Positions 1-33,731 of a stretch of 33,731 nucleotides of DNA are shown one piece after another (the first letter of the stretch is position 1; each line of letters starts with the position of its first letter). The notes beneath the pieces were generated by a model. The model saw only the letters and a program-made list of their open reading frames with translations. It was not told the origin of the DNA and made no database searches. The position numbers and the translations under genes are program-made. The stretch comes from Thermoflexales bacterium (GTDB lineage Bacteria > Chloroflexota > Anaerolineae > J036 > Brachytrichaceae), in the NCBI GenBank assembly GCA_025056965.1, contig JANWVF010000007.1:1-33731 (forward strand). The letters are read 5' to 3'.

Positions 1-1
1 T

Positions 2-40
2 GAAGAGCTGCGCGCGCTCACTCAGCGGCCGCTTATCTGA
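2..40 (+). other. Possible 3' tail of an upstream gene
   Basis: Reading from base 2, the frame gives EELRALTQRPLI followed by TGA at 38-40, which resembles the C-terminus of a protein encoded left of the window. The other two forward frames give less protein-like sequence. It is far too short to identify. Bases 41-155 hold no gene, no obvious Shine-Dalgarno and no convincing promoter. Confidence 0.2.
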
Positions 41-155
41 TCGGGGTTGAATCCAGATACCGATTTCAGGCTGACCGGGGGATTGTGATTTTTGGGGCGG
101 TGTTCCCTCCGCGTGACCGGCGCCTGTATTTGCGTTACCTATTGCATTCGTTTGT

Positions 156-2423
156 ATGGCTAAAAAGAAGAAAGAGACAGCGACCGTAGCATCCGACGAG
201 TCACAACTTGGCAAGACAACCGAAGCACAAGCTGAGTCGGGGACGTTGAAATCCAAACCCGCACGAAATTCGTCCTCGCGCCGCAGCAGTCCCACGAACA
301 AGGCGAATAAAACTACCGCTGCCGAGGCGAAGCCGCCGACCCCACCGCCATCCGATTACTTGTGGAAGCGCGTGGACCTACACATCCACACCCCTGCTTC
401 GCACGATTACGAGGAGCCGAATTGCAGCTATCTCGATATCCTCAAGCAAGCCGAGCGGCGCGGCCTGAGCATCATTGCCTTCACCGACCACAACACGGTG
501 AACGGTTACCGCAATATGATGAACGAGATCGAGCACCTGGAGTATCTGGAGAAGCTCGATCGAATTCGTCCGGAGGAGCTGGCCCGCTTAAACGAGTATC
601 GTCGCCTGCTGAAGAAGATCTTGGTGCTGCCGGGGTTTGAATTCACGGCGACCTTCGGCTTTCACATCTTGGGCATCTTCTCGCCGGATAAGCCGCTGCG
701 TGACATCGAACACATCCTCATAGATTTGCGCGTTCCGAGCCAGGCGTTGGACAAAGGATTGACCGAGGCCGGCGCTACCAGCGACGTGCTGCAAGCCTAT
801 GAGGCGATTGACGAAGCTGGCGGCATCGCCATTGCGGCGCACGCGAACTCCTCGAACGGCGTCGCTATGCGCGGGCGTGATTTCGGCGGCCAGACGCGCA
901 TTGCCTTCACCCAAGATCCGCATCTGCACGCCATTGAGTTCACCGACCTAGACCGCGGCCGTTACTCGAGCGCTCACCTGTTCACCGGCATCAAGTCGGA
1001 ATATCCGCGGCGCATGTTTGCGATCCAGGGCAGCGATGCGCACCGGCTGATCGGCTCGAAGGAGAATGCGAAGCGCCTGGGAGTAGGCGAGCGCGCCACA
1101 GAGATTCAACTCGATGAGGTCAGCTTCGAGGCGCTGCGCAACGTGTTCCTGAGTCAGGACTTCAGCCGCGTGCGCCCGGTCTTCGACGTATTGGACTTGC
1201 CGGAGGATGAACTGGTCAAGGCACGCGAGCGTGGCCCGAGCGCGAGCGTCGCCTTTCATCCGTCATTGCCCAAACGCGGCGACCGTTTCGCCGTGGTGCT
1301 GCGCGACATTTGCGCCATGGCCAACGGCGAGGGCGGCAGCATCTTCATCGGCTGCGACGCGAAATCCTCTAAAAAGGCGTCCGGCGTCTCCAACGCGCAG
1401 GACGTCGTGCAGAAGCTATCGCTGGAGATCGAAAAGCGCATCGCGCCGCGCTTGTTGCCCCCTCTGCACATCCGCAACGTGGACGGCGCCGATGTGCTGC
1501 AGATTCAAGTGCCGCGAGGTGAAGATGCGCCCTACGTGCTGGACGGGGATCGCTTCTTCGTCCGAGCGGATGCAGAAAGCCGCCTGGCAACGCGCGACGA
1601 GATCGTGGCAATTGCTCGGCGAGGCTACGAAAAGGCTCGCCCCCAGGAGCCACATCCGCCCGCCTCGTCCCAGCAGCCTGCGCGTCGCCCGCAGCATCCG
1701 CAGCAACAACAACCGCCGGAGCGGCGCCCCCAGGAACAGCGCAAGCCTCAACAGCAAGCGCCGCAGCAGGCGCCGCAGCGGCCACAGCCCGCTCAACAGA
1801 AGCAGCGCCCAACCCAGCCAAGCCAGCCGCCTGCCAAGCCACAACCCCAACAGCCGCCGGCGCAACACGAGCGCCAGGAGAAGCCCAAGGCAGCCGAGCC
1901 GGAAGTGGTGGCGACCGCAGCCCATCCGCCGACGACGGAGAACGGCAGTGTGTTGCCCCCCGGCACACCGAAGACCGGCGTTCAGGTGCTCTCCATGGAA
2001 GAGCGCAACGGCGTGGTCTATTTCACAGTGCGCGACCTGCGCAACAATTCGATCATCCGCAACGTGACGATGAAGAGCGCGCGCGATCTGTGGCACTATG
2101 CCATCACCCAGTTCGCCGATCATCCGAGCGGGCCGGAAGACATCGAGTGGCAAGGCGATCGAGCCGTGCTTGCGCGCGAGATGCGCGCGGGCAAAATGCG
2201 CTCCGATCTGGCGATGCGCGATGCCAACGGCAAGGTCGTGGTGTTCTACGGCGTAACCGATGACGGCCTCGACGAACGTTGGCGCGAGCTGATCGCGGCC
2301 TTTGGCGCTCGCAACGGCATGGCCGCGCAATCGCCGGCTCCGCCGGCTGACGGCGCGCCTCCGGCCTCGCCGGAGCAAACCGAGGCCCAGGCGTCTCAAG
2401 CGACGGAAGAGATGGCAGCGTAA
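156..2423 (+). CDS. PHP-domain phosphoesterase fused to an AlbA_2 (schlafen-type) domain
   Basis: 755 aa, probably cytosolic, with no signal peptide. Residues 1-70 are a Lys/Ser/Thr/Pro-rich low-complexity tail. A PHP metal-dependent phosphoesterase domain follows (about 72-345), with likely metal ligands His76 and His78 (DLHIHT), Asp111-His112 (FTDHN), Glu162 (GFEFT), His229 (AAHANS), Asp294 and His296 (GSDAH). Residues about 365-496 match the AlbA_2 pattern: an 'AMANGEGGSIFIGCD' core and a later FFVRADAESRLA segment. A Pro/Gln-rich linker spans about 497-620. About 110 further residues form a folded-looking C-terminal domain I do not recognise. PHP domains act as phosphatases or nucleases, and AlbA_2 domains occur in nucleic-acid-related proteins, so a nucleic-acid role is an inference; the substrate is unknown. 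No Shine-Dalgarno precedes the ATG at 156. Confidence 0.8.
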   Translation: MAKKKKETATVASDESQLGKTTEAQAESGTLKSKPARNSSSRRSSPTNKANKTTAAEAKPPTPPPSDYLWKRVDLHIHTPASHDYEEPNCSYLDILKQAERRGLSIIAFTDHNTVNGYRNMMNEIEHLEYLEKLDRIRPEELARLNEYRRLLKKILVLPGFEFTATFGFHILGIFSPDKPLRDIEHILIDLRVPSQALDKGLTEAGATSDVLQAYEAIDEAGGIAIAAHANSSNGVAMRGRDFGGQTRIAFTQDPHLHAIEFTDLDRGRYSSAHLFTGIKSEYPRRMFAIQGSDAHRLIGSKENAKRLGVGERATEIQLDEVSFEALRNVFLSQDFSRVRPVFDVLDLPEDELVKARERGPSASVAFHPSLPKRGDRFAVVLRDICAMANGEGGSIFIGCDAKSSKKASGVSNAQDVVQKLSLEIEKRIAPRLLPPLHIRNVDGADVLQIQVPRGEDAPYVLDGDRFFVRADAESRLATRDEIVAIARRGYEKARPQEPHPPASSQQPARRPQHPQQQQPPERRPQEQRKPQQQAPQQAPQRPQPAQQKQRPTQPSQPPAKPQPQQPPAQHERQEKPKAAEPEVVATAAHPPTTENGSVLPPGTPKTGVQVLSMEERNGVVYFTVRDLRNNSIIRNVTMKSARDLWHYAITQFADHPSGPEDIEWQGDRAVLAREMRAGKMRSDLAMRDANGKVVVFYGVTDDGLDERWRELIAAFGARNGMAAQSPAPPADGAPPASPEQTEAQASQATEEMAA

Positions 2424-2502
2424 GCGTTTGCTTAGCTGCACTCAAACACTCCCTTAGTCGCCTAGCCGCCCGGCGAAGGGAAGCTGATTCAAGGCGGGCT
2501 TC

Positions 2503-2544
2503 GCTAACGCAACGCTAACGCGATGCCGTTATACGTCTAACGGC
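2503..2544. promoter_or_regulatory. Repeat cluster upstream of dnaK
   Basis: GCTAACGC occurs twice as a direct repeat (2503-2510 and 2514-2521). It is followed by a perfect 7-bp inverted repeat, GCCGTTA (2525-2531) and TAACGGC (2538-2544), with a 6-base loop. The cluster lies 85-125 bp before the dnaK ATG, where a heat-shock operator or promoter would be expected. It is not a CIRCE element. The rest of the 204-bp gap (2424-2627) holds no gene. Confidence 0.4.
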
Positions 2545-2627
2545 GTAAGCATAGGGTGTAAAGCGTCTCAAACTGAGCAACGTTCACGCAATCATTGCGA
2601 AGGCAGGTATTGAGTGGAGGAAGCAAA

Positions 2628-4514
2628 ATGGCAAAGATCGTTGGCATTGACCTGGGCACCACCAACAGCGTGGTGGCCGTGCTGGAGGGCGGCAGCCCGA
2701 CCGTGATTCCCACGGCGGAAGGCGGCAACCTGGTGCCGTCGGTTGTCGCTTTCAAGAAAGACGGCGAGCGCCTCGTCGGCCAAGCGGCCAAGCGCCAAGC
2801 CGTCGTGAACCCGGAGAACACGATTTTCTCGATCAAGCGTTTCATCGGGCGCCGGTTCGACGAAGTGGAGGGCGAGCGCAAGCGCGTGCCTTATCAGGTG
2901 GTGCAAGGACCGAAGGGCGACGCGCAGGTGAAGATTCCGAACACGAACAAAACCTATACGCCGCAAGAGATCAGCGCGATGGTGTTGGCTAAGCTGAAGG
3001 CCGACGCCGAGGCGTATTTGGGCGAGCCAGTAACTAAGGCTGTCATCACCGTGCCGGCCTACTTCAACGACTCGCAGCGCCAGGCGACTAAGGACGCAGG
3101 TCAGATCGCCGGCCTAGAGGTGTTGAGGATCATCAACGAGCCGACCGCGGCCGCGCTGGCGTATGGCCTCGACAAGAAGAAGGACGAGACCATCCTCGTC
3201 TTCGACCTAGGTGGCGGCACGTTCGACGTCTCGATTCTCGAAGTCGGCGATGGTGTGGTGGAAGTTAAGGCCACCAGCGGTGACACGCACCTAGGCGGCG
3301 ACGACTGGGACGCGGTGATCATGGACTGGATGATCGCCGAATTCAAGAAGGAGCAGGGCATTGACCTGCGCGGTGACCGACAGGCCCTGCAACGGCTGAA
3401 GGAAGCGGCGGAGAAGGCCAAGATCGAACTCTCCTCGATGATGGAGACCGAAATCAACCTGCCGTACATCACCGCCGATCAGACCGGTCCGAAGCACCTG
3501 CTGATGAAGCTCACCCGCGCTAAGTTCGAGCAACTGAGCGAGGGCTTGGTGAAGCGCCTGCGCGGCCCGGTTGAGCAAGCGCTCAGGGACGCCAACCTGA
3601 AAGTGAGCGACATTGATGAGGTGGTGCTGGTCGGCGGCGCGACGCGCATGCCGATGGTGCAGGCGCTGGTCCGAGAGATGACCGGCGGCAAGGAGCCGAA
3701 CAAGAGCGTCAACCCAGACGAGGTCGTGGCCATCGGCGCAGCCGTGCAGGCCGGCGTGCTGGCGGGTGAGGTGAAGGATGTGTTGCTGCTCGACGTCACC
3801 CCCCTGAGCCTGGGTGTGGAGACGCTCGGCGGCGTAATGACCGTGCTGATCCCGCGCAACACCACGATTCCAGTTCGCAAGAGCGAGATCTTCAGCACGG
3901 CAGAAGACAACCAGAGCGCAGTGGATATCCGCGTGTTCCAAGGCGAGCGCCCGATGGCCGCCGACAACATGCTGCTCGGCCAGTTCCGGCTAGAGGGTAT
4001 CCCACCCGCGCCGCGCGGCATGCCGCAGATTGAGGTGACGTTCGACATTGACGCGAACGGCATCCTGAACGTCAGCGCCAAGGATAAGGCGACCGGCCGC
4101 GAGCAGCGCATCAGCATCACGGCCAGCACCAACCTGAGCAAGCAGGACATCGAGCGCATGGTGCAGGAGGCGCAGCGCAACGCTGCGGCCGACGCCAAGC
4201 GCAAGGAGCTCGCCGAGGCGCGCAACGCCGGCGACCAAGTGCTCTATCAAGCCGAGAAAGCGCTGCGCGACCTGGGTGACAAGGTCAGCGGCGCCGATCG
4301 CGCCGAGGCCGAAGGCAAGATGAACGACTTGCGCGACGCGCTGAAGACCGATGACATCAATCGAATCAGGCGGGCCAGCGAGTCGTTGCAAGCGACGATG
4401 TCGCGCATCGGCCAGAGCGCTTATGCGTCTCAGCCTGGCGCCAGCAACGCGACGTCCGCGGGCAACGGCAAAGGCGATGAGGGCGTGGTCGAGGGCGAGT
4501 ATCGTTCGGTGTAA
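2628..4514 (+). CDS. dnaK: Hsp70 chaperone DnaK
   Basis: 628 aa, normal for DnaK. It is the cytosolic ATP-dependent chaperone that binds exposed hydrophobic segments with DnaJ and GrpE. The nucleotide-binding domain starts with GIDLGTTNS and carries [17 protein letters not shown] and [10 protein letters not shown]. The substrate-binding domain includes [18 protein letters not shown] and [19 protein letters not shown], followed by a helical lid. The C-terminus ends [10 protein letters not shown]. The ATG at 2628 is chosen because GGAGGAA (2616-2622) sits 5 nt before it and the protein then begins [10 protein letters not shown] as usual. An in-frame ATG at 2595 would add 11 atypical residues. 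No grpE or dnaJ is adjacent: a terminator follows and the next gene is a dGTPase, so dnaK appears monocistronic here. Confidence 0.97.
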
Positions 4515-4523
4515 GCCGCCTTC

Positions 4524-4558
4524 AACCCTCACAGGGCAGTGCCCTGTGAGGGTTTTTT
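4524..4558 (+). terminator. Rho-independent terminator of dnaK
   Basis: A perfect 15-base inverted repeat (4524-4538 and 4540-4554; core CCCTCACAGGGC/GCCCTGTGAGGG) runs into a six-T tract (4553-4558), 9 nt after the dnaK stop codon. It is the only classical hairpin-plus-T-tract terminator I found in the window. It ends only 9 bp before the next start codon. Confidence 0.93.
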
Positions 4559-4567
4559 GTTTGCCCC

Positions 4568-5728
4568 ATGCGAACGCGTGAAGAGCTCGAGCGCATCGAG
4601 GGTTTGACGCTCGCGCCATACGCCATGCGGAGCGCGGCGTCGCGCGGCCGGCAATATCCCGAGCCGGAAGCGCGCTACCGCACCGCCTTCCAGCGCGATC
4701 GCGAGCGCATCTTGCACACGACCGCCTTCCGCCGCTTGCAGGGCAAGACGCAGGTCTTCGTGGTGACCGAGGGCGATTACTACCGCACACGCATCACGCA
4801 CACGTTGGAAGTCGCGCAGATCGGCCGCACCGTCGCGCGCGCGCTCGGCGCAAACGAGGATCTGGTCGAGGGCATCTGCCTGGCGCACGACCTCGGCCAT
4901 CCGCCCTTCGGCCATTCCGGCGAGCGCGCCCTGAACGCGCTAATGGCTGCCGAGGGCGGATTCAATCACAACCGTCAGAGCTTTCGCATTATTACCGAGC
5001 TGGAGCGCCGCTATCCCGACTTTCCCGGCCTCAACCTCACGCTCGAATTCCGCGAGGGCATCCTCAAGCACAATGCCGACGTTCAGCCGACGGCCGCGCC
5101 GCCGGATTACTGGCCCGAGCTACGGGGCACGCTCGAGGCGCAAATCGCCGCCGTCGTGGACGAGCTGGCCTACAACGCCCATGACCTGGACGATGCGCTG
5201 CACGCCGGGCTGATCGGCGAAGCCGACGTGCGCGAGCTCTCATGGTGGCGGCGCGCGAGCGAGGCGGCGCGCGTGAAGTGTGATGCGGTCCTCACCGACA
5301 TCCAGCGGCACTGCGTCATCCGTCGGCTGATTGATTTGCTCGTCACCGACTTGTTGGCGGAGAGCGCGCAGCGCATCCAGGTGATGCAGGATTACCATCG
5401 TGGCAACGCGAGCGTAGACGATGTGCGGCGCTGGCCAGAGCTGCTCATCGGTTATCCGCCCGAGACGCAGAGGATGAACCAGGAACTGAAGGGCTTCCTA
5501 TACGAGCGCGTATATTGCCACCCGCGCGTCTTGCAAATGGCCAAGCAAGCCGAGCAGGTTGTTGACGAACTCTTTCGGGCATACATGAAGGAGCCGCGCA
5601 TGATGTCCGAAGGTGCGCGTCGGCAGATGGCGCAGCTGCCGTTGAGCCGAGTCGTATGTGACTACATCGCCGGCATGACCGACCGATTCGCTCTTGCCGA
5701 ACGCGCGCGTTTGCTCGGTTCGGGGTGA
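4568..5728 (+). CDS. dgt: dGTPase-like HD-domain deoxynucleoside triphosphate triphosphohydrolase
   Basis: 386 aa, typical of the dGTPase-like (class 2) family, which cleaves dNTPs to deoxynucleoside plus triphosphate and helps balance dNTP pools. The N-terminal signature APYAMRSAASRGRQYPEPE is followed by a TAFQRDRERILHTTAFRRLQ block. HD-domain metal ligands are visible as His78 (RITHTLEVAQIGR), His107-Asp108 (CLAHDLGHPPFGHSGE) and an Asp in AYNAHDLDD (about 202-209). The ATG at 4568 gives the usual family N-terminus. No Shine-Dalgarno is visible, and the start lies 9 bp after the T-tract of the dnaK terminator, so its promoter is unclear. It converges on metH with 39 bp between stop codons. 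The exact nucleotide specificity cannot be read from sequence. Confidence 0.9.
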   Translation: MRTREELERIEGLTLAPYAMRSAASRGRQYPEPEARYRTAFQRDRERILHTTAFRRLQGKTQVFVVTEGDYYRTRITHTLEVAQIGRTVARALGANEDLVEGICLAHDLGHPPFGHSGERALNALMAAEGGFNHNRQSFRIITELERRYPDFPGLNLTLEFREGILKHNADVQPTAAPPDYWPELRGTLEAQIAAVVDELAYNAHDLDDALHAGLIGEADVRELSWWRRASEAARVKCDAVLTDIQRHCVIRRLIDLLVTDLLAESAQRIQVMQDYHRGNASVDDVRRWPELLIGYPPETQRMNQELKGFLYERVYCHPRVLQMAKQAEQVVDELFRAYMKEPRMMSEGARRQMAQLPLSRVVCDYIAGMTDRFALAERARLLGSG

Positions 5729-5767
5729 TGTCGCCCCGGCCGACGCCGCGACGTCGAAATAGCCAGC

Positions 5768-9691
<3,924 letters not shown>

Positions 9692-9789
9692 GACATTACA
9701 TTCTATCTAGGTTCATCGGTGAGGTAGCAGATGGGCATGCTTGTAGCGTTGCGGGGAGTTAAGGTCATTACAGGCGCTGCCCTGCGCGC

Positions 9790-11574
9790 ATGGTAAATTC
9801 AGGCGTCGTCGTGGTCGAAGAACTCACTCCGCCGGCGGCATCGCCCCGCGCGCTGCGGCATGCGCGCTTGGGCGTTGCCGCCTCATCGCTCGCGATCGCA
9901 GCCTTGGGGCTCGTAGTAGTCATCTTCATCGGCTACTTCGTCGTTTATTTGGTCTACGCGCGTGCGCTGTTCGCCTTCCCGTTCGATTATGACCAGGGCG
10001 AAGGCTTTGAGCTCTACGACGCAGTTCGCCTGGCGCGCGGCGAGGGCATCTATCTGGATAACGCGCAATTCCCGTTTTACTCCTCGAATTACCCGCCGGT
10101 CTACCGTCTGCTGCTCGTGCCGCTGGTGGCGCTGTTTGGGCCTCACCTGTGGGTAGGGCGCGCGCTGGCGTTCGCCTCATCGTTGGTGATCGGCGCGCTG
10201 ATCTTCCTGGCCGCGCGCCGGCTCTGGCAGCCGGACGAGGCGCAGGCCGCAAGTTCGCGCTTTGGCCTCTTGCGCTTCCTCATCCCGCTGCTGGCCGGGC
10301 TGGCGTTTTTCGCGGCGAACTATGTGTATCAGATCGGGCCGCTGGCGCGCGCTCACCTGCCGATGGTGATGTTTGCCTGCGCCGGCATCTTCTGCCTAGA
10401 CCTCGCGCTGGACGCAAGGCATGGCACACCAAACGCAGCGCGCGCGGCACTCGGCGTTGGGCTGCTCCTCGTCGCCGGTTTCACCAAGCTCCAGGCCGTA
10501 GACGCGCTGACCGCCGGCTTCGCCTACCTGCTATTCCGCCACCCGAGATGGTTCGCCGTGGCGCTCGCCACCAGCGCACTGGTTACCGGCGCGCTCGTGC
10601 TGACGCTGAACACGACGACGAACGGGCAGTTCTGGTTGAACGTCGTGCTGGCCAACGTGAACGAATATGACATCACCGTCACCTGGCAGACCTATGGGCA
10701 GTGGCTGCGGCTCCAGGGCGTCTTGATCGCGTGCAGCGCCCTCTACGTCATCTGGGATCTCATCGCGGCAGCCCGCGCGCGTTCGCTCCAACCAATCACG
10801 ATCTGGTCGCTCTACTTTCTTACCGGCAGCGCCATGGGCATGCTGACCGGCAAGTGGGGCGCAGGGCCGGCCTACCTCGTCGCCGCGATCGCGGCTTCAT
10901 GCGTGTGCACGGCCGGCTTGATCGCGCGGATCGCGTTCTGCGCATCGCGCGCCCTGCGCCAGGCGTCACAGGGCGTGCACGGTGCGACGGGCGACGCACT
11001 CGGCAGCCGAGCGTATATCCCGGCTCTGGCCGCGTTCTTGGCTGCCTTGGTCTTCTTCTGGCAAGCTACGCTCAACGTGCACCTGCCGACGCGTGGGCGC
11101 GTCTTCGGGACGATCGCGCAGCTGATTGGAGTCAGCGACTCGCCGTCGTCCTATCCGCCCTATCCGTATTACGACTCGGCCGGCTTCACCCAGCTCGGCC
11201 ACCTGCTCGACCCAGCCGACGCAGCCAACGGTTGGGCCATGGTGGAGATGATCCGCGACGTGGAGGGGCCGGTGTGGAGCGAAGAAGCGATGCTCACCCT
11301 GCTAGCCGGCAAGGACGTGGTGACCAACCCGACCCAGTTGCTCAACCTCTCCAAGAGCGGCATGCTCGATACGTCGCGCATGATTGCGATGATCGAGCAG
11401 CGCGCTTTCGGCGCGGTGATCTTCCGCGCCCTGTTCTATCCCGACGACGTCAAAGAGGCGATCTTCCGCAACTACTACTGGGCGCGCAACTTCAAGATGA
11501 ACGGGTTCGACTACTGGGTGTTGCTGCCGGTGCAGCCGCCGGACGAGCGGTCATCGGGCGCGGCGAGCGAGTAG
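9790..11574 (+). CDS. Polytopic membrane protein, probable GT-C (family 39-like) glycosyltransferase
   Basis: 594 aa with many hydrophobic helices. The first (about 28-55) is followed by an outside loop containing FPFDYDQGEGFELYDAVRLARGEGIY and then SSNYPPVYRLLLVP. An acidic residue after the first helix and a Y-P-P segment are typical of GT-C glycosyltransferases of the ArnT/GT39 type, which move sugars from polyprenyl-phosphate donors outside the membrane. Further helices run to about residue 430, and a soluble C-terminal part of about 160 residues ends in DYWVLLPVQPP. Donor and acceptor cannot be inferred. Codons and length look intact. The gene is divergent from metH, and scpA begins 6 nt after its stop, so the two probably share a transcript. 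No Shine-Dalgarno is seen before the ATG. Confidence 0.7.
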   Translation: MVNSGVVVVEELTPPAASPRALRHARLGVAASSLAIAALGLVVVIFIGYFVVYLVYARALFAFPFDYDQGEGFELYDAVRLARGEGIYLDNAQFPFYSSNYPPVYRLLLVPLVALFGPHLWVGRALAFASSLVIGALIFLAARRLWQPDEAQAASSRFGLLRFLIPLLAGLAFFAANYVYQIGPLARAHLPMVMFACAGIFCLDLALDARHGTPNAARAALGVGLLLVAGFTKLQAVDALTAGFAYLLFRHPRWFAVALATSALVTGALVLTLNTTTNGQFWLNVVLANVNEYDITVTWQTYGQWLRLQGVLIACSALYVIWDLIAAARARSLQPITIWSLYFLTGSAMGMLTGKWGAGPAYLVAAIAASCVCTAGLIARIAFCASRALRQASQGVHGATGDALGSRAYIPALAAFLAALVFFWQATLNVHLPTRGRVFGTIAQLIGVSDSPSSYPPYPYYDSAGFTQLGHLLDPADAANGWAMVEMIRDVEGPVWSEEAMLTLLAGKDVVTNPTQLLNLSKSGMLDTSRMIAMIEQRAFGAVIFRALFYPDDVKEAIFRNYYWARNFKMNGFDYWVLLPVQPPDERSSGAASE

Positions 11575-11580
11575 AGGGCG

Positions 11581-12435
11581 ATGGCGGAGATACCCCAGCA
11601 GGCGCATACCACACCCGACCGCACGCCCCAAGGCGCAGGGAGCGCGCCGGGAGATGCGCCCTTCTCCATCCATCTGCCGGTCTACGAAGGTCCGCTCGAT
11701 GTGCTGTTGCGGTTGATCGAAGAGCGACGGCTAGAGATCACGGAGGTCTCGTTGGCGGCCATCGCCGATCAGTTCATCGCCTACATGTCCGGCATGCCGC
11801 GGCGCGATCCGCGCACCCTCGCCCATTTCATCTGGGTGGCCGCCCGGCTGATCCTCATCAAAAGCCGCGCCCTGCTGCCACAGGTCGTCGCCTCCCCGGA
11901 AGAGCAAGAGGAGACGGACGACCTGGTACACCAACTGCGCGCCTACCAACTCTACAAACACGCTGCCCAGATCTTGAAGGCGCGCGAGCAGCAGGGCCTG
12001 CGCGCCTATCCGGTGCAGCCGCCGCCCCTCCCCCACCCGCAGTCGAAGAAGCTGCCGTTGGACAACGTCACGCTGGAAGCGCTCGCCAACGCCATGCAGC
12101 GCGTCGTCAACCGCTGGCTGCCGCCGCCGGTCGCCGACGAGATGATCTCGCGGCTGACGCTCACCGTGAACGACTGCATGGATCGCATCCGCGCCGCCGT
12201 CCAAGCGCGGCAGCGCGTGACCTTCACCGATATGCTGGAGGGCGTGAACACGCGCGTCGAGGTCGTGGTGATGCTGCTGGCGCTGCTGGAGTTGCTCAGG
12301 CGGTATTTTGTGCGCTGCTATCAGGAGACGTTATTCGGCGAGATCATCATCGAGCACTTCCCCGAGGCAGAGCGACCGCCGGCCGACGAGCGCCCGACGC
12401 CGCCGGAAGGGGGAGAAGAGGAGCCGGGCGATTGA
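11581..12435 (+). CDS. scpA: Segregation and condensation protein A (ScpA kleisin)
   Basis: 284 aa, typical length. ScpA is the kleisin that closes the SMC ring with ScpB and compacts and segregates the chromosome. After a 27-residue polar lead comes the diagnostic FSIHLPVYEGPLDVLLRLIEERRLEITEVSLAAIADQFI block (about 28-66), which binds SMC. It is followed by AHFIWVAARLILIKSRALLP and a C-terminal winged-helix segment (about 215-265: VTFTDMLEG, VVVMLLALLELLRR). The tail is acidic. The usual partner gene scpB is not in this window. The upstream neighbour is the membrane glycosyltransferase-like gene, 6 nt away. Downstream it converges on the HAD gene with one base between stop codons. Confidence 0.95.
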   Translation: MAEIPQQAHTTPDRTPQGAGSAPGDAPFSIHLPVYEGPLDVLLRLIEERRLEITEVSLAAIADQFIAYMSGMPRRDPRTLAHFIWVAARLILIKSRALLPQVVASPEEQEETDDLVHQLRAYQLYKHAAQILKAREQQGLRAYPVQPPPLPHPQSKKLPLDNVTLEALANAMQRVVNRWLPPPVADEMISRLTLTVNDCMDRIRAAVQARQRVTFTDMLEGVNTRVEVVVMLLALLELLRRYFVRCYQETLFGEIIIEHFPEAERPPADERPTPPEGGEEEPGD

Positions 12436-12436
12436 G

Positions 12437-13141
12437 CTACGCGCAGCGCGCGATCAGCCGATCGAACGCATCGTCGTCCAGCGCATCCAATGAGGCGACG
12501 ACGACATCGGCATCCAGATGGTCGTGGGTGGACGTGACGCCGATGCAGCGCATGCCGGCGCGCCGCGCGCCTTCGAGGCCGGCTGGCGCATCCTCGATCA
12601 CCACACAACACCTCGGCGGCACCCCCACGCGCTCCGCCGAGACGAGGTAAACCTGCGGGTCGGGCTTGCCGCGGGTAACGTCCTCAGCTGAAGTGATCGC
12701 GTCGAAGAAGCGCCCGATGCCCAAAGCTTCGAGGACGACATCCACGTTGGCGCGCGGCGCAGCCGAAGCGACGGCTTGTCGCCAGCCAGCCTCGTGCAGC
12801 GCCTTCAACCAGCGCAGGACGCCGGGCAACGGCGCGATGCCGCGCTCCTGCACGAACCGGCGATATAGCGCCTCCTTCACAGTCGCGATGCGCGCCACCT
12901 CGGCATCGGGCAAGTCCGCTCCGAAGATGCGGCGCAAGATGGTGTCGTTGCGCTGGCCGAAGGTGGCGCGAAATTCATCGAGGCGGAGGTCGTAGCCTTC
13001 GCGTGCCAGCGCCTCGCGCCAAGCAGCGTAATGATAGTCGGCCGAGTCCACCAGCACGCCGTCCATGTCCCAAAGCGCCGCCCGGCGCGCGCCCGAGGGC
13101 GAGATGCGTGCGGCGTCGCTCGTCGAGCGTTCGTGCGACAT
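12437..13141 (-). CDS. HAD-superfamily phosphatase / beta-phosphoglucomutase-like protein
   Basis: 234 aa. HAD hydrolases use an aspartyl-phosphate intermediate. Motif I is DMDGVLVDS with Asp25 as nucleophile and Asp27 as acid/base. Motif II is the Ser of VASAAPRANVD, motif III the Lys of TRGKPDPQVYL, and motif IV the Asp of VVIEDAPAGLEGARRAGM. The helical cap between motifs I and II marks subfamily I, which includes beta-phosphoglucomutases and sugar-phosphate or phosphoglycolate phosphatases. The substrate cannot be assigned. It starts 7 nt after the lspA stop on the same strand and so looks like the last gene of the ileS operon. No Shine-Dalgarno is obvious, so translational coupling to lspA is likely. 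Confidence 0.85.
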   Translation of the reverse strand: MSHERSTSDAARISPSGARRAALWDMDGVLVDSADYHYAAWREALAREGYDLRLDEFRATFGQRNDTILRRIFGADLPDAEVARIATVKEALYRRFVQERGIAPLPGVLRWLKALHEAGWRQAVASAAPRANVDVVLEALGIGRFFDAITSAEDVTRGKPDPQVYLVSAERVGVPPRCCVVIEDAPAGLEGARRAGMRCIGVTSTHDHLDADVVVASLDALDDDAFDRLIARCA

Positions 13142-13148
13142 GCGAGGT

Positions 13149-13694
13149 TCAGGACTTATGGTCTCGCAGCAGGCTGGCCGCGATCAGCAAAATCACGCCC
13201 ACCACGATGGCGCTGTCGGCGATGTTGAACACCGGCCAATCGAAGCCGATCTCCGGAATCTGGAAGTGGATGAAGTCGGTGACATAGCCCTGGCGCAGGC
13301 GATCGAGCAGGTTACCTATGGCGCCGCCGAGCTGCATGCCCAGCGCCACCCGCGACAGCCAGTCACCGGCCGGCAGCCGAGGCGCGTAATACAAAATCAC
13401 CGCCGAGACGACCAGGGCGACGATGATGAAGAACACCCCACCATTCGGAAACAGGCTGAACGCCGCGCCTGTGTTCTGCGTGTGCGTCCAGCTCAAGTAC
13501 GGGCCGATGACCGGGATGGACGTATAGAGCGGAATCTGCGCCTCGACGATGCGCTTGGTGACGATGTCCAAGATCAGCGCGATGCTTGCTGCCAGCAAAA
13601 GCAGCCAGTAGCGCCGCAGATGCGAGATCACCGCCGACCGACCCGAGCGGTCGGCCGGCGCGTTCGACTCGGTGATGCGCGCTTCCTCACTCAT
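13149..13694 (-). CDS. lspA: Lipoprotein signal peptidase (signal peptidase II)
   Basis: 181 aa. This aspartyl protease of the inner membrane removes signal peptides from diacylglyceryl-modified prolipoproteins. About 28 polar residues precede four membrane helices. Family motifs are all present: ILDIVTKRIV (Asp43, Lys47), NTGAAFSLF (74-82), GGAIGNLLDRL with catalytic Asp131, and FNIADSAI with catalytic Asp160. The enzyme therefore looks active. Its start codon overlaps the stop of the upstream KAP/LspA-like gene by ATGA (13691-13694), indicating translational coupling. ileS-lspA adjacency is familiar from other bacteria, but here a fusion gene is inserted between them. The HAD gene follows after 7 nt. 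Confidence 0.96.
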   Translation of the reverse strand: MSEEARITESNAPADRSGRSAVISHLRRYWLLLLAASIALILDIVTKRIVEAQIPLYTSIPVIGPYLSWTHTQNTGAAFSLFPNGGVFFIIVALVVSAVILYYAPRLPAGDWLSRVALGMQLGGAIGNLLDRLRQGYVTDFIHFQIPEIGFDWPVFNIADSAIVVGVILLIAASLLRDHKS

Positions 13695-15490
13695 GGGGCA
13701 GATCGCTTGTGCCTCGACCGCGCGTCGGTCAAGATGGCGAAAGCCAGCAGGATCGCGCCGGCCAACGCTGCGAGGTGCGCTAGGTTGAACGTCGGCAGGT
13801 TAGGGATGTGCAAGTAGTTCATCGCTGCGCCCCATGTGAGGCGGTCGAACAAGTGAGCGGCCAACCCACCAACGATCAAGCCATATGCCTTGGGTCGCAG
13901 GCCGTCAGCGCGATGGCCCACAAAAGCCATCATCAGCATGCACAGCGCCAGGCCAGCCAACGTCACGGCGATCCCTAAACCGGTATCCAGCAGGCCAACC
14001 TCTGTGGGCGGCTGCAAGCGGATCAGCCCGCCGAGCGCCGCTGCGCCGCCGCGCGATCCCTCACCGAATTGGACGGCCGCCTTGACCAGGCGGTCTACGA
14101 CGAAAACGCCCGCCGCGACCGAGATCAGCGCCCAGAATGGAGCAGGAGACGTCGCCGCCGCTGAGGAGCGCTGATGCGAACGATGGAGACCACGCGCGAT
14201 AGCCCGCGCTGCCGCGAGCGCCGCAGCAGCGGCGCTCGCGGGCGCAGCCGGCCGGGCCTCGCCGGTCGCCGATGCGGCAGCTGGCGGTTGCGTCTGCTGC
14301 GCCGACGACTTGTCACCGGCATAAACCAGGCGCAGCGCAGTCGCCAGGTGGCGCGTCTCGACGCCGATGAAGCTCGGCGCGGATGCAAATAGCCTGTTTA
14401 GGCGCGGGTTGTGCGCCAACGCTGCTGCCCAGTCGCCGTGGCTTTCATCGGCGAAGGGTTGTGCGCGCGCACGACGCTCCAGCGCGGCCAGCGCTGGCGC
14501 GTCCAGCCGGACGGCATCGAAGAGCGCCGGGGAGAGCACGCGCAGCACGCATAGCTTCGCCAACATCACGTCCGACACGTTGGCGCGCTGCCCGTCGGCC
14601 ATGCGCTTGGCCAGCCCGCGCATAGCCACGCGCCAGTACTCCTCTGCGCGCTCGATCGCGTAGCGATCGCTCCCCAGCATTTCGGCGAAGAGTTGCGCGC
14701 AGGGGCGCGGAATATCAGAGGGAGCAGTGGGCGGCGCCTGCGGCAACCGAGTCGGCGCATTCGCAGGAGAGGCCGGCCGCTTGCTCGGTCGCAGCTCGAC
14801 CCGATCGGTGAGCCAGGCGCGCAGCACGTTCGCATCGCCCAGCTTGCGGATCAGCTCGGCTTCATCGGCACAGATCAACGTGGCGCAATTCTGCGCGCTC
14901 AGGAAGTATTTCGCGGCCTCTAGCAGTTGGGCAGCATCCTCAGGCTTCGCGCGATCGAGATGATCTATTGCTACGACGAAGGTCGCGTCGGAGAGAGTGA
15001 TCGCGCTGTGAATCAGGCCGGCGAACGACGCGCGCATGCGGTGGGCGAATGCGGCGACGGCGAGCGTAGCGCTAGCGTCGTCGTCCAACTCCAGCCGCAC
15101 CACCTCCTCGAGCTGGTTGCGAAGCGTGTGGACGGCCGCTGGTGCGCCGGGCTGTTGCGCGAGCTTATCGAGCGCCCCGAACACCAGGCGCTGCCAAGGC
15201 GCCAAATCGCTCGGCAGGTTGGCCGCGTTAATGAGCGCGCACACGATCCGGCGATGCGGTAAGATGCGTTGAGCCTGTGCGTCGTCCCGGGACAACGCCT
15301 TTAATAATGTGGTTTTGCCGCTGCCGCGCGGTCCAAAGAGGCCGATCGCCCGGCGCGACCCGGGTTGACCCAACGCTGCCAACACGGCGTCAAGCGCTCG
15401 GCTTTGCTCGGCGCTCAGCGTGATGCCCGCCGACGCAGCGATGGCCGGCAGGGCTTGCCGGCGCAGTTGCTGCATAGTGTCGAGATTCAT
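13691..15490 (-). CDS. KAP-like P-loop ATPase fused to a degenerate LspA-like membrane domain
   Basis: 599 aa. Residues about 45-250 form a P-loop NTPase: Walker A GPRGSGKTT (53-61, Lys59) and Walker B FVVAIDHLDR (Asp176), then AAQLLEAAKYFL and a strand ending in ADEAEL. The h-x-D-x-L-D-R pattern resembles KAP-family NTPases. A helical region (about 270-385) contains NPRLNRLF, and an Ala/Pro-rich linker spans about 395-450. Residues 450-599 have four hydrophobic helices and align with the lspA product encoded next door: VFVVDRLVK (Asp466, Lys470) for ILDIVTK, HLFDRLTWG (Asp549) for NLLDRLRQG, and FNLAHLA (His572) for FNIADSA. The second catalytic Asp is thus His and NTGAAFS is lost, predicting no protease activity. 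GAGGG lies just before the ATG. It sits 48 nt after ileS and overlaps lspA by ATGA. Function is unknown; a membrane-tethered, ATP-driven role linked to lipoproteins is only inference. Confidence 0.75.
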   Translation of the reverse strand: MNLDTMQQLRRQALPAIAASAGITLSAEQSRALDAVLAALGQPGSRRAIGLFGPRGSGKTTLLKALSRDDAQAQRILPHRRIVCALINAANLPSDLAPWQRLVFGALDKLAQQPGAPAAVHTLRNQLEEVVRLELDDDASATLAVAAFAHRMRASFAGLIHSAITLSDATFVVAIDHLDRAKPEDAAQLLEAAKYFLSAQNCATLICADEAELIRKLGDANVLRAWLTDRVELRPSKRPASPANAPTRLPQAPPTAPSDIPRPCAQLFAEMLGSDRYAIERAEEYWRVAMRGLAKRMADGQRANVSDVMLAKLCVLRVLSPALFDAVRLDAPALAALERRARAQPFADESHGDWAAALAHNPRLNRLFASAPSFIGVETRHLATALRLVYAGDKSSAQQTQPPAAASATGEARPAAPASAAAAALAAARAIARGLHRSHQRSSAAATSPAPFWALISVAAGVFVVDRLVKAAVQFGEGSRGGAAALGGLIRLQPPTEVGLLDTGLGIAVTLAGLALCMLMMAFVGHRADGLRPKAYGLIVGGLAAHLFDRLTWGAAMNYLHIPNLPTFNLAHLAALAGAILLAFAILTDARSRHKRSAP

Positions 15491-15538
15491 ATATCCCTCG
15501 CTTGAAGCCGCCGAGCAGTCGTGCGTTGCCTGGCGAAC

Positions 15539-18500
15539 CTAGTCCGATGCCTTTTCGAGAGAGAGGGTGAGCTGCTCGCCGTCGAACGCATCGCTGGCGC
15601 TGATGGCGTCCGGTAGCCGGCCCTCGATTAGGGCGACGCTCAACGTCTCGCCCTTGATGTATTCGGCGAAGTCGCCGATAGCGCGCCTCAACCGATCGCT
15701 GGCGGTGTAGGCCAGGCGAATGCGATCGGAGACGTTGAGGCCGGCTGCTTTGCGCAGGTCGTTCACGCGGCGCACTACCTCGCGCGCCAGCCCTTCGGCG
15801 ATCAGCGCGTCGTCGAGCGTGGTATCCAGGCCGACGACGATGCCGTTCTCGCCGGCCACGATCAACCCTTCGCGCGGAACGGCCTGCACGATGACCTCAT
15901 CGGGCTGGAGAGAGACGCCGTTGACCGCGATGGGTTGGCCGGCCTTTACCGCGGCGGCGACGTCGGAAGGATCGAGTTGGCCCAGGGCGGCGCGCACCTT
16001 CGGCAGGTCAGCGCCCAGCTTCTTGCCCAACTTCTTCAAATCGGGCAACACGCGGTAGCTGACCAGCTCGACTTCGCGCTCGACGAACTCCAGCGCCTTA
16101 ACGTTCAACTCATCGGTGATGACCTCGTAGTGCGCCATGATCGCGCGGCGCGCTTCATCGTTAGCGACGATCATCGCTTTGCGCAGCGGTTGGCGCACCT
16201 TCAGCTTGGACTGGGCGCGGGTGCTGTGGCCGAGCGCCACCACCGTTCGCGCCAGCGCCACCTCGCGCAACAGGGCACGTTCCTCTTCGCTCAGCGCGCG
16301 CGGCTGCGGGTAGGACTGGTGATGCACGGAGAAGGCCTGTTGCGATTCGCATAGCCGCCGGTTGTCCTCCGCGCTCCGAAGGTTGAACTCCGGGTGCTTG
16401 AGGTTCTGCCACATCACTTCACTGATGAAGGGGACGATGGGCGCGATCAGGCGGGCCAGCGCGGTAAGCACTTCGTAGAGCGTGGCGTAGGCGGCTGCCT
16501 TGTCCGACGTCATCTGGCTGCCCCAGAAGCGCTCGCGCGAGCGCCGGACGTACCAGTTCGATAGGTCATCAATGAACTTCTCGATGGCCAACACGGCCGG
16601 CCGCGCGTCGTAAGCGTCGAGCGCGGCGTTGACCGCGTTCGTCGTCTCGGCCAGACGGGCCAAGATCCACTTGTCCAGAAGGCTGAGCGAGGCGGGTTCG
16701 CCGTGTCCGGTGTCTGCTTCTGCGGTCGGCGTCCATCGGTCGGCGTTGGCATAGGTGACGAAGAACGCATACACGTTCCACAGCGGAATGATGACCTGAC
16801 GACGAACTTCGTTGAGCGCGTTGTAGCCGAACAGCAGGTTGTCGTCGTAACGCTGGCGCGCGTAGAGCCAGCGCATCACATCGGCGCCAGCCTTGTCGGC
16901 AGCTTCGTTGAACTCGATGGCGTTGCCCTTGCTCTTGTGCATCGGCTCGCCCTTTTCGTCGAGCAGGGTCGCGTAGCCGAGGATGGTGCGCGCAGGCAAG
17001 TGCTTCTCCAGTACCGTGCTCATCGCAATCAACGAGTAGAACCAGTTACGGAACTGGCCGGGGAAGCTCTCGGTGATGAAATCGGCCGGGAACCACTGCT
17101 GCCAATAGGCGCGGTCGGTGCGATAGCGCAAAGTGGAATAGGCGACGATGCCGGCATCGAGCCACGGGTTGCCGACGTCGGGCACGCGCGTGCCGATCAA
17201 GCCGGTGACCGGATGCTTGATCTTGACTTTGTCAATGTGCGGCCGGTGCGGCGTGTGTCCGTCGAACTCCTCCCAGCCCTCGACGGCGCGCGCCTTCAGC
17301 TCCTCATAGCTGCCGATCACCTCGAAGGTGCCGTCGGGGTACTCCCAGATCGGCAGCGCCAGCCCCCAATAGCGCTTCTTGCTGATCATCCAGTCGTGCA
17401 TGTTGCGCAACCAGTCCAGCTCGCGCTCTTTGCCGAAGGGGGGAATCCAGTTAATCTGCTCCGACACGGCCATCATGTCGTAGCGCAGCTCGTCCATGCT
17501 GATGTACCACTCATCCACCATGCGATAGACGAGCGGGGTGCCGCACCGCCAACAGTGCGCGTAGCGGTGCAGATACTTGTCGTGCCGGTAGAAATAGCCC
17601 TTAGCCTTGAGCAGCGCTTCGACCAAATCGGCCACTTCGTGGGCGTGCTTGCCGGTCAGCTCGCCGAAGCCGTCCAAGAAATAGCCGTCCTCGTTCAGCG
17701 GCGCGATCTTCGGCATGCCGTGCTGCTGGCCGAGCTGATAGTCCTCCGGGCCGGCGCCGGGTGCGTTGTGCACGATGCCGGTGCCCTCATCTTCACCGAC
17801 GCCATCCCAGGTGATGACGATATGCTCAAAGGGGCGGCCGTCGTGCTTATCCTGCCAGCGCTTATGGGCGTCAATGAAGGCGGGCAGGTCGTCGAACAAA
17901 CCCTCGTACGTCCAGCCGGCCATGTGCTCACCCAGGATCTCGCCCAGCACTTCGTATTCGCCGCGCAGGATCTTCAGCGTCTTATTGCTAAGGAAATACA
18001 CGGCCAGTTCGCCATCCTTGTGCAGTTGCCGGACGATCGCATAGGTGAGCTTTGGCCCAACCGAAGCCATGATGTTGGCCGGCAGCGTCCACGGCGTCGT
18101 CGTCCAGGCCAGCAGGAACTTGCCCGGCGCGTGGTCGAACTTGGCGCGCGCTTGCTCGTTGACCCACGCCGCCCGGCTCACATCAAACGACTTCAGCTTC
18201 ATCCGCACGGTGATAGCCGGGTCTTCGCGATCTTTATAGCCTTCCGTGTCTATCTCGTGCTGGCTGATGCCGGTGGCGCAGCGCGGACACCATGGGATCA
18301 CGTCCTCGCCGCGATAGATCCAGCCTTTCTCGTGGCACTTCTTCAAGAAGTTCCAGATCTGGTAGTTGTTCTCGTCGCTGAAGGTGAAATACGAACCACC
18401 CAGTTCGGGCAGGCCGAGCCGGCCAACGATCTGCTCGACCGTGCCGGTGATCTTTTGGCCGCCGCGCTCCAGCGTGATGACCTGTTGTGGATCCTCGACG

Positions 18501-18973
18501 ATCTTCTGCGCCAGCCAGCGCAGCTCGTCCGGGTCGTTCCAGTCCATCCAGTAGCCCAGCCGAATGGACTGCTCGGTCTGCATCGCGGCGCTGTTCAGCA
18601 CGCGCTGCTTGCACAGACGAATGAACCGCTCCATGCCGAAGGCTTCAATATCGCGCTTCGACTTGAAGCCCATGTCCTTCTCGACGTTGACCTCGACCCA
18701 CAAGCCCTGGCAATCGAAGCCGTTCTGCCAGCGCTGGTTGTAGCCCTGCATGGCGAAGTAGCGCTGCCAAAGATCCTTGTAGGTGCGCCCCCAGGCGTGA
18801 TGCACACCCATCGGGTTGTTGGCGGTAATCGGGCCGTCTATGAAGGAGAAGCGCTTGTCGGACGCGGCGCGCAGCTTCCGCAGGCGGTCGAATGCCTGGG
18901 TGCGCGCCCAGAAGGCGAGCACCTCGCGTTCTTGCAGTGGGAAGTCAACCTGAGTCGCAACTGGCTGAAACAT
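15539..18973 (-). CDS. ileS: Isoleucyl-tRNA synthetase, divergent form
   Basis: 1144 aa, about 100 longer than typical bacterial IleRS. It charges tRNA-Ile in the cytosol. The class I catalytic core begins FSFIDGPITANNPMGVHHAWGRTYKD: residues 56-59, GVHH, occupy the HIGH position. The KMSKS loop is MHKSKGN (678-684, second Lys682). MISKKRYWGLALPIWEYPDGTFEVIGSYEELK and DGHTPHRPHIDKVKI are IleRS-type core blocks. An editing (CP1) insertion lies between, with AWTTTPWTLPANIMASVGP and GTGIVHNAPGAGPEDYQLG. FPGQFRNWFYSL replaces the common DQTRGWF type of sequence. The C-terminal anticodon-binding part includes SNWYVRRSRERFWG. It is the first gene of the apparent ileS-KAP/LspA-lspA-HAD operon. I saw no T-box leader in the 51 bp before the divergent TPT gene. 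A related class I synthetase is the only alternative; Ile is best supported. Confidence 0.9.
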   Translation of the reverse strand: MFQPVATQVDFPLQEREVLAFWARTQAFDRLRKLRAASDKRFSFIDGPITANNPMGVHHAWGRTYKDLWQRYFAMQGYNQRWQNGFDCQGLWVEVNVEKDMGFKSKRDIEAFGMERFIRLCKQRVLNSAAMQTEQSIRLGYWMDWNDPDELRWLAQKIVEDPQQVITLERGGQKITGTVEQIVGRLGLPELGGSYFTFSDENNYQIWNFLKKCHEKGWIYRGEDVIPWCPRCATGISQHEIDTEGYKDREDPAITVRMKLKSFDVSRAAWVNEQARAKFDHAPGKFLLAWTTTPWTLPANIMASVGPKLTYAIVRQLHKDGELAVYFLSNKTLKILRGEYEVLGEILGEHMAGWTYEGLFDDLPAFIDAHKRWQDKHDGRPFEHIVITWDGVGEDEGTGIVHNAPGAGPEDYQLGQQHGMPKIAPLNEDGYFLDGFGELTGKHAHEVADLVEALLKAKGYFYRHDKYLHRYAHCWRCGTPLVYRMVDEWYISMDELRYDMMAVSEQINWIPPFGKERELDWLRNMHDWMISKKRYWGLALPIWEYPDGTFEVIGSYEELKARAVEGWEEFDGHTPHRPHIDKVKIKHPVTGLIGTRVPDVGNPWLDAGIVAYSTLRYRTDRAYWQQWFPADFITESFPGQFRNWFYSLIAMSTVLEKHLPARTILGYATLLDEKGEPMHKSKGNAIEFNEAADKAGADVMRWLYARQRYDDNLLFGYNALNEVRRQVIIPLWNVYAFFVTYANADRWTPTAEADTGHGEPASLSLLDKWILARLAETTNAVNAALDAYDARPAVLAIEKFIDDLSNWYVRRSRERFWGSQMTSDKAAAYATLYEVLTALARLIAPIVPFISEVMWQNLKHPEFNLRSAEDNRRLCESQQAFSVHHQSYPQPRALSEEERALLREVALARTVVALGHSTRAQSKLKVRQPLRKAMIVANDEARRAIMAHYEVITDELNVKALEFVEREVELVSYRVLPDLKKLGKKLGADLPKVRAALGQLDPSDVAAAVKAGQPIAVNGVSLQPDEVIVQAVPREGLIVAGENGIVVGLDTTLDDALIAEGLAREVVRRVNDLRKAAGLNVSDRIRLAYTASDRLRRAIGDFAEYIKGETLSVALIEGRLPDAISASDAFDGEQLTLSLEKASD

Positions 18974-19024
18974 CGTTCAACTACCGACGATAACTTCGAG
19001 CGATGATACTACAATGCAAGGCGC

Positions 19025-19498
19025 ATGCAGGATGTCCCCAGCATCACGCCGCGCCGGAATCGCGTCGCTTACAGCGTGCTGATCGGCATCATCCTCTTGA
19101 CCATCCCGTGCTACTTGATCGGCTTCGCCGCGCTCTTCATCCTGCAACCGCCCGGACAAAATCCGATCGTCGTTCCGACAACCACGCCTACGCCATCGGT
19201 CACACTGCCTGCCGAGGTGGACACGGCTACGCCGACGCATGCCGCGCCGCTCACTCCGCCGGCGCCGCCGACGGCCCTGCCCGACATGCCGACACCAACC
19301 GACACGCCGACGGCTTCACCAACCGACACGCCCACAGCCATGCCCACGATCACGCCAACCGATACGCCCACGGCTACGCCGACTGTCATGCTGCCCACCG
19401 ATACGCCCACACCCGTGCCTACGCTGGCACTCGACACCCCAACACCGACGCCGACCGACACGCCGACGCCCGAACCGACGGCCACGCCGATCCCTTGA
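19025..19498 (+). CDS. Membrane-anchored protein with Thr/Pro repeat tail
   Basis: 157 aa. Residues 1-15 are polar and basic, about 17-41 form one hydrophobic helix (VLIGIILLTIPCYLIGFAALFIL), and the rest is a low-complexity extracytoplasmic stretch of TPTDTPT/TPTATPT repeats (about 88-155). The orientation N-in with the tail outside is inferred from the basic N-terminus. Such Thr/Pro linkers are common in surface proteins of Chloroflexota, where they usually join an anchor to a folded domain; here there is no folded domain. It may be a wall or surface spacer, or the remainder of a larger protein. The ATG at 19025 is preceded by TACAAT (19010-19015) with 9 nt between, so a leaderless transcript is plausible. 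It is divergent from ileS and convergent with the LCP gene, 20 bp away. Confidence 0.65.
   Translation: MQDVPSITPRRNRVAYSVLIGIILLTIPCYLIGFAALFILQPPGQNPIVVPTTTPTPSVTLPAEVDTATPTHAAPLTPPAPPTALPDMPTPTDTPTASPTDTPTAMPTITPTDTPTATPTVMLPTDTPTPVPTLALDTPTPTPTDTPTPEPTATPIP
19283..19496 (+). repeat. Degenerate short tandem repeats encoding Thr-Pro runs
   Basis: Imperfect 6-18 base repeats of the type ACGCC(G/C)AC, all in frame, encode the TPTDTPT/TPTATPT tail. Such tracts can change length by slippage. The repeat is part of a coding region and is not a CRISPR: units are short, with no spacers. Confidence 0.75.
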
Positions 19499-19518
19499 GC
19501 TAGGCACACTAGGCGCGC

Positions 19519-21021
19519 TCAGGGCGCGGGCGTCACGCCGATCTGTTCACCCGCCGCCTGCAACCTGACGTCACCGGCGATGTTGGCCGTGTTCGGGCAA
19601 GAGTCGTAATCCTCACCTAGGATGATGCGGGCTGCCGACGGGCTGCTCGGATCCGGTTGGCCGATCACGTTGCGCGGCTGCACGCGAAAGATGTCCTGCA
19701 GCCGGGCGATTGGCGATCCCTTGCGCGTCGTGCTGTAGTCAATGATCTGCGTCTGCGGGAAACGATCGCCGTCCACCCGGCCCAAGCCGATCACCTGAAA
19801 GCCTTCCCATGCCAGGCGCTCGGCGGCGACGAGTTCCATATCCGGCCTAGAAGAGCCATTGTAGACCTCCACGGCGGGCCGAATTTGTGCTTGGTTGCCG
19901 GCCGGCGGCGCTAACGCCTCGGCGATGAAGGGGATGGTCTGCTCGGTCGGCAGCAGCACCGAAGCGCCGTCCTCGCGCTGGTGCGAGCGGACGACCGGCC
20001 AAGTGATCACCCGGCTCTTGATGTCATCGTTGCTGAGCCGACGGGCGATGTCTATCAGAGGAATGAGGTCGGTTGGTCCCAAGTCGGTTTCGACGCTGCT
20101 GCGGAACTCGCCGTAGAGTCCGAGGGCGTTCTGCAGCATGTTGCCGTCGCGCGCCTTGCGGAAGAGGGCGCGCAGCACCTTCTGCTGGCGTCGGGCGCGG
20201 TCAAAATCGGTTGTGCTCCAGCGCGAGCGGGCATACCACAGCGCCTGCTTGCCGTTCAAGGTCACCTTGCCCGGATAGAGGTCCAGATCACTCTTGCCGC
20301 TCGGCGAGTCCTTGTCCGGGAAGGTATCGTGCAACTCGCACTCCACGAGGACTTCGATGCCGCCCAGCGCATCCACGGCCTTGATCAGGCCGGCGAAGTC
20401 CACGCGCACGAAGTGATCAACTTTGATGCCGAAGTTCTTGCGCAAAACCAGCGCCAGAAATGCCGGTCCACCACCGGGGTGGTTGCTCAAGTAGCCGCGC
20501 CGCATGACGGTATTGATGCGATCTTGTGTGCCGTCCGGGAGGCGAACTTGTAGGTCACGCGGGAAGGAAAGCAGGCTGACCGAGGGATAGCGGGGATCAA
20601 TGCTGGCGACGATGATCGTATCGGTGCGCGCGTATTGGCTGTCCGCCGAGGCATCGCTGCCCAACAGCAGGATGTTGATCGTGCCCGGTGCTTGCTGCAA
20701 TAGCGGTGCGTCCTGGGCGGTGAGCGCATGTTCATCCACCTGCAAATTCACGGCTACCGGCGTAGCCACGATGGGCGCGTTGATGCTGCCCGGCGTCGAG
20801 GTAACCTCCGGCTCGCGCATGGCATCCGTCGCGTCGAATGGCGTCGTCGGGGCTGCGGGCGCAGGCGTCGGCGAGAAGAACACATCTCCGGCGCGCGCCG
20901 CTGCCTGTTGGCCCAAGGGTGCGACGTGTGGATCAGGCGCCCAAGTGACCCCAAGGCCTACGGAGGCAAGGACGACTACCACCAGCAGCGACTCGAAGAC
21001 GCGCGCGATGTTCCGTCCCAT
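19519..21021 (-). CDS. LytR-CpsA-Psr (LCP) family protein
   Basis: 500 aa. LCP enzymes transfer polyprenyl-pyrophosphate-linked glycopolymers to the cell wall or other acceptors outside the membrane. An N-terminal signal anchor (about 9-28) precedes a variable Pro/Ala-rich linker. The LCP domain (about 110-290) contains INILLLGSDA, YARTDTIIVASIDP, SLLSFPRDLQVRLP, INTVMRRGY, DHFVRVDFAGLIKAVDALGGIEV and ALWYARSRWSTTDFDRARRQQKVLRAL, including the Arg/Asp residues that bind the pyrophosphate in studied members. A LytR_C-type domain follows (about 375-460; VEVYNGSSRPDMELVAAERLAWEGFQV). All blocks are intact. On the coding strand TTTAAT (21031-21036) lies 9 nt before the ATG and there is no Shine-Dalgarno. 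Acceptor and polymer are unknown. Confidence 0.92.
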   Translation of the reverse strand: MGRNIARVFESLLVVVVLASVGLGVTWAPDPHVAPLGQQAAARAGDVFFSPTPAPAAPTTPFDATDAMREPEVTSTPGSINAPIVATPVAVNLQVDEHALTAQDAPLLQQAPGTINILLLGSDASADSQYARTDTIIVASIDPRYPSVSLLSFPRDLQVRLPDGTQDRINTVMRRGYLSNHPGGGPAFLALVLRKNFGIKVDHFVRVDFAGLIKAVDALGGIEVLVECELHDTFPDKDSPSGKSDLDLYPGKVTLNGKQALWYARSRWSTTDFDRARRQQKVLRALFRKARDGNMLQNALGLYGEFRSSVETDLGPTDLIPLIDIARRLSNDDIKSRVITWPVVRSHQREDGASVLLPTEQTIPFIAEALAPPAGNQAQIRPAVEVYNGSSRPDMELVAAERLAWEGFQVIGLGRVDGDRFPQTQIIDYSTTRKGSPIARLQDIFRVQPRNVIGQPDPSSPSAARIILGEDYDSCPNTANIAGDVRLQAAGEQIGVTPAP

Positions 21022-21037
21022 TGGACGCTGATTAAAT

Positions 21038-21049
21038 CACGAATTCGTG
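21038..21049. promoter_or_regulatory. Palindrome between the LCP gene and the beta-helix pseudogene
   Basis: CACGAATTCGTG is a perfect 12-bp palindrome, flanked by AAAT and GGATTT so that the symmetry nearly extends to 20 bp. It lies just upstream of the -10-like hexamer of the LCP gene, near where its -35 would be. It could be an operator, but no family consensus is recognised. Confidence 0.3.
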
Positions 21050-21061
21050 GATTTGCTGTGG

Positions 21062-21874
21062 ATCAGGCGCTTGCGCTTCGCCGGGACTGCTGCCACCGAT
21101 GCCGCAGTAGATGCATGCCCGGCCGGCAGCAGCGCCGATATCATCAACTTGCCTGCCGGGGACCTACGCGCTGATCATCGCTGGCCCTAATGAAGACGCG
21201 GGGGCGACCGGCGATTTGGACATCAGCAGTGCCGTCACCATCATCGGCGCCGGTGTAAACGCGACTGTCATCCAAGCGGGCGCCACGCCCAGCAGCGGCA
21301 TTGACCGGGTGTTTCATGTAACCGGCGCTGTTTCTTCTACCCTGCAGAACCTGAAGATCGCCAACGGAAAGGCCTCGATTGGCGTCGGTATCTATAACGA
21401 TGACGGCGGTATGCTCATCAGCAACGTCTCCTTCTCCGGCAACAGCGCATCCGGCAGCGGCGGAGGCGTTTACAATCTCGCCGGCAGCACGGCGACGCTC
21501 CGCAACACCATCGTCGGCAGCAGCGCGAGCGGCGGCGATTGCGTCGGCGCACTGAGCACGTCAAGCCATCACAACTTAAGCCATCACAACCTATTGAAAG
21601 CACGGGCGCCAACGCCTGTAATCTCACCCAAGGCGTGAACGGCAACATCATCGGGCTAAACCCTCGCCTGGGCGGGCTCACCGGCTCGCCGGCCTACCGT
21701 CCGCTGCTCCCGAGTAGCCCGGCGATTGACAAGGGCAACAACACCAGCTGCCCTAGCGGCGATCAGCGTGGCATAGCGCGCCCGCCGGACGGGGATCGAA
21801 ACGGCGTGGCAATCTGCGACATCGGTGCCTATGAACGCCTACTTTATACCTGCCTGCCGCGCGTTACTCGGTGA
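21062..21874 (+). pseudogene. Frameshifted secreted parallel beta-helix protein ('DIGAYE' type)
   Basis: This is a remnant of a CSLREA / choice-of-anchor-Q type secreted beta-helix protein, spread over three frame segments. The first (to about 21158) reads TAATDAAVDACPAGSSADIINLPAG, with a decayed CSLRE-like start. A GGGG run at 21158-21161 appears to hold one extra base and shifts to TYALIIAGPNEDAGATGDLDI and the helix coils (NVSFSGNSASGSGGGVYNLAGSTATLRNTIV). Around 21591-21596 a base appears lost: the sense continues in another frame as IESTGANACNLTQG, then LLPSSPAIDKGNN, DQRGIARPPDGDRNG and the hallmark CDIGAYE. The last residues, LLYTCLPRVTR, may be a decayed YLPLV-type tail. There is no signal peptide or start. 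Sequencing error could explain one shift, but two plus a missing N-terminus favour true decay. Confidence 0.75.
21563..21592 (+). repeat. 15-bp tandem duplication in the pseudogene
   Basis: AAGCCATCACAACTT at 21563-21577 is followed directly by AAGCCATCACAACCT at 21578-21592, with one mismatch. It duplicates an S-H-H-N-L coding segment immediately before the second frameshift, which suggests replication slippage in the decaying gene. Confidence 0.8.
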
Positions 21875-21929
21875 GATGCCTGACGCGACAACTCGCCTAC
21901 CCCGCGGCGCTATACCCTCAGGGGAATTC

Positions 21930-21957
21930 TTGACACGCGCATCGGCACGGCTACACT
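21930..21957 (+). promoter_or_regulatory. Sigma-70-type promoter of the hydroxyacid dehydrogenase gene
   Basis: TTGACA (21930-21935), a 16-base spacer, then TACACT (21952-21957). Transcription would begin near 21964, giving a leader of about 25 nt that contains the TGAGG ribosome site (21976-21980). Confidence 0.7.
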
Positions 21958-21988
21958 CGCGTCGGAATTGATCTCTGAGGCATTCGCT

Positions 21989-22972
21989 ATGTCCAAGCCA
22001 CGCGCGTTCATCTCTCGGCGCATTCCCCAACCCGCGATTGATCTCATCGCCTCTGTCTGCGACTACGGCATCTGGGACGAGTTGACGGCTGCTCCGCGCG
22101 ACGTGTTCCTGCGCGAGGCTGCCTGCTCGGACGGCGTGCTAGTGATGCCAAGTGAAAGGATTGACGATGCGTTCCTCGATGCCGCGCCGCGCGTGAAGGT
22201 CGTCGCCAATATGGCCGTCGGCTACGACAACATTGACGTGCCGGCGTTGACCAAGCGCGGGGTGTTGGCGACAAACACGCCCGACGTGTTGACCGAAACG
22301 ACTGCCGACGTGGCTTGGGCGCTGCTCATGGCGGCTGCGCGGCGCGTGGTCGAGGGCCACAAAACGATGGAGGCCGGCCGGTGGGGCGCTTGGCATCCTT
22401 TTTACATGCTCGGCCAAGACGTATATGGCGCGACCCTTGGCATCGTCGGCGCCGGCCGAATCGGCACGGCCGTCGCACGGCGGGCAAAGGCCTTCAACAT
22501 GCGCGTGCTGTATCACAATCGCCGGCGCGCGCCGCAGTTAGAAGTGGCTTTGGACGCCGAATATCGCGCCTTCGACGACCTGCTGCGCGAGAGTGACTTC
22601 GTAGTAGTGACCACGCCGCTCACCGACGAGACGCGCGGGATGTTCGGCGCGCGCGAGTTCGCGTTGATGAAGGACACAGCGATCTTCGTCAACGTCGCGC
22701 GCGGCGGCGTGGTGAAGGAAGCCGAGCTGGTCGAGGCGCTCAGGCGCGGCCGGCCGTGGGCAGCCGGCCTCGATGTGTTCGAGGTCGAGCCGACGCCTAA
22801 AGACAACCCACTCTTTGCGCTGCCCAACTTCGTCGGCACGCCGCACATCGGCAGCGCGACGCTGCGCACGCGCATCGCTATGGCCAAGTTAGCCGCGCAG
22901 AACCTGGTCAACGCGCTGACCGGCAAACCGCCGCTTACTCCTATTAACCCCGAAGTGTTGCGCAACCAGTAG
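21989..22972 (+). CDS. D-isomer-specific 2-hydroxyacid dehydrogenase (glyoxylate/hydroxypyruvate reductase-like)
   Basis: 327 aa. NAD(P)-dependent reductase interconverting 2-oxoacids and D-2-hydroxyacids. The N-terminal substrate domain contains VVANMAVGYDNIDVPALTKRGV. The Rossmann domain has LGIVGAGRIGTAVARRAKAFNMRVLYHNR. The catalytic triad is Arg238 (NVARGGVV), Glu267 (DVFEVEP) and His286 (GTPHIGSAT), with the spacing expected for GyaR/GhrB-type enzymes. The ATG at 21989 is chosen because TGAGG lies 8 nt upstream; an in-frame TTG at 21968 would add seven residues but has no ribosome site. A good promoter precedes it. It converges on the permease gene with 14 bp between stops. Glyoxylate or hydroxypyruvate is the likely substrate; D-lactate or phosphoglycerate types cannot be fully excluded. 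Confidence 0.9.
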   Translation: MSKPRAFISRRIPQPAIDLIASVCDYGIWDELTAAPRDVFLREAACSDGVLVMPSERIDDAFLDAAPRVKVVANMAVGYDNIDVPALTKRGVLATNTPDVLTETTADVAWALLMAAARRVVEGHKTMEAGRWGAWHPFYMLGQDVYGATLGIVGAGRIGTAVARRAKAFNMRVLYHNRRRAPQLEVALDAEYRAFDDLLRESDFVVVTTPLTDETRGMFGAREFALMKDTAIFVNVARGGVVKEAELVEALRRGRPWAAGLDVFEVEPTPKDNPLFALPNFVGTPHIGSATLRTRIAMAKLAAQNLVNALTGKPPLTPINPEVLRNQ

Positions 22973-22986
22973 TCGCAACCTCGACT

Positions 22987-23775
22987 TCATCCGCCTATGC
23001 TGGCGTATTTCCTAAGTGCCGCCCGCCACGCCAGGCGGCTAAGGGCGAACAGAGCCAACGTCGCGGCGATGCCATAAGCGATCAGCAGCCAATTCGGGCG
23101 CCCAAGGAGCATCTCCGCCGGCACGGTGCTGATGAACGCGATCGGCAGCACGAACGAAAGCACGCTGCGGAGCGGTTCGGGGAACGCTTGCACAGGATAG
23201 CGCGCCGTCTCTAGAAGTCCGAGCAGAAGCTCCTCAATGTTGGTCAAATCCACTACCCAGAAGCAGAGTGCCATCAACAAGCTCATGGCGGCATACAGCA
23301 GCAGCAGCGTGAATCCCAACAGCACAAGAAAGCCGAATAGCGGAGCGCCGCCGACCGCGGATGCCTGGGATAGGCCCACAGCGATCAACACGACCCCAAT
23401 CAACGCGCTGGAGAGCTTCTCGAAGCGCTGGCGCCGCATGCTGATCAGCAGCATGGCGTCCATCGGCCGAATGAGTATGTAGTCCAATTGGCCGGTGCGC
23501 AGCCCCTCAATTAACTCGCGCAGGCTGGGTTGCAGCACCGCGTCCAAGAAGCCAGAGGCGATGAAGAACAGGCCGACTACGAGCAAGGCTTCGTGAAAGC
23601 GCCATCCGCCCAGCGTTGGCCGGTGGCTATAGAACACCCACGCGCCGCCGACGGCCCAGAGCGCGTCAATCAGCGACATGCCCATCGCGGTGATGAACCC
23701 GACGCGATACTCCATCGCGGTCATCAAGCTGCCGCGCGCCAGGCGAACGAACACCCGCAACGGATGCGCTATCAA
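22987..23775 (-). CDS. ABC-2-type permease subunit (second of pair)
   Basis: 262 aa with about six hydrophobic helices. It starts LRVFVRLARGSLMTAMEYRVGFITAMGMSLIDALWAVGGAWVFYSH, the pattern of the DUF990/COG3694 ABC-2 permease family, which pairs with a COG4587-type permease and a separate ATPase. The conserved loop GQLDYILIRPMDAML lies near residue 95. The start codon appears to be TTG at 23775, 4 nt after the upstream permease stop, which gives the family N-terminus. An internal ATG would remove the first amphipathic segment. The pair is probably translated coupled. Substrate is unknown; relatives export drugs, lipids or peptides. No ATP-binding subunit is encoded in the window. Confidence 0.82.
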   Translation of the reverse strand: MIAHPLRVFVRLARGSLMTAMEYRVGFITAMGMSLIDALWAVGGAWVFYSHRPTLGGWRFHEALLVVGLFFIASGFLDAVLQPSLRELIEGLRTGQLDYILIRPMDAMLLISMRRQRFEKLSSALIGVVLIAVGLSQASAVGGAPLFGFLVLLGFTLLLLYAAMSLLMALCFWVVDLTNIEELLLGLLETARYPVQAFPEPLRSVLSFVLPIAFISTVPAEMLLGRPNWLLIAYGIAATLALFALSRLAWRAALRKYASIGG

Positions 23776-23779
23776 GGCC

Positions 23780-24631
23780 CTACGCTCCCACTGCTGCGTA
23801 GGCGCGCACGCCGGCGCGCCAGACCTGCCGCGCGCCCACCGCGGTCAGCAGCGTCCAGAGCGCTCCTACGATTAGGCGCGCGCTCACCTGGGCCGCGTCG
23901 GCTTGGCCGGTGAGAATTTCCACCGGCAGCGCGACGCTGATGGGGAACGGCGTCCAGACCAGCCACTGTGCCAGCCCGCTGGGGAAGAGCGCCAGCGGCA
24001 CGATGTAGCCACCCAGGAACGCTTTGACAAACTGAAAGGCAGCCGCAATGCCTTGCACCTGAGTAAGCCAGAAACCCAGGCTGCCGATGCTGAACTGGAC
24101 GAAGAACTCGAACAACAGCCCGATCGCGCAGGCAACGACGAATAGCGCCAGCGAGACCGGGCGAAGGTCGAACCGCGCGCCCGGCGTCAGCGCAACCCCC
24201 ACACCGACGGCAAGCATCAACAGCAGCACGATGAATCCGCGCCCGACGAGCGCGCGTGCGAAGAAGACATGCCCAACGTGGAGAGGGCGCAGCAGGTGCG
24301 GCGAAAGCTCGCCGCTGCGGATGAGGCGCTCTAGGTCGTTGACGATACCGACGGCCGTCAGGCGGCGCACCAGAACCGCAGCCAGGTAGTAGGCGACGAA
24401 ATCACCGGTCGTGAATCCAGCCACAGGTGATTCGCGCGCCAGCTCGATCCAGATTGCCATCATCACCAGCGGGAACGCGGCGTTCATCAGCGCAACGACG
24501 AATACGGCTCGGTAGGCCGCGGCGCGCTCCCAGGCGAAGCGCAACAGCACCGGATAGGCGCGGCCGAGGTAGCGCGCTTTCAGAACAAGACCATGCAGCC
24601 TCGTGCGCCCGCTATCGCCGTTCCGGCTCAT
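23780..24631 (-). CDS. ABC-2-type permease subunit (first of pair)
   Basis: 283 aa with about six hydrophobic helices. The N-terminal 25 residues are polar. The membrane part starts YRAVFVVALMNAAFPLVMMAIWIELA, with the conserved loop VGIVNDLERLIRSGELSPHLLRPLHVGHVFFARAL (about 100-135), as in COG4587-type ABC-2 permeases. It should form a heterodimer with the product of the following gene, which shares the same 'G-x-L-x-x-x-L-x-R-P' loop. The chosen ATG at 24631 overlaps the rfbC 3' end by 20 nt and has no Shine-Dalgarno, so it is probably expressed by coupling from rfbC. The cognate ATPase gene is absent nearby. Confidence 0.82.
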   Translation of the reverse strand: MSRNGDSGRTRLHGLVLKARYLGRAYPVLLRFAWERAAAYRAVFVVALMNAAFPLVMMAIWIELARESPVAGFTTGDFVAYYLAAVLVRRLTAVGIVNDLERLIRSGELSPHLLRPLHVGHVFFARALVGRGFIVLLLMLAVGVGVALTPGARFDLRPVSLALFVVACAIGLLFEFFVQFSIGSLGFWLTQVQGIAAAFQFVKAFLGGYIVPLALFPSGLAQWLVWTPFPISVALPVEILTGQADAAQVSARLIVGALWTLLTAVGARQVWRAGVRAYAAVGA

Positions 24632-25187
24632 AGAAAAATTTCGGCGCAGCCAGGTAATCTTTCAGCGACATGCCGGCCTGGTCGCGCTTAGAAAGGATCG
24701 GATCGTTGAAAGGCCATCGGATGCCGATGTCCGGATCGTTCCACATCACTACTTGTTCCGCCGACGGTGTGTAATAAGCGTCGCACTTGTATTGCACCTC
24801 GGCGACCTCCGATAACACCGCGAAGCCGTGCGCGAACCCAACCGGCACCAACAGCTGTCGGGCGTTCTGCGGCGAAAGCTCCACTGCCAGCCACCGAGCG
24901 AAGGTGGGCGAACCGACGCGCAGATCAACCACCACGTCTAGGATTCGCCCGAGCGTGCAGCGCACCAGCTTGGTTTGAGGGGCGCTCATGTCTTGGAAGT
25001 GCAGCCCACGCAGCACTTTGTGAATCGAGCGGGAATGATTGTCTTGGACGAATTCGTGCGTGATGCCCCAGCGGACGAACTCGCGCTTGTTGTAGCTTTC
25101 GAGGAAGAATCCTCGCGCGTCGGAGAAAACCTCCGGTTCGATCAACAAGACGCCGTCTAGGTCGGTTTTGGTAACCTGAATGGCCAT
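24612..25187 (-). CDS. rfbC: dTDP-4-dehydrorhamnose 3,5-epimerase
   Basis: 191 aa, normal for RmlC/RfbC, a cupin enzyme that epimerises dTDP-4-keto-6-deoxyglucose on the way to dTDP-L-rhamnose. Motifs: VFSDARGFFLESYN, FVQDNHSRSIHKVLRGLHFQ with the catalytic His of LRGLHFQ, DVVVDLRVGSPTFARW, PVGFAHGFAVLSEVAEVQYKCDAYYTPSAEQVVMWNDPDIGIRWP and a final ILSKRDQ. The start at 25187 (MAIQVTKTDLDG) matches the family length; an in-frame ATG at 25214 would add MGALTIVVI. TACGAT on the coding strand (25198-25203) lies 10 nt before the chosen ATG. rfbA, rfbB and rfbD are not in the window. It leads into the permease pair, which may hint at surface-sugar work, but that link is only positional. Confidence 0.93.
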   Translation of the reverse strand: MAIQVTKTDLDGVLLIEPEVFSDARGFFLESYNKREFVRWGITHEFVQDNHSRSIHKVLRGLHFQDMSAPQTKLVRCTLGRILDVVVDLRVGSPTFARWLAVELSPQNARQLLVPVGFAHGFAVLSEVAEVQYKCDAYYTPSAEQVVMWNDPDIGIRWPFNDPILSKRDQAGMSLKDYLAAPKFFYEPERR

Positions 25188-25301
25188 GATGACGACAATC
25201 GTAAGCGCGCCCATTTGCCGGGCGAACTTCGGCGATGCACTTGAAGCCTAACTTGAAGAAGCTTCACCATAAGACGTTCGCGCGTCCCCCGGCACGTCTG
25301 T

Positions 25302-25339
25302 ATCATACTCTTCAGGCGCGGATCATCGCTCCGCGCCTG
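25302..25339 (-). promoter_or_regulatory. Inverted repeat over a candidate rfbC promoter
   Basis: CAGGCGCGGA (25313-25322) and TCCGCGCCTG (25330-25339) form a perfect 10-bp inverted repeat with a 7-base loop. ACTCTT (25307-25312) and AAGAGT (25345-25350) extend the symmetry imperfectly. On the minus strand a TATGAT hexamer (plus 25302-25307) follows, so the repeat covers the -35 position of a promoter pointing at rfbC. No T-tract follows on either strand, so operator is more likely than terminator. The 370-bp gap 25188-25557 holds no gene. Confidence 0.45.
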
Positions 25340-25472
25340 ATGCAAAGAGTCGAGTCACGCTACCGATTGCAACCCGGGACCAGCACGTTCGTGTAGAGAA
25401 TCGGTCGCCCCCGATTCGTCTTCTCCAAATTGATCCCCTCTTCCGCAATGCACTCACGCCTTTGATGACCTA

Positions 25473-25500
25473 TTGACTTTTCGCGCCGAATGCATAGAAT
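25473..25500 (+). promoter_or_regulatory. Sigma-70-type promoter of the GntR regulator
   Basis: TTGACT (25473-25478), 16-base spacer, TAGAAT (25495-25500). The predicted start is near 25507, giving a leader of about 50 nt. Confidence 0.65.
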
Positions 25501-25510
25501 CTTATTCATC

Positions 25511-25526
25511 TAAATCATCAGATTAA
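25511..25526. promoter_or_regulatory. AT-rich imperfect inverted repeat, possible GntR operator
   Basis: TAAATC-ATCA-GATTAA has arms matching at five of six positions and lies about 5-20 bases after the predicted transcription start of the GntR gene. It is conspicuously AT-rich in a GC-rich region. Autoregulation by the FCD protein encoded downstream is inferred from position only. Confidence 0.35.
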
Positions 25527-25557
25527 TTCTATTCTTTGGACTTATCGCTGACTAACC

Positions 25558-26304
25558 ATGTTACGAGGCATCGAGTCAGATCTGCTCGAATACATCATCG
25601 AGAATGGCTTGCGCACAGGCGACCGGCTGCCGCCGCTGGAAGAGCTGAGCGCCGAGTTGCAGATTAGCATCGGCAAATTGCGCGAGCAGCTAGAGGTCGC
25701 CCGTGCGCTCGGCTTTGTCGAAGTCAAGCCGCGCACCGGCATCCGCGTCAGCCCCTTCAGCTTTCTGCCGGCGGTTCGCTTTAGCCTGCTATATGCGCTC
25801 GCCCAGGATCGCAAGTTGTTCGATGCCTTCAGCGACCTGCGCAATCATGTCGAGTTCGCTTTCTTCCGCGAGGCAGTCGCGCTACTCACGGATGAGGATC
25901 TCGATCACCTACAGTCGCTGGTCGAGCGAGCTTTCGCTAAGCTCGAAGACCACCCACCGCGCATCCCCCACGACGAACATCGCGAGCTGCATCTGACGAT
26001 CTATCGTCGCCTCGATAACCCCTTCGTCAAGGGGCTGCTCGAAGCCTACTGGGACGCCTACGAGGCCGAGGGGCTGAGCGTGTTCTCCGATTATGACTAC
26101 TTGCACGAGGTGTGGACGTACCACGAGAGGATCGTCAACGCGATCGTCGGCGGCGACGTGAACGAGGCCTATGCGCTGCTGGTGCAGCACACGAAGCTGC
26201 TGCAAAAGCGGCCGCAGGCGCGCACAACGCGCGGGCGGGTAAATGGCGACGCCGCAACGATGGACGAGCGCACACTCGCGCTCCAACAGGTCGTGCCAAG
26301 TTGA
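25558..26304 (+). CDS. GntR-family transcriptional regulator, FCD (FadR-like) subfamily
   Basis: 248 aa. The N-terminal winged helix (about 1-68) reads LLEYIIENGLRTGDRLPPLEELSAELQISIGKLREQLEVARALGFVEVKPRTGIRV, the normal GntR pattern. The all-helical FCD ligand-binding domain (about 80-225) includes DLRNHVEFAFFREAV, DEHRELHLTIYRRLDNPFV and a late YHERIVNAIVGGDVNEAYALLVQH. The conserved Asp/His positions suggest a bound metal and a carboxylic-acid effector, as in related FCD proteins. It lies directly upstream of korAB on the same strand, so an oxoacid or related metabolite as effector is a reasonable guess. It has its own promoter; no Shine-Dalgarno is visible before the ATG. Confidence 0.9.
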   Translation: MLRGIESDLLEYIIENGLRTGDRLPPLEELSAELQISIGKLREQLEVARALGFVEVKPRTGIRVSPFSFLPAVRFSLLYALAQDRKLFDAFSDLRNHVEFAFFREAVALLTDEDLDHLQSLVERAFAKLEDHPPRIPHDEHRELHLTIYRRLDNPFVKGLLEAYWDAYEAEGLSVFSDYDYLHEVWTYHERIVNAIVGGDVNEAYALLVQHTKLLQKRPQARTTRGRVNGDAATMDERTLALQQVVPS

Positions 26305-26311
26305 AATCCGG

Positions 26312-26336
26312 CGCTCGGCGGCGGAGTCGCCGAGCG
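26312..26336 (+). other. GC-rich hairpin between the GntR gene and korA
   Basis: CGCTCGGCG (26312-26320) and CGCCGAGCG (26328-26336) form a perfect 9-bp stem with a 7-base loop, starting 7 bases after the GntR stop. There is no T-tract. It could be a weak terminator or an mRNA processing/stability element between the two genes. Confidence 0.45.
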
Positions 26337-26388
26337 TAGCGACATCCCAATGAGTTTGAGTGAACCCAAGACGGTTCAGGAGATCAAA

Positions 26389-28269
26389 ATGCTAAGAGAG
26401 TTGACCGCTTCAACTAATGCAAACCTAGTTTCTGAAAAGCCCCACCCTACGCTAGAGAGCAATCTTGCGCCCTCACCGCGCGAACCGATCGTCAACGACT
26501 TCGCCATAACGGCCGCCACTAAGAACGGCTCCGGCAGCCAAACGTCCAACGCGATTCTGCTGCGCGCGCTGTTCAAGATGGGCATCCCGGTCAGCGGCAA
26601 GAATATCTTCCCGTCCAACATCCAGGGCCGGCCTACTTGGTACACCATTCGGCTGAGCAAGGACGGTTATTTGGCGCGCCGCGAAACGACCGAAATCATG
26701 ATCGTCTTGAACCCCGACACGGTTCTGGAAGACCACCAGAACACCGCGCCGGGCGGCGTGTTCATGTATGCGGACGACATCAAGCTGCCGGTGCGACGCA
26801 GCGACCTCCACTACTACGCCATCCCGGTCAAGGAGATGGCTCGCCAGCACGAGGCGGATCCTAAGCTGCGCACCTATGTGGCCAACATGGTGTATGTCGG
26901 CGCGATTGCCCAGTTGCTCGGCATTGACCTGGACGAGATCCAAGCCGCGCTGATGTTCCACTTCAAGGGCAAAACCAAGCCGGTAGAGAGCAACATGAAG
27001 GTAGTGCGAGCCGCGGCAGCCTGGGCAGCCGAGAATTTGATCAAGACTGACCCGTATCGAGTGGAGCGCATGGACAAGACCAAGGGGCAGATCATGATTG
27101 ACGGCAACACCGCCGCCGCGCTTGGCGCGATCTACGGCGGCGTGGGGTTCGTGGCCTGGTACCCCATCACGCCGGCCACTAGCCTGGCCGACGCGCTGAA
27201 CGAGTATCTGCCCAAGTTGCGCATTGACCCGGAGACTCAAGCGCCGACCTATGCCGTGGTGCAAGCTGAAGACGAGCTGGCCGCGCTGGGCATGGTGATC
27301 GGCGCGGGGTGGGCCGGTGCGCGGGCGATGACCTGCACGAGCGGCCCCGGCATCTCACTAATGGCCGAATTCACTGGCCTAGGTTACTTCGCCGAGATTC
27401 CGGCGGTGATCTGGGACGTGCAACGCATGGGGCCGGCTACCGGCTTGCCCACTCGCGTTTCGCAGGGCGACGTCATCGCGGCGTACTGGCTCGGCCACGG
27501 TGACACCAAGCATCCCGTGCTGCTGCCCGGTTCGGTCTATGAATGCTTCGAGTTCGGCTGGCGCGCCTTTGACCTGGCCGAGCGCTTGCAGACGCCGATC
27601 TTCGTGCTGAGCGACCTCGATTTAGGCATGAACCAGTGGATGAGCAAGCCGTTCGACTATCCGGAAGAGCCGATGGATCGCGGCAAGGTGCTCACCGAGG
27701 AACAAGTGAATGCCACGCGCGGCTTCGCGCGTTACAAAGATGTGGACGGCGATGGCATCGGCTGGCGCACCCTGCCGGGCAACGAAAGCCCCTTCGCCGC
27801 CTACTTCACGCGCGGCTCCGGCCACAACGAACGCGCCATGCTCTCCGAGCGCGCCGACGACTGGGAGAACAACATGGATCGCCTGGCGCGCAAGTTCGAG
27901 ACGGCGCGCAAGCTCATGCCGCCTCCCGTCATTGACATGGTCGAAGGCGCAGAGATTGGCATCATCGGCTTCGGCTCGACTGATCCGGCCATCCAAGAAG
28001 CCCGCGCCATGCTAGAAGCCAAAGGCATTCGCGCCTCCTACCTGCGCCTGCGCGCGCTGCCGATGAACGACGACATGACGATGTTCTTGGCGGCGCACAA
28101 GCGCATCTATGTAGTCGAGATGAACAGCGACGCCCAGCTGTGCCAGCTTATCCGGCTCCATTCGCCTAAGGACGCCGAGAAGGTGCGCCCCGCTAATCAC
28201 AGCGACGGCCTGCCGCTGACGGCGCACTGGATCACCGAGGAAATTCTGTATCAGGAGACGCGACACTGA
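26389..28269 (+). CDS. korA: 2-oxoacid:ferredoxin oxidoreductase, fused gamma-alpha subunit (KorA)
   Basis: 626 aa. With KorB it oxidatively decarboxylates a 2-oxoacid, probably 2-oxoglutarate, to acyl-CoA using ferredoxin. The N-terminal gamma-type domain (about 25-200) has GSGSQTSNAILLRALFKMGIPVSGKNIFPSNIQGRPTWY, close to KorA of actinobacteria. The alpha domain (about 235-620) has GAIYGGVGFVAWYPITPATSLADAL, QAEDELAALGMVIGAGWAGARAMTCTSGPGISLM and a C-terminal GIIGFGSTDPAIQEARAMLEAKGI. The ATG at 26389 is chosen because AGGAG (26378-26382) lies 6 nt upstream; an in-frame ATG at 26350 would add 13 residues without a ribosome site. korB follows after 38 nt. 2-Oxoglutarate is inferred from the fused form; related branched or pyruvate types are possible. 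Confidence 0.92.
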   Translation: MLRELTASTNANLVSEKPHPTLESNLAPSPREPIVNDFAITAATKNGSGSQTSNAILLRALFKMGIPVSGKNIFPSNIQGRPTWYTIRLSKDGYLARRETTEIMIVLNPDTVLEDHQNTAPGGVFMYADDIKLPVRRSDLHYYAIPVKEMARQHEADPKLRTYVANMVYVGAIAQLLGIDLDEIQAALMFHFKGKTKPVESNMKVVRAAAAWAAENLIKTDPYRVERMDKTKGQIMIDGNTAAALGAIYGGVGFVAWYPITPATSLADALNEYLPKLRIDPETQAPTYAVVQAEDELAALGMVIGAGWAGARAMTCTSGPGISLMAEFTGLGYFAEIPAVIWDVQRMGPATGLPTRVSQGDVIAAYWLGHGDTKHPVLLPGSVYECFEFGWRAFDLAERLQTPIFVLSDLDLGMNQWMSKPFDYPEEPMDRGKVLTEEQVNATRGFARYKDVDGDGIGWRTLPGNESPFAAYFTRGSGHNERAMLSERADDWENNMDRLARKFETARKLMPPPVIDMVEGAEIGIIGFGSTDPAIQEARAMLEAKGIRASYLRLRALPMNDDMTMFLAAHKRIYVVEMNSDAQLCQLIRLHSPKDAEKVRPANHSDGLPLTAHWITEEILYQETRH

Positions 28270-28307
28270 ACGCGGCGCAGCACATGCCGCCCCTAAGGAG
28301 AGAGACT

Positions 28308-29411
28308 ATGACAACCGTGAAGAACGGAAGCATCGCCGGAAACGGCACACAAGCAACCTCACCCAGCATCAAGATGCCGACGCCGGGCGCAGGTGCGGCC
28401 GGCGTGAACATCATCGGCCTGGTCAAGGCCGACTACAAAGGCCTAGAGTCCACGCTGTGCAACGGCTGCGGCCACGACTCGATCTCTTCACAGATCATCA
28501 CGGCGTGCTACGAGTTGGGCGTGAAACCCGAACGCATCGTCAAATTCAGCGGCATCGGGTGCAGCAGCAAGTCGCCGGCCTACTTCATGAGCCGATCGTT
28601 TGGGTTCAACGCGCTGCACGGCCGCATGCCCTCGGTGGCACAAGGCGCGCTTATGGCGAATCACACGTTGCAGGGCTTGGGCGTCAGCGGCGACGGCGAT
28701 ACCGGCAGCATCGGCCTCGGCCAGTTCATGCACCTCATCCGCCGCAATTTGCGCATGGTGTACATCATCGAGAACAACGGCGTGTATGGCCTCACCAAGG
28801 GCCAGTTCTCGGCCACGGCCGACATCGGTCAAGAGCTCAAGTATGCCGGGCGTAACGAGTTCCCACCGATTGACCTGTGCCGCGCGGCCATCGTGGCCGA
28901 CTGTGGGTTCGTCGCCCGCTCGTTCGCCGGCGACCCCAAGCAGGTCGTCACGCTGCTCAAAGCCGCGCTCAGCTATCGCGGCACCGCCGTGCTGGACATC
29001 ATCAGCCCGTGCGTCACCTTCAACAACCGCGATGACAGCACCAAGAGCTACTCATGGGGTAAGGCGCACGACGAGCGCATCAACGACTTCGGCTTCGTCA
29101 TGTCGCAGGAGGAGATTCAGATAGACTACGCTGAAGGCGAGACGAAGGAAGTCGAGTTGTTCGACGGGTCGAAGATCGTACTCAAGAAGCTGGACGGCAG
29201 CCACGACCCGACGGACAAACAGGCCGCCCTGCGCCTGCTGACCGAGGCGCACGATAAACAACTCTTCATCACCGGCTTGCTTTACATCAACACCGAGCGG
29301 CCCAACTTGGCCGAGACATATCGCCTGGTCAAGCCGATCGCTTCCTATCAGCAAGACAAGCTGCGGCCGTCGCGCGAGAGCCTGCAGAAGATCATGAGCG
29401 CGATGTACTGA
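28308..29411 (+). CDS. korB: 2-oxoacid:ferredoxin oxidoreductase, beta subunit (KorB)
   Basis: 367 aa. Thiamine-diphosphate and iron-sulfur subunit partnering KorA. Four cysteines fit the single [4Fe-4S] cluster pattern of archaeal/bacterial OFORs: Cys51 and Cys54 (LCNGCGHD), Cys85 (SGIGCSSK) and Cys235 (SPCVTF). The ThDP motif is GDGDTGSIGLGQF followed by VYIIENNGVYGLTKGQ. The ATG at 28308 is preceded by AAGGAG (28295-28300) with 7 nt spacing; an in-frame ATG at 28284 lacks such a site. The first 40 residues are a polar, Gly/Ala-rich extension before the conserved core. It converges on the SDR gene with 10 bp between stops. The ferredoxin partner is not in the window. Confidence 0.94.
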   Translation: MTTVKNGSIAGNGTQATSPSIKMPTPGAGAAGVNIIGLVKADYKGLESTLCNGCGHDSISSQIITACYELGVKPERIVKFSGIGCSSKSPAYFMSRSFGFNALHGRMPSVAQGALMANHTLQGLGVSGDGDTGSIGLGQFMHLIRRNLRMVYIIENNGVYGLTKGQFSATADIGQELKYAGRNEFPPIDLCRAAIVADCGFVARSFAGDPKQVVTLLKAALSYRGTAVLDIISPCVTFNNRDDSTKSYSWGKAHDERINDFGFVMSQEEIQIDYAEGETKEVELFDGSKIVLKKLDGSHDPTDKQAALRLLTEAHDKQLFITGLLYINTERPNLAETYRLVKPIASYQQDKLRPSRESLQKIMSAMY

Positions 29412-29421
29412 TTTCGGCGGC

Positions 29422-30183
29422 TCAGCTCCAGCCACTGGCGCCCTTGACGCTCCACACTGCGCCGGTGGTATAGGTGTTGCGCTCCGAGGTCAGGAAGGCG
29501 ATCACCTCGGCGATTTCATTCGCGTCGGCGTAGCGACCGATCGGCACACCGGGGTTCTCCAAGTGCTCCTTGGAGAAGCGCGGCACGACCATCTGCGTCA
29601 ACACGCGGCCCGGCTCGACGCCGTTCACGAACACGCCCCGGCTGGGATAGGCGTTGCCGAGCGCCATGATGAGCGACCACACCGCGCCCTTGCTCACGCC
29701 GTAGGGAACGTTGTGCGTCGCACCCAGCCGGGCGCCGCTAGTGACCGTGACGCAGCGCCCCCAACCCTGCCGAAGCATGTGCGGGATGGCCGCCTGATGG
29801 CAGTAAAAGACGCCGTAGGTGTTCACCTTCATGATGCGGTCGAAGTCGCCGCTCGTCACCTCAAGGAAGGGCGTCTCTTTGCCGAAGATGCCGGCGCAGC
29901 AGACGAGGATGTCGAGTCGCCCGAAGGCCTCAACTGCCTGAGCCACCATCGCGCGTACGGCAGTCTCGTCGGCGACATCGGTCTTGACGAACAGCGCGCG
30001 CCGGCCGAGCCCTTCGATGGCCGCCAACGTCTCGGCAGCCTCGGACTCATCCAAATCTGCGATGACGATGTCGCGGCCATCTTCAGCTAGCCGCACGGCG
30101 GCTGCGCTGCCGATGCCGCGCCCTCCGCCGGTGACGATTGCCAGCCGGCGCTCCTTCGGTGCAGCGAAACGTAGCTCAGACAT
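29422..30183 (-). CDS. Short-chain dehydrogenase/reductase (SDR)
   Basis: 253 aa, classical SDR length. NAD(P)-dependent oxidoreductase of unknown substrate. The Rossmann glycine motif is VTGGGRGIGSAAAVRLAEDG (about 17-36), ADLDE follows strand 2, and the catalytic Ser-Tyr-Lys lies in VTSGARLGATHNVPYGVSKGA. The NNAG motif is changed to CCAG. NGVEPGRVLTQM and FLTSERNTYTTGAVWSVKGASGW at the C-terminus are FabG-like. The start at 30183 (MSELRFAAPKERRLAIVTG) gives a normal N-terminus; in-frame ATGs at 30198 and 30231 would add 5 or 16 residues. The gene is divergent from lexA; a control link through the LexA boxes is possible but unproven. Confidence 0.87.
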   Translation of the reverse strand: MSELRFAAPKERRLAIVTGGGRGIGSAAAVRLAEDGRDIVIADLDESEAAETLAAIEGLGRRALFVKTDVADETAVRAMVAQAVEAFGRLDILVCCAGIFGKETPFLEVTSGDFDRIMKVNTYGVFYCHQAAIPHMLRQGWGRCVTVTSGARLGATHNVPYGVSKGAVWSLIMALGNAYPSRGVFVNGVEPGRVLTQMVVPRFSKEHLENPGVPIGRYADANEIAEVIAFLTSERNTYTTGAVWSVKGASGWS

Positions 30184-30209
30184 TGTAGTCAGCAGCATTT
30201 TTGCGCAAC

Positions 30210-30238
30210 TTGACATAGAACGCTTGTTCACTTATCAT
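30210..30238 (+). promoter_or_regulatory. lexA promoter
   Basis: TTGACA (30210-30215), a 17-base spacer, then TATCAT (30233-30238): a near-consensus sigma-70 promoter. The predicted start is near 30245, so the second LexA box falls just downstream of it. Confidence 0.82.
30218..30229. promoter_or_regulatory. LexA box 1, inside the promoter spacer
   Basis: GAACGCTTGTTC is a perfect GAAC-N4-GTTC dyad matching the core of Gram-positive-type SOS boxes (CGAACN4GTTCG). It lies between the -35 and -10 hexamers of lexA, where bound repressor would exclude polymerase. Confidence 0.8.
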
Positions 30239-30252
30239 CGCGGCAGTCGCCA

Positions 30253-30264
30253 GAACAAAAGTTC
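30253..30264. promoter_or_regulatory. LexA box 2, after the transcription start
   Basis: GAACAAAAGTTC is a second perfect GAAC-N4-GTTC dyad, centred 35 bp from the first and 29 bp before the lexA ATG. Two boxes suggest cooperative autorepression of lexA. Confidence 0.8.
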
Positions 30265-30293
30265 GCATAAGCGGCTGCAAGCAGGAGGAAAGT

Positions 30294-30950
30294 ATGTCTC
30301 AGGCGGAGACCGGACAGCTAACCGAGCCCCAACAACGCATCCTGTCTTTTATCAGCCACTACTTGGATGAACACGACGTGCCTCCCACCATTCGCGAGAT
30401 CCAGAAGGGTGCCGGCATCAGCTCGACCTCCATGGTGAGCTATCACCTTAAAGCGCTCGAACGGGCTAATCTCCTCAACCGCTACGAACGGCGTTCACGC
30501 GGTGTGGTGTTGACGCATGCACATCGTCCCAACCCGCGCGATATCGTCAGCGTGCCGATCGTCGGTCGCATCGTCGCCAGCGAGCCGGCGCCGACGCCGG
30601 ATCCCGATGCCCTGGCGGACGTCGAGAACACCATACAGATCGCGCGCAGCCTGGTGGGCAACGCCGAAGGTCTCTACGCCCTCGAGGTACAGGGTGATTC
30701 GATGATTGACGCGCTGATCAACGACGGCGACATTGTGATCATGCGCCGCACCGATGAAATCCAGAACGGAGACTTGGCGGCGGTCTTCCTCACCGACCGC
30801 AATGAGTCCACCTTAAAGCGCGTCTACCGCGAGAAGGATGGCAAGCGGCTGAAGCTGAAGCCGGAGAATCCTCATATGAAGCCGTTCTACGTAGATGCGC
30901 GCCATGCCATGATCCAGGGCAAGGTCATGTGCGTGATTCGCCGGACGTAG
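30294..30950 (+). CDS. lexA: SOS repressor LexA
   Basis: 218 aa. Repressor of DNA-damage genes that cleaves itself when RecA filaments form. The N-terminal winged helix (about 8-75) reads PQQRILSFISHYLDEHDVPPTIREIQKGAGISSTSMVSYHLKALERANLL. The C-terminal S24 protease domain has the catalytic Ser136 in VQGDSMIDALI and Lys175 in STLKRV, and ends in GKVMCVIRR. The scissile site, normally Ala-Gly, is GRIVASEP, so Ala95-Ser96. AGGAGG lies 6 nt before the ATG. Two GAAC-N4-GTTC boxes and a strong promoter lie upstream, consistent with autoregulation. Confidence 0.96.
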   Translation: MSQAETGQLTEPQQRILSFISHYLDEHDVPPTIREIQKGAGISSTSMVSYHLKALERANLLNRYERRSRGVVLTHAHRPNPRDIVSVPIVGRIVASEPAPTPDPDALADVENTIQIARSLVGNAEGLYALEVQGDSMIDALINDGDIVIMRRTDEIQNGDLAAVFLTDRNESTLKRVYREKDGKRLKLKPENPHMKPFYVDARHAMIQGKVMCVIRRT

Positions 30951-30977
30951 GCAGCGCTCGGCTGATAAGATCCGCGC

Positions 30978-32126
30978 ATGACGGAGCACTTCGACGTAAT
31001 CGTGATCGGCGCCGGCGTGATGGGCAGCGCCGCTGCTTACCACCTAGCCAAGGACGGCTGGCGCACCTTACTCATTGAGCGCTTCCAGATCGCCCACACC
31101 TACGGCAGCTCGCATGGCGAATCGCGCATCTTCCGCTTCGCCTACAACAATCCCGACTACGCCCGGCTGGCCATGCAGAGCTATCCGCATTGGCGCGCGC
31201 TCGAAGCTGCAAGCGGCGAGCGATTGTTGGAGGTCATCGGCGGGCTCGACATCGCGCATGAACCGGCGCATCACCCCGACGTAGAGGCCGTCGCCAAGGC
31301 GCTGGCTCAGGTCGGCGGGCGATTCGAGCTTCTGGACGCCGACCAGATTCGCGCCCGCTACCCTCAATGGCGGCTGGGAGATGCCGCGATGGCCGTGTTC
31401 TCGCCCGATTCGGGCTTCTTGCGCGCGACGCGCTGCGTGCAAGTGATGGTCGAGCAAGCGGTGAAACACGGTGCGACGGTGCGTGAGCAAGAGCCGGTCA
31501 CGGCCATCCTTCCGGGTCAGCCGGTCGCAGTGTTGACCGGCGTCGGCCGCTACAGCGCCGACAAGGTGATCATCACCGGCGGCGCATGGATCAACGACTT
31601 GATCCGTCACGTCAGCCTCCAGTTGCCGGTGCGCGTTGAGCAGGCACAGGTCACCTACTTCACCCCGCTGCGAAACGCCGAGAGCTTCCAACGCGAGCGA
31701 TTCCCGATCTTCATCCATTGGCGCAACCCGATTCCAAGCTACGGCTTTCCGATCATTGATAGGCCGGGGATCAAAGTGGGCTTCCACTATGAGGGATATT
31801 TCGTCCATCCCGATATGCCGCGCACACCACGCGATGAGACAACCCGACAGGTGCTCGCCTACGTGCGCGAGCACCTGCCCGACGCCGCCGGTGCACCGTT
31901 TGAACCGACGGCATGTCTGTATACCAACATGCCGGACGAGGACTTCGTGATTGATTTCGCGCCGGGGTTTGACAACATCGTGATCTGCTCGGCCTGCAGC
32001 GGTCACGGCTTCAAATTCGGCGCCGGCATTGGCCGCGCGCTCGCCGACCTGGTCGAACATGGTGCAACCGACATGAACATCGCACACGTTCGACTGCGCC
32101 GGTTCACCTCGCTATCTTCCTCCTGA
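30978..32126 (+). CDS. FAD-dependent amine oxidase, monomeric sarcosine oxidase / N-methyltryptophan oxidase type
   Basis: 382 aa, normal for the MSOX/SolA family, which oxidises N-methyl amino acids such as sarcosine with oxygen and covalent FAD. The N-terminal dinucleotide motif is VIVIGAGVMGSAAAYHLAKDGWRTLLIER. GSSHGESRIFRFAY is the family flavin-contact block. Cys313 in ACLYTNMPDEDFVID sits at the position of the cysteine carrying covalent FAD in MSOX. SACSGHGFKFGAGIGRALADL closes the FAD domain. GATAAG (30964-30969) lies 8 nt before the ATG and no Shine-Dalgarno is present, so it may be leaderless, starting only 27 bp after lexA. Substrate within the family (sarcosine, pipecolate, N-methyltryptophan) is not decided by sequence. 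Confidence 0.87.
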   Translation: MTEHFDVIVIGAGVMGSAAAYHLAKDGWRTLLIERFQIAHTYGSSHGESRIFRFAYNNPDYARLAMQSYPHWRALEAASGERLLEVIGGLDIAHEPAHHPDVEAVAKALAQVGGRFELLDADQIRARYPQWRLGDAAMAVFSPDSGFLRATRCVQVMVEQAVKHGATVREQEPVTAILPGQPVAVLTGVGRYSADKVIITGGAWINDLIRHVSLQLPVRVEQAQVTYFTPLRNAESFQRERFPIFIHWRNPIPSYGFPIIDRPGIKVGFHYEGYFVHPDMPRTPRDETTRQVLAYVREHLPDAAGAPFEPTACLYTNMPDEDFVIDFAPGFDNIVICSACSGHGFKFGAGIGRALADLVEHGATDMNIAHVRLRRFTSLSSS

Positions 32127-32241
32127 CGCATCGTCCGGGCAGGGCAAAGGGCGCCAGCAGCCGGCTGCGCGCAACTTGACAAAACTTGTCGCTACGGCTG
32201 GCAAGGACGCTGGCAGAAAAGGTCAACTTTTCACGCTTCTG

Positions 32242-32269
32242 ATCGCCTATAAAAGTCGTCGTAGGCGAT
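32242..32269 (+). promoter_or_regulatory. Leader hairpin before the 71-aa gene
   Basis: ATCGCCTA (32242-32249) and TAGGCGAT (32262-32269) form a perfect 8-bp inverted repeat with a 12-base AT-richer loop containing TATAAA. It ends 38 nt before the ATG. It could be an operator over a -10 (TATAAA 32248-32253) or an RNA leader hairpin. Confidence 0.45.
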
Positions 32270-32307
32270 TAGCGCCTGCAACGAGATCGCACAAGGGAGG
32301 TAAGGAT

Positions 32308-32523
32308 ATGTTCACGCATATGGATGCAACGTATGCGAGGATGCGTTACGAAGAAATTTTGAGGGAGGCCGAGGAACAGCGCCGGTTCGCACAAGTCGCG
32401 GCACAGAATCCAGGCTTGCTCCAATCGGTCTTCGCGGCCCTGATGCGCTTCTTCGCATCGCGCCGCGCGCAGCAAGGCGACGCTCAGGCGCCGGTCATGC
32501 GTCAGGGCCTGGCAGCCGAGTAG
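32308..32523 (+). CDS. Small protein of unknown function, 71 aa
   Basis: 71 aa, not recognised. The start at 32308 is set by GGGAGG (32295-32300), 7 nt upstream; upstream in-frame starts have no ribosome site and the translation there is not protein-like. Residues about 8-32 are strongly charged and helical (YARMRYEEILREAEEQRRFAQVAAQ). Residues about 36-52 form a short amphipathic or hydrophobic helix (LLQSVFAALMRFFASRR). The tail is Gln/Ala-rich. There is no signal peptide. A charged helix followed by a short hydrophobic basic segment could bind membrane or a partner, but this is inference. It stands alone, with 181 bp of leader before it and a strong hairpin after it. Confidence 0.6.
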   Translation: MFTHMDATYARMRYEEILREAEEQRRFAQVAAQNPGLLQSVFAALMRFFASRRAQQGDAQAPVMRQGLAAE

Positions 32524-32603
32524 CCAGTCAAGCCAGAGCAACCGTTCGACGCCGCGTCGAAAGTCTGCGGTAGATCGGCGGAAGCGAAGCGAAGAAAGAG
32601 GCT

Positions 32604-32636
32604 GTATCGGGCGGGGGCATCGTCCTCGCCCGATAC
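32604..32636 (+). terminator. Strong hairpin after the 71-aa gene, probable terminator
   Basis: GTATCGGGCG (32604-32613) and CGCCCGATAC (32627-32636) pair perfectly over 10 bp, and the inner bases can extend the stem with G-C and G-U pairs to a 3-base loop. Only two T residues follow, so it is not a classical terminator. On the minus strand the following bases are pyrimidine-rich. Confidence 0.5.
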
Positions 32637-32693
32637 TTGTCGTACTCCCTAGTTGTCGAGCCGGACGAGCAGGCAGGGCAATGCAATTGTCTC

Positions 32694-32716
32694 GTGCCGG
32701 ACCGTCCGACCGGCAC
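32694..32716. other. Second inverted repeat in the trxB upstream gap
   Basis: GTGCCGG (32694-32700) and CCGGCAC (32710-32716) with a 9-base loop. It lies about 120 bp before trxB. The gap 32524-32832 holds no gene; besides this and the stronger hairpin, a lone TAGAAT (32751-32756) is a possible trxB -10 with no good -35. Confidence 0.3.
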
Positions 32717-32832
32717 ATCGTTGATGCGTCGCGACGCGCGGCCTCTTCGGTAGAATGTGAGAAGTAGTAAAGCACGGCCGCGAGCGATGGGCGCGTAGGC
32801 CGATCCCATAACTTAGACTTGGAGCTTGTAAG

Positions 32833-33731
32833 ATGGCAGATAAGTTGGCGATCATCGGCGCAGGGCCGGCCGGGTTGACTGCGGCCCTCTATGCCGGCCG
32901 CGCCTTTCTCGAACCGCTGGTGTTCATCGGCCCGTCTTTTGGCGGCCAGATCGCGACGACGACCGAGGTTGAAAACTTTCCAGGCTTCCCCAACGGCTTA
33001 CAGGGGCCAGAGTTGACGGCGCTGATGCGCGAGCAGGCCGAGAAGTTCGGCGCGCGCATGATCGAGGAAACCATCGAGAAGGTGGACTTCACACATCGGC
33101 CGTTCAAGCTGTGGTCGTCTAACCGGGCATACGAGGTCGAGGCAGTCATCGTCGCCACCGGCGCGACGCCGCGCAAGCTGGGCGTCCCCGGCGAGGAAGA
33201 GTTCATCGGTCGCGGCGTGAGCTACTGCGCCACCTGTGATGGCTTCTTCTTCCGCGACAAGGAGATCATGGTCGTCGGCGGCGGCGATAGCGCTTTTCAG
33301 GAGGGCTTGTTCCTGACCAAGTTCGGCAAGCGCGTGCGCATTGTCCACCGACGCGACGAGTTCCGCGCCGGGGCCGTGCTGCAACAGCGCGCGCTTCAGA
33401 ACCCGAAGATCGAATTCATCAAGAGCGCCATCGTCGAGCGCATCATCGGCAACGGCAAGGTGAGCGCGGTGGTGCTGAGGAGCACGAAGACCGGCGAGAC
33501 CTGGACCGAGCCAGTGGACGGCTTCTTCGTCTTCATCGGCCACGAGCCGAATACTCAGATGTTCAGGGGTCAGTTGGCGATGGACGACGACGGCTACCTG
33601 ATCGTGGACAAGCGCCTGCACACCAGCGTGCCCGGCGTGTTCGCCGCCGGCGAGGTGCATGACAACTGGTTCAAACAGGCGATCACCAGCGCCGGCTTCG
33701 GCTGCATGGCGGCGATGGAAGCGGAGAAGTT
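32833..33731 (+). CDS. trxB: Thioredoxin reductase (3' end beyond the window)
   Basis: 299 codons are present without a stop; the family is about 310-320 aa, so only a short C-terminal piece is missing. It uses NADPH and FAD to reduce thioredoxin. The N-terminal FAD motif is LAIIGAGPAGLTAALYAGRA, then FGGQIATTTEVENFPGFP. The redox-active pair is Cys132-Cys135 (SYCATCDGFFF), the NADPH motif is VVGGGDSAFQEGLFLTKFG with the HRRDEFRA block, and the second FAD motif is PGVFAAGEVHDNWFKQAITSAGFGCMAAMEAEK. GGAG (32821-32824) lies 8 nt before the ATG. Some homologues act as ferredoxin/flavodoxin-NADP reductases, but those lack the CxxC, which is present here. Confidence 0.95.
   Translation, partial: MADKLAIIGAGPAGLTAALYAGRAFLEPLVFIGPSFGGQIATTTEVENFPGFPNGLQGPELTALMREQAEKFGARMIEETIEKVDFTHRPFKLWSSNRAYEVEAVIVATGATPRKLGVPGEEEFIGRGVSYCATCDGFFFRDKEIMVVGGGDSAFQEGLFLTKFGKRVRIVHRRDEFRAGAVLQQRALQNPKIEFIKSAIVERIIGNGKVSAVVLRSTKTGETWTEPVDGFFVFIGHEPNTQMFRGQLAMDDDGYLIVDKRLHTSVPGVFAAGEVHDNWFKQAITSAGFGCMAAMEAEK

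Follow-up and report, generated by a model that had tools for sequence, protein, structure and literature searches.

Genomic location and organization of the fusion gene

The window, meaning the whole stretch of 33,731 nucleotides analysed here, carries on its reverse strand a gene for a protein of 599 residues in which a KAP-like NTPase domain is joined to a domain related to signal peptidase II (LspA), termed here the pseudo-LspA domain. This gene lies between ileS and a true lspA, and the ATG of lspA shares a 4-base overlap with the stop codon of the fusion gene. The features of the locus are listed below, in the direction of transcription and with residue numbers of the fusion protein.

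15539 to 18973, reverse strand: ileS, directly upstream of the fusion gene, as in the family members with sequence there
13691 to 15490, reverse strand: fusion gene (KAP-like NTPase plus pseudo-LspA), open reading frame of 599 aa with an ATG start
14786 to 15361, reverse strand: KAP/AAA NTPase domain, residues ~44–235 (PF07693, E 6e-11; PF13191, E 8e-9)
15311 to 15334, reverse strand: Walker A motif (P-loop) GPRGSGKT, residues 53–60, read from the sequence
14954 to 14980, reverse strand: KAP-style Walker B motif FVVAIDHLD, residues 171–179, ending at Asp179, read from the sequence
14306 to 14728, reverse strand: helical middle region, residues ~255–395 (alignment; secondary structure from a low-confidence model)
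14147 to 14305, reverse strand: variable Ala/Pro-rich linker, residues 396–448 (mean identity 0.15 in the family)
13721 to 14137, reverse strand: pseudo-LspA domain with four membrane helices, residues ~452–590 (PF01252, PDB profile, hhalign, fold, hydropathy)
14081 to 14095, reverse strand: D466-R467-(x2)-K470, with D466 and K470 at the LspA Asp21 and Lys25 positions and R467 replacing Gln/Ile
13841 to 13846, reverse strand: D549-R550, at LspA Asp109-Arg110, conserved and outside the catalytic pair (alignment, PMC6952399)
13817 to 13819, reverse strand: N558, in place of the first catalytic Asp (S. aureus Asp118; alignment)
13775 to 13786, reverse strand: N569-L-A-H572, with H572 in place of the second catalytic Asp (Asp136; alignment)
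13149 to 13694, reverse strand: true lspA, 181 aa, with all conserved catalytic residues present (PF01252, E 5e-39)

The helical middle region is missing from the alignment in members of genera g2 and g3. A full-length model of the fusion, built with six close sequences, had a mean pLDDT of 42 and was not used for the fold search. Elsewhere in the window, positions 156–2423 of the forward strand encode a protein of 755 aa that contains a Schlafen AlbA_2 domain; its N-terminal part appears PHP-like by eye.

The C-terminal domain is homologous to signal peptidase II

The C-terminal four-helix domain is homologous to LspA, as the original prediction had proposed. The Peptidase_A8 profile (PF01252) matched residues 459–587 with an E-value of 8e-8 and 33 bits, above the gathering cut-off of 25, and its score reached 52 bits in the orthologue L024. 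Pairwise BLAST of the fusion against the neighbouring LspA gave an E-value of 1e-7, with 38% identity over 72 aa. When a profile of 19 family members was compared with the PDB, only LspA structures were matched (6ryo, 9emz and 5dir, E 4e-15 to 2e-14), and profile-profile comparison of pseudo-LspA with LspA (hhalign) returned 99.5% with an E-value of 1e-22.

The predicted fold of residues 445–599 (mean pLDDT 72) matched 6ryp, 6ryo and 5dir with Z-scores of 14.0–14.4 over 135–146 residues (rmsd 2.9–3.6), and the best unrelated chain reached a Z-score of 5.9; in the model, the domain has the four-helix LspA fold. Because the alignment behind the model contained true LspA rows, this fold match depends in part on the sequence evidence. 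The hydropathy of the pseudo-LspA domain also parallels that of true LspA, and membrane segments were found only at residues 447–588.

Both catalytic aspartates are replaced in the pseudo-LspA domain

Published work lists 14 conserved LspA residues, and mutants identify Asp118 and Asp136 (S. aureus numbering) as the catalytic pair (PMC6952399). These positions were mapped on 24 aligned C-terminal domains of the fusion family and 22 true LspAs of the same family, and the same register was obtained in an independent check by alignment to the solved S. aureus LspA. All 22 true LspAs keep the 14 signature residues save Phe132, which is Ser in nine.

In the pseudo-domains, the first catalytic position (Asp118) corresponds to N558 and is Asn in 21 of the 24 sequences, with one each of His, Asp and Thr. 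The second (Asp136) corresponds to H572 and is His throughout (24/24); a 25th sequence, L025, reads SPGH at this site. Judged from this alignment, both catalytic Asp residues are lost in the fusion family. The original prediction had correctly placed His572 at the second catalytic site and noted the disappearance of the NTGAAFS motif; it had taken Asp549 for the retained first catalytic Asp, which does not hold, as Asp549 occupies the conserved, non-catalytic Asp109 position. The Asn52 and Gly54 positions are Q493 and P495 in the window protein, and NTGxxF is lost throughout the fusion family. These two residues belong to the beta-cradle of LspA, and their loss means that the pseudo-domain cannot hold a lipoprotein in just the way that LspA does.

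Other positions of the site are retained. The Asp21 position (D466) and the Asp109 position (D549) are Asp in all 24 pseudo-domains, the Lys25 position (K470) is Lys in 23, the Asn133 position (N569) is Asn in 21 and the Arg110 position (R550) is Arg in 20, while R467 is Arg in 22. The only polar columns kept in at least 20 of the 24 sequences are D466, R467, K470, D549, R550, N558, N569 and H572, all of which coincide with or adjoin LspA active-site positions. The 14-residue LspA signature is enriched among the columns kept in 20 of 24 sequences (8 of 24 columns, P 4e-4). With His counted as neutral, the net charge of the eight pocket positions is −2 in 22/22 true LspAs versus +1 (17/24) or 0 (7/24) in the pseudo-domains.

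The NTPase domain and its repeated loss of the P-loop

The N-terminal half of the window protein carries intact Walker A and Walker B motifs, and the KAP_NTPase profile (PF07693) matched residues 48–217 with 42.5 bits (cut-off 20), in agreement with its earlier assignment as a KAP-like NTPase; the AAA_16 match (PF13191) was also above its cut-off. Among the orthologues, the PF07693 match is weaker or absent in g4. Walker A is intact in g1, in those g2 members that were seen, in g5 and g8 and in G014; in G021, the open frame begins far upstream and the P-loop is intact in the alignment. The motif is lost in all g4 genomes, in G013 (g6), in G006 and G005 (g3) and in G015 and G016 (g7), which corresponds to about four separate events on the IleS tree.

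Twelve residues (R75, W99, F148, Y195, F196, P261, D466, L516, L547, D549, H572 and G578) are invariant in 15 diverse members. This set holds no P-loop residue and three residues of the pseudo-LspA pocket. Given the P-loop losses in about four lineages, nucleotide hydrolysis cannot be the function shared by the family, and nucleotide use is not essential. The suggestion of a pseudo-protease anchor powered by an ATPase is therefore retained in part: an inactive LspA and an NTPase do occur in one protein, and ATPase power as a general mechanism is not supported, given the loss of the P-loop in g3, g4, g6 and two g7 genomes.

Within the genus of the window, dN/dS was 0.09–0.20 for the NTPase domain, 0.20–0.54 for pseudo-LspA and 0.06–0.25 for LspA, and mostly 0.2–0.6 for the linker. 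Selection on the NTPase domain is strong in this genus, where the domain is intact. The values for the NTPase and pseudo-LspA domains argue that the fusion is not a decaying gene.

Distribution, gene order and origin

The fusion was identified in 27 of the 28 genomes of the order, which comprise one family with eight genera of Candidatus Roseilinea relatives; the single genome without it is 78% complete. Among named genomes, the closest fusions are those of five relatives (Ca. Roseilinea and uncultured Anaerolineae MAGs), found by genus alignment; they place the window in a Ca. Roseilinea relative (class Anaerolineae, phylum Chloroflexota). A scan of genome contigs with the single fusion protein gave no match, and an alignment of distant members offered no sufficiently conserved segment for such a scan. 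Outside the family, about 500 Chloroflexota genomes (overlapping draws, 249 from the class and 301 from the phylum) yielded no fusion, nor did the phages and plasmids searched, and the matches inspected there proved to be true LspAs whose motifs are intact, or else a KAP protein lacking the LspA part.

The order ileS-fusion-lspA recurs across genera, with the fusion always after ileS and normally directly before the true lspA. Genus g2 differs in that its true lspA has moved away (G001:C379, G002:C320 and G003:C47) and the fusion is still found behind ileS, which indicates that close co-expression is not required. Other families have ileS and lspA side by side, with nothing fusion-like between them (L093, L094, L096 and L097). 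The genomes of the family that bear the fusion also hold an intact true LspA wherever the assembly lets it be seen; no PF01252 match was found in two family genomes, whose completeness is 67% and 87%. Together, the distribution and gene order point to a fusion that was most likely born in the ancestor of the family and inherited vertically. The pseudo-LspA domain sits on a long branch in the trees, and in the AU test neither a sister position to the family's own LspA nor one to the LspA of another family was rejected (both p 0.11). Tandem duplication of the family's own lspA is a possible source of the domain.

Several features of the neighbouring genes were also observed. The IleS of the family (window 15539–18973, reverse strand) is divergent, with 672 bits to TIGR00392 versus 1001 for the class relative L097, and is 34–37% identical to the IleS of other Chloroflexota families. 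In the true LspAs of the family (window 13149–13694, reverse strand), the loop preceding FNxAD is longer than in most of the other Chloroflexota LspAs inspected. A third PF01252 match (112 bits) at G009:C99:2967-3383 represents either another LspA that looks genuine or a contig of foreign origin, and the g2 LspA at G003:C47:7399-7824 is unusually weak (86 bits), perhaps having been acquired from elsewhere.

Proposed role of the fusion protein

The conserved pocket, the lost catalysis, the inverted charge and the co-resident LspA together suggest a pseudo-enzyme that binds a ligand of the LspA step or LspA itself. Our leading, still tentative, reading is that the fusion acts as a non-catalytic accessory or sensor beside true LspA in lipoprotein processing. 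The role of lipoprotein sensor raised in the original prediction is possible. The fusion would be a pseudo-enzyme in the lipoprotein pathway that is specific to this lineage and inherited vertically, with an N-terminal KAP-type NTPase domain, probably cytosolic, connected through a flexible linker to an LspA-derived membrane domain in which the catalytic Asp pair is gone and a re-tuned pocket is kept. The cytosolic position follows if the membrane domain has the topology of LspA. The pocket may bind a signal peptide, a diacylglyceryl-lipoprotein, an anionic lipid head group or LspA itself, in each case with no cutting, and binding would be relayed to the cytosolic domain, which may work as a nucleotide switch in members with an intact P-loop and simply as an interaction domain in those that have lost it. 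We infer the membrane topology, the ligand binding, the coupling of the domains and any effect on LspA.

In a more specific form, which we consider somewhat unlikely, the fusion would be a dedicated LspA regulator, a two-domain pseudo-LspA whose charge-inverted pocket senses prolipoprotein or lipid and signals to, or is gated by, the cytosolic KAP-type switch. If true, the Lgt-LspA pathway would gain its first known non-catalytic partner.

In the reading as a plain membrane anchor, a role put forward in the original prediction, the LspA copy would have been taken only for four helices that hold the KAP-like NTPase at the membrane, with a pocket of no role, and both the faster evolution of pseudo-LspA than of the NTPase domain within the genus and the loss of the NTG loop would fit. 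However, an anchor would need no invariant Asp, Asp and His nor near-invariant Lys, Arg and Asn, all at LspA active-site positions (the signature enrichment given above), although some of these residues might serve helix packing only. The placement of the well-conserved polar residues argues for an LspA copy put to new use as a pseudo-enzyme and against a bare anchor, and we regard the anchor alone as unlikely.

We consider it improbable that Asn558 and His572, together with Asp549, Asp466 and Lys470, form the new active site of a different enzyme, acting for example on a lipid or acyl substrate. The replacements are uniform (His in 24/24, Asn in 21/24) and the Asp and Lys neighbours are frozen; however, no known enzyme with such a residue set was matched, Asn558 is His, Asp or Thr in three members, and the model of the domain, with its mean pLDDT of 72, is too uncertain for geometry.

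A defence protein of the QatA/Tmn kind, in which a KAP NTPase would detect a disturbed envelope or disturbed lipoproteins when phages attack, was rejected as the main explanation and is distinctly improbable. Defence does include KAP proteins that have membrane parts (Tmn, PMC11846954), and the NTPase part gave weak QatA matches, but the QatA equivalog score was 34.6 bits against a cut-off of 600, the neighbours are ileS and lspA with no qat genes beside them, and a fixed site behind the housekeeping ileS in nearly the whole order and absence from the phages and plasmids searched also speak against it. Finally, a decaying, functionless relic of an lspA duplication, as the lost catalytic residues and the P-loop losses in several lineages might suggest, is hardly credible, given that the frame is open in most members, that both domains show dN/dS values well below 1 and that pocket residues are invariant across genera.

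Comparison with known systems

LspA (PF01252, Peptidase A8) is seen as an enzyme that works alone, and it is a target of antibiotics (globomycin, myxovirescin). The fusion shares with it the four-helix membrane fold, the residues at the Asp21, Lys25, Asp109, Arg110 and Asn133 positions and the adjacency to ileS, and differs in the replacement of the catalytic Asp residues by Asn and His, the lost NTGxxF loop and the attached N-terminal NTPase. With KAP NTPases (PF07693, including QatA and Tmn), it has in common the P-loop, the KAP-style Walker B followed by an LLEA.KYFL helix and the profile match. Many KAP proteins carry membrane segments inserted in the NTPase domain, whereas the NTPase part of the fusion has none and its membrane domain is C-terminal and LspA-derived; the P-loop losses in several members and the weakness of the QatA match are further differences. 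Inactive rhomboids (iRhoms) are pseudoproteases that likewise combine a membrane protease fold, lost catalysis and conservation within a clade with coexisting active relatives, although they belong to another protease family and have no NTPase fusion.

Pseudoproteases and KAP NTPases are already known. Neither a catalytically inactive LspA nor its joining to a KAP-type NTPase was found described in the open-access literature searched, which agrees with the initial statement that no system of this architecture was known. If an inactive LspA is conserved next to the active copy throughout a family, the LspA step would be regulated or assisted in some bacteria, and a regulated lipoprotein signal peptidase may represent a new principle if the function is confirmed. 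These natural variants of the LspA pocket also offer a means to test pocket binding without cutting. A different KAP fusion was observed in another family of the class, where L058:958-3222 (forward strand) encodes a 755-aa, QatA-like protein that joins KAP_NTPase to an FGE-sulfatase domain.
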